Below the pieces are notes generated by a model. The model was given only the letters and a program-made list of their open reading frames with translations. It was not told the origin of the DNA and did not search any database. A stretch of DNA of 64,000 bases from Bacteroidota bacterium (GTDB lineage Bacteria > Bacteroidota > Bacteroidia > Chitinophagales > Chitinophagaceae): NCBI GenBank assembly GCA_026391455.1, contig JAPLEH010000056.1, positions 1 through 64,000 on the forward strand. The letters are read 5' to 3'. Of this stretch, positions 1 to 64,000 are shown piece after piece. Numbering within the stretch: the first letter of the stretch is position 1; each line of letters opens with the position of its first letter. The position numbers and the translations under genes were made by a program.

Positions 1-1
1 A

Positions 2-112
2 TCGTGGCGTTTTGCTATAAAGTCCGGCGCCTCCATTTATTATGTGTTTTGGGGTGTAATGGTTGTCGGTATCATTTATATAGCAAAGGCATTTATACTC
101 TATCGAAAATAA
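2..112 (+). CDS. C-terminal fragment of an unknown membrane protein
   Basis: An open frame enters from the left edge and stops at TAA 110-112. The 36 visible residues include a hydrophobic stretch (YYVFWGVMVVGIIYIA) followed by a short basic tail ending LYRK, as in a protein that ends with a membrane helix and a cytoplasmic tail. No family can be named from so little sequence. It could also be a chance open frame, since only about 110 bases are visible. Confidence 0.4.
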   Translation, partial: SWRFAIKSGASIYYVFWGVMVVGIIYIAKAFILYRK

Positions 113-376
113 TACCTGTTAAGCGGGTCGCGTTGGGCATATTCAAGCCATAGTACTGCAAAATAATTGTACGCCAGCCTATTCCCAATATCCTAAGCTG
201 TCTGCCCCGTTTCACCTATACCCTGTTTTTGGTATTTTCTATACAGGCATATTGTTATACTTTTAATGTAACGGGTTGCGTACAGGCATATTTCCGGGAT
301 GGCTGCTTTCTGTTAATATATCAGCTATACAGCAATGATATGTCGGCTATATGATGCACCCATTAAACATTAAACC

Positions 377-1162
377 ATGATATCCGAAAATTCAGTGCTC
401 ACAGCCCCCGATTCCGTGCGGGTATGGCGTGGGTTTCGTCTGCCTCAACTTCCCCTCGAACAGTTTTATTCCCGGCTGGGTGCCGTGTTTATTCCCGCTA
501 CGGTAAAACTACAGATAGACGCTGGCCTTCGTTCCTATACACCCGCGGTAACCGGCGGGCTCGATGGAAAACCCGACTGGGTGCCCGATGAAACCGCGAT
601 TCTCTTCTGGAAATCGCAGCAAACCTATTGGAATGGATTTACGCGCCTGGCTGTTCGCACCTATACCCTTACACATGGTGGTGTATATATCACCAGCGGT
701 ACGCCCCTGAGCCGTGCAGATTTTCCCATATTATATACCGGCGTGGCATCACTCAACATTGATGCACCCGTTTTTTTATTCAATAATGATGCCGACTGGA
801 TGCACGGCACCATTCGCCATGTGGTGGCAGAGCGACCGAGAAATGTGGAGGTGAATACCTTCAAAACCAATGTGGCTAACGCATTGACCAGGATACAGGG
901 GCTTTCCGCTCATTTACTTGGGGCCCTGGCTTGTATCGGCGATGATTATCTCGTGTATTGGGAACTCGGCCCCCTGGCCCCCGGCACGGGTAGCCCGGTG
1001 AGCGGTGTACCATTTTTACAACCCGCTCTTAGTGGCTGGTACAAAGTGCTGACACCAGCAGCCACATTTTTACCGATGAGCATATATGATAGCTGGGCCG
1101 GTATGGATGTAAGGGCCGGCAGCAGCTTCAATATGCAGTTTGAGCGTAACACCAACATATAA
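377..1162 (+). CDS. hypothetical protein, first gene of the ferritin-like cluster
   Basis: This 261-residue protein is not recognised. It has no signal peptide, membrane segment or known catalytic motif. It is rich in aromatic residues, Gly and Pro, and looks like a soluble beta-rich protein. It lies 61 bp before a propeller-like protein, which is followed by a VioB-type ferritin-like protein, all on the same strand, so the three probably form one transcript. The ATG at 377 begins the open frame and follows an AT-rich leader. A structural or substrate-binding role next to the ferritin-like enzyme is only a guess. Confidence 0.75.
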   Translation: MISENSVLTAPDSVRVWRGFRLPQLPLEQFYSRLGAVFIPATVKLQIDAGLRSYTPAVTGGLDGKPDWVPDETAILFWKSQQTYWNGFTRLAVRTYTLTHGGVYITSGTPLSRADFPILYTGVASLNIDAPVFLFNNDADWMHGTIRHVVAERPRNVEVNTFKTNVANALTRIQGLSAHLLGALACIGDDYLVYWELGPLAPGTGSPVSGVPFLQPALSGWYKVLTPAATFLPMSIYDSWAGMDVRAGSSFNMQFERNTNI

Positions 1163-1223
1163 CCGCGATTTATTTTCATAAAGGCATAGCTACTTTTATT
1201 TCATCATCTTAAAAACCAACAAT

Positions 1224-2150
1224 ATGACCAGGATCTATTCCGTAAAACCAACTGAAAACGGCGTTTCTGTAAAACCCGTTACAGTAGATGGAGAATTGTC
1301 TGACGGGTACTCTTCCGTAACCAGCGTGCAGGTGGGAAAAAAAACCATCCTGTATGCATTTGATAAAACAAAGAAGACCACAGATGTGTATGAACTGTCC
1401 GGCAAATCAGACAGTCTGAAAAAAGTAGTGGCCGGGTCAGATGAAATGAAGCTCTTTCCCTGGGATATCGTAAAGTCCTTTGTATTGGGAAACCGGCCCT
1501 ACCTGCTTACTTATGAAAGCAAGAATGGTACCATGGGATTCTATGAAGTACAGGATGATTACTCCCTCTCCAAACCTTATACGTTCATCAACCGGCGCGA
1601 CTGGCCCACAAAGAATTTTTCCGAGGTCACACCCTTTGTATCACTGGGCCTTGTGTATGTAATGGGCTATGATATTGATAGTGGTACGGTGGGTATTTAT
1701 AGCCTCAATGTTACGGCCTCCAATCCTTCCGGCGCTCCGGCACTCATCATGCTCAATGTTTGGTATCATCATTGGGCAAAAGGCTGGACCGATTTTGCTT
1801 TCTTCACACTGGGCCGTTCGAATTTCTTTTTCAAGATCAATAAAATGAAGCTGAATGTAAATATTGATCATATTCAGGATGATCCTTCCCGCGGTACCAC
1901 CGAGATCGGGAGCTGGCTGCAGGATCTGATGCCCAATGCCAAAGACATTACGCTGGATGTTACCATACCCTGGACCAATGGTGAAATATATCTCGGCACT
2001 TATGATGGACAAACGCATAAAGTAGACGTATACCATATACATCCGGATTGTGAGAGCTGGACATTGCAGGATTCCGTAGCCGCAGCAGAAAGCACGCAAA
2101 TGATTTCGTATCGCATGGGCGACACGTCTTATATTCTTTTATATGCTTAA
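1224..2150 (+). CDS. hypothetical protein with beta-propeller-like repeats
   Basis: This 308-residue protein has no signal peptide. It contains recurrent segments of the form 'hydrophobic strand - G(T/Q)xxxVxVY' (for example KKTTDVYELSG, NGTMGFYEVQDD, SGTVGIYSLNV and GQTHKVDVYHI), spaced as in the blades of a beta-propeller. No enzyme family is recognised. It sits between an unknown gene and a ferritin-like protein gene that begins 17 bp after its stop, so co-transcription is likely. A TACTTTTA element at 1191-1198 could be a -7 box for this gene. The fold is inferred from repeat spacing alone. Confidence 0.75.
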   Translation: MTRIYSVKPTENGVSVKPVTVDGELSDGYSSVTSVQVGKKTILYAFDKTKKTTDVYELSGKSDSLKKVVAGSDEMKLFPWDIVKSFVLGNRPYLLTYESKNGTMGFYEVQDDYSLSKPYTFINRRDWPTKNFSEVTPFVSLGLVYVMGYDIDSGTVGIYSLNVTASNPSGAPALIMLNVWYHHWAKGWTDFAFFTLGRSNFFFKINKMKLNVNIDHIQDDPSRGTTEIGSWLQDLMPNAKDITLDVTIPWTNGEIYLGTYDGQTHKVDVYHIHPDCESWTLQDSVAAAESTQMISYRMGDTSYILLYA

Positions 2151-2167
2151 ATCATAAAATCAGTTTT

Positions 2168-3310
2168 ATGGCTGCCGGTCAAACAACCCCTGAAGTAAAA
2201 GACCTGGAATGGATCAAACGATCTTTACAATCAGCAGTAGAGCTGGAGTTTTCCACGCTTCCGCTCTATCTCTCTGCCATGTTTTCATTAGAGGTTCAAA
2301 ACTATACCGCCTACAATATCATCCGCAGTGTGGCCATGGAAGAAATGGTACACATGTCGATTGCAGCGAATATGCTGGCCGCTATTGGTGGCACGCCCGC
2401 TATTAAACATATCAGGGTGTCGTATCCCACACAGGGATTGCCCGGCGGCTGTGAACCGGACCTGAATATTGGCCTGGCCAGTTTCTCAAAAAATCAGTTG
2501 AAGAATTTCATGCGCATTGAAGTGCCCGAATGCCTCGTGAGTGAATTAGCATTGCCCGCCAAATACCCCACGATCGGTGTGTTTTACAAAAACATCAAAT
2601 CGGCTATTCGGAAAAATGCTGATGCTGTGCGCGAAGCGGCTAAAAAAGGCGGCACTTCCAACCAGGTGGGAGACAATATCGGCTTCACCAAATTTTTGTA
2701 CGACCCTGCTAAAGATCCGGTAAAAATGTTTTGCACCGGCATCAATGAGATTCTCGAACAGGGAGAAGGAGCCGATGCAAAAGACCTGCTCACCAGCCCG
2801 GATTTTGAAACCGAAGAATCACATTATGCCAAGTTTGCCGAATTATACTACGGGGCCACCTATAAAAAACCAAAAGGCATCCGGAAAGTAACAAAAGCCA
2901 ATGAGGCAAAATTTTTCAGTGGCACTCCCATCAGTTGGCCAAAAGTGATCAACACACTTTGTTTACCGAAGGATGGATATGCGAAAATACTGGCGCTCGA
3001 TGCGCAGGCAAAGGAGGTGGCAAAATCGCTGGATGCTTTCGATGCGGCCTTTTCTGAAATGATGATGCTGCTGGATACGGTGTGGAACGGGCCCGCCGCC
3101 ACTTCCTGGAAAACGCTTGGAGCCGCCGTACACAAAATGGTTGACTTCCGGGTTCTTTCCTGCTTTAATATCATGCGTTACCAAATACCGGCGGATATCA
3201 TCAAAAAATTACCGGCCCTCTATCCCGATGAATATGATTTTATCAGCCAGTATACCAATTTGAACAAACCGGTATTTTACGGGCCCCGTTTTATCAATAC
3301 CAACAGGTAG
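2168..3310 (+). CDS. ferritin-like protein of the VioB / iminophenyl-pyruvate dimer synthase type
   Basis: The N-terminal ~200 residues match the ferritin-like domain found in VioB/RebD/StaD-type iminophenyl-pyruvate dimer synthases. An Glu-rich helix (SAVELEFSTLPLYL, residues 22-35) is followed by a helix carrying E58, E59 and H62 in AMEEMVHMSIAANML and a GGTP turn. These are plausible iron ligands of a four-helix bundle. Family members act in bis-indole pathways or are uncharacterised. No VioA-like flavin oxidase is visible here, so pigment synthesis is not supported. The remaining ~180 residues are helical and unassigned. It follows two unknown genes at short spacing and probably works with their products. 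Confidence 0.8.
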   Translation: MAAGQTTPEVKDLEWIKRSLQSAVELEFSTLPLYLSAMFSLEVQNYTAYNIIRSVAMEEMVHMSIAANMLAAIGGTPAIKHIRVSYPTQGLPGGCEPDLNIGLASFSKNQLKNFMRIEVPECLVSELALPAKYPTIGVFYKNIKSAIRKNADAVREAAKKGGTSNQVGDNIGFTKFLYDPAKDPVKMFCTGINEILEQGEGADAKDLLTSPDFETEESHYAKFAELYYGATYKKPKGIRKVTKANEAKFFSGTPISWPKVINTLCLPKDGYAKILALDAQAKEVAKSLDAFDAAFSEMMMLLDTVWNGPAATSWKTLGAAVHKMVDFRVLSCFNIMRYQIPADIIKKLPALYPDEYDFISQYTNLNKPVFYGPRFINTNR

Positions 3311-3349
3311 TAAATGCGGTCGAAATCAAACTAATTATGTCAGGCTCGC

Positions 3350-3640
3350 TCAGCGCCAGCGACCGGGTACCCATTTATATCCGCGACGGGTATATTTCCA
3401 GTGGCCGGGTACCCATACCGCATTGAAACGTGCAGGACGGGCCCAATATCCGGGCACCGATACATACTGACCTCTTTGCCAGCGCCACTCAGGGCCAATC
3501 CATACAGCACCCCGGAAAGGCGCTGCTCCCGGAGCACCTACCCGTGCGCCAACGGGTAAATTCATCCGCACCCGCACACGCTGTGCATGCAGTTCCGAAA
3601 CGGCTATCAACAGGCAAACAACAAAAAATATCCTTTTCAT
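3350..3640 (-). CDS. small secreted WxPGxW-repeat protein
   Basis: This 96-residue protein starts with a clear signal peptide (MKRIFFVVCLLIAVSELHAQ, cleavage expected after the AQ). The mature part is basic and carries repeated Trp/Tyr-rich motifs: VPGYWARP, VPGHWKYT, WVPGRW. These are typical of the YXWXPGHW (BcpO-related WXXGXW) repeat family, small periplasmic or envelope proteins of unknown function. It runs opposite to the upstream cluster and diverges from corA, with about 80 bp between the two starts. Confidence 0.8.
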   Translation of the reverse strand: MKRIFFVVCLLIAVSELHAQRVRVRMNLPVGARVGAPGAAPFRGAVWIGPEWRWQRGQYVSVPGYWARPARFNAVWVPGHWKYTRRGYKWVPGRWR

Positions 3641-3723
3641 AATCTCATGTTTTGCGGTTACTATGACCCGGAAAATATTCCCGGGTTTATCCGGATGCTA
3701 TAGATTTCATAACTTCCGCTATT

Positions 3724-4839
3724 ATGGGCGTCAAAATCAGACCAGAAAAATATCTTCGATACCTCAACCCCACTACGTTGTTTACTTCCAAACAGCGTAC
3801 AAAAGAGATATTATCTGCCAATCCCAATATTATTCCCCACCGGGAAGAGGCGAAGGAGGTAATTGTTTCCGTTTTTGATTATAACGCCGAAATGCTGGAG
3901 GAAAAAAAGCTGACTTCGATAAATGACTGTTTTCAATTTAAAACGAGCGGCCATACTTCCTGGATCAATATAGACGGGCTCCGTAAGGCAGATGTGGAAG
4001 CTGTTTGCAGTCATTTTGATATTCACCCGCTCGTCATCGAAGATATTCTCAGTATCAACCAGCGGCCAAAACTGGATGAAGCGGAGAATAGTATTTTTTG
4101 CCTGCTCAACATGCTGTATTATAACGAGGAAAAGCATGCCGTAGAGCAGGAACAGATCAGTATCATATTGGCGAAAGACGTGGTGATCAGTTTTCAGGAA
4201 GATGCACACCGTGATGTATTTACCCCGCTTCGCAAAAACCTCAAAACACCACACACCAAAATACGTCAGCGGCCGGCCGATTATCTCTGTTATTCCCTGC
4301 TCGACCTCATCGTAGACCATTATTTTGTGGTAATGGAAAAACTAAGTGAACGTGTCGAAGAGCTGGAAGAAGAAGTAACACGCGGAAACAGCACCCGATC
4401 CCTGCAGCACATCACGCAACTGCGAAAAGAGCTGATCGTTTTAAAACGTAATATTTCCCCCGTCAGGGATTTACTCAATGGTTTTCTTCGTACGGAAAGT
4501 GAATTGATTGAGGACCGCCATTTAAAATATTATAAAGATGTGTACGACCATATCGTACAGGCCATCGATCTGTCGGACAACTATCGGGATGTGATGGTGA
4601 GCTTACACGATCTTCATATCAACAACGTGAACATGAAGATGAATGAAGTGATGAAAGTGATGGCGATCGTAACCTGCCTGCTGGCCCCCGCTACGGTCAT
4701 CGGTGGAATCTTTGGTATGAACTTCGATGAAAACGTGAATTTCTTTCATCAGCGGTGGGGCTTTTATACCGCTGTATCCATGATGCTGGTCATACCCATT
4801 GTAATGCTTTGGCTCTTCCGCAAAAGAGGTTGGTTTTGA
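3724..4839 (+). CDS. corA: CorA family magnesium/cobalt transporter
   Basis: CorA forms a homopentameric inner-membrane channel for Mg2+ (also Co2+ or Ni2+). The 371-residue length is normal. A long acidic and helical cytoplasmic N-terminal domain is followed by two C-terminal transmembrane helices. The signature GMN lies at residues 331-333 in the loop after the first helix, and the protein ends with the basic tail RKRGWF. The gene stands alone between a divergent small secreted protein and a convergent protease gene. An in-frame ATG at 3724 gives the usual short N-terminus. Confidence 0.95.
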   Translation: MGVKIRPEKYLRYLNPTTLFTSKQRTKEILSANPNIIPHREEAKEVIVSVFDYNAEMLEEKKLTSINDCFQFKTSGHTSWINIDGLRKADVEAVCSHFDIHPLVIEDILSINQRPKLDEAENSIFCLLNMLYYNEEKHAVEQEQISIILAKDVVISFQEDAHRDVFTPLRKNLKTPHTKIRQRPADYLCYSLLDLIVDHYFVVMEKLSERVEELEEEVTRGNSTRSLQHITQLRKELIVLKRNISPVRDLLNGFLRTESELIEDRHLKYYKDVYDHIVQAIDLSDNYRDVMVSLHDLHINNVNMKMNEVMKVMAIVTCLLAPATVIGGIFGMNFDENVNFFHQRWGFYTAVSMMLVIPIVMLWLFRKRGWF

Positions 4840-4882
4840 TCCGCAGAGCCGAAAAAATTTTTAAAAAAATAGTTCGCTCCTG

Positions 4883-5983
4883 TTATTCTTCCAGCCGGTC
4901 TGTACAGCCATATTCCTGTTTCAGAAAATCATCATAATAGTCTGCCTTCTGGAAAAGATTGCGGAATGAATCCACCCCGTTCTCTTTGGTAAGGTCGAGG
5001 TCGTACATGATACTGCTGAGTACAATATTTTGTTTTACACAACTCAGCACCAGGCCATGTGTACGGAAATTTTCTTCCAGCAGAAACTGGTACAATGGTT
5101 TTATTTTAGTGGCATCGGTTGGCATCTGGCAGAGATAGGCATCTCCGGCAATAAAATAGTTTTCCGGGTTGTACGTAATCTTGATCTTGGCAGATCCTTC
5201 TTTCACACTCCAACTGTTTACCCCTTCGCGGGCAAGCCGTACATCTTTACCAAGTTCTTTCAGTATTTCCTCTACCGTTTTGGCGGCACCAACCGGCTCT
5301 ACTTCTTTTTCCGGAACCACAGGCAGTTTTACTTCTGTACCGCAGCTCGGACAATATTTTTGTGAATCGATATTGGAAGATGTAACAAGGTAATCGCAAC
5401 TGAAACAACGGGTGGATGCCAGGCCTTTGTTGGGAAGGTACATTTGAAGGGCATCCTGCAGGTAGTTTACCGGCAGGGCAAAACCCAGGTTATCACCACC
5501 CCGGATAATAAAGGAATTCACACCAATGATCTCCCCGTTCATATTCACCAACGGGCCGCCACTGTTACCGGGGTTGATGGCCGCATCGATCTGAATGTAT
5601 TTAATGCCTTCGCGGATACGGTCCACTTTTGAGATCACGCCTTGTGTGGCAGTATAGTTTAGCCCATAGGGATGCCCGATGGCCACCACGGAATCCCCGT
5701 CTTTCATTTGGTCATAGTGACCCAATTTTATCTCGGGCAGTTCAATACCAGCCGGGGCCTGCAAAAAGGCAAGATCGTGCTTACGGTCGGTATACCATAC
5801 GCGGGAAAGTGCTTTATCAAAGGCTTTACCGGCAATGGTCACTTCAGCCTCTTCGGCCACCACATGTGCATTGGTTACGATGAGGTCGAACTGCTTTACA
5901 TAAAAACCAGTACCGGTACCACCCCCGGTGGCGATCTGAATAATGGCTTTCTGGTATTGTTCTATTATCTGTTGGGGATCCAT
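4883..5983 (-). CDS. cytosolic trypsin-like serine protease with zinc ribbon and YbjN-like domain
   Basis: Residues 1-185 form a trypsin/DegP-like protease domain with H40 (TNAHVV), D70 (HDLAFL) and S141 (NPGNSGGP), so the triad is complete. There is no signal peptide and no PDZ domain, unlike DegP/HtrA, so it probably acts in the cytoplasm. A zinc ribbon follows (C193-x2-C196 and C211-x2-C214). The C-terminal ~130 residues resemble the YbjN / type III chaperone-like fold, which usually binds partner proteins. The next upstream gene appears to contain a similar domain, which suggests the two products interact. The start follows a short leader and gives a compact N-terminus. Confidence 0.85.
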   Translation of the reverse strand: MDPQQIIEQYQKAIIQIATGGGTGTGFYVKQFDLIVTNAHVVAEEAEVTIAGKAFDKALSRVWYTDRKHDLAFLQAPAGIELPEIKLGHYDQMKDGDSVVAIGHPYGLNYTATQGVISKVDRIREGIKYIQIDAAINPGNSGGPLVNMNGEIIGVNSFIIRGGDNLGFALPVNYLQDALQMYLPNKGLASTRCFSCDYLVTSSNIDSQKYCPSCGTEVKLPVVPEKEVEPVGAAKTVEEILKELGKDVRLAREGVNSWSVKEGSAKIKITYNPENYFIAGDAYLCQMPTDATKIKPLYQFLLEENFRTHGLVLSCVKQNIVLSSIMYDLDLTKENGVDSFRNLFQKADYYDDFLKQEYGCTDRLEE

Positions 5984-6025
5984 GGAATAAGTTCGTTTTA
6001 TGCAGTTACTTTTTCATTGACCCTG

Positions 6026-7348
6026 TTATTTGGGGTCCATGTTTAAAAACTCCATTTCGTTCGTATAGGTCAGGTTAAAATTCACCAGGCTGTCGAAACG
6101 GAGATTGGCCAGTTTAAAATCCAGGTTGGGATACTTTTCTTTCCATTTGTTTTGAATGGTCTTTACCCGCTCTGTTATTTCTTCCTGATCAAATTTATTC
6201 TGTGCGCTGTCATACAAGGTGGTTTTAAATCCCAATGCTTTAAAGAAAGGCGCATAGTTCACCAGCATATACAGATGATACAATTCCGTAATGACACGCG
6301 GTAAACTGTATGAATACTGGCAGAAACCGATCCCGTATTCGGTAATCTGGTTGGCGATTTGCGGATAGCCATTATCCCGGTACCATATCATATTTTGATT
6401 GGCGCCATGAATAGAGTCTGCAATGGTTTTATAGGCCTGCGGCGCCACAATGGAAAACGTGTATTTGGAGCGGTGCAGGTATTTAAAAACCTCTTCTTTA
6501 CTCAATGCTTTGATTACCCTGAAGGCTTCAGCCATATCCCGGTTCTTTTCAATCACGGGCCGCTCATCTTTTTTAAAATAAATGCCGCTGATCTTTTCCA
6601 GGTCATTGAGCAGTTTGCCTTCCGGAGTAATAAGATAATCGATCCGGTAGATCAGGGTGAGCAGTTGGTAGGCAATGCCACCAGAAAATTTATCTGCATC
6701 AAGGCCGCTGACCAGATCCAGTACTTCCCCGATCCATTGCTGGAGGTATTGGTATTTCACTTCTTTTTCGGCAAGCGGCACTTCGGTCAGGTGTTCGCTA
6801 TCCGCCGTTTCCAGAATGGCAAAATCCTGCACCAGCAGATCATCCTGCTTATCGGCTTTGGTAGCCAGTTCTTTCAGGCCATAATATAATTTACTGGGGC
6901 TGGCTGTTTCGGCATCGCTGTCGAAGCGCATACAGAGCCGGTCAGTGTCGAGCGCAAAACGGCTGTAGTATAAATTAAAATTCATTTCCAGCAGCCGGCG
7001 CATCACCGGTACAGAAGGTTGGGGCATGCGGGCAAGAGTTACTTCGGCTTTGAGCTCTTCCGGGCTGAATGAACCACGTACTATTTTAGAACCCTGATAA
7101 AATTCAAACCGGCCCTGATTACCATTGCGTTCGTACACCACATTTTTGGCCAGATCGTCGCGCATGTAATCAAAAAAAGCGTCGAGTGATTCGGGATATT
7201 TTTTTTCTTTGAAAAAATTATCCGCATCTGTCCAGCGGTTCACTTTTGCAAGGGGTTTATTGTTGTCTGAATAGCGGCCAAACAGAATATCGGGGTCCGG
7301 AGCCTCCTCTTCTTTTTTCTTACCCCATCCGAATAATTTGTCGAACAT
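6026..7348 (-). CDS. hypothetical protein with YbjN-like domain, partner of the adjacent protease
   Basis: This is a soluble protein of about 440 residues. The ATG at 7348 (MFDKLFGWGKKKEEE) is preferred to an upstream start at 7372, because an amphipathic helix followed by a charged linker is a common opening. Residues ~30-170 resemble the C-terminal domain of the neighbouring protease: 'RRLLEMNFNLYYSRFAL' here lines up with 'YQFLLEENFRTHGLVLS' there. The rest is helical, without known motifs. It lies 42 bp before the protease gene on the same strand, so they probably form an operon. A chaperone-like or substrate-presenting role is inference. Confidence 0.75.
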   Translation of the reverse strand: MFDKLFGWGKKKEEEAPDPDILFGRYSDNNKPLAKVNRWTDADNFFKEKKYPESLDAFFDYMRDDLAKNVVYERNGNQGRFEFYQGSKIVRGSFSPEELKAEVTLARMPQPSVPVMRRLLEMNFNLYYSRFALDTDRLCMRFDSDAETASPSKLYYGLKELATKADKQDDLLVQDFAILETADSEHLTEVPLAEKEVKYQYLQQWIGEVLDLVSGLDADKFSGGIAYQLLTLIYRIDYLITPEGKLLNDLEKISGIYFKKDERPVIEKNRDMAEAFRVIKALSKEEVFKYLHRSKYTFSIVAPQAYKTIADSIHGANQNMIWYRDNGYPQIANQITEYGIGFCQYSYSLPRVITELYHLYMLVNYAPFFKALGFKTTLYDSAQNKFDQEEITERVKTIQNKWKEKYPNLDFKLANLRFDSLVNFNLTYTNEMEFLNMDPK

Positions 7349-7499
7349 AACGTGTTTATTGAGGACAGGCAATATACAAAATAAGCGCTGAGTATTTTAT
7401 CTTTTTGGCGTTATTAAACGGATTCCGGAGGCAAAAACCGCGGGTAAAAAAGTAAAGCCTGCCAAACTCTCACATGTATTCCACCACCCGCGGTAAAAT

Positions 7500-7530
7500 A
7501 TTGGCTGTAAAGCAAAAATCAGTAGTTTCG
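7500..7530 (+). promoter_or_regulatory. candidate Bacteroidota promoter for dnaN
   Basis: TTG at 7501-7503 and TAGTTTCG at 7523-7530 are separated by 19 bases, close to the Bacteroidota consensus TTTG-N19-TAnnTTTG. It lies 76 bp before the dnaN start codon. Only sequence similarity supports it. Confidence 0.5.
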
Positions 7531-7605
7531 CCACAAACCGATTGCTGATGAAAGACGGCCCGGTTAGCGCTTACATCACATCAACAGACAATTAAATATT
7601 TACAG

Positions 7606-8721
7606 ATGAAGTTTATTGCGTCCTCCTCTTCGTTATTGAAGCAACTGCAGCATATTTCCGGCGTTATCAATGCGAATACCGTGCTTCCGATCCTGGAAGA
7701 TTTTTTGTTTGAAGTAGAAAAAAACAAACTCACCGTGGTGGCCACCGACCTGGAAACGGTAATGCGGGTACAGCTGGATATTGAAGCCAAAGACAGTGGC
7801 AAAGTTTGTATCCCCGCCCGGATCTTAATGGATTCATTGAAGAACCTGCCGGATCAGCCCCTCACCTTCAATATTGATAAGAATTTTGGCATCGAGATTA
7901 CCAGCGATAATGGTAAGTACAAAGTAATGGGCGAAAACCCCGACAACTTCCCCAAAGAACCCGCTGCCGATGATACCACTTCCTTTACCATGCCGGCTTC
8001 TGCCCTGGTAACTGCGATCAACAAAACGCTTTTCGCCACCAGCAACGATGATCTCCGCCCGGCCATGACCGGTGTGTTCTTCGAACTGGACAAAAAAGGC
8101 CTTCAATGCGTAGCTACCGACGCACACCGCCTGGTACGCTACAAACGCACAGACGTGAAATGCCCGAAAGCCGATTCTTTTATCGCTCCGCGCAAACCAC
8201 TCAACCTGCTGAAAGCTGCGATCCCTTCTACTGATGAAGAGATTACAGTCAGCTATAACAGCAATCACCTCTTTGTAAAGCATGGCACCACCCAAATGAG
8301 CTGCCGCCTCATTGATGCACGTTTCCCGGATTATAAAGTGGTAATTCCCGCTGATAATCCTTATCGACTCACAGTAAATAAAAGTGATTTTCAGAGCGCC
8401 CTTCGCCGGGTAAGTGTATTCAGTAATAAAAGCACCAATCAGGTGGCCCTGAATATAAGCGGAAGTGAACTGCAACTGGCCGCTCAGGATGTGGATTTCA
8501 GTTTTGAAGGAAATGAAAGAATGAAATGCCAGTACAATGGTGAAGACCTGATGATCGCCTTCAATGCACGCTTCCTGATCGAAATGCTGAATGCTGCCGA
8601 TGGAGATGAGATCACTATCGAACTCTCTACCCCCACTAAGGCCGGTATCATTAAACCCTCCGACCAGGACGAAAATGAAGAATTGCTCATGCTGGTAATG
8701 CCCCTGATGCTGAATCAGTAA
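7606..8721 (+). CDS. dnaN: DNA polymerase III subunit beta (sliding clamp)
   Basis: The clamp encircles DNA as a dimer and tethers DNA polymerase III and many repair proteins. The 371-residue protein begins with the family opening (MKFIASSSSLLKQL, then NTVLPILEDFL). It has the three-domain length and ends with the usual hydrophobic clamp tail (LMLVMPLMLNQ). The gene stands alone with its own candidate promoter and a strong terminator directly after it. It is not beside dnaA or recF here, which is common in Bacteroidota. A candidate origin lies about 40 kb downstream in the same window. Confidence 0.97.
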   Translation: MKFIASSSSLLKQLQHISGVINANTVLPILEDFLFEVEKNKLTVVATDLETVMRVQLDIEAKDSGKVCIPARILMDSLKNLPDQPLTFNIDKNFGIEITSDNGKYKVMGENPDNFPKEPAADDTTSFTMPASALVTAINKTLFATSNDDLRPAMTGVFFELDKKGLQCVATDAHRLVRYKRTDVKCPKADSFIAPRKPLNLLKAAIPSTDEEITVSYNSNHLFVKHGTTQMSCRLIDARFPDYKVVIPADNPYRLTVNKSDFQSALRRVSVFSNKSTNQVALNISGSELQLAAQDVDFSFEGNERMKCQYNGEDLMIAFNARFLIEMLNAADGDEITIELSTPTKAGIIKPSDQDENEELLMLVMPLMLNQ

Positions 8722-8744
8722 TTACACAAAAAGAATATTCCTGC

Positions 8745-8782
8745 ATTGACTATCACCCTTCCGGTGATAGTCAATTTTTTTT
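8745..8782 (+). terminator. rho-independent terminator after dnaN
   Basis: A perfect 12-bp stem (TTGACTATCACC at 8746-8757, its complement at 8763-8774) with a 5-base loop is followed by a run of eight T. It overlaps the end of the convergent DUF2306 gene. Confidence 0.92.
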
Positions 8783-9475
8783 CAGGGAAGGGGTATGCGC
8801 CATTTTTCGGGCCCTTATTTCCCGCCAGATCATCCATTCGGCCACCAGCAGATTAATACCCCAGCCGGCCCAGGCCACCACCCGGTACACATCCATGGGT
8901 GGTAAACTCATCGTATTGGTTATAGCATATTTCCAGGCCCGGAGGGTAAGAGCCGAAAGCGTAAGGGCATAACTCCGTATCATATAATACCGGTGCGACC
9001 GGAAATCTTTCTGGCGGGCTTTCACCAATGCCATTGCTGTGAAGAAGATCCATAAGGCAGCCAGTAAAACAAAAGCCACCCGGGAAAGCAAGCCGCCATT
9101 GGCATAAAAACCCATGATAAGACCGGCAGGGCCTGTAACAGCTAAAATATTCACCACATAGATATAGCCCAGCACCCGGTGAAGCGGAGAGTTTTTTCGT
9201 TGCAAGCCCCTGGAAAACTGTGTAAACCCCGCCAGCAACACCCAAAGGCTTGCGTAAACATGTATGAAAAAAGCGATTCGCCAGTGATCAATATCGATAT
9301 ACTGCTGCTTGATGCGCAAAAAACCCACATCCGTATTATAGGGGATATAAGCTACCGTAATACTGGCCATCAGCCAGGTAAAAAAGGCCAGTATTAACAA
9401 AAGGCTGGCGTTCCAAATATTTGTCCGGGTAAAAATTTGTGTTACTTTTAAATGGTTAACCTCATCTATTACCAC
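8771..9475 (-). CDS. DUF2306 family membrane protein
   Basis: The ~234-residue protein has six to seven hydrophobic helices. It shows the conserved features of DUF2306 proteins: H-x-x-A/L-G positions around HVYASLWVLLAGFTQF, the short motif SPLHRVLGYIYV, and RSHRYYMIRSYALT with conserved His and Arg residues. Function is unknown, and the His pattern might bind haem or another cofactor. The frame opens with GTG at 9475 and has no ATG before residue 37, so a GTG or TTG start is likely. Its stop lies inside the dnaN terminator. It diverges from the YARHG lipoprotein gene, whose promoter overlaps its 5' end. Confidence 0.85.
   Translation of the reverse strand: MVIDEVNHLKVTQIFTRTNIWNASLLLILAFFTWLMASITVAYIPYNTDVGFLRIKQQYIDIDHWRIAFFIHVYASLWVLLAGFTQFSRGLQRKNSPLHRVLGYIYVVNILAVTGPAGLIMGFYANGGLLSRVAFVLLAALWIFFTAMALVKARQKDFRSHRYYMIRSYALTLSALTLRAWKYAITNTMSLPPMDVYRVVAWAGWGINLLVAEWMIWREIRARKMAHTPSLKKN
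9420..9450 (+). promoter_or_regulatory. candidate promoter for the YARHG lipoprotein gene
   Basis: TTTG at 9420-9423 and TACTTTTA at 9443-9450 are spaced by 19 bases, near the Bacteroidota consensus. The start codon is 45 bp downstream. The element lies inside the 5' end of the divergent DUF2306 gene. Confidence 0.5.
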
Positions 9476-9495
9476 CCAAATTTAACCTTTTCACC

Positions 9496-10254
9496 ATGAG
9501 AAAAGCCTGGTTGATTTTACTGGCAGGCGGTATCCTGATCGCCTGTAATAATGATAAAAAGACTGACAGCCCTTCCGGCGACAAAACAGAAGACACCACC
9601 GCCACTACCAACGGAACGAACAGCCCCATCGCTGCGGTGAATTTCCTGGACAAACTACTGGGTTCTTTCGTTGGCGCCTTTGGCGACAATAAAATAACCC
9701 TCCTGATCACAAAAGTGCAGGGCGATTCCATATTGGGTCGATCCATCGTAGGCGGCAACGACCGTCCATTTGCCGGTACAATTATCAAGTCCGGTGGTTC
9801 GTATACCGTTGTCGCCAAAGAACCCGGTGATGACCCGAATGATGGCATATTCAACTTTAGCATCGCAGAGTCAAACCCCGACTCCGTTTCAGGTTCCTGG
9901 AAACCAAACAATGCCAAAAAGCCCGCTAAAGCATACTCGCTGGGCAGAAAACAATTTGAATATCGCAATGATGTGGGTTCCTATCCCGAAGCATCGCAAC
10001 GACTGCTTAAAGCAAAGGATGTAGAAAATATGTATAAGGAAGAACTTGAGCTGATGCGCAACGAGATCTTTGCCCGTCATGGTTTTTGCTTTAAGAAAAA
10101 GAACCTGCGTCAAACCTTTGAAGTGGAAGACTGGTATGTACCCAACACTGTTGATATCAAAGACATGCTGACCGATATTGAAAAGAAAAATATTGAACTC
10201 ATCAAGCGCTATGAAAAATATGCAGAAGAGTATGGCGATGAGTATGGCCGCTGA
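9496..10254 (+). CDS. YARHG domain lipoprotein
   Basis: The 252-residue product begins with a lipoprotein signal peptide (MRKAWLILLAGGILIAC, lipidated Cys at 17), then a Ser/Thr-rich linker. The C-terminal ~80 residues contain the YARHG signature as NEIFARHGFCFK, followed by a Trp-Tyr motif (VEDWYVP). YARHG domains occur in extracellular bacterial proteins of unknown function. The protein is expected on the periplasmic or outer face of the envelope. It has its own promoter and terminator, so it is probably transcribed alone. Confidence 0.9.
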   Translation: MRKAWLILLAGGILIACNNDKKTDSPSGDKTEDTTATTNGTNSPIAAVNFLDKLLGSFVGAFGDNKITLLITKVQGDSILGRSIVGGNDRPFAGTIIKSGGSYTVVAKEPGDDPNDGIFNFSIAESNPDSVSGSWKPNNAKKPAKAYSLGRKQFEYRNDVGSYPEASQRLLKAKDVENMYKEELELMRNEIFARHGFCFKKKNLRQTFEVEDWYVPNTVDIKDMLTDIEKKNIELIKRYEKYAEEYGDEYGR

Positions 10255-10272
10255 TGAAAATTAATTATAAAT

Positions 10273-10322
10273 AAATCCCGCAATGACAAAAAATTAAACT
10301 ATTGTTGTTGCGGGATTTTTAA
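10273..10322 (+). terminator. rho-independent terminator after the YARHG lipoprotein gene
   Basis: An 11-bp perfect stem (AAATCCCGCAA at 10273-10283, its complement at 10308-10318) with a partly paired loop ends in a T run. It lies between the lipoprotein stop and the next gene and could work in both directions. Confidence 0.8.
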
Positions 10323-10331
10323 TGCATAAAT

Positions 10332-10739
10332 ATGGAAATCGTAGTTCTGCAATCGTATGTAAATTATGTGGAAGCGCATATTGCCAAAGGAGTACTGGAA
10401 GAGCGAGGTATTGCCTGCTGGCTCAACGATGAGAACACCGTAACCATTGACCCTATTCTTACCAATGCCGTGGGTGGTATCAAACTAATGGTGGAAAAAG
10501 ATACGGCTCCTGAAGCCTGGAAAATATTGGAGGACCTGAAAAAAGAAAACCGTCCCGCTTGCCCGCATTGCGGATCTAAAAATACCGAACTGGTAAGCAC
10601 ACCCCGGAAAGCCTCCAACTGGATCAGTGCGATTACTACCTTTTTCCTGAGCAGTTCTGCCATCGCCCCCGATAAAGTAAACCATTGCTTCGATTGCGGT
10701 CATGAATTCCCCGAAAATGAAACGCCCGAAACAGCGTGA
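10332..10739 (+). CDS. DUF2007 protein with C-terminal zinc ribbon
   Basis: Residues 1-75 match DUF2007, a small alpha/beta 'putative signal transducing' domain (VLQSYVNYVEAHIAKGVLEERGI then GGIKLMVEKDTAPEAWKIL). The second half is a zinc ribbon with CPHCGSK near residue 77 and CFDCGHEF near residue 121. No membrane segment is certain, although the region between the Cys pairs is moderately hydrophobic. Function is unknown. It begins right after the lipoprotein terminator and about 50 bp before the fatty acid hydroxylase gene. Confidence 0.85.
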   Translation: MEIVVLQSYVNYVEAHIAKGVLEERGIACWLNDENTVTIDPILTNAVGGIKLMVEKDTAPEAWKILEDLKKENRPACPHCGSKNTELVSTPRKASNWISAITTFFLSSSAIAPDKVNHCFDCGHEFPENETPETA

Positions 10740-10785
10740 ACCAGTATTGCATTTTCCTTCGTAACTTTTAGCCTTAATTATTTCT

Positions 10786-11613
10786 ATGTGGGATGATATC
10801 ATACAGCATTTCTCCACGTTGGAGCAACGGCCGCTGGAGCGGATGGCCATTTTAGTTGGTGGATTGCTTTTCTTCTGGATAATTGAAGGTGCTATCCCGT
10901 TGCTGCCCATGCATTACAGAAAAAATAAACTGCAGCATGCCGGGGTCAACTTTGGCCTTACCGTTATTCACCTGATCATTCATACACTGCTGGCCGTTGT
11001 GATAATTAAGATCAGCGACTGGAGTGGTGCCAATGGTTTTGGTATCATCAACTGGTTGAATGCCGGTATCCTGGCCACCATTTTACTGACCATACTGATC
11101 GTTGACTTTTTTGGTGGCTGGCTCGTACACATTATCGAACATAAAGTAAAATTCTTCTGGCGCTTTCACGTTATTCACCACGCAGACAATAATGTGGATG
11201 TAACCACGGGCCTGCGCCATCACCCCGTGGAAAGTATAGTACGTGGTGTTTTCTTTTTTATGGGCATTATCGTAAGCGGCGCACCCATGTATGCGGTAAT
11301 GATCTACCAGACCATCCTTGTTTTCTTTACCGCGTTTGAACACGCCAATATCCGCCTTCCGCAATGGCTGGATAAAAGCATGAGTTATATCTTTATCTCA
11401 CCCAATATGCACAAAGTGCATCATCACTGGAAACAACCATTTACAGACAGCAATTACGGGGCTATCCTTTCTATCTGGGACCGGCTGCTCGGTACCTATC
11501 AGCACATGGAACCAAAAGATATCCGCTATGGTATTGATAAAGATTACCCCAATGAAAAAGACGAGGACCTGATTTCGCTGTTAAAACATCCGTTTCAAAA
11601 AACAAACTCCTGA
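10786..11613 (+). CDS. sterol desaturase / fatty acid hydroxylase family protein
   Basis: This 275-residue integral membrane protein has the His clusters of di-iron fatty acid hydroxylases: H115-x3-H119, H128-x2-H131-H132, H145-H146 and a final H-K-V-H-H-H group near residue 210. Hydrophobic helices surround them. Such enzymes hydroxylate or desaturate lipids, using O2 and a di-iron centre at the cytoplasmic face. The substrate cannot be told from sequence. Sphingolipid or fatty acid modification is plausible for this phylum. It is followed at 18 bp by an SH3-domain protein gene. Confidence 0.9.
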   Translation: MWDDIIQHFSTLEQRPLERMAILVGGLLFFWIIEGAIPLLPMHYRKNKLQHAGVNFGLTVIHLIIHTLLAVVIIKISDWSGANGFGIINWLNAGILATILLTILIVDFFGGWLVHIIEHKVKFFWRFHVIHHADNNVDVTTGLRHHPVESIVRGVFFFMGIIVSGAPMYAVMIYQTILVFFTAFEHANIRLPQWLDKSMSYIFISPNMHKVHHHWKQPFTDSNYGAILSIWDRLLGTYQHMEPKDIRYGIDKDYPNEKDEDLISLLKHPFQKTNS

Positions 11614-11631
11614 ACCTTTAACCACCAATAT

Positions 11632-12408
11632 ATGCGCCTCTTCTTTTTGCTTAGCTTTTTTACACTGGCCATTACTGCCAATGCTCAATTATTCAATGGC
11701 ACCTATTATGTGGCTGCCAAAACCGGTTTAAGCATGCGGGAAAAGCCGGAAGCCGGCTCCAAAGTGCTGGATAAAATTCCCTACGGTACAAAAGTGACCA
11801 CCATTAATGAAGATAGCGCCTGGAAGGAGATCATTACCGAGAACATGACCGGATATTGGAAGAAAGTAAAGTTTAATAATAAGACCGGGTATATTATCGA
11901 CAGCTATCTTTTCCCCTGGCCGCCGCCCAAACTGGCCACCGTAAAAGACATGAAGCAATACCTGGTTCAAAACGGCGCCATTGCAGGCCCCAAAGTAGTA
12001 ACCCGATCCGGCAATGCCAGCGAAATGACAGAAGGCGGTTGGGAACTCACTAAACAATTGTATAAGAACGGAGGCGAATATCACGAGTTCTTTGGTTATG
12101 AGTATAACTCCAATACTTATTTTTTACCCGGCTTTTCCATCCAGCAGGGCTTTCTGCTCTGCCGATTGATCGCAGAGTTCAAACAGGTATTTGGAGAAAA
12201 AGAAGAATTTCCGCTGGTAAGCAAGACCTATAAAAAAGATGACCACGAATACGATGTCAAAGTGATCCGCACTTCCAACGACCCGGATGATACCAGTCCA
12301 TTCACCATTGAAAAAATCAAGATCGGGTTTGAAGACGGCGCCTACTACGAATTTGAACTGTTTATGTTGGAAAATCAATTAGTGATATTTTTCAGCGGAG
12401 GTGTATAG
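11632..12408 (+). CDS. secreted SH3-domain protein
   Basis: This 258-residue protein has a cleavable signal peptide (ending ITANAQ at about residue 19). A bacterial SH3-like domain follows at residues ~24-85 (YVAAKTGLSMREKPEAGSKVLDKIPYGTKV, then KTGYIIDSYLF). SH3b domains often bind peptidoglycan. The C-terminal two thirds are unassigned. The stop lies 9 bp before kdsB, and the -7-like TAGTTTTG at 12406-12413 may give kdsB a separate start. A role in the periplasm is expected; the ligand is unknown. Confidence 0.85.
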   Translation: MRLFFLLSFFTLAITANAQLFNGTYYVAAKTGLSMREKPEAGSKVLDKIPYGTKVTTINEDSAWKEIITENMTGYWKKVKFNNKTGYIIDSYLFPWPPPKLATVKDMKQYLVQNGAIAGPKVVTRSGNASEMTEGGWELTKQLYKNGGEYHEFFGYEYNSNTYFLPGFSIQQGFLLCRLIAEFKQVFGEKEEFPLVSKTYKKDDHEYDVKVIRTSNDPDDTSPFTIEKIKIGFEDGAYYEFELFMLENQLVIFFSGGV

Positions 12409-12417
12409 TTTTGCAGC

Positions 12418-13134
12418 ATGAAAAAAATCGCTATGATACCCGCCCGATATGCTGCCACCCGATTTCCGGCCAAGCTGATGCAGCAACTCGGTGATAAAAC
12501 AGTCATCCGACATACCTACGATGCCACCGTTGCCACCGGCCTCTTTGATGAAGTGGTGGTGGTGACCGACAGCGATATTATTTTTACCGAAATCACTGCG
12601 GCAGGTGGTAAAGCGATCATGAGTCAGTATGAACATGAAAGCGGCAGCGATCGTATTGCCGAAGCGGCCGCCAGTATGGATGTCGACATTATTATAAACG
12701 TACAGGGCGATACCCCCTTTGTAAAACGCGAACCCCTTCAGCAATTATTGCAGCAGTTTGAAGATCCATCCGTTCAGGTGGCTTCTATGATGCAGGTGCT
12801 CACAAACCCCGATGAGATCACAGATCCTAATTTTGTAAAAGTGGCTGTTGATATCAATATGAATTCACTCTTCTTCAGCCGGAGTGTAATTCCTTACCCG
12901 AGAGATAAAGCCTGGCCTACCACCTATTACGAACATATTGGCGTATACGCTTTTCGGAAAGAAGCGCTGCTTCGATTTACCCAATGGCCCGTTTCTCCTC
13001 TGGAGGCAGCGGAAAAAATTGAATGTCTCCGCTACCTGGAAAACGGTATTCCGCTCCGTATGATCGTAGTAGATTATATGGGCGTGGAAATTGATACGCC
13101 CGAAGACCTGGAAAGAGCGGAGAAATTGTTATAG
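12418..13134 (+). CDS. kdsB: 3-deoxy-manno-octulosonate cytidylyltransferase
   Basis: KdsB activates Kdo with CTP to give CMP-Kdo for lipopolysaccharide inner-core synthesis in the cytoplasm. The 238-residue protein has the family features: the nucleotide-binding opening IPARYAATRFPAKLM, HESGSDRIAEA, INVQGDTPFV, the FFSRSVIPYPRD segment, and the C-terminal GVEIDTPEDLERAE. It follows an SH3-protein gene at 9 bp and ends before a convergent helicase gene. Other Kdo genes are not visible here. Confidence 0.97.
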   Translation: MKKIAMIPARYAATRFPAKLMQQLGDKTVIRHTYDATVATGLFDEVVVVTDSDIIFTEITAAGGKAIMSQYEHESGSDRIAEAAASMDVDIIINVQGDTPFVKREPLQQLLQQFEDPSVQVASMMQVLTNPDEITDPNFVKVAVDINMNSLFFSRSVIPYPRDKAWPTTYYEHIGVYAFRKEALLRFTQWPVSPLEAAEKIECLRYLENGIPLRMIVVDYMGVEIDTPEDLERAEKLL

Positions 13135-13192
13135 TAAATCCGGAGTCATACCTTTTATACGATCAGGCATATTTAATCCGTAGAGATTTTAC

Positions 13193-14956
13193 TCAATATA
13201 GTTCTCCGTCATCCAGCAGGCCAAGGTTCATCAGTTTGATCTTTACGCCGGCCTCACCGCGGCCAAGGCTTTTCGCCATTTCTTTAACGGAGTATTGATT
13301 TTTGTATAGTTCTAATAAAACCTCTTCTTCTTCATCGGTCCACCGTTTACCATGATTACCCGTTCTGCCCGTAGATTTTGTTTCACTCATTCGCTGGTAG
13401 GGCATGGTTTCTTCAGCTAAATATTTTCTCAATGAAGTCCGGTTGCTCAACTGCATCATAGGTTGCTCCGAAAGCTGTACGGTTCGAAGCGGGTTTATTT
13501 CCGGTGGTATGCGCAGGCGGTACCTGGCACGGGTAACGGCCACATATAATATATTGATCTCTTCTGCCAGTTTGTTTTTGCTTCGCTCATCGATTGATGT
13601 ACCACCGGCCAGGGCAATTTGTTTTTTCAATTTATCCTCTGTAATAAAATCTCCGAGCAACGTTACTTCATCATACTCCATTCCTTTACAACGGTGTACA
13701 GTGCTGAAGATCATATCTGCCGACTCTTTATCCGACGCATGGTTGTTTTTCAGCTCACTGATAAGACCGGGCAGCCGGTTACCAAATTCTTTTACCACAT
13801 CTGCGATCATCTTCATGCTGGTATCTTCTGTCTTTTCGATATAGTCATCCAGGTCTTTCATTGTTTTCATAGATGCGATCAGCTTGTCCTTTATTTTATC
13901 ATGCTTACCATTATAAAGGCTGAGTATATCATAGAGTGATGCCCCCTCGTCGGCAAACGTATAGCTGGAGATATTTCCCTCAAAATAAACTGATTTGATC
14001 TCGCCGTGTTGCCATTGGGCAATGGCATTGAGCAATATACTCAGGTTGGTACGTCCCAGCGTGGCGCGGGTACTTATCAGTTCACCCGCTTCTCCCACAC
14101 CTTTCACTTTTACGGAAGCCGGAAGTTGCAGGTGCTTTTTCCAACCAATTATTTTGTTGGCGATCAATGCCACTTCATCATCAAAACGAAAACTGTTGCT
14201 CAGGTGAAAGACCGGATATTCCACCTGCTGTAAACTATTGACGGCATACCGCCATCCGTATATCTGCTGATGAATATCACCCACGATAATCTTTACCCCC
14301 TTTTGCTGCAGGAAAACCGCGAGCATGGCCGCACTGGCATCCTGCCCTTCATCAAATAATATATAATCATAGGGAAGTACCGGATTTCCCAATTGAAATT
14401 TCTTCAGGTAAAAATCATGCGTAATGGCGATCTCTCCTTTATCCATCTTTGCCAGCAATTCCCTGGTCAATTGTTCGATGCGGGAATAAAAATTAATTAC
14501 AAATGCTTTTGCCTTTACATCAGTGATCTCTTCGCGGTAGTCGAGCTCCTGTACTTTCGTGGCTTTGCTGTTGCAAAACATACTGAGGAACCTGCTAACA
14601 TGCGTGGCAATTATATAATCAGTATGCCGGTCACCCGTTTGTATATCCAGTATATCACATAGTTCATAGCTTTTATATCCCTGTGATACCTGGTAATTAC
14701 TTCCCTTTACAACGTGATCATAAGCAAGCGAATGTGCTGTTTCCACTTTCACGTGTTTAAGTCCCGCTGCATGGAATTTGGCCAATGCTTCCGTCTTTAC
14801 TGTTTTATTGAATGCGAGGTATAATATTTTACTTCCGGGCGGGCGTGTCTTTGCAAATTCTATCAGCGTGGTAGTCTTTCCACTACCCGCCACGGCATTA
14901 ATCACCAGGTTGCCATTCGCTGCTATTACCAAGTTTTGTTCGTCTGTCAGTTGCAT
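13193..14956 (-). CDS. UvrD/Rep-type superfamily 1 helicase with C-terminal SANT-like tail
   Basis: The 587-residue protein has the SF1A helicase motifs: Walker A AVAGSGKTTT (residues 17-26), the Walker B-like LFDEGQDAS, motif III GDIHQQIYGWR, and motifs V and VI (STVHRCKGMEYDEV, LYVAVTRAR). It is shorter than UvrD and resembles the FBH1-like small helicases. The last ~55 residues (from about GKRWTDEEEEVLLELYKN) look like a SANT/Myb or helix-turn-helix module that could bind DNA or protein. A repair or recombination role is expected. It is monocistronic and convergent with kdsB. Confidence 0.9.
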   Translation of the reverse strand: MQLTDEQNLVIAANGNLVINAVAGSGKTTTLIEFAKTRPPGSKILYLAFNKTVKTEALAKFHAAGLKHVKVETAHSLAYDHVVKGSNYQVSQGYKSYELCDILDIQTGDRHTDYIIATHVSRFLSMFCNSKATKVQELDYREEITDVKAKAFVINFYSRIEQLTRELLAKMDKGEIAITHDFYLKKFQLGNPVLPYDYILFDEGQDASAAMLAVFLQQKGVKIIVGDIHQQIYGWRYAVNSLQQVEYPVFHLSNSFRFDDEVALIANKIIGWKKHLQLPASVKVKGVGEAGELISTRATLGRTNLSILLNAIAQWQHGEIKSVYFEGNISSYTFADEGASLYDILSLYNGKHDKIKDKLIASMKTMKDLDDYIEKTEDTSMKMIADVVKEFGNRLPGLISELKNNHASDKESADMIFSTVHRCKGMEYDEVTLLGDFITEDKLKKQIALAGGTSIDERSKNKLAEEINILYVAVTRARYRLRIPPEINPLRTVQLSEQPMMQLSNRTSLRKYLAEETMPYQRMSETKSTGRTGNHGKRWTDEEEEVLLELYKNQYSVKEMAKSLGRGEAGVKIKLMNLGLLDDGELY

Positions 14957-15304
14957 AATTATCTATTCACCTTTTTTCTTTACCTTTTATGAACAGGGCG
15001 CAAAGTACAACCTGTTGTTTAATAAAAAGGGGGCATTTTGCCTTTAAACGTAAAACAAGTAAAATCGTTCTATGCGATTTTATTATTGGTACAGCAGCAT
15101 ATAACATTCCCTTTTTACCTGATCTGCTTATACTTTATTACTAATTATTCCCTGAGGTGTTCATGGTAAACACTTAAAACACGAAAATACTTTAACCTTT
15201 TATAAACATATCCGAAATGGTACTGTTCAAATTGTACCTGACGATATACGTTGGCCAACGGGAAAGCATCAGGTGTATTTTTTTAACCAACTCAAAACCT
15301 CTGT
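14957..15304. other. intergenic region, no gene seen
   Basis: These 348 bases separate the divergent helicase and adhesin genes. The stretch is AT-rich and must hold promoters for both directions. I see no convincing ORF, RNA gene, terminator or repeat in it. Confidence 0.6.
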
Positions 15305-16822
15305 ATGAAAAAAGTAACACTACTTGCAGCGGCAGGAACATTCTTCCTGCTTTGTCCCACCATCCTCCACGCCCAGTCTGTTCAAACAAAGCCCGCTACG
15401 GTTCTAAATGTTTTACCTGCTGCATCTGTTGATGCATTAAGAGTAAGCAATGGACTTATTTCTCATTCTTTTGCCGGTACGGTCGGTGCATTCGGTGCTG
15501 CCGACCAATGGATCGGTATCGGTTCACCACTCCCAAACAATGTATTGTACGGAGACCGTATTCAATGGAACGGACAAGCATTCAACAAAGCTTTGCGCAG
15601 TCAAAATCCGCTGGTTGCCAATGCAGTGAAAGATGCCATTATCGAATGGGGTAATCTTGGCGGAGAGATGCAGTTCCGCTATATCACCAACCCGGCTGTA
15701 GCCACTGGCTTTATTAAGATCCACACACTTACCAGTGCGGGCAATGCTTACTATGGCGCAAGTGCTCCACCCGCATTTTTTGGTACGCCAAAAGTGGGCA
15801 TTAATACCACCAATCAGGCCGGCTTTAACTCTACTTCTGTTAATACCGTAAGCACGGTGAATGGTGCATTCCGTACCACGCCTACTGCAGCAGGTACATT
15901 TGGTGTGGGCACATATGCATATACAAACTCTACCAGCACCAACAACTCTAACTATGGTGTAATCGCTTATGCGCAAGGTACAGGTACCGGTACTATTAAC
16001 TATGGAGTTTATGGTCTTGCATCCGGCTTAGCCACCGGTACCAACTATGGTGTATATGGAAACGCTCCCGTAGGTGCCAACTCATGGGCTGGTTATTTCC
16101 AGGGCAATGTGTTCTCTACAGGTTTATACATTGGTTCAGATGCTCAACTTAAACTCAATGTGGCTACGGAAACAGATGTGCTGCCTGCTATTATGGCCAT
16201 CCGCCCCGTTACTTATAACTATGATGTAGCCCAATACAAAGAGCTCAATCTCTCTCCTGAAAAACAACATGGCTTTATTGCACAGGAACTGGCCCGCGTA
16301 TTTCCTGAAGTGGTAAAACAGTCCCGTTATTCTATTCCCGGAGGCGATGGCCTGGAAGCCAGTTCCAAAACATTTTTCGCGGTAAATTATCAAGGACTGA
16401 TCTCCATTTTATTCCGTGGTATACAACAACAGCAGGAGCAAATAACTGCTTTAAGAGCAACTGTTCTTGCCGCTAATACTGTTGTCACCACTCCCGAAAC
16501 AGGTCGTGGCGCAAACGGACAAGACCGTCAGATAGTAACCAGCAGCGGTTCATTTGAAGTGAGCAAATTCTCACTGGCACAAAATACCCCCAATCCGTTC
16601 AGCGCTTCTACTACTATCCGTTACACTATGCCTGATGGTTTAAGAAACGGAGTGATCGCTGTATTTGACCTTACCGGCAAAATGATGTTGCAGTACAATG
16701 GCCTCAGTGGTAAATCACAGGTAGTGGTGAATGGTAATTCACTCCAGCCTGGTATGTATATTTATTCATTGCTGGCAGAAGGTCAGGAAGTGATCAGTAA
16801 AAAGATGATCCTGACAAGATAA
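15305..16822 (+). CDS. secreted S74 (endosialidase chaperone) domain protein with type IX sorting signal
   Basis: The 505-residue protein has a signal peptide ending at LHAQ (about residue 24). A Thr/Asn/Gly-rich repetitive region (residues ~130-270) with repeated NYGVYG and NSNYGV motifs suggests a trimeric fibre. A peptidase S74 / chaperone-of-endosialidase domain follows at ~277-350 (SDAQLKLNVATE, PVTYNYD, QHGFIAQEL). The C-terminal ~80 residues are a Por secretion (T9SS) sorting domain (QNTPNPFSASTTIRY, then GMYIYSLL and KKMILTR). It is likely exported through the type IX system and displayed or released at the surface. The S74 domain normally self-cleaves after trimerisation. Confidence 0.9.
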   Translation: MKKVTLLAAAGTFFLLCPTILHAQSVQTKPATVLNVLPAASVDALRVSNGLISHSFAGTVGAFGAADQWIGIGSPLPNNVLYGDRIQWNGQAFNKALRSQNPLVANAVKDAIIEWGNLGGEMQFRYITNPAVATGFIKIHTLTSAGNAYYGASAPPAFFGTPKVGINTTNQAGFNSTSVNTVSTVNGAFRTTPTAAGTFGVGTYAYTNSTSTNNSNYGVIAYAQGTGTGTINYGVYGLASGLATGTNYGVYGNAPVGANSWAGYFQGNVFSTGLYIGSDAQLKLNVATETDVLPAIMAIRPVTYNYDVAQYKELNLSPEKQHGFIAQELARVFPEVVKQSRYSIPGGDGLEASSKTFFAVNYQGLISILFRGIQQQQEQITALRATVLAANTVVTTPETGRGANGQDRQIVTSSGSFEVSKFSLAQNTPNPFSASTTIRYTMPDGLRNGVIAVFDLTGKMMLQYNGLSGKSQVVVNGNSLQPGMYIYSLLAEGQEVISKKMILTR

Positions 16823-16887
16823 TCGGATTAGAAAAGTTATTTCAGATTAATAATTTGATCTGATAAGAAATTTGTTGAAAGGCCAAA

Positions 16888-16926
16888 AATCCCGGCTGTA
16901 AATGATTGCAGCCGGGATTCTTTTTT
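16888..16926 (+). terminator. rho-independent terminator after the S74 adhesin
   Basis: An 11-bp perfect stem (AATCCCGGCTG at 16888-16898, its complement at 16909-16919) is followed by a T run. An A run on the left side could let it work weakly for the convergent psuG transcript as well. Confidence 0.9.
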
Positions 16927-16992
16927 ATATCTAGTATATAATTATACAAATCTTGCCTGTTCAGTAAAGTCTTGGTACTCCTTTGCATGCTC

Positions 16993-17901
16993 TTACTTTG
17001 AATAGGCCACCGCAATGGCTGCTCCCACTTTTGCATTGTGTTTTATCAATGCAATATTGGCTTCCAGACTTTCCCCTCCGGTATGTTCAGCAATATATTT
17101 CAGTAAAAAAGGCGTCACTTCTTTTCCACGTACATGCTGCGATGCCGCGGCAGTCAATGCCTGCTGAATATGTACTTCCATTGCTGATGCGCCAATTTCC
17201 TGTTCGGCCGGCACGGGATTGGCTACCAGCACTGCACCATTCAATCCCATCTGCCATTTCGCCTGCAACAGGGCAGCAATTTCTTCCGGGCTGTCCATTT
17301 CTAACGGTGATGTATAACCGCTTTTTCGTGAATAAAAACTGGGAAACTCCGCTTGACCGTATGTAACCACCGGAATACCCATGGTTTCCAGGTATTCGAG
17401 GGTAAGTCCGATATCCAGTATCGATTTTACACCGGCAGATACCACCGCTACGGGTGTTTGTGCCATTTCCGTAAGATCGGCAGAAATATCCATGCTTGTT
17501 TCAGCGCCGCGGTGTACCCCACCGATACCTCCGGTTACAAATACACGAATTCCGGCCATTGATGCGATGCGCATTGTGGCAGCAACGGTAGTGGCCCCGT
17601 AAAGTTTTTTGCTGATCACATAGGGCATATCACGCAGGCTTACTTTCCACACATTCTTTGCATTTCCAAAATAGCCGAGTTGTTCCCCGCTCAACCCCAC
17701 CATGCACTTGCCGTCCATCAGGGCGATCGTAGCGGGAATGGCTCCCCCTTCTCGTATCACCTCTTCCACCGCTATGGCCGTTTCAACATTTTGCGGATAG
17801 GGCATTCCGTGCGAAATAATCGTCGATTCAAGTGCCACCACAGGCCGGCCCGCAAGCAGCGCTTCCTGTACTTCCGGGTGTATATGCAGGTAGGAATTCA
17901 T
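16993..17901 (-). CDS. psuG: pseudouridine-5'-phosphate glycosidase
   Basis: PsuG cleaves pseudouridine 5'-phosphate to uracil and ribose 5-phosphate, the second step of pseudouridine breakdown. The 302-residue protein is full length. It has the family blocks ALESTIISHGMPYPQN, GAIPATIALMDGK, a central TGGIGGVHRGAE, and SAGVKSILDIGLTLEYLET. The start codon overlaps the psuK stop by one base (TGATG), so translation is probably coupled. The product acts in the cytoplasm with PsuK. No dedicated nucleoside transporter is seen nearby. Confidence 0.97.
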   Translation of the reverse strand: MNSYLHIHPEVQEALLAGRPVVALESTIISHGMPYPQNVETAIAVEEVIREGGAIPATIALMDGKCMVGLSGEQLGYFGNAKNVWKVSLRDMPYVISKKLYGATTVAATMRIASMAGIRVFVTGGIGGVHRGAETSMDISADLTEMAQTPVAVVSAGVKSILDIGLTLEYLETMGIPVVTYGQAEFPSFYSRKSGYTSPLEMDSPEEIAALLQAKWQMGLNGAVLVANPVPAEQEIGASAMEVHIQQALTAAASQHVRGKEVTPFLLKYIAEHTGGESLEANIALIKHNAKVGAAIAVAYSK

Positions 17902-18830
17902 CAGTCGGGATAATATTTATTCACCAGTTGTAATAATTTCTCCTGGTTGAGGTGCGTAGCAATGGCGCCATTGACCTGGAGTATTTCTGCAGAAAGTGTA
18001 TGGGCCAGTTTGAGGCAATCCATATCGGCCCGTCCAAGATGTCTTCCGAGCAGGTAGCCGGACAACGATCCGTCACCAGCCCCGGTACAATCCACTACTT
18101 CAATAGTGGGGGCATGCAGGGTGATTGATTTTTCTTTGTTGTATAACGCAGAACCATGTTTACCATTATGCAGCCAGATATTTTGAATGCCGCGTTGTAC
18201 CAACAATTCCTCCACCTGTTGCTGGGTAAAAAATGCCTTCTCGGAACAAATGACCGGCAACTCATCTTCATTGGGCGTAATGAGGTGTAATCCGTGAAGA
18301 TCAGCCGTCTTGAATTTACGGGCAGGTGGCACCGATACGGGCTCCAGCACAAAAGGGATCCCCGTCTCTTTACTAAAAGTGAGTAACCATTCCGCTGTGC
18401 TTACACTGATATTGGCATCTGCCAGTAAATAGGAGGCCGTGCGCAGCAGGTCAATATGTTTAGCCAGGTGCTCCGGGGTGATCAGGTGATTGGCGGCATT
18501 GGTCAAAAAGGCCGTGAACAGTGATCCATCCACATTCAATACGCCGGTGTATTTACCGGAAAGGCCATCCTTGGTGATCGTCGCGTCCAGTTGTACGCCC
18601 GCGGCAGTACTCACTTGTTTGAGCCAGTCGCCATCGCTGTCGTTTCCCACTACAGAGATCAGTTGTACCGGCACATTCAGCAGGGCGAGCTGGTGTGCAA
18701 TATTGCGGCTTACGCCACCGGCGGTTTTGGTTACCGTCGCATCGTTGGTAGTGGCGAGCAGCAGTTGGTCGGTGGCATGAAAAAGTTCATCCACCAATGC
18801 CGCGCCAATACAGATTACAGGTTTTGACAT
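17901..18830 (-). CDS. psuK: pseudouridine kinase (PfkB family)
   Basis: This ~309-residue carbohydrate kinase carries the PfkB signatures: an N-terminal GGVSRNIAHQLALL and a C-terminal VVDCTGAGDGSLSGYLL with the anion hole and catalytic Asp. Its position directly before psuG with a one-base overlap identifies it as pseudouridine kinase, which makes pseudouridine 5'-phosphate. The ATG at 18830 (MSKPVICIGAALVDEL) is chosen over an upstream open start at 18887, because the latter would overlap the preceding zinc-ribbon gene and add a non-conserved tail. Confidence 0.93.
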   Translation of the reverse strand: MSKPVICIGAALVDELFHATDQLLLATTNDATVTKTAGGVSRNIAHQLALLNVPVQLISVVGNDSDGDWLKQVSTAAGVQLDATITKDGLSGKYTGVLNVDGSLFTAFLTNAANHLITPEHLAKHIDLLRTASYLLADANISVSTAEWLLTFSKETGIPFVLEPVSVPPARKFKTADLHGLHLITPNEDELPVICSEKAFFTQQQVEELLVQRGIQNIWLHNGKHGSALYNKEKSITLHAPTIEVVDCTGAGDGSLSGYLLGRHLGRADMDCLKLAHTLSAEILQVNGAIATHLNQEKLLQLVNKYYPD

Positions 18831-18853
18831 GCTGCAAATGTAATGGCAAAGCG

Positions 18854-19222
18854 TTATTCTTCTTTTTTCTTTACGATCAAAAACCAATCGTTTTCGAGGG
18901 GTAAATAGCCATAATCATAGCAGTAGTAATAGATTTTACCCGTTTTGGTAGTATAGTGGTGGGTAAAATACCGGAAATGAAAGCCCAGTCGCAGCATTTT
19001 CTCTTTTGCGGCTTTTGCCAGGTCCTGCTGATCGGGCAGCAAGGTCGCCAGTACTTTCCGGTTCTTTAATAAGGTGTTGTTGATGTCCTTTACGAGATGG
19101 TATTGACTATTTTTTTGCTTTTGCTCATTATTGAAGTTGTTGCGGCAATAGTCATTACAGAATTTCTTATCGGCCCGGCCGCGCAATAAAGCGCTGCACG
19201 TAAGGCAGTTTTTTGTTTTCAT
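18854..19222 (-). CDS. small zinc-ribbon protein of unknown function
   Basis: This basic 122-residue protein has a treble-clef style Cys set at the N-terminus (CLTC near residue 6, then FCNDYC near residue 21). A helical middle and a Tyr-rich C-terminal segment (YYYCYDYGYLPL) follow. Zinc ribbons like this often bind nucleic acid or ribosomes, but no specific family is recognised. Its stop is 23 bp before psuK on the same strand, so it may be the first gene of the psuK-psuG transcript. Confidence 0.8.
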   Translation of the reverse strand: MKTKNCLTCSALLRGRADKKFCNDYCRNNFNNEQKQKNSQYHLVKDINNTLLKNRKVLATLLPDQQDLAKAAKEKMLRLGFHFRYFTHHYTTKTGKIYYYCYDYGYLPLENDWFLIVKKKEE

Positions 19223-19466
19223 GGCGGGTACAGTAACTTTTGTAAAATATTTACCGCGCTAATTTACAGCAACATATCCGTGTTTAAACGTTTTTAAGCG
19301 TTTAGATTCGGGTATAAACGATTAAAAACCGGGTATCGCTTTCTTGTCCCGCCATTTTTGCAATGTCAATCGGTCCCGGTACCACACCGGGGGACGTCAC
19401 CGAAAGATTGAAATAACAAATTATCAACCCGCTTCTGCATGTAGCGGAAGCACAAAACCTAACATC

Positions 19467-19814
19467 ATGTACGCATTGAAAAACAAAGTTCAACTGATCG
19501 GTAAACTCGGTAATGCCCCGGAAATTAAAACGCTTGAGAGCGGAAAGAAAATGGCCCGCTTTTCTGTGGCCACCAGTGAAAACTACCGCAATGCCCGCGG
19601 CGAAAAGATCACCGAAACCCAATGGCATACACTCGTAGCCTGGGGAAAAGTGGCGGATATCGCAGAAAAATTCCTCACCAAGGGCAAAGATGTGGCCGTT
19701 GAAGGAAAGCTGATCAACCGGAGCTACAATGACAAAGAGGGAAATAAAAAGTACATCACCGAGATCCAGGTGAACGAACTCCTACTCCTCGGTGCCAAAA
19801 CCTCCGAATCCTAA
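19467..19814 (+). CDS. ssb: single-stranded DNA-binding protein, short form without acidic tail
   Basis: The product has an OB-fold SSB domain (MYALKNKVQLIGKLGNAPEIKTL, ARFSVATSENY, ETQWHTLVAWGKVADIAEKFLTKGKDVAVEGKL). The ATG at 19467 is chosen because SSB proteins begin at this conserved block; an open frame extends upstream without similarity. At about 115 residues it ends in LLLLGAKTSES. It therefore lacks the flexible linker and the acidic DDDxPF-like tip used by housekeeping SSB to recruit repair proteins. It is probably an accessory paralogue. A GxxExxY-bearing repeat unit begins 9 bp after its stop. Confidence 0.92.
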   Translation: MYALKNKVQLIGKLGNAPEIKTLESGKKMARFSVATSENYRNARGEKITETQWHTLVAWGKVADIAEKFLTKGKDVAVEGKLINRSYNDKEGNKKYITEIQVNELLLLGAKTSES

Positions 19815-19822
19815 ACTACTCA

Positions 19823-19852
19823 GCCACAGATGAACACAAATAAGCACAGATT
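19823..19852 (+). repeat. left inverted repeat of the GxxExxY unit
   Basis: It starts GCCACAGATGA and consists of three phased decamers of consensus ACACAGATNN. It matches the right repeat (20431-20463) in reverse complement and the direct copies at 37.66 kb. An ATG inside it (19830) opens the GxxExxY frame. Confidence 0.85.
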
Positions 19853-19916
19853 TTGTGAAAAGCAGGGTTCGTCTGTGGCTGATCTTTTAACCCACATATT
19901 TAAATATTTACAAAGT

Positions 19917-20297
19917 ATGTCAAGCCCTTTCCTGCATAAATCTGAATCGTATCAGGTCATTGGCCTTTGCATGGAGGTTCAGAACAATCTTGGGTATGGG
20001 TTCTCCGAAGTGCTTTATAAAGATGCTATGGAGCATGAGTTTGAAAGTAATAATATTTTATTTGCCAGAGAAGTCGAATTGCTTGCACATTATAAGGGCA
20101 AACAACTAAAACATCGGTTTTTCGCAGATTTTACCGTTTTTGATAAGATCATTGTCGAGGTCAAATCATCCCATGAGGGTATTAATAATAATCATATTGC
20201 CCAAACATTAAACTATTTGAAGGTATCTGGCTACGAAGTAGGTCTTATTATTAATTTTGGCAAAAGAACATTAGAATATAAACGGCTTGTTTGTTGA
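19917..20297 (+). CDS. GxxExxY family protein, PD-(D/E)XK nuclease-like
   Basis: The name motif is present as GFSEVLY. It is followed by a putative nuclease core: FFADFTVFD with an acidic residue, then IVEVKS (E-x-K) and a later conserved Gln in HIAQTLNYL. This order fits the PD-(D/E)XK phosphodiesterase fold. The ATG at 19917 (MSSPFLHKSESYQVIG) gives the short N-terminus I expect for the family. An upstream ATG at 19830 lies inside the left repeat and would add 29 residues encoded by repeat DNA. From 19917 the product has 126 residues. No biochemical role is established that I can name. The gene is the sole cargo of the repeat-bounded unit. Confidence 0.88.
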   Translation: MSSPFLHKSESYQVIGLCMEVQNNLGYGFSEVLYKDAMEHEFESNNILFAREVELLAHYKGKQLKHRFFADFTVFDKIIVEVKSSHEGINNNHIAQTLNYLKVSGYEVGLIINFGKRTLEYKRLVC

Positions 20298-20430
20298 AAA
20301 TAATTGTGTTTTATTAAGTAAGTACTCTTTCTTATTTGGTAGTTCACCGGGTTGAATATGATCGCTCATTTTATTATTTCAGAATACCGTTAATATTACT
20401 TTTTCTCTGTCTTATTATTTTCTCTTATTA

Positions 20431-20463
20431 AATTATCTGTGTTTATTTGTGTACATCTGTGGC
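20431..20463 (-). repeat. right inverted repeat of the GxxExxY unit, overlapping the helicase start
   Basis: Read on the minus strand it begins GCCACAGATGT and again shows three decamers. It covers all candidate start codons of the downstream helicase gene (TTG 20447 and GTG 20459). Confidence 0.85.
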
Positions 20464-22999
20464 AAACTTTAATCCTGATACAACCAATGAGTTTTTTCAA
20501 TTGGCCATTCAACTGGTCAATCAAAGCAACCGAACGCTTTTTTTAACCGGAAAAGCAGGAACCGGTAAAACTACTTTTTTAAAATATATCCGACAGCATT
20601 GCCCCAAACAAATGGTGATCACGGCGCCCACCGGCGTAGCCGCCATCAATGCAGGAGGGGTTACATTGCACTCGTTCTTTCAGCTCCCACTCTCCCCCTT
20701 CATTCCGGAAACCAGGGGCACCGGGTTTTCTGCCAGCTCAGCGGAAACGTCTAACAAACACAGCCTGATCAGCCAGCTTCGTTTCAACGGAGAAAAAAGG
20801 AAAATACTCCAGCAACTCGAACTGCTGGTTATCGATGAGATCAGTATGGTACGCTGTGATATCCTCGATGCCATAGATACCATTTTAAAGCATATCCGAA
20901 GACGACCGCTGGAACCATTCGGGGGTGTACAACTCTTGCTGATCGGCGATATGTTTCAGCTTCCCCCCGTAGTCAGGGAAAATGAATGGCGTTTGCTCTC
21001 CGATTATTATGGCGGCCCTTATTTTTTTGATAGCCAGATTTTTTCCGGTTCGCCACCCCTTTGTATCGAATTCAACAAAATTTACCGGCAGCGGGATGAA
21101 GCCTTTATTGATATCCTCAACCAGGTACGGAATAATCTGCTTAATGAATCAGGTATGAAAATACTCGATAGCCGGTACCAACCAGTATTTAAACGCAATG
21201 GCAAAGACGGGTACATCATTCTCACCACACATAATCAGAAAGCTTCGGAGATCAACTACAGAGAGCTGCAGGAGCTCCCTTCAACCGTATTCCGCTATGA
21301 TGCCGAGATCGCGGAAGATTTCTCAGAACGTTCTTATCCGGCAGAAGAAATATTGCTGCTCAAAGAAGGCGCACAGGTAATGTTCATACGAAACGACCCC
21401 GCCGAAAAAGGGAAACGCTTTTACAACGGTAAGATCGGCACTGTTTCCCGCCTTGAATCGAATAAAGTATTTGTGCGGTGTAACGAAGAAGAAGATGAAA
21501 TAGAAGTGCAAAAGGAAAAATGGGAAAATATCCGCTATACTTTGCAAAAAAGCACACAAAAACTGGAATCAGAAGTGCTCGGATCCTTTACCCAATACCC
21601 GTTGCGACTCGCCTGGGCCATCACCATTCATAAAAGCCAGGGCCTCACTTTTGAAAAAGCCATCATTGATGCCGGTGAATCTTTCGCTCCGGGACAGGTA
21701 TATGTTGCCCTGAGCCGGTGTACCAGTCTGGAAGGATTGGTATTACAAAGCAGGATCAGGTCCAATAGTATTGCCAACGACCCCCGGATCATGGAATTCG
21801 CCAAAAGAAATGCGTCAGGCTCCCAACTGAAATCCGAACTGGCTATTGCTTCGCAACAATACCAGCAGTCGATCCTTTTAGCCATTTTTCACTTTGCTTC
21901 TTCCCTTGAAACCACCCGGCAACTTCAAGCCCTGCTCCAGGAACATATATCATCGTTCAGTAAAGAATCACCAGACTGGATCATCTCGTTGGTAGAGAAC
22001 ATGAACAGGTTGAACGAAGTGGGAACAAAATTCAACACACAATTACAAACCCTCTTCGATATCTCCCTCCCGCATGACCAAAACCAACCCCTGCAACAAC
22101 GGGTAAAAGCAGCAGCCCTTTATTATATACCGGAAATACAACAAGTCGTTGACCATCTAAGGCATTGCCCGGTGGTAACAGATAGCAAACTGCATTCGAA
22201 AGAGTTCAACGAGCTGGTCAAAGAGTTGTATTCAGGTATTGCTGAAAAACAATACCTGTTAGAAGGATTGAAATTGGGTTACGACCCCGAAGCCTTTTTA
22301 ATCCACCGTAAAGGTTTTGTATTGCCTGCATTTTCTGTCAATGCATATGCCGGCGCGTCCGGGCAATACCAGGAAAGTCCGCACCCGGCGTTGTTGCAGC
22401 AACTCCGAAAACTGCGCGACAGCATCTGTGCAAAAAAAGACCTGCCCATTTACCTCGTGGCGGGCAGTGCCACATTAGATGAATTGGCCCGATATCTGCC
22501 GCAAAGTCTGGATGAACTAAAAAAGATCAATGGATTTGGCGCAGCTAAAACAGAAAGCTATGGTCAGCAATTCCTGGATATTATACTTGCCTATTGCCAG
22601 GAAAAAGACCTCCACTCATTGATACATGAAAAAGCAGGCAAATCCAAAAAACAGAAAGAGGATAAATCACCCACCCGGGCCAAAAAGGGGGAAACCTATA
22701 CAGAGACACTACAGTTGTACCGTAAAGGAATGACCGTTTCAGAAATAGCCAACGCCAGAAAGCTTGCTCCGGGTACAATCGAATCACATTTTGTAAAACT
22801 GGTTGGACGTGGCGATCTTACAGTTTCAGAATTGATAGCCCCTGAAAAATATGCCCGGATTGCCGACCTATTGAAAGATTATAGTGGAAATACCATCACT
22901 CCGGTAAAAGAAATGCTGGGAGATGATATTAGTTTCGGAGATATCCGATTAGTAATGGCCGACCTGGGCATTACCTATTCCCCTTCCGGGGATTCATAA
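20459..22999 (+). CDS. PIF1-like helicase with C-terminal HRDC-like and HTH domains
   Basis: This SF1B helicase has Walker A GKAGTGKTT near residue 31, TAPTGVAA, Walker B VIDEISM, GDMFQLPPV, and late motifs AITIHKSQGLTF and VYVALSRC, as in PIF1/RecD2. A segment near residue 680 (LARYLPQSLDELKKINGFG) resembles an HRDC domain. The end carries an HTH_40-like module (YRKGMTVSEIANARKLAPGTIE). It likely unwinds DNA with 5'-3' polarity in repair or replication. The frame has no ATG before the Walker A region. The only usable starts, GTG 20459 and TTG 20447, lie inside the right repeat of the GxxExxY unit, so the original start may have been replaced. Confidence 0.9.
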   Translation: MANFNPDTTNEFFQLAIQLVNQSNRTLFLTGKAGTGKTTFLKYIRQHCPKQMVITAPTGVAAINAGGVTLHSFFQLPLSPFIPETRGTGFSASSAETSNKHSLISQLRFNGEKRKILQQLELLVIDEISMVRCDILDAIDTILKHIRRRPLEPFGGVQLLLIGDMFQLPPVVRENEWRLLSDYYGGPYFFDSQIFSGSPPLCIEFNKIYRQRDEAFIDILNQVRNNLLNESGMKILDSRYQPVFKRNGKDGYIILTTHNQKASEINYRELQELPSTVFRYDAEIAEDFSERSYPAEEILLLKEGAQVMFIRNDPAEKGKRFYNGKIGTVSRLESNKVFVRCNEEEDEIEVQKEKWENIRYTLQKSTQKLESEVLGSFTQYPLRLAWAITIHKSQGLTFEKAIIDAGESFAPGQVYVALSRCTSLEGLVLQSRIRSNSIANDPRIMEFAKRNASGSQLKSELAIASQQYQQSILLAIFHFASSLETTRQLQALLQEHISSFSKESPDWIISLVENMNRLNEVGTKFNTQLQTLFDISLPHDQNQPLQQRVKAAALYYIPEIQQVVDHLRHCPVVTDSKLHSKEFNELVKELYSGIAEKQYLLEGLKLGYDPEAFLIHRKGFVLPAFSVNAYAGASGQYQESPHPALLQQLRKLRDSICAKKDLPIYLVAGSATLDELARYLPQSLDELKKINGFGAAKTESYGQQFLDIILAYCQEKDLHSLIHEKAGKSKKQKEDKSPTRAKKGETYTETLQLYRKGMTVSEIANARKLAPGTIESHFVKLVGRGDLTVSELIAPEKYARIADLLKDYSGNTITPVKEMLGDDISFGDIRLVMADLGITYSPSGDS

Positions 23000-23183
23000 T
23001 GAACCGGTATCACAATAGGTTGATCATATTTAATAACGCTGCTTGATAATTCCCAATGATCGTTAGTATAAACAGATAGGTTTCCGACAATCTGATTAAA
23101 TTAATACGGGTATTAAACTTCCTGTAATTCATTCCTTCTTATTCCACAATAGTTGTTAATTATTCACATTTAAGAATTATGAA

Positions 23184-23214
23184 TTTGTCAGGTTAAACAT
23201 TATATATACCTTTC
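23184..23214 (+). promoter_or_regulatory. candidate promoter of the SET/ATP-grasp cluster
   Basis: TTTG at 23184-23187 and TACCTTTC at 23207-23214 are separated by 19 bases, a close match to the Bacteroidota promoter. The SET gene begins 26 bp downstream. Confidence 0.55.
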
Positions 23215-23239
23215 TATTACTTTACTTACTAACTTCATT

Positions 23240-23749
23240 ATGGACACACTTACAACCCCTGCTTATACTACCGTAAGCAATCATGTAATTGCAGAAGTGA
23301 GGCGTAATACCTCCAATGATCAGAATGCTTTAATTGCACTCCGGTCATTCCAACCCGGAGATGTTATCTCTGCCTTTCACCCCGGTACCATTTCTGCTGA
23401 ACCCACTTATCTCACCGTACAGGTGGGCGACAGCAAGCATATCACCCTACAGCCGGAGTTTCTGCAGTATATCAACCACAGTTGTGATCCCAATGTGTTT
23501 TTCGATACAACTACTATGCAACTGGTAGCCCTGAAGCCATTAACCGAAGGAGAAGAAATGACGTTTTTCTATCCCTCTACAGAATGGCAAATGACCCAGT
23601 CATTCGATTGCTATTGCGGCAGACCTAAATGCCTGGGCCAAATCGTAGGCGCTTCCGCCCTTACCAAACAAGTGCAGGAGCAATACCGGTTTACCGACTA
23701 TATTCAACAAAAGCTGGCTAAAAAATCGGCTGGCAAGAAAGTGGCCTGA
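23240..23749 (+). CDS. bacterial SET-domain protein (putative lysine methyltransferase)
   Basis: The 169-residue protein is an almost bare SET domain. It has the AdoMet-binding INHSCDPN (residues 78-85), the segment EEMTFFYP with the likely catalytic Y111, and a post-SET zinc site CYCGRPKC (C124, C126, C131). A basic tail (KLAKKSAGKKVA) follows. SET enzymes methylate lysine side chains of proteins or peptides using S-adenosylmethionine. The ATP-grasp gene starts 2 bp after the stop, so the two are probably translationally coupled. A downstream gene fuses the same two domains. The substrate is unknown. Confidence 0.9.
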   Translation: MDTLTTPAYTTVSNHVIAEVRRNTSNDQNALIALRSFQPGDVISAFHPGTISAEPTYLTVQVGDSKHITLQPEFLQYINHSCDPNVFFDTTTMQLVALKPLTEGEEMTFFYPSTEWQMTQSFDCYCGRPKCLGQIVGASALTKQVQEQYRFTDYIQQKLAKKSAGKKVA

Positions 23750-23751
23750 TT

Positions 23752-24912
23752 ATGAAAACAGCCGATGCTGCCCGACTTTTAAAGCCCTATACCATTTGGG
23801 TACTCGCTCCGCAACTGGAATCCGAGGATCCCAATATTGCTTACTACTACGACTTTACACAGAGTATTTCCGAATACACACGCGTATTTGAAGAACTCAA
23901 AGCCGAATGGAAATGGCAACCGGTAACCATACATAATTATAAGACTGTTATACAATCTATTGCCACCTCCTCCAATGGCAAAACGCCCCTGGTGCTCAAC
24001 CTTTGCGATGGCGATGAAGTAAATGGCGCCCCTGGCGTTTCTGTCATTCATGAACTGGAAAAACAGGGGTTAATCTATACCGGATCCGATGCCCACTTTT
24101 ACAATATCACCACGTCCAAGATACCCATGAAGAAAGCCTTCGACAAAGCAGGCGTTGCTTCAGCCAATTGGCGGGTGATCACTGATAAAAAAGGATCGGT
24201 AAAAGGTTTATGCAAGCGGATCGGTACGCCCATCATTATAAAACCAGCCGTATCCGGTGGCAGCATGGGCGTATCGGTAAAAAATGTGGTACACAACGAA
24301 GAAGAACTGGGCGAAAGAATAGAAGAGATCAAAAAAGGATACCGCGGATGGAACCTCCTGGCCGACGGCTTATTCTGCGAACAATTTATCACGGGTCCTG
24401 AATTCACCACGTTTATCACCGGGTCTGCCGACGACCCAGAACATTGCATCGTATACGAACCCGTGGAAAGGGTCTTTCACCCCTCACTTCCCGAATCTGA
24501 AAAATTCCTTTCTTTCGACCGCTTATGGGAGATCTATGAAGACGAAACACCCATGCCGGCCAACGAGAATTTTTATGAATACAAAACACCAGACCCAACC
24601 CTGGTGCCCGCATTAAAACAACTCAGCCTCGATGCCTATAAAGCATGCGGCGGAAAAGGATATACCCGTATCGATATCCGTCAGGATACCGCCACCGGTA
24701 AATTATATATGCTTGAAGCAAATGCCCAGTGCGGATTAAGTGAAGATGAAAACTATACCTCCATTGGTGCTATTTTAAAAGCATCTCAGGTAAGCTTTAC
24801 CGAAGTCATAGCAGAGATATTGAAAGATGCGCTGCGGAGAAGTATGGTAAGTCCTGCACCCGCCAGAAAAACACGCAGCGCCAAGACCAAAAAGACCATT
24901 GTCGTTAAATAA
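23752..24912 (+). CDS. ATP-grasp ligase related to D-Ala-D-Ala ligase
   Basis: The 386-residue protein has the D-alanine ligase-like ATP-grasp layout. An N-terminal domain carries LNLCDGDEVNG. The glycine loop is KPAVSGGSMGVSV, a EQFITGPEFTTF block follows, and the metal-binding end RIDIRQD...YMLEANAQCGLS has the catalytic Arg, Glu and Asn. These enzymes join a carboxylate to an amine through an acylphosphate. Housekeeping Ddl is usually shorter and sits in the mur cluster, so this is a specialised ligase. A basic tail (about 25 residues, rich in Lys, Arg and Ala) is similar in character to that of the SET protein before it. The substrate is unknown. Confidence 0.9.
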   Translation: MKTADAARLLKPYTIWVLAPQLESEDPNIAYYYDFTQSISEYTRVFEELKAEWKWQPVTIHNYKTVIQSIATSSNGKTPLVLNLCDGDEVNGAPGVSVIHELEKQGLIYTGSDAHFYNITTSKIPMKKAFDKAGVASANWRVITDKKGSVKGLCKRIGTPIIIKPAVSGGSMGVSVKNVVHNEEELGERIEEIKKGYRGWNLLADGLFCEQFITGPEFTTFITGSADDPEHCIVYEPVERVFHPSLPESEKFLSFDRLWEIYEDETPMPANENFYEYKTPDPTLVPALKQLSLDAYKACGGKGYTRIDIRQDTATGKLYMLEANAQCGLSEDENYTSIGAILKASQVSFTEVIAEILKDALRRSMVSPAPARKTRSAKTKKTIVVK

Positions 24913-24986
24913 ACCTTTCCAATTTTCCAGAAAATTCAGGGCTTCGCTTTTACAATTCATAAAACATAATCAATAGTTTCGTGGCA

Positions 24987-26423
24987 ATGAAAGTATGTGT
25001 ACTTCAACCGGACTATTCTACTACCGGAGTAGATTATAAAAATTATGATCCCCCCAGGGATTTGTCCGTGCTTATTCCTGAAATGGAAGTACATACTGTT
25101 TTTCTCAATAAACTGACCACCTACCGGCAATTAAAAGAACTCAGCAAACAGGGCTATGATATTTTTGTAAACCTCTGTGAAGGTTATCTGGAATGGGAAG
25201 TACCCAGTATAGACGTAATTTATACGATGGAAATATTGGGAATGCCCTTTACCGGGCCTACCACCAAATTGTACGATCCACCCAAAGAACTGATGAAATA
25301 CCTGGCTTATTGCGAAGGGGTAAAGACACCGGGCTATGTAATCATTCATGAATTGAAAGATGCGGACGAAGCTGTTAAGCATTTACAATTCCCGCTTTTT
25401 GTAAAGCCCGCCAAAGCAGGAGATAGCCTGGGCGTGGATGAACATTCCCTGGTACACAACAAAATTGAGCTGCAGCAAAAATGCATCAGCATTCTCGATG
25501 AATACGGGCCGTTGCTCGTGGAAGAATATATCGCCGGCCGGGAGTTCACGGTATTGGTGGCCGCCAATACCGATGAACACAACTGCACCGTATTTCGCCC
25601 GGTAGAATATCTATTCCCGGAAGGACGAGCTTTCAAAACCTATGCATTAAAAACATCCGAGCTGCATCCCGATTGCAATGTACCCTGCGATGACCCTGAA
25701 CTGGATACACAATTGCGGGCCGCTACTGAAAAAATATTCAAGGGCTTCAACGGTGTGGGGTATGCGCGACTTGATTTCAGGGTAAATGATAAGAATGAGA
25801 TATTCTTCCTTGAAATAAATTTTACTTGTTCAGTTTTTTATAAAGACGGATACGAAGGCTCCGCCGATTTTATACTTAAATATGATGGCATTGGCCAGGC
25901 CGGTTTTCTCCGACATATCATTAACGAAGGCATTGCCCGCCATCGGCGAAAGAAAAAGCCTTATTTCATGAAAGGGAATTCGATCGCCGGCTATGGTATC
26001 TACGCCAGTCGTGACATAAAGGAGGGCGAGATCATTTTCAAAGGGGAAGGAAAAGCACAACGCATCATCACGAAACGCTTTGTTGAAAAAAACTGGAACG
26101 AAGATGAAAAACTTCATTTTCGCCGCTATGCCTATCCCGTAAGCGATGAGGTGTTCATACTCTGGGATGACGACCCTTCGGAGTGGGCGCCCCAAAATCA
26201 TTGCTGTGAACCCAATTCTATTTTTGACGGCCTCAATGTATTAGCAATAAAAAACATATCTAAAGGGCGGGAACTCACGCTCGATTATGCTGATTTCCTC
26301 GACGAGCACATGGAGCCCTTCCAATGCCAGTGCGGTGCCTCCTCCTGCAGGGGAAAAATTTCCGGCATTCCGCAAAACTCATTAACCTTTCGTGAAGTAA
26401 ATTTGCAACGGTTAAACCAGTGA
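24987..26423 (+). CDS. ATP-grasp ligase fused to a SET domain
   Basis: Residues 1 to about 315 form a second ATP-grasp ligase (VNLCEGYLEWEVPS, FVKPAKAGDSLGV, VEEYIAGREFTVLV, YARLDFRVND with FLEINFTCSV). Residues ~325-465 form a SET domain with AGYGIYASRDIKEGE, a NHCCEPN variant of NHSCxPN, ELTLDY with the catalytic Tyr, and the post-SET Cys set CQCGASSC. The ATG at 24987 is preferred over a GTG six bases earlier. The fusion mirrors the two preceding genes and argues that ligation and methylation act on the same molecule. It lies 74 bp after the first ATP-grasp gene. Confidence 0.92.
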   Translation: MKVCVLQPDYSTTGVDYKNYDPPRDLSVLIPEMEVHTVFLNKLTTYRQLKELSKQGYDIFVNLCEGYLEWEVPSIDVIYTMEILGMPFTGPTTKLYDPPKELMKYLAYCEGVKTPGYVIIHELKDADEAVKHLQFPLFVKPAKAGDSLGVDEHSLVHNKIELQQKCISILDEYGPLLVEEYIAGREFTVLVAANTDEHNCTVFRPVEYLFPEGRAFKTYALKTSELHPDCNVPCDDPELDTQLRAATEKIFKGFNGVGYARLDFRVNDKNEIFFLEINFTCSVFYKDGYEGSADFILKYDGIGQAGFLRHIINEGIARHRRKKKPYFMKGNSIAGYGIYASRDIKEGEIIFKGEGKAQRIITKRFVEKNWNEDEKLHFRRYAYPVSDEVFILWDDDPSEWAPQNHCCEPNSIFDGLNVLAIKNISKGRELTLDYADFLDEHMEPFQCQCGASSCRGKISGIPQNSLTFREVNLQRLNQ

Positions 26424-26592
26424 GCAAATGCCGGGTCTTACTACCGGCATTGATTCTGCGACAGGTGAAAGAGGTTTACCATTAACCCGACCCCTTCAGT
26501 CTGTTGGTTCAGCCATATATACTCCATTAAATTTTTATTGCCGGCACGGTATCCGTTGCCAGAATTGATTGATCATATTAAAATGATGAGCC

Positions 26593-27504
26593 ATGTCCCG
26601 TTTTGCCGTACTCAAACAAATCATGCTTCAGCACCGGTATCGCCTGGTGCTCACTTATATCCTTTTTTCCATTGAAATGCTGGGCAACCTGCTCCGGCCT
26701 TTTTTTCTGGGAGTAGCTGTGAACGATCTTACCAAAGGTTCGTACCAGGGCCTCTTTTTATTATCTGCGGTACACTTTGGATGGCTGATCATTGGTACTA
26801 TCCGGCACCGGTTAGATACACGCACTTATACCGCTATCTATACTTCTTTGGTAACAAAATTTCTCGCCCGCCGGTACCATAAATCAGATGTATCTAAACT
26901 AAGTGCGCACTCCACGCTGGCCCGCGAGTTTGTAGATTTTCTGGAGTTTGACCTGGCTTATGTGGTAGAAGCTTTTTATAGTATAGCAGGTTCTCTGCTT
27001 CTGTTATTTATATACGATACATCAGTAGTTCTTGTATGTCTGGCAATATTATTACCCGTTACCGGCTTCAGTTATTTCTATGGTAAGAAAATGAAAAAAC
27101 TGAACACACTGAAAAACGATGAGCTCGAAAAACAAGTGGATATCATTTCCACTGGTAATAATCATCTTATACACCAGCACTATAATAACCTGCGCAATTG
27201 GAATATCCGCATCAGTGATCAGGAAGCGTGGAACTTTGGCGTTATGGAAATTATGGTAATGGTGGTGATCGGGCTGTCCTTATTGATCACCAATAAAACA
27301 GCGGGCACAAGTATGGAAGCTGGCAGCCTTATTGGTATCTATAGTTATATACAGCGTTTTGTATCCGGGCTTGATACGATTCCTTACACGGTACAACGTC
27401 TTTCTTCGCTCAATGATATCACCCGTCGCATTGAGTTGCAGGAAGAGGATCTTTCAAAGCCCGAAGTAATTCGCATACCCAGGAAGAAAAAAGAAGTGGC
27501 TTAG
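26593..27504 (+). CDS. ABC transporter membrane-domain protein without ATPase
   Basis: The 303-residue protein resembles the six-helix membrane domain of exporter-type ABC transporters (hydrophobic stretches near residues 20-40, 50-70, 125-160 and 215-235). It stops after a coupling-helix-like region (YTVQRLSSLNDITRRIELQEED) where an ATP-binding domain would begin. No Walker motifs or ABC signature are present here or in a neighbouring gene. It follows the ATP-grasp-SET gene on the same strand after 169 bp. It may export the product of that pathway with a separate ATPase, or it may have lost transport function. Both are inference. Confidence 0.8.
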   Translation: MSRFAVLKQIMLQHRYRLVLTYILFSIEMLGNLLRPFFLGVAVNDLTKGSYQGLFLLSAVHFGWLIIGTIRHRLDTRTYTAIYTSLVTKFLARRYHKSDVSKLSAHSTLAREFVDFLEFDLAYVVEAFYSIAGSLLLLFIYDTSVVLVCLAILLPVTGFSYFYGKKMKKLNTLKNDELEKQVDIISTGNNHLIHQHYNNLRNWNIRISDQEAWNFGVMEIMVMVVIGLSLLITNKTAGTSMEAGSLIGIYSYIQRFVSGLDTIPYTVQRLSSLNDITRRIELQEEDLSKPEVIRIPRKKKEVA

Positions 27505-27558
27505 TATGTGGTTATGTATGTTTGGCATATATATACTTTTCGCATCATTAATAAAGTT

Positions 27559-28320
27559 TCAATTGCGAAGACGACGATACTCCACTTCAAACCATCTTTG
27601 AATTTGTTTTACACTCATTGTATCAAGCATTTTCTGAGCATCTTGATATTTTTTTTGGATTGCTTCTAACTCTTTATTTAATTCAACACTATGTTTTTCT
27701 GATATCTTAAGCTCGGCTTGTAACCCTGTGTCATCTAATTCGTATCTTTCTAAAGTAGAAAGGGTTGCTTTTTTTAACAAATATTGAAATTTTGCTTGAA
27801 ATTGAGCTAGCTTTCTTTCTTGATTTCTACGAACCTCTTTTTCTTTGTCCAAGTCAGTAAGATATTTTTTTTCCAACTCATAGATTTCCTTTAGTTGGCT
27901 TTCGTAAAATGATTTGTCTTCAGAGTATAATCCACGAAGCGACCTATTATCTGCCTTCTGCTTAAATAACTGCATTGCCAAATCCCTAGTTTGAATTATC
28001 AAACTATCTTTTCGACTTAATATGCTATCAGCTTGATGTTGGTAAAATGCGCGATCACCTATAATTTTTTGTATTGAATCTTCAATAGTTTTTTTCTGCA
28101 TTTGGAACTGCAGAATTTCAAGTTTTAATTGCTCTTTTTGTAATTCAAGCTTTGATTTTTCCCGATCCATTATACCTTTCCCAAAAGTAAAATAAAGTGT
28201 TGCTAAGACTGCTATTGTAGGAATAACAGTTTTCCAAAATTCTATGTTGTACCACCATGGAGTATTTAACTTCCTGATTTCAAGTTCAAGTTTCCTTTTT
28301 TGTAAAGTATCTAAATCCAT
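27559..28320 (-). CDS. membrane-anchored coiled-coil protein in an AT-rich patch
   Basis: The 253-residue protein has one transmembrane helix near residues 28-46 (FWKTVIPTIAVLATLYFTF). The rest is highly charged, with long Glu/Lys/Gln-rich heptad-like stretches, so a coiled coil is predicted. No catalytic motif is recognised. The gene is clearly richer in A+T than its neighbours and uses AT-ending codons, as does the gap after it, which suggests recent acquisition. It is transcribed towards the SET/ATP-grasp cluster. Function is unknown; a structural or phage/plasmid-related role is possible. Confidence 0.7.
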   Translation of the reverse strand: MDLDTLQKRKLELEIRKLNTPWWYNIEFWKTVIPTIAVLATLYFTFGKGIMDREKSKLELQKEQLKLEILQFQMQKKTIEDSIQKIIGDRAFYQHQADSILSRKDSLIIQTRDLAMQLFKQKADNRSLRGLYSEDKSFYESQLKEIYELEKKYLTDLDKEKEVRRNQERKLAQFQAKFQYLLKKATLSTLERYELDDTGLQAELKISEKHSVELNKELEAIQKKYQDAQKMLDTMSVKQIQRWFEVEYRRLRN

Positions 28321-28727
28321 TGATTTTATATGTTTTAGTATTTCATTTTCTTTTTTTTGCTAAAACATCTTTCCTTTTTTCTATCATAGACATAATTAAA
28401 TAAAAAAATCAAAAGAGTCAAAATCCGAGAATGAATAAACCTGTGCAACAAATTGAAACGGTTTTATATTTACAATATAAAAGACCACCTATCAAAATGT
28501 GACAGTTTTAGTGTAGCTTAATACTAATCTAAAGGCTACAAGCCAGACTTTGAAATCTGTAACTAAATTAATTAAATTCGCCTTTTATATTTTATATTTT
28601 TATTACTTATTGGAAAAGCAATGTGCTAAATGGAAAGTTAAGCATGTTGCTAGAGTTTTATTCCGAGTATATAAGGAAGCGAAATCAATAGATTTGACAA
28701 TTTGAGGGCGCTTAAATTAGAGTTTTT
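28321..28727. other. AT-rich intergenic region
   Basis: About 400 bases of AT-rich DNA continue the composition of the coiled-coil gene. Only short imperfect stems are visible (for example TGTAGC with GCTACA near 28514-28545). I found no supported gene, tRNA or terminator. Confidence 0.5.
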
Positions 28728-30050
28728 TTATTGTAGTGCTTTTAACACGCTCTTACTTCCTTCGTCCAATGCTTTGCGTGCTGCATCATCGGCCTTGCCT
28801 TCAAATTTGCCATTGATCGTTGGTTGCAGTTTTACAGACCCGTCCTTCACCGATACCAGCGTCATATTAGCATCAATATTAAATGAAGAAGCTGCATTGG
28901 GATCAGCATTCTTAATAGCTTTCAGCAATCCGCCTACTTTGCTGGCAGATTTAAGTTTGGTGAATTCCGTACTCAATGTATAATCACAATTCATTCGTTT
29001 TGCTTCTTCGGCATCGGCTACCGGTACCCCTTCGGTTTTTCCCGAGTTGAGATCTCCGGCCAGGTATTGTTGCAATTCAGCCACATTCAATTGTGCATCT
29101 CCGGTGGGTATCAATACACCAATCCGAATAATGCCTGCTTTCTTAGGTTCATTTCCATTGGCAGGCTGACCACCGTTTTTGTTCATATTCTTAAACTGGT
29201 TCATCATATCACCCATATCCATTTTATCCTGCAGGTCTTCTTCACTGGCGGCCAGTGTGTAGCCTGGTGGTATTTCAAAAAGCATGGAATCCAGTTTGGT
29301 GGTGGTGAATTCCAGTGTTTCCAGTTTGATCTCCATTTCACTCATTTTGGGATTGGCGCCTCCCATGATTATGGTGCGGGTCTCCGAAAGCGGAAAGCCC
29401 AGCTTACCCTTACCTTTTCGGCGGGTAATAAATTTGTCTGTACAATCAGGCTTCCGTTGCTCCGGGTTCATATTGGGTGTACCGGCGGAATAGCGCTCCG
29501 GGCAGTTGAACTGGGGAAGGTCGATATACCAGCCATCCGTTTTCATGATGATACTGTCCTTCATGGTACAGGCATCCGGTGAGGGTTTTATTTTCTGATA
29601 GGTCCAGATATGCCGGGCAATGAATCCGTTCATTTTTTTTCGCTCTCCCGTATCAGTAATGGTGTACCACATGGTGATTGTACCTCCTTTTTTGGAAACA
29701 TTCTTATCGGGTACAGCGGGCTTGGGTTTGGTGGCAGGTTTCGCATCTTCATCAATTACTTCTTCAGCATCTTTCGAAAAGGGTATGATGAAATACAATT
29801 TCTTCTTATCGTTGATCTTAATGGTACGTTGCAGATCACATTGCTCAATGGTAACCGGCGGCTTGGGCATGCCCATCATCGCTTCACTCTCGGTACGTTT
29901 GCGCATACCTTTTACATAGATCGTGGATCCGGTGTTCATTCCCATGATGGAACTGGATTGCCGGAGTTTGTATTGCTGTGCATCTGCAGTATGGCTGAAT
30001 ACAGAAACTAATACAATGCACGCAGTGATGTAAAAAACAGACTTCTTCAT
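28728..30050 (-). CDS. secreted hypothetical protein
   Basis: The 440-residue protein has a signal peptide (ending HTADAQ at about residue 25). The first ~270 residues are beta-rich, with Met-rich loops, and resemble a DUF4412-like or lipoprotein-carrier-like barrel (SSIMGMNTGSTIYVKGMRKR, EQCDLQRTIKINDKKKLYFII). The last ~140 residues, after a low-complexity linker, have a different alpha/beta character (IGVLIPTGDAQLNVAELQQYLAG). No family can be assigned with confidence. It lies 114 bp after mnmG on the same strand. It probably acts in the periplasm. Confidence 0.75.
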   Translation of the reverse strand: MKKSVFYITACIVLVSVFSHTADAQQYKLRQSSSIMGMNTGSTIYVKGMRKRTESEAMMGMPKPPVTIEQCDLQRTIKINDKKKLYFIIPFSKDAEEVIDEDAKPATKPKPAVPDKNVSKKGGTITMWYTITDTGERKKMNGFIARHIWTYQKIKPSPDACTMKDSIIMKTDGWYIDLPQFNCPERYSAGTPNMNPEQRKPDCTDKFITRRKGKGKLGFPLSETRTIIMGGANPKMSEMEIKLETLEFTTTKLDSMLFEIPPGYTLAASEEDLQDKMDMGDMMNQFKNMNKNGGQPANGNEPKKAGIIRIGVLIPTGDAQLNVAELQQYLAGDLNSGKTEGVPVADAEEAKRMNCDYTLSTEFTKLKSASKVGGLLKAIKNADPNAASSFNIDANMTLVSVKDGSVKLQPTINGKFEGKADDAARKALDEGSKSVLKALQ

Positions 30051-30164
30051 AAAAGCATATTTACTTAAAGGTAAACAGCTTTTGCCGGCTAATACATGAG
30101 ATTGATTAGGCGGGAGGGTTTCAACCAGTAATGTTCGGTGCAGGAATAAAAAGAGACGTATTAT

Positions 30165-32027
30165 TCATCTCCCCATAAACACCATCAATATCTGCACATC
30201 ACTCGGATTGATGCCCGATATTCGGCTGGCCTGGCCAAGCGTGCGGGGCTTTACCTTGCTCAGTTTTTCGCGGGCCTCATTACCCAATGATGATATTTTA
30301 CGGTAGTCGAAGCTTTCGGGGATTTCCAACTCTTCCAGTTGCGACATTCGTTGTACCAATTCCTTTTCCTTTTCGATATAGGTATCGTATTTTACCTGTA
30401 TCGCGGCCTGCTCAATCGTATCGGTCGAATAGCCCTGCAGCGCTTCTTTCAACCGGGGTACGGCTGCCGCGAATTCATCCAGTTCCACATCGGGGCGCAA
30501 CAATATTTTTTGTGCTTTTTGTTTTTCACTGATCAGGGCCGAATTCACGGAGGTGAAATATTCATTCACTTCGTCCGGCAATACCACAAAATTACTGAGC
30601 AGTTGCTTGATCTCTTCCACTCCATTTCGCTTGGCGATCACCTTATCCATCCGTTGCTGCGATGCAAGACCGAGGCGATAACTCATTTCCGTAAGCCGCA
30701 GATCTGCATTATCCTGACGAAGCAGGGTTCTGAATTCAGCACGGGAAGTGAACATCCGGTAAGGTTCGTTGGTCCCTTTACTAATAAGGTCATCAATCAA
30801 TACACCAATATACGCATCACTGCGCCGGAGAATAAGCGGCGCCAGCTCCCTTGATTTCTGATGCGCATTGATGCCCGCCATCAATCCCTGGCAGGCCGCT
30901 TCTTCATATCCCGTAGTTCCATTAATCTGTCCTGCAAAAAATAAGTTCTGCACCAGCTTGGTCTCCAGCGAATAATTCAATTGCGTGGGCGGAAAGAAGT
31001 CATACTCAATGGCATAACCCGGTCTGAACATGCGCACATTCTCAAAACCCACTATACTACGAAGTGCTTCGTATTGTACATCTTCCGGTAATGAGGTGGA
31101 GAAGCCATTTACATAGATCTCTACCGTATTCCAGCCTTCGGGCTCTACAAATAACTGGTGTCGCTCCCGCTCTGCGAAGCGGTTGATCTTATCTTCTATG
31201 CTCGGGCAATAGCGCGGTCCCACCCCATCAATCCTTCCGGCAAACATGGGGCTGCGTGAAAACCCGGTCTTTAATATATCATGTACTTTCTGACTGGTAT
31301 AGGTGATCCAACAGCTTCGTTGTGTTTTGGGTTTCTCTGTATCTGTAAAGGAAAAGCCCACCACTTCATCATCACCCGGCTGTTCTTCCATTTTACTATA
31401 GTCCAGGCTGCGCCCATCAATGCGGGGCGGTGTGCCCGTTTTCAACCGGTCGCTTTCAAAGCCGATGGATACCAATTGCTCCGTAATACCCGTGGCCGCC
31501 TTTTCCGCCATTCTTCCTCCGCCAAAATTCTTCTCTCCGATATGTACCACTCCATTGAGGAAGGTTCCATTGGTAAGCACCACCGATTTTGCCCTTATTT
31601 CATGGCCCAGACCGGTTACCACGCCTTCGCATCTTCCGTCTTTGATGATAAGCCCTTTCACCATATCCTGGTAAAAATCCAGGTTGGGCGTTTGTTCCAG
31701 CATTTCTCGCCATTTAATGGAGAAAAGCATGCGGTCGTTTTGCGCACGGGGGCTCCACATGGCAGGCCCCTTGCTGCGGTTGAGCATCCGGAACTGTATG
31801 GTGGAGAGATCCGTTACTATTCCGGAATATCCGCCCATGGCATCTATTTCCCTTACGATCTGGCCTTTGGCAATGCCTCCCATCGCGGGGTTGCAGCTCA
31901 TTTGGGCAATGGTCTGCATATTCATGGTCACCAATAAGGTTTTGGAACCCAAATTGGCCGCAGCAGCGGCGGCTTCACAGCCGGCGTGACCAGCCCCAAC
32001 TACTATTACATCATATACAGGAAACAT
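30165..32027 (-). CDS. mnmG: tRNA uridine-5-carboxymethylaminomethyl modification enzyme MnmG (GidA)
   Basis: MnmG, with MnmE, adds a carboxymethylaminomethyl group to U34 of several tRNAs, using FAD and methylene-tetrahydrofolate. The 620-residue length is normal. The FAD-binding VIVVGAGHAGCEAAAAAANLG is at the start. The conserved Cys in SCNPAMGGIAKG, the motif GTPPRIDGRS, and the C-terminal domain with GINPSDVQILM are all present. It lies 20 bp after an HNH-like gene and may share a transcript with it and ybeY. MnmG genes often lie near the replication origin, and a candidate origin is about 16 kb away here. Confidence 0.98.
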   Translation of the reverse strand: MFPVYDVIVVGAGHAGCEAAAAAANLGSKTLLVTMNMQTIAQMSCNPAMGGIAKGQIVREIDAMGGYSGIVTDLSTIQFRMLNRSKGPAMWSPRAQNDRMLFSIKWREMLEQTPNLDFYQDMVKGLIIKDGRCEGVVTGLGHEIRAKSVVLTNGTFLNGVVHIGEKNFGGGRMAEKAATGITEQLVSIGFESDRLKTGTPPRIDGRSLDYSKMEEQPGDDEVVGFSFTDTEKPKTQRSCWITYTSQKVHDILKTGFSRSPMFAGRIDGVGPRYCPSIEDKINRFAERERHQLFVEPEGWNTVEIYVNGFSTSLPEDVQYEALRSIVGFENVRMFRPGYAIEYDFFPPTQLNYSLETKLVQNLFFAGQINGTTGYEEAACQGLMAGINAHQKSRELAPLILRRSDAYIGVLIDDLISKGTNEPYRMFTSRAEFRTLLRQDNADLRLTEMSYRLGLASQQRMDKVIAKRNGVEEIKQLLSNFVVLPDEVNEYFTSVNSALISEKQKAQKILLRPDVELDEFAAAVPRLKEALQGYSTDTIEQAAIQVKYDTYIEKEKELVQRMSQLEELEIPESFDYRKISSLGNEAREKLSKVKPRTLGQASRISGINPSDVQILMVFMGR

Positions 32028-32047
32028 AAGTGGGCAAAGTTACCACC

Positions 32048-32671
32048 TTATGGTTGGTTCTTTAAATTTTTGAGAAATGCAATTTCCTTTTTTACGTCTT
32101 CTACGCTTCTTCCTGCGTTCAACAGCTCAAATTCAAATACTGAATAGTTGCCGATCGTATCCAGGTATTCCCGGTGATCATTAATAAAGGCCCGTTGTTT
32201 GTCAGTACTCACCATTTCTGCCTGCTCAATTTCTTCAATCTTATGAAGCAGTTTCTCACAAAGCGGGTATTGGGTGGTGTCGTATAAGTCCCGGAAATAG
32301 TTTTTAGCGGCCAGCAGGTCCATTCTGTTTCCTTTTGTTGTACCCGGTTGATACCGCTCCACCCTGATATTGGTAAAGTTCCAGCAGAGTTTTAACTCTT
32401 CTTCCTTTGAAAAATCGAAATAGGTAACAGGAATGATATGGTCAAACTGCCACATTTTGGCAAAATTGTCCCACCCGAGGCCATTTTCAAACTGGTATTC
32501 GAACCATTGGCGCATATTGGCAATATCAAGACCGAAATAAGGGGCATATTCCGCACAGGGGTGCCGGTTGAGTACATACCTCCTCAAACTGATCTGCCAT
32601 TTTCTCTTTTCCCTGAACTTTAGGAGCTCGGGGGTTATTTCCTCTTTCGCTACCCACTTCTTTCTTGCCAT
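32048..32671 (-). CDS. HNH-like endonuclease domain protein
   Basis: The ~207-residue product has a central WQFDHIIPVTYFD segment with a downstream NFTNIRVERYQPGTTKGNR. This matches the D-H...N...N pattern of HNH-type nucleases. The flanks are helical and unassigned. The ATG at 32671 (MARKKWVAKEE) is chosen. The open frame continues upstream to 32752, but that part translates a perfect 21-bp inverted repeat and is unlikely to be coding. The gene sits between ybeY and mnmG on the same strand. A nuclease role is likely from the motif, and its target is unknown. Confidence 0.75.
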   Translation of the reverse strand: MARKKWVAKEEITPELLKFREKRKWQISLRRYVLNRHPCAEYAPYFGLDIANMRQWFEYQFENGLGWDNFAKMWQFDHIIPVTYFDFSKEEELKLCWNFTNIRVERYQPGTTKGNRMDLLAAKNYFRDLYDTTQYPLCEKLLHKIEEIEQAEMVSTDKQRAFINDHREYLDTIGNYSVFEFELLNAGRSVEDVKKEIAFLKNLKNQP

Positions 32672-32694
32672 ACAATTGTTTTCACAAAGGTAAG

Positions 32695-32741
32695 GGTTCC
32701 ACGGGACACTGTTTCGGGCTGAAACAGTGTCCCGTGGAACC
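32695..32741. repeat. perfect 21-bp inverted repeat with 5-base loop
   Basis: Positions 32695-32715 are exactly complementary to 32721-32741, with the loop GGGCT between. The arms contain CCACGGGACACTG. No T run follows on either strand, so it is not an ordinary terminator. It lies between ybeY and the HNH-like gene and may be a REP-type element, protein-binding palindrome or transcript-processing hairpin. Confidence 0.9.
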
Positions 32742-32812
32742 ATGAAACTCAATCGTTAATGTGGTGCTGCTTAAATTATAATATAAAGAAAGCTGGTTGA
32801 CCAACAGAAGAC

Positions 32813-33250
32813 TTATCGCCTATTGTTCCAGACCTTGAGGTAATGATTTTCCCGTTCCCGCATCTTCCTCTCCTCTGCTGGTTTTTTATCGCCGTATCCG
32901 CAGAGATGCAATACACCATGGAAGATTACCCGGTGCAGTTCTTCCTGAACAGTAACGCAGAGCGACTTCGCATTGTCACGCACCCGGTCAGTACTCAGAT
33001 AGATCTCCCCTTGTATTTGATCAGACGCAGAAAGGTCGAACGTAATGATGTCCGTATAGTAATCATGAGAAAGGTATTGCCGGTTAATATCCAGCAGTGC
33101 ATTATCCGAACAGAAGATATAATTGAGCGACTCCAGACGTTTCCCTTCCTTTTTAAAAATGGACTCAATAAATCGCTTCAGAAGGGTACGCTCCCGGAGG
33201 GAAATTTGTACCCCCTGGAAAAAGAAACAAACTTTGGATGGTGAAGGCAT
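32813..33250 (-). CDS. ybeY: endoribonuclease YbeY, rRNA maturation factor
   Basis: YbeY is a zinc-dependent single-strand endoribonuclease for 16S rRNA 3'-end maturation and ribosome quality control. The 145-residue length is normal. The metal motif H-x3-H-x5-D/H is present as HGVLHLCGYGD, preceded by the conserved DIITFDLS segment. It diverges from feoA and is followed by the HNH-like gene and mnmG on the same strand. Confidence 0.96.
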   Translation of the reverse strand: MPSPSKVCFFFQGVQISLRERTLLKRFIESIFKKEGKRLESLNYIFCSDNALLDINRQYLSHDYYTDIITFDLSASDQIQGEIYLSTDRVRDNAKSLCVTVQEELHRVIFHGVLHLCGYGDKKPAEERKMRERENHYLKVWNNRR

Positions 33251-33314
33251 ATTATCAAAATTCGTAAAGAAAAATCATCCAACAAGGGTAGTTTTGCAGG
33301 ATAATACAAGTGGA

Positions 33315-33539
33315 ATGATTGCAAGGCTATCAGAGTTGAAACCGGGACAAGAAGGAATCATCAAAGAGTTTCAGAATACCGATATTTTTCTCAAATTGAT
33401 GGAGATGGGTTGTGTACCTGGAGAAAAGATACTCCTGGAACAAATAGCCCCACTTGGTGATCCAATCTCGGTAAGCGTATCCGGATATCACCTCAGTCTA
33501 CGCCTGAATGAGGCAGAACATATCCTTGTCGAATTATAA
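33315..33539 (+). CDS. feoA: FeoA domain protein
   Basis: The 74-residue protein is a single SH3-like FeoA domain (MIARLSELKPGQEGIIKEF, then LMEMGCVPGEKILLEQIAPLGDPISVSVSGYHLSLRLNEA). FeoA supports ferrous iron uptake by FeoB. The ATG at 33315 gives the normal length; the open frame extends upstream without similarity and overlaps the 5' end of divergent ybeY. A perfect -7 element TAGTTTTG lies at 33289-33296. FeoB is encoded 4.6 kb away on the other strand, so the usual feoAB operon is split. nadD follows after 32 bp. Confidence 0.93.
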   Translation: MIARLSELKPGQEGIIKEFQNTDIFLKLMEMGCVPGEKILLEQIAPLGDPISVSVSGYHLSLRLNEAEHILVEL

Positions 33540-33571
33540 ACTATTGATATTCAATATATTATAAAATTAGG

Positions 33572-34141
33572 ATGAAAATAGGCTTATACTTTGGCTCCTT
33601 CAATCCTGTTCATGTTGGGCACCTGATTATCGCCAACCACATATTAAACGAAACCGATATACAAAAGATCTGGTTCGTTGTGTCCCCGCAAAACCCGTTC
33701 AAAACATCCACCGGCCTGCTCAACGAGTACCACCGGCTGCACCTGGTAAAGCTTGCCATTGGTGATGACCTTCGGATAAAAGCTTCCGATATTGAATTCA
33801 ATTTGCCCAAGCCATCCTATACCACCACCACCCTTGCTTACTTAAAAGAAAAATACCCCGAGCATGAATTCAGTATCATCATGGGCAGCGATAGTTTTCA
33901 GAATTTGCACAAGTGGAAAAACTATGAACTGATCATTCGTGACTATGAAATATATGTGTATATCCGGGAAGGCTTTGAAGCAGTAAATCATGTACAGGCA
34001 AAAATGCATATTGTACAGGCTCCCTTACTGCAATTATCTGCCACACAAATTCGTAATACCATTAAAGAAGGGAAGTCCATACGCTACATGGTCACCGAAG
34101 CCGTGAGAGAAGAAATAGAAAAAGGCGGTTATTATAAATAA
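33572..34141 (+). CDS. nadD: nicotinate-nucleotide adenylyltransferase
   Basis: NadD transfers AMP from ATP to nicotinate mononucleotide, making deamido-NAD in the cytoplasm. The 189-residue protein has the opening GLYFGSFNPVHVGHL with the nucleotide-binding HxGH, the central MGSDSFQNLHKWKNYE, and the ISSTxxR-like LSATQIRNTIKEG. It lies 32 bp after feoA and is convergent with chrA, only 2 bp from it. nadA for the same pathway lies at about 47 kb. Confidence 0.97.
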   Translation: MKIGLYFGSFNPVHVGHLIIANHILNETDIQKIWFVVSPQNPFKTSTGLLNEYHRLHLVKLAIGDDLRIKASDIEFNLPKPSYTTTTLAYLKEKYPEHEFSIIMGSDSFQNLHKWKNYELIIRDYEIYVYIREGFEAVNHVQAKMHIVQAPLLQLSATQIRNTIKEGKSIRYMVTEAVREEIEKGGYYK

Positions 34142-34143
34142 TA

Positions 34144-35388
34144 CTAAAAGAGAAATCCCAATAATAAACTACCGATCACAATGAACGGCGGCGGGATCTT
34201 TGTAAAATGTAATAAGAAAAACGTTCCAAGTATCACTCCTATATTGATAAAACTAACTGTCTTCAATGCCGTAATAGAAATATCCTTCATGATATAAAAT
34301 GTGGAGGCGATCATTATTCCCACCACCACTGCATTGATCCCTTCAATAGAACGATAGACCGCAGCGTACTTCTTCAAATTATTCCAAATAGGAAAAAAGA
34401 ATAATACCAGAAGCGCACTGGGTAAAAAGATAGCAATCATACCAATCAGGCAACCCAATACCTGCATACGCGGACCACTATCTTTCATGGCCATACCACC
34501 GGTAAATGCAGCAATAGAAAAAACAGGACCCGGCATGGCGCGCACTATTCCCATTCCGGTATACATATCACTTTCATCAATCTGTACCACATTCTCATCT
34601 CTGTTCCTTTTTCGTATAGCCTCCGGCCTTACACTCCATTGTTCATACATCATAGGGATGAGTACCTGTCCCCCTCCGAATACCAGGCTTCCCATTCGAT
34701 ACGTATTTTCAAATAGGTTGATCGGACGGCGATTGGGCCACTCCTCTATTTTTGATTTTTCACTGATAATACCTGCTGCAATGAATATGATACCGAAAAG
34801 CCAGAAATTCCACCACTTGATCTTGCGGGGCTTTTGCTCCACCTGAGGAATACGCTTACGGCTGAGATTAGTAATAATGCCACCAGCTACAATCAAAGAT
34901 GGAATCACCCAGGGCTGACCGAATAAAAAATAGGTGGCAATCGTACTGAAAATCATAATCACCCGGGTAATCGTATTCTTTATAGCTAAAGGAAATGCAT
35001 GCACGGCTGCATACATCAGAAACCCGGCGGCCATCGGCGCGATAAACATAAAAATATCGGTACCTAATTCACGCTTATCGATATACTGCAGTAAGAAAGA
35101 AAGCGAGCCCATCAATAAAGAAGCCGGAAGTATCCAAATAAGCAGCGTGAGCACCGCCAACGGAACACCACCTCTTTTATAACCAATCAACGTAAGGGTC
35201 TGGGTGCTGGATGCCCCGGGGAGTAGCTGGCAAAAACCATTGTACTCCATCAGCTCCTGTTCGGTAATATAGGGAGTGCGCTGAACAAAAGTCCGCATCA
35301 TCATAGCCAGATGCGCCTGTGGCCCACCAAAAGCGGTAACGCTGTGCAATAACACAGCCTTTAAAAATGGAACATGTCGCAGCAGCAT
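34144..35388 (-). CDS. chrA: chromate transporter (ChrA family, long form)
   Basis: The 414-residue membrane protein has two homologous CHR halves. The first begins [23 protein letters not shown] with [30 protein letters not shown]. The second has [22 protein letters not shown] and [21 protein letters not shown]. These are the duplicated motifs of the CHR family, which exports chromate in studied members. About ten membrane helices are visible. It is monocistronic and divergent from the M20 peptidase gene. The true substrate in this organism is unproven. Confidence 0.93.
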
Positions 35389-35475
35389 GGGGTTTAAATA
35401 TAATTAAAATCAGCGTAGCTTAAAATGATCCTCTCTAAAAACAGTAATTGCTGTAAATTCAAATAAAAATAAGAT

Positions 35476-36780
35476 ATGCGATTTCCCGTTTTGGTTACAG
35501 TTTCCCTGCTAATAAATATGACCGCCTATTCACAAACGGAAGTAATAAAGCTTAAAGAGAAAGTAGCTGTAGCTGCAGATAAAATCGAACCCCGTTGCAT
35601 TGCCTGGCGAAGGGATTTTCATGAACACCCCGAACTGGGAAACCGGGAAACGCGCACAGCAGGTATCATTGCTGCACACTTGAAAAACCTGGGCCTGGAA
35701 GTAAAGGAAGGTGTGGCCAAAACGGGGGTTGTGGCTTTATTAAAAGGAACTAAGCCGGGACCTTGTATCGCCTTGCGGGCAGATATTGACGGGCTACCAG
35801 TAATAGAACGGGTGAGCATACCCTTTGCTTCCAAACAACACGCTATCTATAACGGTCAGGACGTAGGCGTGATGCATGCCTGCGGACACGATTCACATAC
35901 GGCCATGTTGATGAGTGTGGCGGAAATTTTATCCGGAATGAAAAATGAATTAAAGGGTACAATTAAATTCATATTCCAACCGGCAGAAGAAGGCCCACCC
36001 GCCGGCGAAGAAGGCGGGGCCCCTTTAATGGTAAAAGAAGGGGTAATGGAAAACCCCAAAGTGGATGTGATATTCGGTTTACATATTGAGTCGGATATTC
36101 CGGTGGGGCATATTGAATATAAACCGGGTGCCTTTATGGCCTCGTCCGATTGGTTTCATATTGCAGTAAAAGGTAAAGGGAGTCATGGATCACAACCCTG
36201 GAAAGGAATCGACCCCATTCAGGTATCTGCACAGATCATCGAAGGATTGCAATCCATCGTAAGCCGCCAGTCAGAACTGACCAAAGCACCCGTAGTGATA
36301 ACGGTTGGAAAAATACAGGGCGGCGTACGAAATAATATCATACCAGAAGAATGTATCATGGATGGTACCATCCGCACCCTGGACAATGCCATGCAACTGG
36401 AAGTACATGAAAAAATAAAACAAATGGCGACCCATATAGCTGAAGCATCCGGCGCCAGGGCTGAAGTTTCCATCGATACCAAAACGCTGGTAACCTATAA
36501 TACTCCCGAGCTGGTACAAAAAATGATTCCCTCTCTGGTTACCGCCGCGGGTGCCACCAATGTTAAGGAACGCGAATGGGTAACGGGCGCAGAAGATTTT
36601 TCCTACTATGGAACAAAAGCTCCTTCTTTCTTTTTTTACCTCGGAGGTATGCCCGCCAATCAGGATCCAAAAACTGCGCCCCCACACCATACCGCTGATT
36701 TCTTTATTGATGAAAGCGGCATGAAAACAGGGGTAAAAGCATTTTGCCACCTCGTACTGGACTATATGCAGACGAAATAA
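35476..36780 (+). CDS. secreted M20-family amidohydrolase / peptidase
   Basis: The 434-residue protein has a signal peptide (ending TAYSQ) and the M20D fold. RRDFHEHPELGNRE is followed by the metal site MHACGHDSHTAML, the catalytic-Glu block QPAEEGPPAGEEGGA, and a late WVTGAEDFSYY and HHTADFFIDE. Family members hydrolyse N-acyl amino acids or related amides such as hippurate or IAA-amino acid conjugates, with a dinuclear metal centre. The signal peptide points to the periplasm. A serine hydrolase gene begins 8 bp after the stop, so the two probably form one transcript. Confidence 0.93.
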   Translation: MRFPVLVTVSLLINMTAYSQTEVIKLKEKVAVAADKIEPRCIAWRRDFHEHPELGNRETRTAGIIAAHLKNLGLEVKEGVAKTGVVALLKGTKPGPCIALRADIDGLPVIERVSIPFASKQHAIYNGQDVGVMHACGHDSHTAMLMSVAEILSGMKNELKGTIKFIFQPAEEGPPAGEEGGAPLMVKEGVMENPKVDVIFGLHIESDIPVGHIEYKPGAFMASSDWFHIAVKGKGSHGSQPWKGIDPIQVSAQIIEGLQSIVSRQSELTKAPVVITVGKIQGGVRNNIIPEECIMDGTIRTLDNAMQLEVHEKIKQMATHIAEASGARAEVSIDTKTLVTYNTPELVQKMIPSLVTAAGATNVKEREWVTGAEDFSYYGTKAPSFFFYLGGMPANQDPKTAPPHHTADFFIDESGMKTGVKAFCHLVLDYMQTK

Positions 36781-36788
36781 TTTTACCA

Positions 36789-37658
36789 ATGAAAAAAACG
36801 CTTTTCCTACTTCTTGTTGCGCTTATCTGCATCAATGCTACTGCCCAGAAAACCGACAAACGTCTGGAAGGAATGATACGCGAAGCCGTAGCCGGATATA
36901 AAGGCGATATAGGTATCTATGTGAAGAACCTGCGCACTGGTAAAACAGTACAGCTTAATGCTGATACCCTCTTCCCCACAGCCAGTATTGTAAAAGTGCC
37001 GATATTGGTAGGCATCATGAGCAAAATACAACGGGGTGAACTGCAATATGACTCCACGCTCATATATAAAGATTCGTTGCTCTATGAAGGATCGGATATA
37101 TTGGGTTCTTTTAAAAACAATGAACGCATTGCACTGAAGAAAGTACTAATGCTGATGTTTACCACCAGCGACAACACCGCCAGCCTCTGGCTCCAAAGTC
37201 TGGCAGGTACCGGCACGCGCATCAACCAGCTAATGGATAGTATCGGCCTTACACATACCAGGGTAAATTCCCGCACACCAGGAAGGGAAGCCAATCGCAG
37301 CAAGTATGGTTGGGGACAAACCACCCCTGCTGAAATGGGCCTTCTCTTTGAGAAAATATATCGCTACCAGCTCTTCTCGTCTACAGCGAGTGAACGCATG
37401 CTGCGCTGCCTCGGCCGCAATTACTGGGACCAGGAAGAAGCGATCTCCGTCATTCCTCCCACCATCGAAGTGTTCAGCAAAAATGGTTGTGTGAATGCCT
37501 CCCGCAGCGAAGCCCTGATCGTGAATGCGCCGAAGAACCCGTACGTGTTTTGCATCTTTACGAAAAACAATACAGACACCAGTTGGGGCTATGACAATGA
37601 GGCGTGGGCAATGGCGCGTAAAATTTCACAAATCCTCTGGGCCTACTACAGAAAGTAG
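36789..37658 (+). CDS. class A beta-lactamase-like serine hydrolase, atypical active site
   Basis: The ~289-residue protein has a signal peptide (ending NATAQ). It shows the SxxK motif as S66-I-V-K69 and SDN as residues 127-129. The third motif reads KNG (VFSKNGCVN) in place of KTG/KSG. The usual Glu166-containing ExxLN segment is not evident; the omega-loop region reads RTPGREANRSKYGWGQTTP. The fold is therefore that of class A beta-lactamases, but deacylation may be impaired and beta-lactam resistance should not be assumed. A peptidoglycan or peptide amidase role is possible. It follows the M20 gene at 8 bp, and a repeat array begins at its stop codon. Confidence 0.85.
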   Translation: MKKTLFLLLVALICINATAQKTDKRLEGMIREAVAGYKGDIGIYVKNLRTGKTVQLNADTLFPTASIVKVPILVGIMSKIQRGELQYDSTLIYKDSLLYEGSDILGSFKNNERIALKKVLMLMFTTSDNTASLWLQSLAGTGTRINQLMDSIGLTHTRVNSRTPGREANRSKYGWGQTTPAEMGLLFEKIYRYQLFSSTASERMLRCLGRNYWDQEEAISVIPPTIEVFSKNGCVNASRSEALIVNAPKNPYVFCIFTKNNTDTSWGYDNEAWAMARKISQILWAYYRK

Positions 37659-37948
37659 CCACAGATGAACACAGATGGACACGGATAAATACAGATTGCC
37701 TGCCTTTCGTCAGGGGTTAGCCGCAGATGAACACAGATCAACACAAATAAATACAGATTGCCTCCGGCAAGGGTTTGGCCACAGATGAACACGAATACAC
37801 ACAAATAAATACAGCTAAAAGCTGTATTCCTCCCAAAACTCCTTTTCTCTGCGTGAAAAATTCGCCTGCGGCGAGTACTTGTGACACAGCCTGTCCCGCC
37901 TCAGCGGGAGATGAACACAGATGGACACGGATAAATACAGATAAATAA
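37658..37948 (+). repeat. four direct copies of the decamer-built repeat
   Basis: Copies of about 40 bp start near 37658, 37720, 37778 and 37907. Each holds four phased decamers of consensus ACACAGATNN, beginning CCACAGATGA (the last copy lacks its first bases). Spacers are unequal, and some contain small hairpins such as CCCGC/GCGGG near 37895-37910 and AATACAGCT/AGCTGTATT near 37807-37827. The same family bounds the GxxExxY unit at 19.8-20.5 kb. The copies lie in a convergent gap. Confidence 0.88.
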
Positions 37949-37968
37949 CCATGGCGAATTGTATTCAA

Positions 37969-37988
37969 CCTGCCTGCCGGCAGGCAGG
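37969..37988. repeat. 20-bp perfect palindrome
   Basis: CCTGCCTGCC at 37969-37978 is followed directly by its reverse complement at 37979-37988, with no loop. It lies between the decamer repeats and the 9-bp tandem array. It is not followed by a T run. Confidence 0.9.
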
Positions 37989-38078
37989 CCTATGAAACCT
38001 ATGGAACCTATGCAACTTCTTGAACCTATGGAACCTCTTGAACCTATGAAACCTATGCAACTTCTTGAACCTATGGAA
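37989..38078 (+). repeat. 9-bp tandem repeat, about ten units
   Basis: Units vary around AACCTATGG (AACCTATGA, AACCTATGC, AACTTCTTG, AACCTCTTG). A higher-order order of units recurs after about 45 bp. The frame is open and would encode a Met/Pro/Glu/Leu-rich peptide, but there is no sign of a gene. Such arrays can change length by slippage. Confidence 0.88.
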
Positions 38079-38128
38079 TTTCCTACCGGAGACAAGACCC
38101 CTTTTTCAAAAAATCACGTTAGAAGAAC

Positions 38129-40249
38129 TTACTTAAACAACTGATACACCACCCAACTCATCAGATACGCGAGCGCGGTCATATAGAGCAATTGAATGGC
38201 CGGCCACTTCCAGCTCTTGGTCTCGCGGCGCACCACGGCCAGCGTGCTCATACACTGCATAGCAAATACATAAAATATCATTAATGAAAGGCCGCTCGCC
38301 AGGTTGAATACCGGTGTGCCATCGGGTCGTACGGCCGCTTTCATTTTATCTTTCAGCAACAGGCTGTTCTCATCCTCCGCACCCACGCTGTACAAGGTGG
38401 CCATCGTACCTACAAATACTTCCCTTGCCGCAAATGAAGTGATAAGGGCAATCCCGATTTTCCAGTCGTACCCCAGTGGCTCGATGATGGGTTCAATCGA
38501 TTTGCCCATAATACCCGCATAGGAATTTTCAAGTTTTTCAGTACGATAGGCATTATCCAGGTACGCGGTGTCTGCACCGGGTGCGGCTTTTAGCTGTTCA
38601 TATTTTGCCGAAATGGTCTGTATCTTATTACCGGGACCAAAAGATGACAGCCCCCACAATATCAGACTGATTACCATAATGACCTTGCCTGCATCGAATA
38701 TAAATATGCGTGCCTTATTGATCATGGTGGGGAAAATATTATTCCAACGCGGAGAGCGGTAACTGGGCAATTCCAAAATGAAAAAACTTTTCTCATTGAT
38801 ATGAATGAACAATTTGGCCACGTATGATACAATGAGCGCCATTACGAGTCCGAGCAGGTAAAGCCCCATCATCACCAGGCCCTGTACACCAAGGAACCCG
38901 AGAAGATATGTTTTAGGTATCACCAGGCTAATGAGTATCGTATAGACCGGAAGCCGGGCCGAGCAACTCATCAACGGTGTGATTAAAATAGTGAGCAAAC
39001 GCTCCTTGCGGTTTTCAATATTGCGCGCACTCATAATGGCCGGTACCGCACAGGCAAATCCGCTGATCATCGGCATCACACTCTTACCATTGAGCCCCAC
39101 ATTCCGCATTAGCCGGTCTGATAGAAAACTGATTCGGGCCATATATCCCGTGTCTTCCAGCAAGGTAATGAGGCCAAATAGTATCATGATCTGGGGCACA
39201 AAGACCAATATGCCACTCAGCCCGGCCACCACCCCATTAATGAGCAAGTCCGTCCACCGGTTGTCGGGCAAAATATTGGAAAGCTGCCCACTAATAAATG
39301 CAAAGAACATCTCGATCCAATCCATCGGAAATTGGGCGAGCCAGAACACACTTTGAAATAACATAAACAGCACCCCCAGCAAAATCACATATCCCCATAC
39401 CCGGTGCAGCAACAAATTATCCAGTCGCTCAGTAAATAGTTTTTTCTGGAGCGGGTCCGGTTCACTCACCGCCTGCTGCATGATCTGCCGGATACGGCTG
39501 TAGCGCTGAAGTATCTCTTCGGCCTGTGTCTTTGTGGGATTGAAATTATATTTTTCTTCCGTCTGTTCTATGAATTGTTGGTCTGAAGTACTCAGCAAAA
39601 AAGATTCATGATTGATCAGATAATGGATAGCGGTATAATCGCTCAACTGCGAAAACCGCCCCTTCACCTCCTCTATGGCATCCGTGGCCAATGCTTTATT
39701 ATCGATAAAATCACGAAGCGGTACCGAATAGGCGTTCTGCGCCGTGTATTCAATCGCCTTTTTTAATTGGATAATACCCTTGTTCTTTCGGGGGTTAACG
39801 GCCACTACGGGTACACCCAGCTCTCTTTCCAAAGCGGGAATATCGATCTTGATACCTTTTTTGGCCGCCAGGTCCATCATAGTAAGGGCGATCACCACAG
39901 GTTGTTTCAGGTCGATGATCTGCGAACAAAAGAGCAGGTTTCGCTTGAGATTATTGGCGTCCGCCACGGCCACAATAACATCGGCCCGGATATCTGCATC
40001 CTGATTCAGCAGCACTTTATACGTCACCCATTCGTCGAGCCGCTTAGGATAAAGGCTGTAACTGCCGGGCAAATCAATGATCTCGGCCTGTAAAGTGGGA
40101 GAAATAGCGGTAGTGCCGGATTTCTTATCTACCGTAACACCGGGAAAATTACCCACCTGCTGGTTCAACCCCGTAAGGCAATTGAAAATGGAGCTTTTCC
40201 CGCTATTGGGATTACCCACCAGGGCGATATGTAATTTTTTATTGCTCAC
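38129..40249 (-). CDS. feoB: ferrous iron transporter B
   Basis: FeoB imports Fe2+ across the inner membrane, regulated by an N-terminal G domain. G1 GNPNSGKSS, G2 Thr in PGVTVDKKSG, G3 DLPGSYSLYP, and G4-like TMMD are visible, followed by a helical domain and about eight membrane helices with the Gate motifs (CAVPAIMSARNIENRKERLLTILITPLMSCSARLP region). From the GTG at 40249 it has about 706 residues; an upstream TTG (40300) would add an unlikely tail. FeoA is encoded 4.6 kb away on the other strand. The gene is convergent with the repeat-filled gap at 37.7-38.1 kb. Confidence 0.97.
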   Translation of the reverse strand: MSNKKLHIALVGNPNSGKSSIFNCLTGLNQQVGNFPGVTVDKKSGTTAISPTLQAEIIDLPGSYSLYPKRLDEWVTYKVLLNQDADIRADVIVAVADANNLKRNLLFCSQIIDLKQPVVIALTMMDLAAKKGIKIDIPALERELGVPVVAVNPRKNKGIIQLKKAIEYTAQNAYSVPLRDFIDNKALATDAIEEVKGRFSQLSDYTAIHYLINHESFLLSTSDQQFIEQTEEKYNFNPTKTQAEEILQRYSRIRQIMQQAVSEPDPLQKKLFTERLDNLLLHRVWGYVILLGVLFMLFQSVFWLAQFPMDWIEMFFAFISGQLSNILPDNRWTDLLINGVVAGLSGILVFVPQIMILFGLITLLEDTGYMARISFLSDRLMRNVGLNGKSVMPMISGFACAVPAIMSARNIENRKERLLTILITPLMSCSARLPVYTILISLVIPKTYLLGFLGVQGLVMMGLYLLGLVMALIVSYVAKLFIHINEKSFFILELPSYRSPRWNNIFPTMINKARIFIFDAGKVIMVISLILWGLSSFGPGNKIQTISAKYEQLKAAPGADTAYLDNAYRTEKLENSYAGIMGKSIEPIIEPLGYDWKIGIALITSFAAREVFVGTMATLYSVGAEDENSLLLKDKMKAAVRPDGTPVFNLASGLSLMIFYVFAMQCMSTLAVVRRETKSWKWPAIQLLYMTALAYLMSWVVYQLFK

Positions 40250-40417
40250 GCAAATAGGTCTTTTCCAGCAGTGTACGCAAAAGTAGAATGAGCCGGTCAA
40301 ACGTCCTTACGAAATACGGTTTTTGGATGCCGGATGCGGAAAAGGATAAAATTTTACAATAAATAATGAACATGATTTACAATGTCAGATACCTTTGCTC
40401 GTCAATAACCGGAATAT

Positions 40418-42097
40418 ATGCGCGCAACTTTTACGAAACTGTCACTGATACTGCTGGTATTGGTATCCTGCAATCCCACATCCAAACTGGTAACCACACA
40501 GGACCCCACCACCGGCAATCTAAAAAAACATATTGAGTTTCTGGCTGATGATAAGCTGGAAGGCCGGCGTACCGGAACCAAAGGAGAGGAGTTGGCCCGT
40601 GAATATATTAAAGAACAATTTGAAGCGATCGGCCTCACGCCCAAAGGCACCGGTTCATTTCCGCAGGCTTTCACCGTGAATGAAGGCAAAACCATGCAGG
40701 ATGGTACCCTTTTACAAATCAACGGCACGGAGCTGGAAAAAGGCAAAGACTATTTTTGTTTTCCCTATTCCCCCAATGTGAGCATGGAAGCCATGCCGGC
40801 CATTGCCGTGCCGGAAACCGATATGCCCTGGTTTACCGACCTGAAAGAAATACTGGAAGAGAATAAGAGCAACCCGCATTTTGATCTGGCAGAAGCGATA
40901 CGCAGCAATGCAAAAAAAGCGGCTAAACAGGGTGCTACGGCATTGTTTTATTACAATAGTTCTGCGATCGATGATAAATTAACTTTTGATCCCAAAGACC
41001 GGTCGGAACAATCGCCCATTCCGGTAGTATATATAAAGAAAGACGCAGCGGCCAGCTATCTGTCCGATAAAACAGCCAGCCTGAAGCTGAAATTGACTAT
41101 CCGTATCGGTGAAAAGAAGCGTACCGGCTTTAATGTGGTAGGCTATATTGATAACAATGCGCCAACCACCGTAATACTGGGAGCCCATTTCGATCACCTG
41201 GGTTATGGAGAAGATGGCAATTCGCGCCATGCCAGTCATGATCCGGCTATACATAACGGTGCCGATGATAATGCAAGCGGAACAGCAGCCCTGATCGAAC
41301 TCGCAAGAAAACTAAAGACGTCGAAAGCCACCCATAATAATTATTTGTTCATTGCTTTTTCAGGAGAGGAACTTGGTTTATATGGATCCAAACATTTTAC
41401 TGAAAACCCTACCATTGATCTGAAGAGCGTGAACTATATGATCAATATGGATATGGTAGGCCGGCTGAGCGATAGCAGCAAAGTAATTACCATTGGCGGA
41501 TATGGCACTTCTCCCGAATGGAGCAAGAATATAACACCGGAGTACTTTGTAAAAAACAATGCCGATAAAAAAACGGCGCCCGACCTGGTGATCCGTTTCG
41601 ATAGCAGTGGAACCGGCCCCAGCGATCACACATCCTTCTACCGGAAGGATATACCGGTATTATTTTACTTTACAGGGCTACACAGCGATTATCATAAACC
41701 CACTGATGACGCAGACCGCATTAATTATAATGGAGAGACCGTGATCGTTGGACATATTTTAAAATTAGTGGAATCACTGGATGGCACTCCTAAACTGGCA
41801 TTTACCAAAACCAGGGAAGCACAAACCACCACGTCTGCCCGCTTCTCCGTATCCATGGGCATTATGCCGGATTATACCTTTTCGGGGAATGGGGTGAGGG
41901 CCGATGGCGTAAGCGAAGGCAAACCCGCACAAAAAGCCGGATTGAAAGCGGGAGATATTGTATTACAGATCGGCGACTTCACCATTTCATCCCTCGAAAG
42001 CTATATGCAAACACTGGGCAAGATGAAAAAAGGAGATAAAGTAAAAGTGAAGTATAAGAGAGGGGAAGCGGTGCTGGAAACGATGGTAGAGTTCTAA
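40418..42097 (+). CDS. M28-family zinc peptidase lipoprotein with PDZ domain
   Basis: The 559-residue protein has a lipoprotein signal peptide (lipobox LVSC, Cys 18). An M28 catalytic domain has zinc ligands in GAHFDHLG, NGADDNASG, FSGEELGLYGS, NMDMVGRL and a late GPSDHTSFY. A protease-associated-like insert lies between the N-terminal helix and the zinc sites. A C-terminal PDZ domain follows (VSEGKPAQKAGLKAGDIVLQIGDF). It probably cleaves peptides or N-terminal residues in the periplasm or at the cell surface. A perfect -7 element TACCTTTG lies at 40390-40397. The gene stands alone. Confidence 0.93.
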   Translation: MRATFTKLSLILLVLVSCNPTSKLVTTQDPTTGNLKKHIEFLADDKLEGRRTGTKGEELAREYIKEQFEAIGLTPKGTGSFPQAFTVNEGKTMQDGTLLQINGTELEKGKDYFCFPYSPNVSMEAMPAIAVPETDMPWFTDLKEILEENKSNPHFDLAEAIRSNAKKAAKQGATALFYYNSSAIDDKLTFDPKDRSEQSPIPVVYIKKDAAASYLSDKTASLKLKLTIRIGEKKRTGFNVVGYIDNNAPTTVILGAHFDHLGYGEDGNSRHASHDPAIHNGADDNASGTAALIELARKLKTSKATHNNYLFIAFSGEELGLYGSKHFTENPTIDLKSVNYMINMDMVGRLSDSSKVITIGGYGTSPEWSKNITPEYFVKNNADKKTAPDLVIRFDSSGTGPSDHTSFYRKDIPVLFYFTGLHSDYHKPTDDADRINYNGETVIVGHILKLVESLDGTPKLAFTKTREAQTTTSARFSVSMGIMPDYTFSGNGVRADGVSEGKPAQKAGLKAGDIVLQIGDFTISSLESYMQTLGKMKKGDKVKVKYKRGEAVLETMVEF

Positions 42098-42290
42098 ACA
42101 AGCTTCGAGCTATGAGCCGCGAGCTACGAGCTTTTAACAGCCAGCAATTAGCGGATTGTATTTCACCTTCAACTCCCAAACGCTATTTACCCCGTGGAGT
42201 TTGAAAAAAATTGATATATGAGCTACGAGCAGTAAACAGCTAAGCGTAAACTGATAATTGCCAACTGATAACTGCTAAATGCTAACTCTG
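42098..42290. repeat. intergenic repeat remnants with repeated words
   Basis: The stretch contains repeated words such as GAGCTACGAGC (two copies, near 42119 and 42221) and a string of AACTGATAA/CTGCTAA variants near 42249-42285. They look like degenerate repeats of the kind common in this phylum. No ORF or stable single hairpin is clear. Confidence 0.5.
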
Positions 42291-42335
42291 AATTGCACAC
42301 TCTCCCGGTTAGTTGTACCTTAGAATAGAATTCTT

Positions 42336-42785
42336 ATGGCAGAACGGAACATGAAACTGGTACTGGATACAAAGGAACTTACCGATGAGTTCTTTTCGGA
42401 TACGCATCTGATCGGCATTATGGCCCCGGTAAAAGATTACCAGTTTTGCTGGCACCTCAATACCAATATCGGCCTCGATTTCCGCATGAACAATGATATT
42501 GAGATCAAGCTCATTAAGAAAAGAAGGAATTATTTCTTTTCGGTGTATGAATACAATGAGCCGGCGCGCTTTCTCTCCCATTATGTGTACAACAATCAAT
42601 TTGACGGAGAATATTTATTGCCCGAATTCAAGCACCTGGATTTTTTGTGGCTGATGAAGGGCGATGAAGTCTCGGATAGTTCCTTGCAGGAAACGATACA
42701 GACCATACGGAGTATTGCCAGTGTGCAGTTGGTGGTGGAGTTGACGAATGAGAAAATAAAAAACAAAGAACATTTAGTTTTTTAA
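42336..42785 (+). CDS. IPExxxVDY family protein
   Basis: The 149-residue soluble protein belongs to the small Bacteroidota family named for IPExxxVDY; the equivalent here reads IMAPVKDYQFCWHLN (positions ~28-42). It continues with the conserved pattern FSVYEYNE and FLWLMKGD near residue 105. Function is unknown, and members are often found near central metabolic genes. An in-frame ATG at 42336 gives MAERNMKLVL. A possible promoter (TTG 42293-42295, TACCTTAG 42316-42323) lies just before it. Confidence 0.85.
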   Translation: MAERNMKLVLDTKELTDEFFSDTHLIGIMAPVKDYQFCWHLNTNIGLDFRMNNDIEIKLIKKRRNYFFSVYEYNEPARFLSHYVYNNQFDGEYLLPEFKHLDFLWLMKGDEVSDSSLQETIQTIRSIASVQLVVELTNEKIKNKEHLVF

Positions 42786-42813
42786 AACTAAATACGTCAT
42801 TCAATGGATTTTT

Positions 42814-42839
42814 ACTTTTTTGTCTTGACACAAAAAAGT
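42814..42839. terminator. hairpin with A/T arms, bidirectional terminator-like
   Basis: ACTTTTTTGT at 42814-42823 pairs exactly with 42830-42839 around a 6-base loop CTTGAC. The stem is A/T-rich and weak, so terminator activity is uncertain. It lies just before a large imperfect palindrome and may be part of one repeat element. Confidence 0.55.
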
Positions 42840-42851
42840 AACAAAAAAAGT

Positions 42852-43011
42852 CAAGGCTTTGGAAAAATGACTAAAAATTTAGTCCAGCGTCCGAACCCGG
42901 CGAACTCGCCGCAAGGTATATAATAGAACAAAAAACCTGCTGGCTCAAACAGCGCCGGCTTCTATGGACGCAGCACTAAATTTTCTTAACGTCATTTTTC
43001 CAAGGCCCTTG
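42852..43011. repeat. 160-bp imperfect palindromic repeat element
   Basis: The left arm (42852-42892) matches the reverse complement of the right arm (42965-43011) over about 40 bp, with small indels. Shared blocks are CAAGG, TTGGAAAAATGAC, AAAATTTAGT and GCGTCC. The centre contains a second hairpin (CGGCG/CGCCG near 42897-42912). The element could be a non-coding RNA hairpin, MITE-like or REP-like unit. It ends about 40 bp before phhB. Confidence 0.75.
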
Positions 43012-43053
43012 TTGAGCTAAAACCAAAGGAAAACCCAGAATAAAAAGAAAAAT

Positions 43054-43287
43054 ATGTGGATAGAAGAAAACAATAAATTGTACCGGAAATTTAAGTTCAA
43101 CAATTTCAGTGAGGCCTTTGCTTTTATGACCCGGGTGGCGATAGAGGCGGAGAAGATGGATCATCATCCGTTGTGGACCAATGTATATAATACGGTGGAG
43201 ATCTGGCTGAGTACCCATGATGCGGGTGATGTGGTAACGGAGAAAGACCATAAACTGGCCGCTGCCATTGATGCCTTATCTAAATAA
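43054..43287 (+). CDS. phhB: 4a-hydroxytetrahydrobiopterin dehydratase (PCD/DCoH)
   Basis: The 77-residue protein has the pterin dehydratase signature: [24 protein letters not shown], with the catalytic His pair. It regenerates the pterin cofactor by removing water from the 4a-hydroxy form. Phenylalanine hydroxylase is not seen in this window. It is slightly shorter than many homologues but complete in its core. The gene starts after a large palindromic element and lies 5 bp before the CtlX-type hydrolase gene. Confidence 0.95.
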
Positions 43288-43292
43288 TATCC

Positions 43293-44219
43293 GTGCCCAT
43301 TGCTTCCACCATATTAATGATCCGGCCTGCTTCGTTTGGGTATAATGAAGAAACAGCGGTAAACAATTATTTTCAAAGCACTACCCGGCTGGATAAAAAT
43401 ACGCTGCAGGAAAAAGCACTGGCCGAGTTTGACAACATGGTGGAAATATTGCGCAGCCATGCAATAGATGTGTGGGTAATCGAAGACAGTCCCTATCCCG
43501 CCAAGCCCGATGCAATATTTCCCAATAACTGGATCAGTACTTCGCCGGAAGGAATCGTATCTGTATTTCCCATGTATGCACCCAGCCGAAGATTGGAAAA
43601 AAGAGAGGATATATTACAGCAGATCAAAGAAAAATTTACCGTAACAGCTATACAGGATTGGAGTGAATACGAAGTAGAAGGCCGCTTTCTCGAAGGCACC
43701 GGCAGTATGGTGATCGATCATGAAAATAAAATGATCTATGCCGGTATGTCGGAGCGCACCAGTCTGTCGGTGTTGGAAAAATATGCCGGCACCAATGGGT
43801 TTCAGGCCATCGTATTCCTGGCGACTGATAAAAACGGAATGCCCGTTTACCATACCAATGTGGTGATGGCCCTGGGCGATGCGTTTTGTGTGCTATGCGA
43901 AGAGTCTATTGAAGAAGAATGGGAGCTGATCGCCATCCGGCAGTTGCTGGAATCCACACAACATAGTATCATCTCCATTACCCGGGAACAGATGCATGCC
44001 TTTGCCGGTAATATGCTGCAGGTACAAAATACCAGCGGAGAAAAATTCATTGTACTAAGCCAGACAGCTTTTTCTTCCCTCCGCAAAGAACAACGGGATC
44101 AGTTGGAAGCCTATGGCAAATTACTGGTAATGGATATACCCGTGATCGAGCAGGTGGAAGGTGGGAGTGTAAGGTGTATGATGGCGGAAGTGTTTTTGAA
44201 AAAATCAGCACAACATTAA
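43293..44219 (+). CDS. ctlX: amidinotransferase-fold hydrolase, CtlX-like
   Basis: The 308-residue protein has the arginine deiminase / amidinotransferase core. MIRPASFGYNEETAVNNYFQ is followed by DAIFPNNWIST, EGRFLEGTGSMVIDHENK and YHTNVVMALGDAF. The likely catalytic Cys lies in GGSVRCMMAEVF. This arrangement fits the citrulline-utilisation hydrolase CtlX group, which is proposed to hydrolyse citrulline to ornithine. It lies 5 bp after phhB. Its stop overlaps the stop of the convergent Roco gene by 4 bp. Substrate assignment rests on family similarity only. Confidence 0.85.
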   Translation: MPIASTILMIRPASFGYNEETAVNNYFQSTTRLDKNTLQEKALAEFDNMVEILRSHAIDVWVIEDSPYPAKPDAIFPNNWISTSPEGIVSVFPMYAPSRRLEKREDILQQIKEKFTVTAIQDWSEYEVEGRFLEGTGSMVIDHENKMIYAGMSERTSLSVLEKYAGTNGFQAIVFLATDKNGMPVYHTNVVMALGDAFCVLCEESIEEEWELIAIRQLLESTQHSIISITREQMHAFAGNMLQVQNTSGEKFIVLSQTAFSSLRKEQRDQLEAYGKLLVMDIPVIEQVEGGSVRCMMAEVFLKKSAQH

Positions 44220-46696
44220 TTAAGTAGTTTTTCGAAATCATCCACCACTTCACGAAAACCAGTATCTACATGAACAGATTCATTTCTAAGAATAAATTGC
44301 TTACTTCTCGGCAAACCATAATTTTCACATACTAAATTGAGTATAGTAAATTGATATGAACAAGCCCGAAGGAAAACAGGTATTAAACAATAGTCGGAAT
44401 TACCATTTTTCAGATCAGAATTAACTTTATTCATTATTTCATCCATAGCAAAAAGATCAGCGCTAAGTAATAAAAAAACATAGTCTATACCAGCAAACAA
44501 AGCAATTACCTCTTCCGGGTGAAAACCTCCAGCCTGAATTTCCCTGTTAATAAGTGATATTTTTCCAGATTGTTCAAGAGTTTTTAGATGCTGATAGAGA
44601 GTGTTTCTGTGCACACTATCGGCATCGCTGCAAATAATGCAAACTTTTTTTCGGTAAATAAGATAAGCATCGAAAATATACTCCAAAATTTCGGGTAGTT
44701 TTTTAAATGTCTTTGAAAAAGGATTCTCCCTATCGGGCTTGATGCCTGCTTTAATATCTCTAACTGATAAGAAATTACAATTATCAATCGACAACTCAAT
44801 GTCAGCGTTTGTTTGAAATATATCCCGATTAGTGTTATCCGTTCGCCCTGTCAAAAAATCTTCATAACCCAAGTTCAAATCCCTGTAGTGCCGTTGTCCT
44901 TTATCAAATAGCCTGGCAGCAACAAATAGATAAATTTCTTTGCATATGGAGAACACAATTTCACTTGATTCACGCGAAATATAAATAAATATTTTATTCC
45001 CCGTTTTATCAAACTTTACAACCGTGCTTACATTATACAAATCAAAAGCTACCAGATTTTTCCAATATTCACCTGTGGAATCCTTATTCGCATATTTAGA
45101 AATAAACCGACTCATCATGTCTGGAGACATATAGTCGGGAAAACGAATAACCAACTGAAGAGTATATCCCATTAACAAACGGTTTTCAGCATCACAAACC
45201 GGCAGGTATTGTGGAACCACGTACATATTTTGCTGATTCTTGAAAATTAATCCATAAGCCATCAGCACATTGCAATAAAGCTCAATCTCGCTTCTCTTCT
45301 CAAATGAAAATTTTTCTATATTAAAAATACCTCTATTGTCTTTTACTTTTTTATCCAGTATTGTGGTATATAATTCTTTTGTGAGTCTTATCGGATCAAT
45401 AAAAACAATTTCCTCTAAACCAGGTTGTTCTTTAAACATTACAATTTCACCGGTGAACCGAAAGTGCCGGAGCATATCCTCCTTTGTAAGCCTGAAATCA
45501 GAGAGTTTTGTTTGATTAGCTTCAAGCGCTTTTTCGCATAAGCTAAAAAATCTATCCTTTTCCAGGCAAAGAAAATCCTTTCTCCAAATGTCCAACCAAA
45601 TATCACGAATATCGATCCATGCAGAAGGAAGCATTTCTGCTGACCAGCTATTCAATTCCTCAATTAATTTCTTATAAAAAAATTCATAATCTGTATTTGT
45701 TTTACCAGACTGATACGCGTCAAAAGCATATTGTATCGATATCTCAAAATTTCCGGTAACATTATACTTGTTTTTTAATGGGGATACAATTTCCGGAGAA
45801 GCCTCCTTATCCTTTTTTGTTCGCACAGACCATATCCTGGATTCATTATCTGAAATATCCCGGATATTTCCCAACCAATACTGTTCGGGCAGCCATTGGT
45901 CTGGTTCAGCTTTATCACTCAACATATGAATTTCAAAAGAAGTATGCAGGAGTAAAAAAAGTGTTTTGCTATTAAGAAAAATATTATGCGTAGCATGAAA
46001 ATAATCCTGACCTCCGAAATCCCAAATATTAACCTGTAAGTCTATCTCTTTTACTTTCCATTGCCATAACAGGATACCATGTGTCCGGTCATTGATCTTT
46101 ACATTAAAATTCTGCTTTACCAAAAAATTGGCCAGGCTGCTTTTTCCAGCCGTAGTATTACCAATAAGCACCAGTTTAACCCGGCTATTGGGTTGTTTTT
46201 CCTTTGCAGCAAAATAATTTTTTAAAGAAACTAAATCAGTGGAAAGCCCTTCAGGGAATCCCAAAATAGAATTAGCTGAAAAACCGAAATATCTGAGTGC
46301 CGGCAGCTCTCTCAGCAAAATTTCTATAGTAGAAAATTCAGAAATACTATTATTGCGGATATCCAAACTCGTCAAACCATTCAACCGAGAAACATATTTA
46401 GCGCCTTTTTCCCCTATACTGTTAGAGCGGATATACAACGTCTTTAAAACGGATAACTGCAGCAGTAGCAGTAAAGAATTGGAATCGCCAATTATATTTA
46501 TTGAAGCATTATTTACAGAATCTATTGCTTTACCATCTTGAATATACCACCTCCCAAAATTCAACCCCTTCAACCAGGGCGCCAGCTTCACAATCTCCTC
46601 CGGCACTTCCGTCAACCCGCAATTACCCAGGTCCAGAAATGCTGCCTTTTCTTCATAGGCTTTATCTATTAAGGATTTTACATAATCTGAAGTCAT
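44216..46696 (-). CDS. LRR-Roc-COR protein with C-terminal TIR-like domain
   Basis: Residues ~15-165 are leucine-rich repeats. A Roc GTPase domain follows, with G1 GNTTAGKSS (from 179) and G3 DFGGQ (226-230). A COR region spans roughly 360-650. Residues 684-826 resemble a TIR domain: KVCIICSDADSVHRNTLYQHL, then INREIQAGGFHPEEV and IDYVFLLLSADLFAMDEI. Roco proteins are GTP switches; with a TIR-like effector, a role in defence or cell-death signalling is plausible. The gene is AT-rich compared with its neighbours and may be acquired. It is monocistronic and convergent with ctlX. Confidence 0.88.
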   Translation of the reverse strand: MTSDYVKSLIDKAYEEKAAFLDLGNCGLTEVPEEIVKLAPWLKGLNFGRWYIQDGKAIDSVNNASINIIGDSNSLLLLLQLSVLKTLYIRSNSIGEKGAKYVSRLNGLTSLDIRNNSISEFSTIEILLRELPALRYFGFSANSILGFPEGLSTDLVSLKNYFAAKEKQPNSRVKLVLIGNTTAGKSSLANFLVKQNFNVKINDRTHGILLWQWKVKEIDLQVNIWDFGGQDYFHATHNIFLNSKTLFLLLHTSFEIHMLSDKAEPDQWLPEQYWLGNIRDISDNESRIWSVRTKKDKEASPEIVSPLKNKYNVTGNFEISIQYAFDAYQSGKTNTDYEFFYKKLIEELNSWSAEMLPSAWIDIRDIWLDIWRKDFLCLEKDRFFSLCEKALEANQTKLSDFRLTKEDMLRHFRFTGEIVMFKEQPGLEEIVFIDPIRLTKELYTTILDKKVKDNRGIFNIEKFSFEKRSEIELYCNVLMAYGLIFKNQQNMYVVPQYLPVCDAENRLLMGYTLQLVIRFPDYMSPDMMSRFISKYANKDSTGEYWKNLVAFDLYNVSTVVKFDKTGNKIFIYISRESSEIVFSICKEIYLFVAARLFDKGQRHYRDLNLGYEDFLTGRTDNTNRDIFQTNADIELSIDNCNFLSVRDIKAGIKPDRENPFSKTFKKLPEILEYIFDAYLIYRKKVCIICSDADSVHRNTLYQHLKTLEQSGKISLINREIQAGGFHPEEVIALFAGIDYVFLLLSADLFAMDEIMNKVNSDLKNGNSDYCLIPVFLRACSYQFTILNLVCENYGLPRSKQFILRNESVHVDTGFREVVDDFEKLLN

Positions 46697-46953
46697 AATG
46701 CTGGTGGTTGAATTTCACGAATATAATAGAGGCCCTGTAAAAGCATACCTACCAGTATGCTAAAACATCGGCTATCTTATCTTAAATATAAATAATTATA
46801 CTAAGACATAAGAAAGCTAAAAGCAAATTGTACTGTACACCTGAAACCAGTGTAATAAGGAGATACTCTTATAAAACAGGAAAATATAGTACCTATAAAA
46901 TCTCTTTGATTTATAGGGCAACTTTTAGTTTTTCACTTTTATCTATTCACTAC

Positions 46954-47964
46954 TCAAAGTCCCGCCTTCGCACTAATCTCCAACATCCGTTGTATCGGCT
47001 TCAATGCCGCAAGTCTTAATTCTTCATCCATAATAATATCCGGCAATTCAAATTCCATACAGAGATAGAGCTTCTCCAGGGAATTAAGCTTCATGTGCGG
47101 ACAATCGTTGCAGGCGCAACTGTTGTTGGGTGGAGCGGGTATAAATGTTTTGTTGGGCGAGGCCTTCATCATCTGATGCAGGATACCAGTCTCTGTTGCC
47201 ACGATGTATTCCTGGCTGGCATCGGTCTGTGTGTATTTCAAAAGGCCCGTGGTCGAACCTATGTAGCCTGCTATGCGAAGGATGGGTTCCTCACATTCGG
47301 GGTGGGCGATCAGTTTGGCTTCAGGGTGACGTACTTTCAGTTTAGTGATCTTTTCCAGGCTGAAGATCTCATGTACCATACAGGCACCATTCCACAACAG
47401 CATATCACGACCAGTCACTTTGTTGATGTAGGCTCCCAGGTTTTTATCCGGCGCAAAAATAATCTTCTGGTCCTTCGGAAAACTTTCCACAATCACCCGG
47501 GCATTGCTGCTGGTCACAATCACATCGCTCAGCGCTTTGATGCCGGCACTGCAGTTGATATAGCTCACCACGATATGATCGGGATGCTGCTCTTTGAATT
47601 TTTTGAAAAGCGGTGGTGGGCAACTGTCGCTCAGTGAACAACCCGCTTTGAGATCGGGAATCACCACTTTTTTGGAAGGATTGAGGATCTTGGCCGTTTC
47701 CGCCATGAAATGCACACCGGCAAATACGATCATATCGGCATTGGTCTTCTCCGCCTGTTGGGCCAGGCCCAGGCTATCGCCGATATAATCCGCCACATCC
47801 TGAATATCGGGCTCCTGGTAGTAATGCGCCAGTACTACTGCATTTTTTTCTTTTTTCAACCGCTCAATAGCGGCAAACAAATCCAGCGTAGGGTCGAGAT
47901 CAATGTCGAGAAAACCGCGGAGTTCCACATTTTTTTTTGCGATATCCAGTGTGTCGTTGTTCAT
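46954..47964 (-). CDS. nadA: quinolinate synthase A
   Basis: NadA condenses iminoaspartate with dihydroxyacetone phosphate to make quinolinate for NAD, using a [4Fe-4S] cluster. The 336-residue protein has [23 protein letters not shown] (first substrate block), [14 protein letters not shown], the cluster Cys in [13 protein letters not shown], a second Cys at HPECEEP, and a third in [12 protein letters not shown]. The gene is divergent from the S46 peptidase gene, with a 728-bp gap holding a candidate origin. NadB and NadC are not in the window; nadD is at 33.6 kb. Confidence 0.97.
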
Positions 47965-48059
47965 GCTGAAAAAATTTCTTGTTTATCCCTGATCCGTTAT
48001 TCGAGACAGCAATATTCCCACAAGCATTACAATTTTTCAAAACAATTTTTTTCGAACGG

Positions 48060-48420
48060 GCGTTTAATACAATAATAGTATTAATATATTTTTATTAAAA
48101 AAAGTATATTATTATTACAGCTGTGGATTCGTGGATAAACTGTTTTACAAAAATAATTATTTATCGTAATCCACATTTATAACACCGTAATTCACATTCT
48201 GTTTTATGGACCCTGCCTTGTTTCAGCGCATTATTCACATCTATGTGGATGATCGGCGTGCAAAACTTCATCCATCTACACAGTCCGAACCCCTGTGTAT
48301 AAATCCTGCACAAATCGTTGATTACTCCACGGGTTCATAGAAAGTTAACGTCATCCACATTTTCGTTTCCAATCATCCCGTTTCATATCCACGTTTCACA
48401 CGGGGATATCCACATCAAAA
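48060..48420. other. candidate chromosomal replication origin (oriC)
   Basis: In the 728-bp gap between divergent nadA and the S46 gene, an AT-rich tract (48062-48120, almost no G or C) is followed by about ten 9-mers close to the DnaA box TTATCCACA. Examples are 48130-48138 (reverse, 8/9), 48167-48175 (8/9), 48231-48239 (8/9), 48244-48252 (reverse, 8/9), 48294-48302 (reverse, 8/9), 48351-48359 (8/9) and 48406-48414 (8/9). No exact consensus copy is present. Together these are the parts expected of an unwinding element plus DnaA box cluster. The remainder of the gap (48421-48692) shows no gene. Confidence 0.6.
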
Positions 48421-48692
48421 TGCGGTAATTAACAGTGCGGCGGGGATAAAAAATTCAGCAGGCCTTCCATTAATGCTTGATTTATGACCATTATCCGATT
48501 ATTGATAGTAGAAATAAATGCGATATGGTAACTTCTTTTTAATACAGGACTTTGCTCAATCAATTTTCCGGGCTTCATATTAAATTAACAGCGGATGCTG
48601 ATAATACTAATTTTTATAATTTATGACCGTTTAGCGCTATTCACCGATTGACAGTGTAAAATTCTTACTTTTAAGGTTATAAAAATTGCGAT

Positions 48693-50864
48693 ATGAAATG
48701 GATTAAATACGTATTTACCGTAATCGGTCTCTCCTTTATTACACTCCTGGCCCGTGCCGACGAAGGTATGTGGCTGCCCCTCTTTCTACAGCAGCTGAAC
48801 GAAAAACAGATGAAGACCATGGGCATGAAGATCACGGCAAAGGATATATATAATATAAATAGCGGCAGCCTGAAAGATGCCATTGTGAGTTTTGGCGGTT
48901 TCTGCACCGGTGAAGTGATCTCCTCCAAAGGTCTGGTGCTTACCAACCACCATTGCGGCTTCGATGCCGTACAAAATCACTCCACGCTGGAGCATAATTA
49001 TATACGGGATGGCTTTTGGGCCAAAAACTATGGAGAAGAAATTCCTAACCCGGGATTATTTGTCACGTTTATCGTGCGTATTGATGATGTAAGCAAACAA
49101 GTACTCAACGGGGTGAATGCCACCATGAGTGAAAGTGAAAGACAATCTCTGGTGGACAAGAATATAGCCCAGCTCCGCAAAGATGTAAAGCGCGAGAGCT
49201 ACCAGGATAGTTTTATCCGCGCCTTCTTTGATGGCAACCAGTATTATTTATTTGTAACGGAAACCTATAAAGATGTGCGCCTGGTTGGAGCGCCGCCTTC
49301 TGCCATTGGCAATTTTGGAAAAGATACCGACAACTGGATGTGGCCCCGCCATACCGGCGATTTTTCTATGTTTCGCATCTATGCAGGCAAGGATAATAAA
49401 CCGGCCGATTACTCACCCGATAATGTGCCGTATGTACCGAAAAAATCATTGTCCATCTCGCTGGATGGTATGAATGAAGGTGACTTTACGATGGTATTCG
49501 GTTTTCCCGGACGTACCACGCAGTATTTACATTCGGCTGCCGTGGAGCAGATCATGAAAGTAAATGATCCGGCCAAGATCGGTATCCGGGAGAAAGCGCT
49601 GAGTGTGATCGACGGATTTATGCGGAAAGATGAGCAGATTAAAATACAGTATGCGGCCAAATATGCCGGCATACAAAATGCATATAAAAAATGGCAGGGA
49701 GAAGTGCTGGGCCTTACCAGTACCAATGCACTGGCGAAAAAACTGGCTTATGAGGCTTTGTTTCAGCAACGCGTAAATGCCAATCCGCAATGGAAAACAC
49801 AGTATGGCGACCTGTTGCAAAACCTGGGATCTCTGTATGCGGAATTGAAACCTTATGGTTATGCACGCGATTATTATACAGAGATCGCATCAAAGATCGA
49901 ATTACTCACGATCGCCGGCTGGATCAATTCACTAAAGACGGCCTATGATAAAGACGGGGAGAAAGGATACCAGGCGCGACTGAAACAGGTGAAGGAACAA
50001 CTGGGCGGTCTCTATGAAGAATACAATGGTACCGTGGACCAGCAGTTATTTGCCACACTGATGAAAATGTATGTCAACGACCAGGAAGAAATTTATCAAT
50101 CACCCATGCTGCGCGAAAAACTGAAAGTGGCGGGCAATGATTTTTCGGAACTGGCATCTGGATTATATAATTCGGTGGACCTGGATGATAAAACCGCCAC
50201 GATGGCCATGCTGGAAAAACCATCTTCAGAAGTACTGGCCTATTATAAGAACAATGCGGCCATTCGATTATATACGGATATGGTGGCCACCTATTCCAAC
50301 ATTGTATCCAAAAAACTGAATGAGATACAGACGGGGATCAATAAGCTGAATCGTACGTACATGCAGGCACAGATGGAAGTAATGAAGGAACGCAAATTCT
50401 ATCCGGATGCCAACAGTACCTTGCGGGTAACCTATGGAAATGTAAAAGGCTATAATCCACGGGATGCAGTGAAGTATGATTTTTATACCTATCTCGATGG
50501 CGTGATGGATAAATACAAACCGGGCGATTATGAGTTTGATGTGCCGGAAAAACTGCGACAGTTATATACCAGTAAAGATTATGGCCAGTATGGAAAGAAT
50601 GGAAAAATGCCGGTATGTTTTATCGCTATGAATCATACTACAGGCGGCAACTCCGGAAGCCCGGCACTGGATGCGTATGGCAATCTGGTGGGCCTGAATT
50701 TTGACCGGGTTTGGGAAGGCACGATGAGCGATATCAATTATGACCCTTCTATTTGCCGCAATATCATGGTGGATATCCGGTATGTGCTGTTTATAGTAGA
50801 TAAATATGCAGGGGCCGGACACCTGGTGCAGGAAATGAAACTGGTCCATCCGAAGAAGAAATGA
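48693..50864 (+). CDS. S46-family dipeptidyl-peptidase, DPP11-like
   Basis: The 723-residue protein has a signal peptide (ending LLARA) and the S46 trypsin-like fold: TNHHCGFD with catalytic His near 86-87, a helical lid domain, and GNSGSPALDAYGN with the catalytic Ser near 654. Residue 672 is Arg, in GLNFDRVWEG; in characterised S46 enzymes an Arg at the equivalent place (673) marks DPP11 (Asp/Glu preference) and Gly marks DPP7. It should release dipeptides in the periplasm. It lies downstream of the candidate origin and has its own terminator. Confidence 0.93.
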   Translation: MKWIKYVFTVIGLSFITLLARADEGMWLPLFLQQLNEKQMKTMGMKITAKDIYNINSGSLKDAIVSFGGFCTGEVISSKGLVLTNHHCGFDAVQNHSTLEHNYIRDGFWAKNYGEEIPNPGLFVTFIVRIDDVSKQVLNGVNATMSESERQSLVDKNIAQLRKDVKRESYQDSFIRAFFDGNQYYLFVTETYKDVRLVGAPPSAIGNFGKDTDNWMWPRHTGDFSMFRIYAGKDNKPADYSPDNVPYVPKKSLSISLDGMNEGDFTMVFGFPGRTTQYLHSAAVEQIMKVNDPAKIGIREKALSVIDGFMRKDEQIKIQYAAKYAGIQNAYKKWQGEVLGLTSTNALAKKLAYEALFQQRVNANPQWKTQYGDLLQNLGSLYAELKPYGYARDYYTEIASKIELLTIAGWINSLKTAYDKDGEKGYQARLKQVKEQLGGLYEEYNGTVDQQLFATLMKMYVNDQEEIYQSPMLREKLKVAGNDFSELASGLYNSVDLDDKTATMAMLEKPSSEVLAYYKNNAAIRLYTDMVATYSNIVSKKLNEIQTGINKLNRTYMQAQMEVMKERKFYPDANSTLRVTYGNVKGYNPRDAVKYDFYTYLDGVMDKYKPGDYEFDVPEKLRQLYTSKDYGQYGKNGKMPVCFIAMNHTTGGNSGSPALDAYGNLVGLNFDRVWEGTMSDINYDPSICRNIMVDIRYVLFIVDKYAGAGHLVQEMKLVHPKKK

Positions 50865-50980
50865 GTATTTCGATTTGGAAATTGATCAATTTGGAGATTA
50901 ACTGATTTGAAAATTGGATGTCGCGGCTGAGTGTTTAAAAAGGATTTTTGTAAGTAATTAATAATCAACAATTAATATTA

Positions 50981-51015
50981 TAAAAAGCCTGTTCCGATCC
51001 GGGATGGGCTTTTTA
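50981..51015 (+). terminator. rho-independent terminator after the S46 gene
   Basis: The stem AAAAAGCC at 50982-50989 pairs with GGCTTTTT at 51007-51014, with an inner ATCC/GGAT pairing, and ends in T residues. It can also serve the opposite direction. Confidence 0.75.
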
Positions 51016-51103
51016 CATAATTGGGGGCTATTTTCTGCCCGGTATATCCACATTATATCCCCAAAAACCCTATTTTTGCCATCCTTTTAAAATAAGGTAT
51101 ACT

Positions 51104-53239
51104 ATGTCATCTATAATCCAGGATATCAGGGATAAGTACGCGAAAGTAACGGTGGTGCTTATTGCCCTGGCGCTGATTGGTTTTATTCTTACCGACTATT
51201 TTCAAAGTCAGTCCCGTAGTGGCGGTGGAAGCACGTCGAATAGTGTCGGCTCAGTGAATGGCCACAATATCAGGTATGAAGACTATCTCCAGAACCTTGA
51301 GCTCAACAAAAACAATATGCGTTCACAGGGATATCCCCAGAGTGCGCAGATGGATCAGCAGGCAGGTGAGCAGGCATGGGGTCAGTCTATTGCCAAAGTA
51401 CTGTTGGAAGATGAGCTGGCTAAACTGGGTATCACTGTTACCAAAAAAGAAATGGGTGATTACCTCTATGGCAGCAATCCTCCTGACGATATAAAAAATC
51501 AGTTCATTGATTCTGCCTCCGGCAAATACGATGGTATCAAGGCAAAAAAAACCATCGATGAGATGCTGAAGAATAAGCAAACCTCCCCGGAACAAAAAGC
51601 ACAGTTCAACAACTATGTAAGCAGCCTGGAGGAAAACCGCAAGCAGGATAAATATGTATCATTGCTGGCCAACAGCGTGAACTATCCCCGCTGGTATGCA
51701 GAAAAACAAAATGCAGATCAGAGCCTGATGTCGCGTGTATCTTATGTAAACGAAGCGTACACCAGCATACCCGATAGTACGATCAAAATAGAAGACAAAG
51801 AGATCGTGGAATATATCAGCAAATTCAAGGATATCTATAAACAACAGGAAAGCCGTGGCATTACGTATGTAAGCTTCAGTGCTAATCCGTCTGCTTCAGA
51901 CAGTGTTGTTGCTAAAGATGCATTGCTGAATCTCAAAGCAGAATTTGATACCACTGATAATGTGCAGCAGTTTTTGCTGAATCAGGGTGTTACCACTTAT
52001 TACGGTGGATATGTAAATGGAAAAACGATCCAGATCGCTGCCAAAGATTCTATTTTCAGAACGCCGGTAGGCAGCATTTACGGTCCTTATATTGATGGCA
52101 GCACTTATGCCCTGGCCCGCATGGAAGGTGTGCGCCAAATGGCCGACTCTGTGAAAGTGCGCCACATACTGATCAGCACACAAAACGGCCGTGATTCAGC
52201 ATCCGCATTTGCACTGGCAGACAGTATTAAAAAAGCTATTGCCGGCGGAGCCAACTTCGATACACTTTGTGCAAAATATTCAGATGACGGAGGCAGTAAA
52301 GACAAAGGCGGTGTGTATGAGAATTTCCCTTCTGGTCAAATGGTGCCTCCCTTCAACGACTTCGCATTTATGCAGCCCGTAGGCAGCAAAGCTGTGGTGA
52401 AAACCGAATTCGGTTACCATTATATGGAAGTGCTGTCGCAAAAAGGAAGCGGCCCCGGATATAAAGTAGCATACCTGTTCAAACCCATTGAAGCGAGCAA
52501 AGAAACCGATAATACCGCCAGCGAAAACGCCAACAAATTTGCTGCAGATGTAAAAGATTTGAAGTCGTTTGATGCAGTATATGAAAAAGAATGGAAAGCG
52601 AAAGGTTATCAGAAAGCCACGGCCAGCAATATTAGTCCTACTGCTTCTGATATTACCGGCCTGGGTTCTTCCCGCTCATTTGTAAAAGAGATCTATGCAG
52701 CTAAAAAAGGCGAGGTGCTGAAACCCACGAATGTAGAAACCAGTTATGTGGTGGCTATCGTTACAGAAGTGGAAAAAGAAGGATTGATGAGCGCCAGCAG
52801 AGCCCGTATGTATGTGGAGCCAACCCTCCGCAACAAAAAGAAAGCACAGATGCTGAAACAAAAGATCGGAAAAGTAACCACTCTGGAAGCAGCAGCGGCT
52901 GCATTAGGTGGAAAACCAATAACAGTGGCCGACAGCGTTCGTATGACAGGTGCATCCAGCAAACTGGGATATGAGCCAAAAGTGATCGGCGCTTCTTTCA
53001 ATACTGCCAACAAAGGAAAAGTAGTTGGTGAAGCCCTCGAAGGTGTGAATGGTGTGTATGTAGTGCGTGTGGATGATGTAACCACCACTCCGGTGGCAAA
53101 TGGTGATATCAACCTGCAGCGCAAAGGACAGACCGATCAGAAGAAGCAGAGCGCCATGAATCCGCAGACACAGTTCTATCCGCTGAATATACTTCGCGGA
53201 TCTGCAACGATAAAAGACAAACGAGCAGACCATATGTAA
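51104..53239 (+). CDS. ppiD: PpiD/SurA-type peptidyl-prolyl isomerase, membrane-anchored
   Basis: The 711-residue protein opens with a short cytoplasmic segment and one membrane helix (VTVVLIALALIGFILTDYF, about 14-32). A SurA_N-like helical region follows, then a parvulin domain near 345-445 (VRHILISTQNGRDSA, SKDKGGVYENFPSGQMVPPFNDFAF, TEFGYHYMEVL). A second, weaker isomerase-like region comes after. It should act in the periplasm as a chaperone for outer-membrane and secreted proteins. The name is by domain order and not proven orthology. A TATTTTTG element at 51071-51078 may be its -7 box. Confidence 0.9.
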   Translation: MSSIIQDIRDKYAKVTVVLIALALIGFILTDYFQSQSRSGGGSTSNSVGSVNGHNIRYEDYLQNLELNKNNMRSQGYPQSAQMDQQAGEQAWGQSIAKVLLEDELAKLGITVTKKEMGDYLYGSNPPDDIKNQFIDSASGKYDGIKAKKTIDEMLKNKQTSPEQKAQFNNYVSSLEENRKQDKYVSLLANSVNYPRWYAEKQNADQSLMSRVSYVNEAYTSIPDSTIKIEDKEIVEYISKFKDIYKQQESRGITYVSFSANPSASDSVVAKDALLNLKAEFDTTDNVQQFLLNQGVTTYYGGYVNGKTIQIAAKDSIFRTPVGSIYGPYIDGSTYALARMEGVRQMADSVKVRHILISTQNGRDSASAFALADSIKKAIAGGANFDTLCAKYSDDGGSKDKGGVYENFPSGQMVPPFNDFAFMQPVGSKAVVKTEFGYHYMEVLSQKGSGPGYKVAYLFKPIEASKETDNTASENANKFAADVKDLKSFDAVYEKEWKAKGYQKATASNISPTASDITGLGSSRSFVKEIYAAKKGEVLKPTNVETSYVVAIVTEVEKEGLMSASRARMYVEPTLRNKKKAQMLKQKIGKVTTLEAAAAALGGKPITVADSVRMTGASSKLGYEPKVIGASFNTANKGKVVGEALEGVNGVYVVRVDDVTTTPVANGDINLQRKGQTDQKKQSAMNPQTQFYPLNILRGSATIKDKRADHM

Positions 53240-53262
53240 GATATCAGCAACCAATACTAACA

Positions 53263-53294
53263 ACCCCGGAGCAACCACTCCGGGGTATTTTTTT
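53263..53294 (+). terminator. rho-independent terminator after ppiD
   Basis: A perfect 9-bp GC-rich stem (ACCCCGGAG at 53263-53271, its complement at 53278-53286), a 6-base loop and a run of T give a strong signal. Confidence 0.93.
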
Positions 53295-53385
53295 GCGGAT
53301 TCCGCAAACAGTAGCCCCGAACTAATTGTAATTTTATCACCCGATCAACAATTACGGATCAGTTGCGGTATACGGAGAAACAAAC

Positions 53386-53892
53386 ATGAGTGATGCATTT
53401 GTAAATAAAGTGGCAGAAAGCGGGCTCATTACCCTGGATCTGGAAACCTGGTATCCCGGGGGGGAAACCGCCGTATTTGACATGAAGGACTACCTGTTCA
53501 TGGGTATGATCCTTAAGGAAAGGGACTTTCGTGAAGCCCTGAAGAGTATGGACTGGTCGGTGTATCAGGACAAATACGTGGCCCTCACCTGCTCCGCCGA
53601 CGCCATCATTCCCGTATGGGCCTGGATGCTGGTGGCTTCATATCTGCAACCGGTGGCCCGTGAATTTGTAATGGGCGATGAAAAAGAATTGCATAAAGCC
53701 CGGTTCATCAAAAACCTCTCCGCCATTGATGTACAGGAATATGCCGATAAACGGGTGGTGATCAAAGGCTGTGGCGAAACCCCCATAGCGGATTTTGTAT
53801 ATATGGAGATCACCAAATTGCTGCGCCCGGTGGCCAAAAGCATCATGTACGGCGAACCCTGCAGTACCGTACCGGTATATAAAAAGAAATAA
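53386..53892 (+). CDS. DUF2480 family protein
   Basis: The 168-residue soluble protein matches DUF2480, a family found mainly in Bacteroidota. Conserved pieces are GLITLDLETWYPGG, FDMKDYLFMGMILKERDFREAL, ADAIIPVWAWML and VIKGCGETPIADFVYMEITKLLRPVAKSIMYGEPCSTVP. The conserved Cys/Gly segment CGE and the terminal GEPCSTVP might bind a metal or cofactor. Function is unknown. It lies alone between two terminated or separated units. Confidence 0.9.
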   Translation: MSDAFVNKVAESGLITLDLETWYPGGETAVFDMKDYLFMGMILKERDFREALKSMDWSVYQDKYVALTCSADAIIPVWAWMLVASYLQPVAREFVMGDEKELHKARFIKNLSAIDVQEYADKRVVIKGCGETPIADFVYMEITKLLRPVAKSIMYGEPCSTVPVYKKK

Positions 53893-54025
53893 GAATACTA
53901 CCTGCCGGTAAAAATCCAGTTTCACGGAAGCCTGAATAAATAAATCCTGCGCAGGGAAAAATAATATCTGCCCATTCTCCATCCCTGCCCGCCAATCTCC
54001 CCGGCATTTTATATATTTAAGTAAC

Positions 54026-56923
54026 ATGAACCGTTCCTTCCGCACCATACTATTGCTGGTTTGCGTCGTAATGTCGATACGCACACCCGCACAAACGCGG
54101 CAGGTGATCCGGTACACCACCCGGGAAGGGTTGCCCTCCAACTCCATCTATCGAACCATCATCGACAAAAAAGGATTCTTATGGGTGGCCGGCGAAAGCG
54201 GTCTCAGCCGCTACGATGGACGCTCCTTCCGGAATTATTATACTACCGATGGTTTGCCCGATAATGAGGTAACAGAATTGATACTCGATACCAGCGGCAC
54301 TGTTTGGGCTCTATCCTTTAGAAAAAAACCCGCCTATTATAACGAGAAAAAAGACCGGTTTGAGAACAGCGATACGGACCGCGAACTCGATAAAATCGAA
54401 ATGGGCAATACCAGCATATCTGCCCCGCTGCGCTGGGGCGGAGTGATATTCTGCAATAATGATAAGGATGTGTATATTTCAAAGAATGGAAAAGTAACCG
54501 CCTGGCCCAAAGTATATAGTGTAAAGAGTAAACCGGAATTGATATTGGATTATCAGCCGGATAAATACATGGTGGTATGCGGGGATTCGATTCGGTATTT
54601 TGAAAAGGGAAGAGTTACCCGTTCTGCTTATTTCGGTTACAACTTCAACTGGAGTGAATATTTTAATAATACCCTGTATATACTGCAGCCAACCGGTATC
54701 GTTAAATTTTCCGTTGATAAGGATGGGAATATTCAATACCGGCAACAGCAGCAATATCCCTTTACATTGAAAGTAATGTGCCGCGCGGGAAAGGACCTCG
54801 CCGTGACCTCCTTTAGCGGGAATACCTATACGGTGGACGCCACCACCCTTCAATTGAAAGAAAATATTTTCAGCCAGTTCATTGTACGCAATGTAATGGA
54901 AGATCACAATGGCAATTACTGGCTTTCCACCAAAGACGAAGGGCTGATTAAAATACAACAACGAAGGATCTCTTCGTTTACGGAGAATAAAGACCTCATA
55001 AAAAACTTCAACGCCATTTTAAAAACAGATAAAATAATTGCCGGTAATAACCGGGGCGAACTATATGTGTATGACGGACTGTACTCAATCAAAAAGATAT
55101 TACTCAACACACCGGAAAACAGTTCAGATACCTGGGTGCGGAATATTCTGGATATGGGAAGTTCGATCTATGTGGCTACGCAAACCGGATCATTCTTACT
55201 CAATAAAAAAACATATGCAGTAGAAGAACCCTTTGCCGGTTTGAAAAATAAATCGACAAAGGCGGCTTACAAGCTCAACGATTCTATACTGCTGATGGGA
55301 GGCCATGCGCAATTGTTTTATTATAATATCCGGACAAAATCGTATACAGACAGTATATTGAAACGGATCACGGCCATTGGCACCGATGATCAGCAACGGG
55401 TATATATCGGATCTATTGACGGCCTCTATCGCAAAGACAAGGACTCACTGTATTATTTCGGAAAAGACTATAAGGCGCTTACGTTTCGCGTGGTTTCTAT
55501 TGTGAATACCAAAGACAGTTTATTGTGGATCGGCCGGAGTTCTGATTCCATTCTGGTATTAAAAAATGGAAAACCATTGGCCGCGATACCATTGGGAACC
55601 ATCATTCCCGGAAAAGTATGTAAAGTGATGTACAGCCACCAGCCCGGAGAAGTATGGGTGGGTACGGATAAGGGACTCAACCGCCTGTACTATACAACCA
55701 ACGGCACCGCATTTACCTATACCAATATGTATTTCAGCAGTGCAGACGGGCTGATCGGCGACCAGGTGAATGATGTGGTGATAAAGAACGACACATTGTT
55801 TGCTGCCACCACCGGCGGTATCAGCTATATGCCGGCAACGTTGCAATTGCCCCTGGCAGATATTTCCACGTTCATTACACGGGTGTCGGTCAACAATACA
55901 GATACGGCGGTATTGGCATCTTACTCCTTACCCTTTTCGCAAAATAACCTGCTGATCGAATTTTCTGCAGTGGACCTTACCGGATTCAACCCGGTATTTG
56001 AATACAGCATCAACAACCGCGAATGGATACGGGCGCAGAATAACACCTTGTCGTTGCAAAACCAACCGCCGGACCATTATACCATCCGTATCCGGAGTAT
56101 AAAAAGAGATGGTACTCCCTCTTCACAAGTGGCTGAAATCAGTTTTCATATTAAAACACCATTTTGGCAAAGTGGTTGGTTTCGCGGGGCTATCGTCTTG
56201 TTATTATTTGGCGGCATCCTTTTCATTGTACAACGAAGGAACAGGATCCGCCAGCAGCAGGCCATTGAAAAAATCACAACGGAGAAAAAGCTGGCCGAAC
56301 TGGAAATGCAGGCTCTGAAAGCACAGATCAATCCCCATTTTGTATTCAATTGTCTCAATTCGATCAAAGGATTTATTTATGACAAAGATTATGCACAGGC
56401 CGACCGCTACCTCGACCGGTTTTCTGAACTGATGCGCAGCACGATCGATAATTCCGATGCAGCCGTGATATCACTGGAAGAAGAAGTAAAATACCTCGAC
56501 AATTATTTACAATTGGAAAAACTGCGGTTCAGCGATAAGTTTGATTATACGATCGATGCAACGACTATTTCAAATCATAAAAATATTTTTGTACCCGCCA
56601 TGTTGCTGCAACCCTATGTGGAAAATGCGATACGCCATGGTATACGATTCCTGGAGGGCAGAAAGGGCATTATCCGTATTACCGCAGCAATGGAAGCGGA
56701 CAAACTGGTATGTACTATTTCAGATAATGGAATAGGTCGTAAAAAAGCGGCCGAATTAAAAAGCAGCCGCCATATTGAGTACCAGGGTCGCGGAATGAGC
56801 ATTTCCCGGAGGCGGGCCGAACTATACCATATAGAACAGGAAATCATTGATAAGACTGATGCGGAAGGAAATAGCCTGGGTACCACCATCATTTTAAGAA
56901 TACCACCGGAATTAAAACCCTGA
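54026..56923 (+). CDS. propeller-type LytS-like sensor histidine kinase
   Basis: The 965-residue protein has a signal peptide (ending RTPAQ), about 600 residues of two-component regulator propeller repeats, and a Y_Y_Y domain near 640-710. One membrane helix follows (WFRGAIVLLLFGGILFIV, ~720-738). A short coiled coil leads to a His_kinase domain with QINPHFVFNCLNSIKGF (His about residue 771) and a HATPase end (YVENAIRHGI and DNGIGRKKA). It senses a periplasmic signal and passes phosphate to the LytTR regulator encoded 7 bp downstream. The ligand is unknown. Confidence 0.95.
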   Translation: MNRSFRTILLLVCVVMSIRTPAQTRQVIRYTTREGLPSNSIYRTIIDKKGFLWVAGESGLSRYDGRSFRNYYTTDGLPDNEVTELILDTSGTVWALSFRKKPAYYNEKKDRFENSDTDRELDKIEMGNTSISAPLRWGGVIFCNNDKDVYISKNGKVTAWPKVYSVKSKPELILDYQPDKYMVVCGDSIRYFEKGRVTRSAYFGYNFNWSEYFNNTLYILQPTGIVKFSVDKDGNIQYRQQQQYPFTLKVMCRAGKDLAVTSFSGNTYTVDATTLQLKENIFSQFIVRNVMEDHNGNYWLSTKDEGLIKIQQRRISSFTENKDLIKNFNAILKTDKIIAGNNRGELYVYDGLYSIKKILLNTPENSSDTWVRNILDMGSSIYVATQTGSFLLNKKTYAVEEPFAGLKNKSTKAAYKLNDSILLMGGHAQLFYYNIRTKSYTDSILKRITAIGTDDQQRVYIGSIDGLYRKDKDSLYYFGKDYKALTFRVVSIVNTKDSLLWIGRSSDSILVLKNGKPLAAIPLGTIIPGKVCKVMYSHQPGEVWVGTDKGLNRLYYTTNGTAFTYTNMYFSSADGLIGDQVNDVVIKNDTLFAATTGGISYMPATLQLPLADISTFITRVSVNNTDTAVLASYSLPFSQNNLLIEFSAVDLTGFNPVFEYSINNREWIRAQNNTLSLQNQPPDHYTIRIRSIKRDGTPSSQVAEISFHIKTPFWQSGWFRGAIVLLLFGGILFIVQRRNRIRQQQAIEKITTEKKLAELEMQALKAQINPHFVFNCLNSIKGFIYDKDYAQADRYLDRFSELMRSTIDNSDAAVISLEEEVKYLDNYLQLEKLRFSDKFDYTIDATTISNHKNIFVPAMLLQPYVENAIRHGIRFLEGRKGIIRITAAMEADKLVCTISDNGIGRKKAAELKSSRHIEYQGRGMSISRRRAELYHIEQEIIDKTDAEGNSLGTTIILRIPPELKP

Positions 56924-56930
56924 GTAGAAC

Positions 56931-57698
56931 ATGACTACCATACACTGTATCATTATTGATGACGAGGAAAAAAATATAAAGCTGCTGCAGCAAATGCTCG
57001 GTATGCATTGTGCCCATGTACAGGTAGCAGCCACCAGTGCGGATGCCCGCGAGGGACTTACCCTTATAGAAACATTGCGGCCGCAATTGGTATTTTTGGA
57101 TGTGGAAATGCCGCATATGAACGGATTTGATCTGCTGAAAAAACTGGAACCCGTTTCCTTTGAAGTGATATTTGTAACGGCCTATAGCCATTATGCCGTG
57201 GAGGCCTTTGAGCATCATGCTACAGGATATATTACCAAACCTATCAATACAGACAAACTGATCAGCGCGGTACAGGCGGCCACCAAACGTATAGAGGAGA
57301 AGACGATCAACCGAAACTTGTTTTCCCTGCTGGAACAAAATACCAAGCAGGCGGCACCGGATAAAATACCACTCTCCACCGCCAACGGGTTACTGTTTGT
57401 AAAGATCGCAGAGATCATGTACTGCGAAAGCAGCGGGAACTATACTCATTTTTACCTCTGCAATGATAAAAAGATAATAGTATCGAGACAGCTTGGTGAG
57501 TATGAAAAATTATTGCCGGAGCACAATTTTACCCGTATCCACGATAAGTACATCATCAACCTCAGTTATATCAAAGAATACATCAAAGGAAGCGGCGGAG
57601 ATGTGATACTCGAAAACGGGAAGGAGATACCCGTTGCCACCCGAAGAAAAGAAGATTTCCTCGCGCGATTTGAAAAATGGATCCGGCGAAAAGCCTGA
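56931..57698 (+). CDS. LytTR-family response regulator
   Basis: The 255-residue protein has a receiver domain (acidic D10/D11, phosphoacceptor D57 in VFLDVEMPHMNGF, Thr/Lys at TAYSHY and TKPI). A C-terminal LytTR DNA-binding domain follows (~150-255: ANGLLFVKIAEIMYCESSGNYTHFYL, then LPEHNFTRIHDKYIINL). It lies 7 bp after the kinase gene and is almost certainly its partner. LytTR proteins bind direct repeats in promoters. Its stop is 4 bp from that of the convergent Uma2 gene. Confidence 0.96.
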   Translation: MTTIHCIIIDDEEKNIKLLQQMLGMHCAHVQVAATSADAREGLTLIETLRPQLVFLDVEMPHMNGFDLLKKLEPVSFEVIFVTAYSHYAVEAFEHHATGYITKPINTDKLISAVQAATKRIEEKTINRNLFSLLEQNTKQAAPDKIPLSTANGLLFVKIAEIMYCESSGNYTHFYLCNDKKIIVSRQLGEYEKLLPEHNFTRIHDKYIINLSYIKEYIKGSGGDVILENGKEIPVATRRKEDFLARFEKWIRRKA

Positions 57699-57702
57699 TG
57701 GG

Positions 57703-58242
57703 TCAGAAGCTGATGGTGGTATCGAGCAGGCGGCTGCGGATCTTACCTTTTACCGGAGTCCCTTTACTATACCTGCTTTTGCCGAGGTAATAACTGATCA
57801 CCGTTTTGGTCTTGGGCGCTATGATAAAATATTCTTTTACACCCGACTTTTCATACAACACTTTTTTCTTTTCCAGATCGTGTTTTTCATTGCCGGGAGA
57901 AAGCACTTCAATAATCAGGTCCGGCGCACCCATTACCTTTCCGCCTTTGACGAGTTTTAAACTACTATTGAAAAGGAAAAGAATATCCGGTTGTACGATA
58001 TTATTTTCATCCAGATATACGTCCACGGGTGCAACAACTGTGATACCCAAATTAGTTTCTGCTGCGTAATTGTCGATTAAGCGGGATAAATAAGTAATTA
58101 ACCGCTGATGTTCAAACGAAGGGGCCGGACTTATAAAGATTGTATTGTGCAAAACCTCGGCGGGAGTACCAAGGGGAAGCAATTCATATACTTCCAATGC
58201 TGTACGGGGTGGATTGATATGTTTTCGTTTAGGGACTCCCAT
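57703..58242 (-). CDS. Uma2 family endonuclease-like protein
   Basis: The 179-residue protein has the Uma2/DUF820 fold, a branch of PD-(D/E)XK. LGTPAEVLHNTIFISPAPSFEHQRLI at the N-terminus is followed by the core VQPDILFLF and APDLIIEVLSPGNEKHDLEKKKVLYEKSGVKEYFII. The acidic Asp and Glu of the active site are visible (E-V-L here, not E-x-K, as is common in Uma2). Uma2 proteins are abundant in Cyanobacteria and some Bacteroidota; their role is unproven. The gene is alone on its strand between the response regulator and the ACP-like gene. Confidence 0.88.
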   Translation of the reverse strand: MGVPKRKHINPPRTALEVYELLPLGTPAEVLHNTIFISPAPSFEHQRLITYLSRLIDNYAAETNLGITVVAPVDVYLDENNIVQPDILFLFNSSLKLVKGGKVMGAPDLIIEVLSPGNEKHDLEKKKVLYEKSGVKEYFIIAPKTKTVISYYLGKSRYSKGTPVKGKIRSRLLDTTISF

Positions 58243-58272
58243 TGATCAAATTTACATTATCTTTTTAATATT

Positions 58273-58857
58273 TTAATCCAAACCAAGATCACTGGTAAAC
58301 GAACTGTCCGGACTTACCTCATAATAATCTACTCCCGCTTTATTGACCGTAATGCCTGTTACAGCCACTAAGATCTCATAGTAGTTTGTTATCTTCTCTT
58401 TCCTTAGTATCCTAGCATACTGGCTGGCACAAAATGCGAGTATAAAATCATCTACAGTAATGTTATTCCAATCATAAGCAGGTAACCACACCATTATATG
58501 TTTTCTCCACCAACTGCTTTTGGCGGGCGCAGATTGCCTCATAGCAGCACGGTGAACCGGAAGGCCCAATGTGGAATCCAGTTTTTTCCACCGTTCTTCA
58601 TCACCGGCTGAAAGATAAGGGGCAATATTCGCAGACAACGTGAACGGCTTATCAGGGGTATGGGCACTCAGGGCTGATTGGATAAGCCCGAAGTAATGGT
58701 CGCGCAACGGGGCCTCTGTCGCTGAAATATGCAGTAGGCGGGCAATGGTATCCGTTGCCTGCCGGACTGTTGTCATTTTTTCAGCTTCCCGATTTGGAAT
58801 ATCAATTTGAAAAAACTTTTCAAACTCAACAATAAGCTCAACGGTATCTAATCCCAT
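58273..58857 (-). CDS. acyl-carrier-protein-like protein, split/permuted and without the carrier serine
   Basis: From the ATG at 58857 the product has 194 residues. It begins MGLDTVELIVEFEKFFQIDIPNREAEKM, like the second half of an acyl carrier protein, with Thr where the phosphopantetheine-bearing Ser of the DSL motif should be. It ends VSPDSSFTSDLGLD, like the first half of an acyl carrier protein up to that same site. A ~130-residue insert with a conserved Trp-rich part lies between. The layout suggests a circular permutation or split ACP-like fold. An upstream ATG (58905) would add 16 residues. Function is unknown. Confidence 0.75.
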   Translation of the reverse strand: MGLDTVELIVEFEKFFQIDIPNREAEKMTTVRQATDTIARLLHISATEAPLRDHYFGLIQSALSAHTPDKPFTLSANIAPYLSAGDEERWKKLDSTLGLPVHRAAMRQSAPAKSSWWRKHIMVWLPAYDWNNITVDDFILAFCASQYARILRKEKITNYYEILVAVTGITVNKAGVDYYEVSPDSSFTSDLGLD

Positions 58858-59080
58858 AAAACAGGTTTCGGGACTAAAATTAATAAAGAAAGGAGCTGTG
58901 GCCACTCACCCCCAAAAACGAATTGTAGTAACTTACAAAAGACCCCTACATCAAAAAAAACCATCATCTGTTCACTTTTAACTATTATCTGTTTTTTAAC
59001 CTTGATTAACATTAAACAAAGCCCTGTTAACCCACAAACTCATAACCTATGAATATTTTCGTACAAGAAATTAACAGGCT

Positions 59081-61906
59081 ATGAAAAAATTTGTACTGCT
59101 GCTGCTTTTCGGATCTATGACCACTCTCCTTTGGGCTCAAAAGAACGGGTCTGTAAAAGGTATTGCTTTCGATACCATCAGTAAACAGCCCGTGGCGGCG
59201 GCAACGGTAACGGTGCTCGACCGCAAGGATTCTTCGCTCGTAGCGTTTACCATGACCGGAGCCGATGGTCGCTTTGAAGTAAAAGGTTTATCCAACGGCG
59301 ACTACCGGTTGCTTATTACCCATGTAAACTATCACAACAGCAATAAATATTTTTCCGTAACGGATGCAAAAAGAGATCCCGACCTGGGACAATTGGCCAT
59401 CAGCGATAAGACCAAAGTGCTGGAAGAAGTGGTACTGGCCAATGAGGCCCCGCCCGTAACACTCATCAACGACACCATACAGTACAATGCCGGTTCATTC
59501 AAAACACCGCCCAATGCCAGCGTAGAGCAATTGCTCAGAAAACTACCCGGTGTAAAAGTGGAAAAGGACGGCACCATCAAAGCACAGGGAGAGAAAGTGA
59601 CCAAAGTGCTGGTAGATGGCAAAGAATTTTTTGGCAACGATCCGAAAGTGGCTACGAAAAACCTGCCGGCAGATGCGGTGGATAAAGTGCAGGTGTATGA
59701 TAAACAAAGCGACCAGGCTCAGCTCACCGGCTTTGAAGATGGTAATTATGAAAAGACCATAAACCTGAAACTGAAGAAAGATAAAAAGAAAGGGCTCTTT
59801 GGAAAAATAAATGCAGGGGGCGGTACCAAAGAACGCTATGAAGGAAAATTCAATCTCAATTCCTTCAAAGGAGCCCGTCAGTTTTCTGCCATCGGCATGG
59901 GCAACAACACCAATGCGGAAGGATTTTCCTTTATGGATATTCTCAATTTTACCGGCGAGCTGGCACGAATGCAACGGGGTGGCGGTGGAAACATCAATAT
60001 CAATATGTCCGGAGATGAAGCAACGGCCATGGGTATCAGCGGCGGCAACCGCAACAGTGGTATCAATACGGCCTGGGGCGGCGGGTTGAATTATAATAAT
60101 ATCATCGGCACGAAGCTCGATATGCAGAGTAACTATTTTTATAACCGCTATAACCCCAATCAGGAGAGCCATATTCAACGGCAGTATTTCCTCCCGGATT
60201 CCTCTTATTTCTATAATCAGAATGCATTTAGCGATAACCTGAGCAATAATCATCGTCTCAACCTCAACCTGTTGTATCAACTCGATTCGATGAATACGAT
60301 CCGTGTGGTGCCCTCCTTCAGCTACCAGCAAACAGACAACCGGTCGCAGACGGACTACCAGACCATGGCCGAAAACAAATCACTCACGAACGACGGATTT
60401 AGTAATACTACCAGTGATAATAAGGGCTATACCTTCCGCAATGATATAACCTGGCGTAAAAAATTTGCCCGCAAAGGAAGAACGTTCTCGTTGTCGCTGC
60501 AAACAACCCTCAATGAGAGCAATGGCGATGGAAGTCTTAGTTCCGTAAATAGTTTTTACACTCCCAACGGTACGCTGCAAAAGAAAGACACCCTGAACCA
60601 GCAAAACAAAACAACTGGTGACCTGCGCGGATACACGGCCCGCGCTGTATATACAGAACCGCTCTGGAAAAGATCCCTGCTTGAATTCAGTGCCGGTATT
60701 AGCGATACCAAAAACAGCGCACAAAAGCAAACCTGGGATTATAATAAAGGCAGTGGCAAGTTTGATAAGATCAATAATATACTGAGCAATGACTTTGAGA
60801 ATACGTATGGGTATACCACAGGCGGCATTCGCCTGCGTACGCAAAAGAAAAAATTAAATTATGCATTCGGGCTAAGCTGGCAGCGCGCCGAGCTGGATGG
60901 AAAGATCATCAGCGGCAGCAAAGATTCGTTGATCAGTAAGACCTTTCATAATTTATTGCCCAACGCACGATTTCAATATAATTTTTCCCGCTTTAAGAAT
61001 GTATCCGTTTCGTATAATACCGCTACCAACCAGCCCAGCATTACCCAACTGCAACCCGTACCCGATAACAGCAACCCGTTGCTGATACGCGAGGGCAACC
61101 CCGATCTGAAACAGGAGTTCAATCATACCATTATGACACATCTGCAATTGATCAGTCCGTTCAGAAACAGAAACCTGTTTGGCTTTGTAAACATGCAGCT
61201 TACCCAAAACAAGATCGTGAATTATGATTCAGTAAATCTGCAAACTGGTATTCGCACCACCCGCCCGGTGAACGTGAATGGTGTTTATAATTTTAACAGC
61301 AGTATTAGCTATGGCCGCCCGGTGAAATTTCTGAAAGGAACGGTGGATTTAAGCAGCAATATTGGTATCAATAAAACCAAACAGTTCATCAATAAAACCG
61401 AAAACACCATCCGCACAGTTACCATAGGCCCGGATATCCGGTTTGACATTAACCCCAATGATAAATTGAATATCAGTGCCGGCGCAGGGATAAGTTATAA
61501 TAAGACCAATTATTCCCTGCAGGCAGCACTCAATGCTGATTTCCTTTCACAGGAGTACACGGCATCCGTTGACTGGCAAATGCCGAAAGGATTTTTCTTT
61601 TCTACGGATTTCAATTATATGATCAATAGTCAGCGTGCCGCCGGATTCAATACAAAAGTACCGTTGTGGAATGCCAGCATCAGTAAGCAGGTACTCAAGT
61701 TCAACCGGGGTGAATTGAAATTCAGCGTGCGCGACCTGCTGAATAAAAATGTGGGTATCAGCCGCAATACCAGCAATAACTATATTGAAGATTCAAAAGT
61801 GCTAACGCTCCGCCGTTTTTGTATGCTGAGTTTTACCTACAGCCTGAGTAAAACGGGGTTGAATAATGCAGGTGGTGGCGGTGGTATGCGCATCATCACG
61901 CGATAG
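59081..61906 (+). CDS. outer-membrane beta-barrel protein, TonB-receptor-like (OMP_b-brl_3)
   Basis: The 941-residue protein has a signal peptide (ending LLWAQ), a carboxypeptidase-regulatory-like domain (GSVKGIAFDTISKQPVAAATVTVLD, ~24-100), and a plug-like region (VEQLLRKLPGVKVEKDGTIKAQGEKV, then LVDGKEFFGNDPKVATKNLPADAVDKVQVYD). A long barrel fills the rest, ending in an aromatic-rich strand. It fits the OMP_b-brl_3 group, related to SusC/TonB-dependent receptors, but no clear TonB box is seen. The substrate is unknown. It stands alone, with a -7-like TATTTTCG at 59054-59061. Confidence 0.93.
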   Translation: MKKFVLLLLFGSMTTLLWAQKNGSVKGIAFDTISKQPVAAATVTVLDRKDSSLVAFTMTGADGRFEVKGLSNGDYRLLITHVNYHNSNKYFSVTDAKRDPDLGQLAISDKTKVLEEVVLANEAPPVTLINDTIQYNAGSFKTPPNASVEQLLRKLPGVKVEKDGTIKAQGEKVTKVLVDGKEFFGNDPKVATKNLPADAVDKVQVYDKQSDQAQLTGFEDGNYEKTINLKLKKDKKKGLFGKINAGGGTKERYEGKFNLNSFKGARQFSAIGMGNNTNAEGFSFMDILNFTGELARMQRGGGGNININMSGDEATAMGISGGNRNSGINTAWGGGLNYNNIIGTKLDMQSNYFYNRYNPNQESHIQRQYFLPDSSYFYNQNAFSDNLSNNHRLNLNLLYQLDSMNTIRVVPSFSYQQTDNRSQTDYQTMAENKSLTNDGFSNTTSDNKGYTFRNDITWRKKFARKGRTFSLSLQTTLNESNGDGSLSSVNSFYTPNGTLQKKDTLNQQNKTTGDLRGYTARAVYTEPLWKRSLLEFSAGISDTKNSAQKQTWDYNKGSGKFDKINNILSNDFENTYGYTTGGIRLRTQKKKLNYAFGLSWQRAELDGKIISGSKDSLISKTFHNLLPNARFQYNFSRFKNVSVSYNTATNQPSITQLQPVPDNSNPLLIREGNPDLKQEFNHTIMTHLQLISPFRNRNLFGFVNMQLTQNKIVNYDSVNLQTGIRTTRPVNVNGVYNFNSSISYGRPVKFLKGTVDLSSNIGINKTKQFINKTENTIRTVTIGPDIRFDINPNDKLNISAGAGISYNKTNYSLQAALNADFLSQEYTASVDWQMPKGFFFSTDFNYMINSQRAAGFNTKVPLWNASISKQVLKFNRGELKFSVRDLLNKNVGISRNTSNNYIEDSKVLTLRRFCMLSFTYSLSKTGLNNAGGGGGMRIITR

Positions 61907-61911
61907 GCTAA

Positions 61912-62991
61912 TTAATCAAACGACACGGCGATGGAGGAAGTAATAAAGGCATAGTTTTTCGAATAACCGCTCTTCATGGCAAAGATCGGATCCTTGCTAT
62001 GAAGTGACCGCCCTTCTATACGTAATACCGCGTTTTTTACGGGTGTGAAATCGAAGTTGATCGAAAGCCCGGTTGTTCGAAACCCGTTAGGCGTATTGGT
62101 GCTGATGATCACCCCCTGTGGATCCTGGTAATATTCTGCCCGGGCGGCAAAACTCCATTTATCAGAAATGGCCTGTTTATAAATGGCAACAGGTGTCAGC
62201 CATGTATAACGGCGATGGCTACCCGAAAATGCCTGTTCGGTGCCAAGGTCAAACCCCAATGTAAGTGTGGACCGCTGTGCAAGTTTGAAAACACTGTACA
62301 GGTTATGAAATAAACGGTTTCGCCGGCTGCTGTCGGGCTTATCGGTACCGGAAAAATTACTGTAATTGAGCAATACCCGGTCATTGGGTTTATATTGTAC
62401 CTGCATCCCGACACTCATGGCTGAGTTTCCGCTGAGGCGCGTTATGCGTTGCCAGCCATTTAATACCAGTCCGCTAAATACCCATTTTTCATTGGGTGAA
62501 GTATAGGTCAGCTTTGCACCGGCTTCAAAATAAGGGCTCGACTCTGCCAGCAATGAGCGTGTAAGAACGGGACAATCTTTGCTGACGGCGTTTTCAAACC
62601 CTATATGGGATGGAAGTATGCCCGCATCGAGCCAGAGGTTGGAACGTTTTGACAATTTAACGCCGGCATTGGCTTCCAGGACATTTCTGAAAGCGACCGG
62701 CTCCGCTGCATAATTGGCCTGCAAATAGGTACCTGTACCCAATGCCAGATTGGCTCGTGTTACTGCAGATTGGTGCGCAATTTTGATATACCCGAGGTTC
62801 AGATTCACTTCATTATGACGATTATGACTATACAGAAACAAGGGCTGCATGCCATCTGACGGCTTGTTGAATCCGTAGAGATAATAGATCTCCGCATAAC
62901 CGGAAACGTTAATAGTCTTCGTGCGCGTGCTATCCTGAGCAGCCATATTCATAGAGGCCAACAACACAGCAGAAAAGAGAAAATATTTCAT
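61912..62991 (-). CDS. outer-membrane porin, Bbp2-like
   Basis: The 359-residue protein has a signal peptide (ending NMAAQ) and an all-beta mature part. Alternating strands begin VSGYAEIYYLYGFNKPSDG and HNRHNEVNLNLGYIKI, and the end strand is YAFITSSIAVSFD. This pattern fits the putative beta-barrel porin-2 (OmpL-like) group. It should form a barrel of about 16-18 strands in the outer membrane and pass small solutes. It ends 5 bp from the convergent OMP and starts 5 bp after the KUP stop, so it is probably co-transcribed with kup. Confidence 0.88.
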   Translation of the reverse strand: MKYFLFSAVLLASMNMAAQDSTRTKTINVSGYAEIYYLYGFNKPSDGMQPLFLYSHNRHNEVNLNLGYIKIAHQSAVTRANLALGTGTYLQANYAAEPVAFRNVLEANAGVKLSKRSNLWLDAGILPSHIGFENAVSKDCPVLTRSLLAESSPYFEAGAKLTYTSPNEKWVFSGLVLNGWQRITRLSGNSAMSVGMQVQYKPNDRVLLNYSNFSGTDKPDSSRRNRLFHNLYSVFKLAQRSTLTLGFDLGTEQAFSGSHRRYTWLTPVAIYKQAISDKWSFAARAEYYQDPQGVIISTNTPNGFRTTGLSINFDFTPVKNAVLRIEGRSLHSKDPIFAMKSGYSKNYAFITSSIAVSFD

Positions 62992-62996
62992 CTTGT

Positions 62997-64000
62997 TTAA
63001 TTATTAACCCTGGCCAGGCCTTCTACCTGTGCAGGATGATATACTAAAGGAACGTCTTCCACCACCACATCGCTTTTATCTAGTCCAAATGCTTTTTCAT
63101 CGCTTTGTCCGAGCTCTTTGAGGAAGAAATACGTATTGAGCAGTATACCATCTTTCAGCGCAAATTCGTTTTCGACAGATAAAAACTTTTCAATGATAAT
63201 AAATTTAAAGTCCGGTTGTGAATTGTAACGGGTAGAGCCATCCGGCCGAATATGCAGGTTGAGCTCTTTCTTTTTCACAAGGTCCTGTACGATCTTCTTG
63301 AAATACAGCTCAGTCTTTGGCTGTATGCGGAAACCGGCATTGATTGTTACCTTGATCACTTTGTCATCCAGCAATTCTGATACATCGTAAGAAAGTGTAT
63401 AAGGTTGTTCGGTACGATGGATATGCACAAACCAATACACATCTGCCCGCTTGGGTTTTTTTGCAAAAATAGAATTAATGATCTTTTCTTCCACCTGGTG
63501 CCGGCTATTGGCTTTGGTAAGATAGATCAGGTGCGTGGAAAATTTGGGAATCTGATCGTCTTCGCTTAGTGTACTGATCAGCGGGGCATATTTACCCAGG
63601 TCTACAAAGCGGGTAAAACCATTCAGTATCTTCCGTGCATTGAACCAGGCATACATGACCAGGAAAATGAATAATTCAAAGAACAGGAACATCCATCGTT
63701 CTTTGATCTTGGCCACGTTGGCGATAAAGAAAGAAGTTTCCACTGTAGCAAAAAGGATCAGCAATGCCATTACCACCCAGACTTTCCACTTCAGTTTATA
63801 TATCAGGTAATAGCTCAGCAAAATGGTGGTCATCATCATGGCAACGGTAATGGAAAATCCATATGCCGCCTCCATATGGGTGGAGTTTTTAAAATAAAGA
63901 ATCATGAGCACACAGCCAGCCCAAAGAATGGTGTTCACGCTGGGAATATAAATTTGTCCTTTCATATCAGAGGGTTGTCGTACGGTAACCCTGGGCCAGA
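62997..64000 (-). CDS. kup: KUP family potassium transporter, N-terminus missing at window edge
   Basis: The frame continues without a stop to the right edge. The visible ~334 residues are the C-terminal half of a KUP/HAK transporter. The hallmark MKGQIYIPSVNTILWAG is near the start, preceded by PRVTV(RQ)PSD as in complete members. Membrane helices follow (AAYGFSITVAMMMTTILLSYYLIYKL, then two more), with a cytoplasmic tail from about FTRFVDLGKYAPLIST. The full protein would be about 650 residues. It takes up K+, often with H+. The porin gene follows at 5 bp. Confidence 0.95.
   Translation of the reverse strand, partial: WPRVTVRQPSDMKGQIYIPSVNTILWAGCVLMILYFKNSTHMEAAYGFSITVAMMMTTILLSYYLIYKLKWKVWVVMALLILFATVETSFFIANVAKIKERWMFLFFELFIFLVMYAWFNARKILNGFTRFVDLGKYAPLISTLSEDDQIPKFSTHLIYLTKANSRHQVEEKIINSIFAKKPKRADVYWFVHIHRTEQPYTLSYDVSELLDDKVIKVTINAGFRIQPKTELYFKKIVQDLVKKKELNLHIRPDGSTRYNSQPDFKFIIIEKFLSVENEFALKDGILLNTYFFLKELGQSDEKAFGLDKSDVVVEDVPLVYHPAQVEGLARVNN

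Follow-up and report, generated by a model that had tools for sequence, protein, structure and literature searches.

A GxxExxY nuclease gene enclosed by inverted heptamer arrays: a probable member of a widespread REPtron-like unit in Bacteroidota

Results

A single nuclease gene lies between two inverted arms

The window, a 64,000-nucleotide stretch of Chitinophagaceae DNA, holds a GxxExxY/PDDEXK_3 nuclease gene (19917–20297, + strand, with the ATG at 19917 as its likely start) between two host genes on the same strand. Upstream is a putative ssb gene for a single-strand binding protein (19467–19814, + strand), and downstream is a gene with RecD-like PADLOC matches (20459–22999, + strand) that we provisionally call helicase-like. 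The left arm, three ACACAGAT-like decamers (19823–19851, + strand), is separated from the ssb stop codon (19812–19814) by 8 bp, and an inverted copy of it forms the right arm (20435–20463, − strand). The initial annotation had described inverted repeats of about 30 bp around the gene, each made of three 10-bp blocks, and a hairpin at the left end, and these features hold up: the outer 29 bp of the arms (GCCACAGAT...) differ at two positions, each arm consists of three decamers with a loose fit to ACACAGATNN, and complementarity is 83% over 40 nt (19823–19862 against 20424–20463). The left-end hairpin (19820–19882, + strand), in which 19820–19835 pairs with 19867–19882, is 94% complementary over 16 nt, with a predicted DNA folding energy of −18.4 kcal/mol (z −5.4). 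From arm to arm the unit (19823–20463) measures 641 bp and contains one gene; no second ORF of at least 80 aa was found between the arms. An in-frame ATG at 19830 falls within the left arm, and the likely GTG start of the helicase-like gene (20459–20461) sits in the right arm. Several relatives have a separate CCGTGGCAAC past the arm as the helicase start.

As had also been proposed, the only cargo is a PD-(D/E)XK-like protein without a transposase. The window protein matches the TIGR04256 (GxxExxY) profile at 124.4 bits (cut-off 35) and the PF13366 PDDEXK_3 profile at 113.3 bits (cut-off 22), and at E 0.001 these were its only matches in Pfam and NCBIfam, with no HUH/tyrosine or other transposase family among them. 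E31, D71, E81 and K83, the presumed catalytic residues of the PD-(D/E)XK fold, are all present and are retained in 99–100% of rows in an alignment of 166 (with the window protein entered twice); for Q96 and Y100, conservation is 92% and 96%, respectively (165 rows). PDB sequences gave no match to the nuclease up to E 1, and a structure model built from two sequences (pLDDT 38.6) was too poor to confirm the fold. None of the PADLOC defence families matched it up to E 0.01, and we rejected a named defence gene on that ground. We also set aside a phage gene, as two scans, each confirming only relatives of its first sequence, gave one viral contig.

GxxExxY genes are carried by 152 of 296 sampled Bacteroidota genomes, about half, and often in several copies. 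Two tandem pairs, each on one strand with starts 0.5–0.75 kb apart, were seen at G129:C4:68683-69764 and G235:C1:3199652-3200531. The accessible portions of the literature searched mention GxxExxY in passing and give no function; the repeat strings, or PDDEXK_3 together with a repeat, were not found in that literature, and accounts elsewhere or in database notes are possible.

The window decamer is one of many arm versions

A two-decamer pattern with at most three mismatches matches the window 16 times, where 0.41 matches are expected and 0 of 100 shuffles reached 16. The decamers seen in the arms recur, in direct order and with no gene, in a cluster at 37659–37952 (+ strand), where all have one orientation and form units of about 58–62 bp with a partly shared tail. 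This cluster is followed at 37985–38085 by another type of short repeat (approximately CCTATGGAA/CTTGAACCTATG), apparently similar to repeats near four-helix-bundle genes. Across the whole source genome, the three-decamer pattern has 72 matches and its reversed form 4, so most arrays there do not lie at a GxxExxY gene. An inward-facing partner within 400 bp accompanies 2 of 22 array sites in this genome, and direct copies adjoin many of them. Among 37 relatives, the pattern gave 1–8 matches in four and zero in the rest.

The source genome has five GxxExxY genes, and ACACAGAT decamers occur at the window gene only, on which ground we rejected a universal decamer; it is one of many arm versions. 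The other four genes have inverted flanks of different sequence and of varying strength, with scores of 35.0 (L002), 15.5 (L001), 13.5 (L005) and 10.0 (L004), and 3 of the 5 reach the score of 14 that is used below. As this decamer marks one gene of five and other inverted flanks occur elsewhere, we widened the question to any inverted flank. Two other arm types gave 11 matches each in 38 relatives, with 2 and 5 of these at a GxxExxY gene and the remainder in three genomes with other GxxExxY genes (G004, G012 and G027). With these types hardly dispersed, wide dispersal is not a general property of the arms.

Most GxxExxY genes across the phylum lie between inverted repeats

We drew GxxExxY genes from a set of 38 relatives, of which 24 have the gene (the matches used being free of short fragments and a few others), from 90 places in carrier genomes (30 given and 60 picked by hand, one per genome), from seven plasmid records and from one named locus. 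This yielded 171 unique genes, of which 165, nearly all from Bacteroidota, were kept for flank length. The inverted-repeat threshold of 14 was chosen after a first look at 75 unique genes, 71 of them scored. At this threshold, inverted repeats bracket 115 of the 165 GxxExxY genes and 5 of 152 neighbouring control genes, and flanks mismatched by joining the left side of one gene to the right side of another reach it in 19 of 495 cases. The claim that decamer repeats flank such genes thus survives in a wider form, as a statement about inverted repeats of any sequence, and fails for this particular decamer. The remaining 50 of 165 genes score below 14. The bracketing is also found when proteins are clustered at 60% identity (median score of at least 14 in 24 of 36 clusters) and when the controls are restricted to those with intergenic gaps on both sides (4 of 43 bracketed; 70% vs 9%, p = 3e-13). 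Direct repeats reach 14 at 48 of 165 GxxExxY genes and 5 of 152 neighbouring genes. For plasmid genes, the threshold is reached by 2 of 3 inside Bacteroidota and by 0 of 4 outside it (Treponema, Gemmatirosa, Sphingomonas and a fusobacterium).

Arms are inward-pointing heptamer arrays

In 93 of the 115 bracketed genes, the arms match themselves best at a lag of 8, 9 or 10, and most arms consist of a heptamer near CRCRRAK (CACAGAT, CACAGAG, CGCAAAG, CACAAAG, CACGAAT and others) in units of 8–10 bp. The heptamers point inward from both flanks. Arrays of at least two heptamers lie on the + strand upstream of 66 and on the − strand downstream of 72 of the 165 genes, with 13 and 13 on the opposite strands and 2–4 among 152 controls; CRCRRAK was chosen after looking at the arms, and these polarity counts test it on its source genes. 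Both properly oriented arrays are present at 45 of 165 GxxExxY genes and 1 of 152 controls, fewer than the 115 bracketed genes because numerous arms deviate from the strict motif and some have another sequence (e.g., TGTCTGAACCATGATT). In the 40 nt after the stop codon, − strand heptamers number 1.11 per GxxExxY gene vs 0.03.

The median element is 504 bp long, and its left arm starts a median of 6 bp past the stop codon of a co-oriented upstream gene (97 genes). Where both neighbours could be scored, 80 of 102 units are co-oriented between two genes, and a left-end hairpin occurs in 23 of 115 bracketed genes vs 1 of 115 after shuffling. We considered operon orientation as a special mark of the unit and rejected it, as ordinary genes are nearly as co-oriented (80:9 vs 49:12, p = 0.15). 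The placement between co-oriented genes and the hairpins, including the strong one at the left end of the window unit, would suit an element that acts at the RNA level, in which the paired arms of the transcript would enclose the gene in a stem that serves processing or protection, much as in an intervening sequence. Against this, arm mismatches compatible with G–U pairing number 124 and those of the reverse kind 120, so selection for an RNA helix is not apparent, and similar arrays occur without the gene. We rejected the RNA stem on the missing G–U excess and regard this reading as very improbable.

Arm type follows protein type

Among the 115 bracketed genes, we compared pairs whose neighbouring ORFs, within the stretches analysed, show no similarity, and counted arms as shared at a score of at least 14. 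Shared arms were found in 19 of 38 pairs with protein identity of at least 70%, in 13% of 287 pairs at 60–70% and in 0.9% of 3031 pairs below 40%, and in a Mantel test of protein against arm type, 0 of 2000 permutations matched the observed association. Similar proteins sharing arms at unrelated sites indicate that a protein and its arms travel, or are copied, together.

This match bears on whether the arms might be ends for an unknown transposase encoded elsewhere, with the nuclease as cargo. Terminal inverted repeats together with short palindromic copies do resemble insertion sequence ends and MITEs, and the protein itself belongs to no transposase family in Pfam or NCBIfam. Yet arm type tracks the GxxExxY protein, which is not required of a passenger, and the window arms enclose no further ORF of that 80-aa minimum; we hold the cargo explanation to be highly unlikely.

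Gene-less arrays accompany the gene within one genus

As a test of the motif, we counted exact three-heptamer arrays in another genus, using 150 genomes; a few of them had been a source of loci before. Arrays were present in 88 of 121 genomes with a GxxExxY gene vs 3 of 29 without (p = 6e-10, with the kinship of species left in), for totals of 1421 and 9 arrays, respectively, and the mirror-image pattern gave 5 matches in all 150 genomes. The tie persists within genomes of 2.5–4.4 Mb (p = 2.8e-5). Larger genomes have more genes and also more arrays, and a partial rank correlation of 0.49 remains, shared ancestry being left in. In some genomes, arrays far exceed genes in number. Among the matches listed for G347, we examined solo arrays at 20 of 22 sites, leaving out two of CACAAAG type; 17 of the 20 have an inverted partner 0–95 bp inward and 0 of 20 have one outward. 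These gene-less palindromes measure about 60–155 bp, and several look nested. Short, gene-less elements with terminal inverted repeats, as expected of MITEs, thus make up 17 of 20 sites in G347 and 2 of 22 in the source genome.

One might suppose that palindromic repeats collect in intergenic gaps and that the gene merely sits there. Inverted flanks do occur at the 4 of 43 intergenic-flanked controls, and unrelated palindromes are found at two of the sites described below (miaB and L218). The difference from those controls is nonetheless large, the arms match protein type across unrelated sites, and the arrays are concentrated in genomes that carry the gene. This explanation was already disfavoured, and we give it scarcely any weight.

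Units look like old residents at two sites

In the genus of the source genome, twelve genomes have a long match to the helicase. The GxxExxY gene lies directly before it in ten (G000, G001, G004, G005, G008, G012, G015, G018, G021 and G022); G010 and G019 have no GxxExxY gene there, and G019 retains a hairpin of the repeat type. The ssb gene is upstream wherever the contig reaches, including in G008, G010 and G019; the G005 contig ends first. In G008 (L067), the GxxExxY frame at this site is degenerate and CACGAAT-type arms still flank it. Nine genes with usable flanks, selected by helicase label alone and all with ssb upstream, form one clade (SH-like support 97, 120-column tree). Within a locus, the two arms are much closer to each other (21.7) than arms on the same side are between species (13.0; 0 of 100000 partner permutations as high). 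The simplest reading is a single old insertion, repeated insertion of one clade at this site being a less simple possibility. The window copy does not look recent; it looks like a member of a clade lodged between ssb and the helicase gene in this genus.

A second site lies between putative miaB and sigma-54 regulator genes. The sample was non-random, with 90 loci from 150 genomes (the 30 best-ranked and 60 picked among the matches listed); both flanks were present in 89, of which 35 had a GxxExxY match, and after 4 fragments were dropped, 31 genes were used. These again form one clade (support 96), and 29 of the 31 have arms. Arm similarity within a locus is 23.4 vs 17.4 for same-side arms and 14.9 for permuted ones (0 of 20000), and the nearest relative's arm fits almost equally (22.3 vs 23.4). 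In 54 of the 89 species, the site had no match to the GxxExxY gene, and there are pairs in which one member is occupied and the other is not although their flanks are about 94% identical. Six loci (L269, L289, L298, L301, L303 and L313) have a different ORF here in place of the GxxExxY gene, about 170 aa long and resembling a membrane protein, and GAAACTTGAAACCTG-like repeats surround it.

At a third site (L218), we used the best 30 loci out of 299 genomes. Among these 30, 24 have the GxxExxY gene, 15 of the 24 as inserts of 538–596 bp with like arms, and four other loci hold an 84–85-bp palindrome without a gene at the same junction. Two of the 15 inserts, those of L351 and L355, have the same change in both arms, and the GxxExxY frame is split in both. 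At base resolution, no clean empty site or target duplication was found at the miaB and L218 sites.

With one clade per site at ssb–helicase and miaB, GxxExxY genes look like old residents that are not mobile there, yet the two arms have changed jointly at both sites. Such apparent long residence is what a domesticated regulator would show, a protein that uses the arms as its operator to control its own expression or that of the operon (ssb, helicase), with solo arrays as leftovers and nothing moving; the short distance from upstream stop codon to left arm and the helicase start within the right arm would fit as well. Speaking against a regulator are the near-invariant catalytic residues, the excess of arrays over genes in some genomes, the similar units that adjoin unrelated genes and a co-orientation that is not significantly above that of controls. 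We consider regulation unlikely.

Discussion

We interpret the window feature as one case of a REPtron-like unit, widespread and about 500 bp long, in which a GxxExxY gene lies between its own inverted heptamer arrays, and put the probability of this reading at roughly 95%. It draws on what is observed: the bracket, the polarity of the heptamers, the link between protein and arms, the joint change of both arms and the gene–array tie in one genus. The initial annotation had proposed a repeat-plus-nuclease unit in the manner of REP and RAYT. The phylum-wide bracketing, the protein-matched arms and the gene-less palindromes support that likeness. The window decamer, however, is one of many versions, and the window copy does not look recent.

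How the unit might spread is a separate matter, and we lean towards a cut-and-copy mechanism. Heptamers spaced 8–10 bp apart recur at roughly one DNA turn. The protein, probably as an oligomer, would bind the arrays on one DNA face or folded as hairpins, and the nuclease would cut or nick at or beside them. Host repair or replication might then place copies of the unit in intergenic sites, together with gene-less palindromes copied in trans, and a unit lodged behind a host stop codon could be kept for a long time, as between ssb and the helicase gene. Cutting could also explain why the two ends are alike, as one arm would repeatedly convert the other. Mobilisation of this kind is inferred. The boldest form of the idea, which we offer tentatively and would not bet on at even odds, is a bacterial mobile element of a new class, without a transposase: a lone PD-(D/E)XK nuclease would recognise inverted heptamer arrays, spread a 500-bp unit between operons, breed palindromic non-autonomous copies in trans and keep its ends alike by cutting and conversion, enzyme and ends drifting together.

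The unit looks undescribed and self-contained, and may copy or move short repeats. Short intergenic repeat families could thereby gain an enzyme, and the function of GxxExxY becomes directly testable, since its likely partner DNA lies beside the gene in dozens of natural versions.

Several known systems offer comparisons. Among homing endonucleases of the PD-(D/E)XK fold, a stand-alone nuclease is itself a mobile gene. The present unit, with a stand-alone nuclease as its putative mobile gene, differs in that no intron or intein is seen and in that repeats bracket the gene and are dispersed. It differs from insertion sequences in the absence of a known transposase (Pfam, NCBIfam). MITEs are short gene-less elements with terminal inverted repeats. 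The palindromes without a gene, about 60–155 bp long and some nested, resemble MITEs, which are also named in PMC3733652. Their parent here would encode a PD-(D/E)XK nuclease and not a classical transposase, and target duplication was not found at the miaB and L218 sites.

In the TIRtron/TIRYT system, as the available text of PMC3733652 presents it, a tyrosine transposase gene is involved and copies within one genome can differ in their repeats. The likeness lies in a gene between long inverted repeats that vary among copies of one genome; the differences are the tyrosine transposase there and the periodic heptamer arrays here, which that text does not describe for TIRtrons. REPtrons, in the portions consulted of PMC8266576, PMC3733652 and PMC2817692, pair a small RAYT/TnpA-REP gene, a relative of HUH-Tyr transposases, with REPs, palindromes of 20–40 bp with a GTAG tag. 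In place of the HUH-Tyr relative, the present unit has a PD-(D/E)XK nuclease, and in place of palindromic REPs it has arrays of degenerate heptamers; the GTAG tag is absent from both strands of the two 29-bp arms in the window. What it shares with REPtrons, so far as those sources describe them, is the arrangement as a whole: a small gene with inverted repeats on either side, copies of such repeats scattered through the genome, and protein and repeat types that co-vary.
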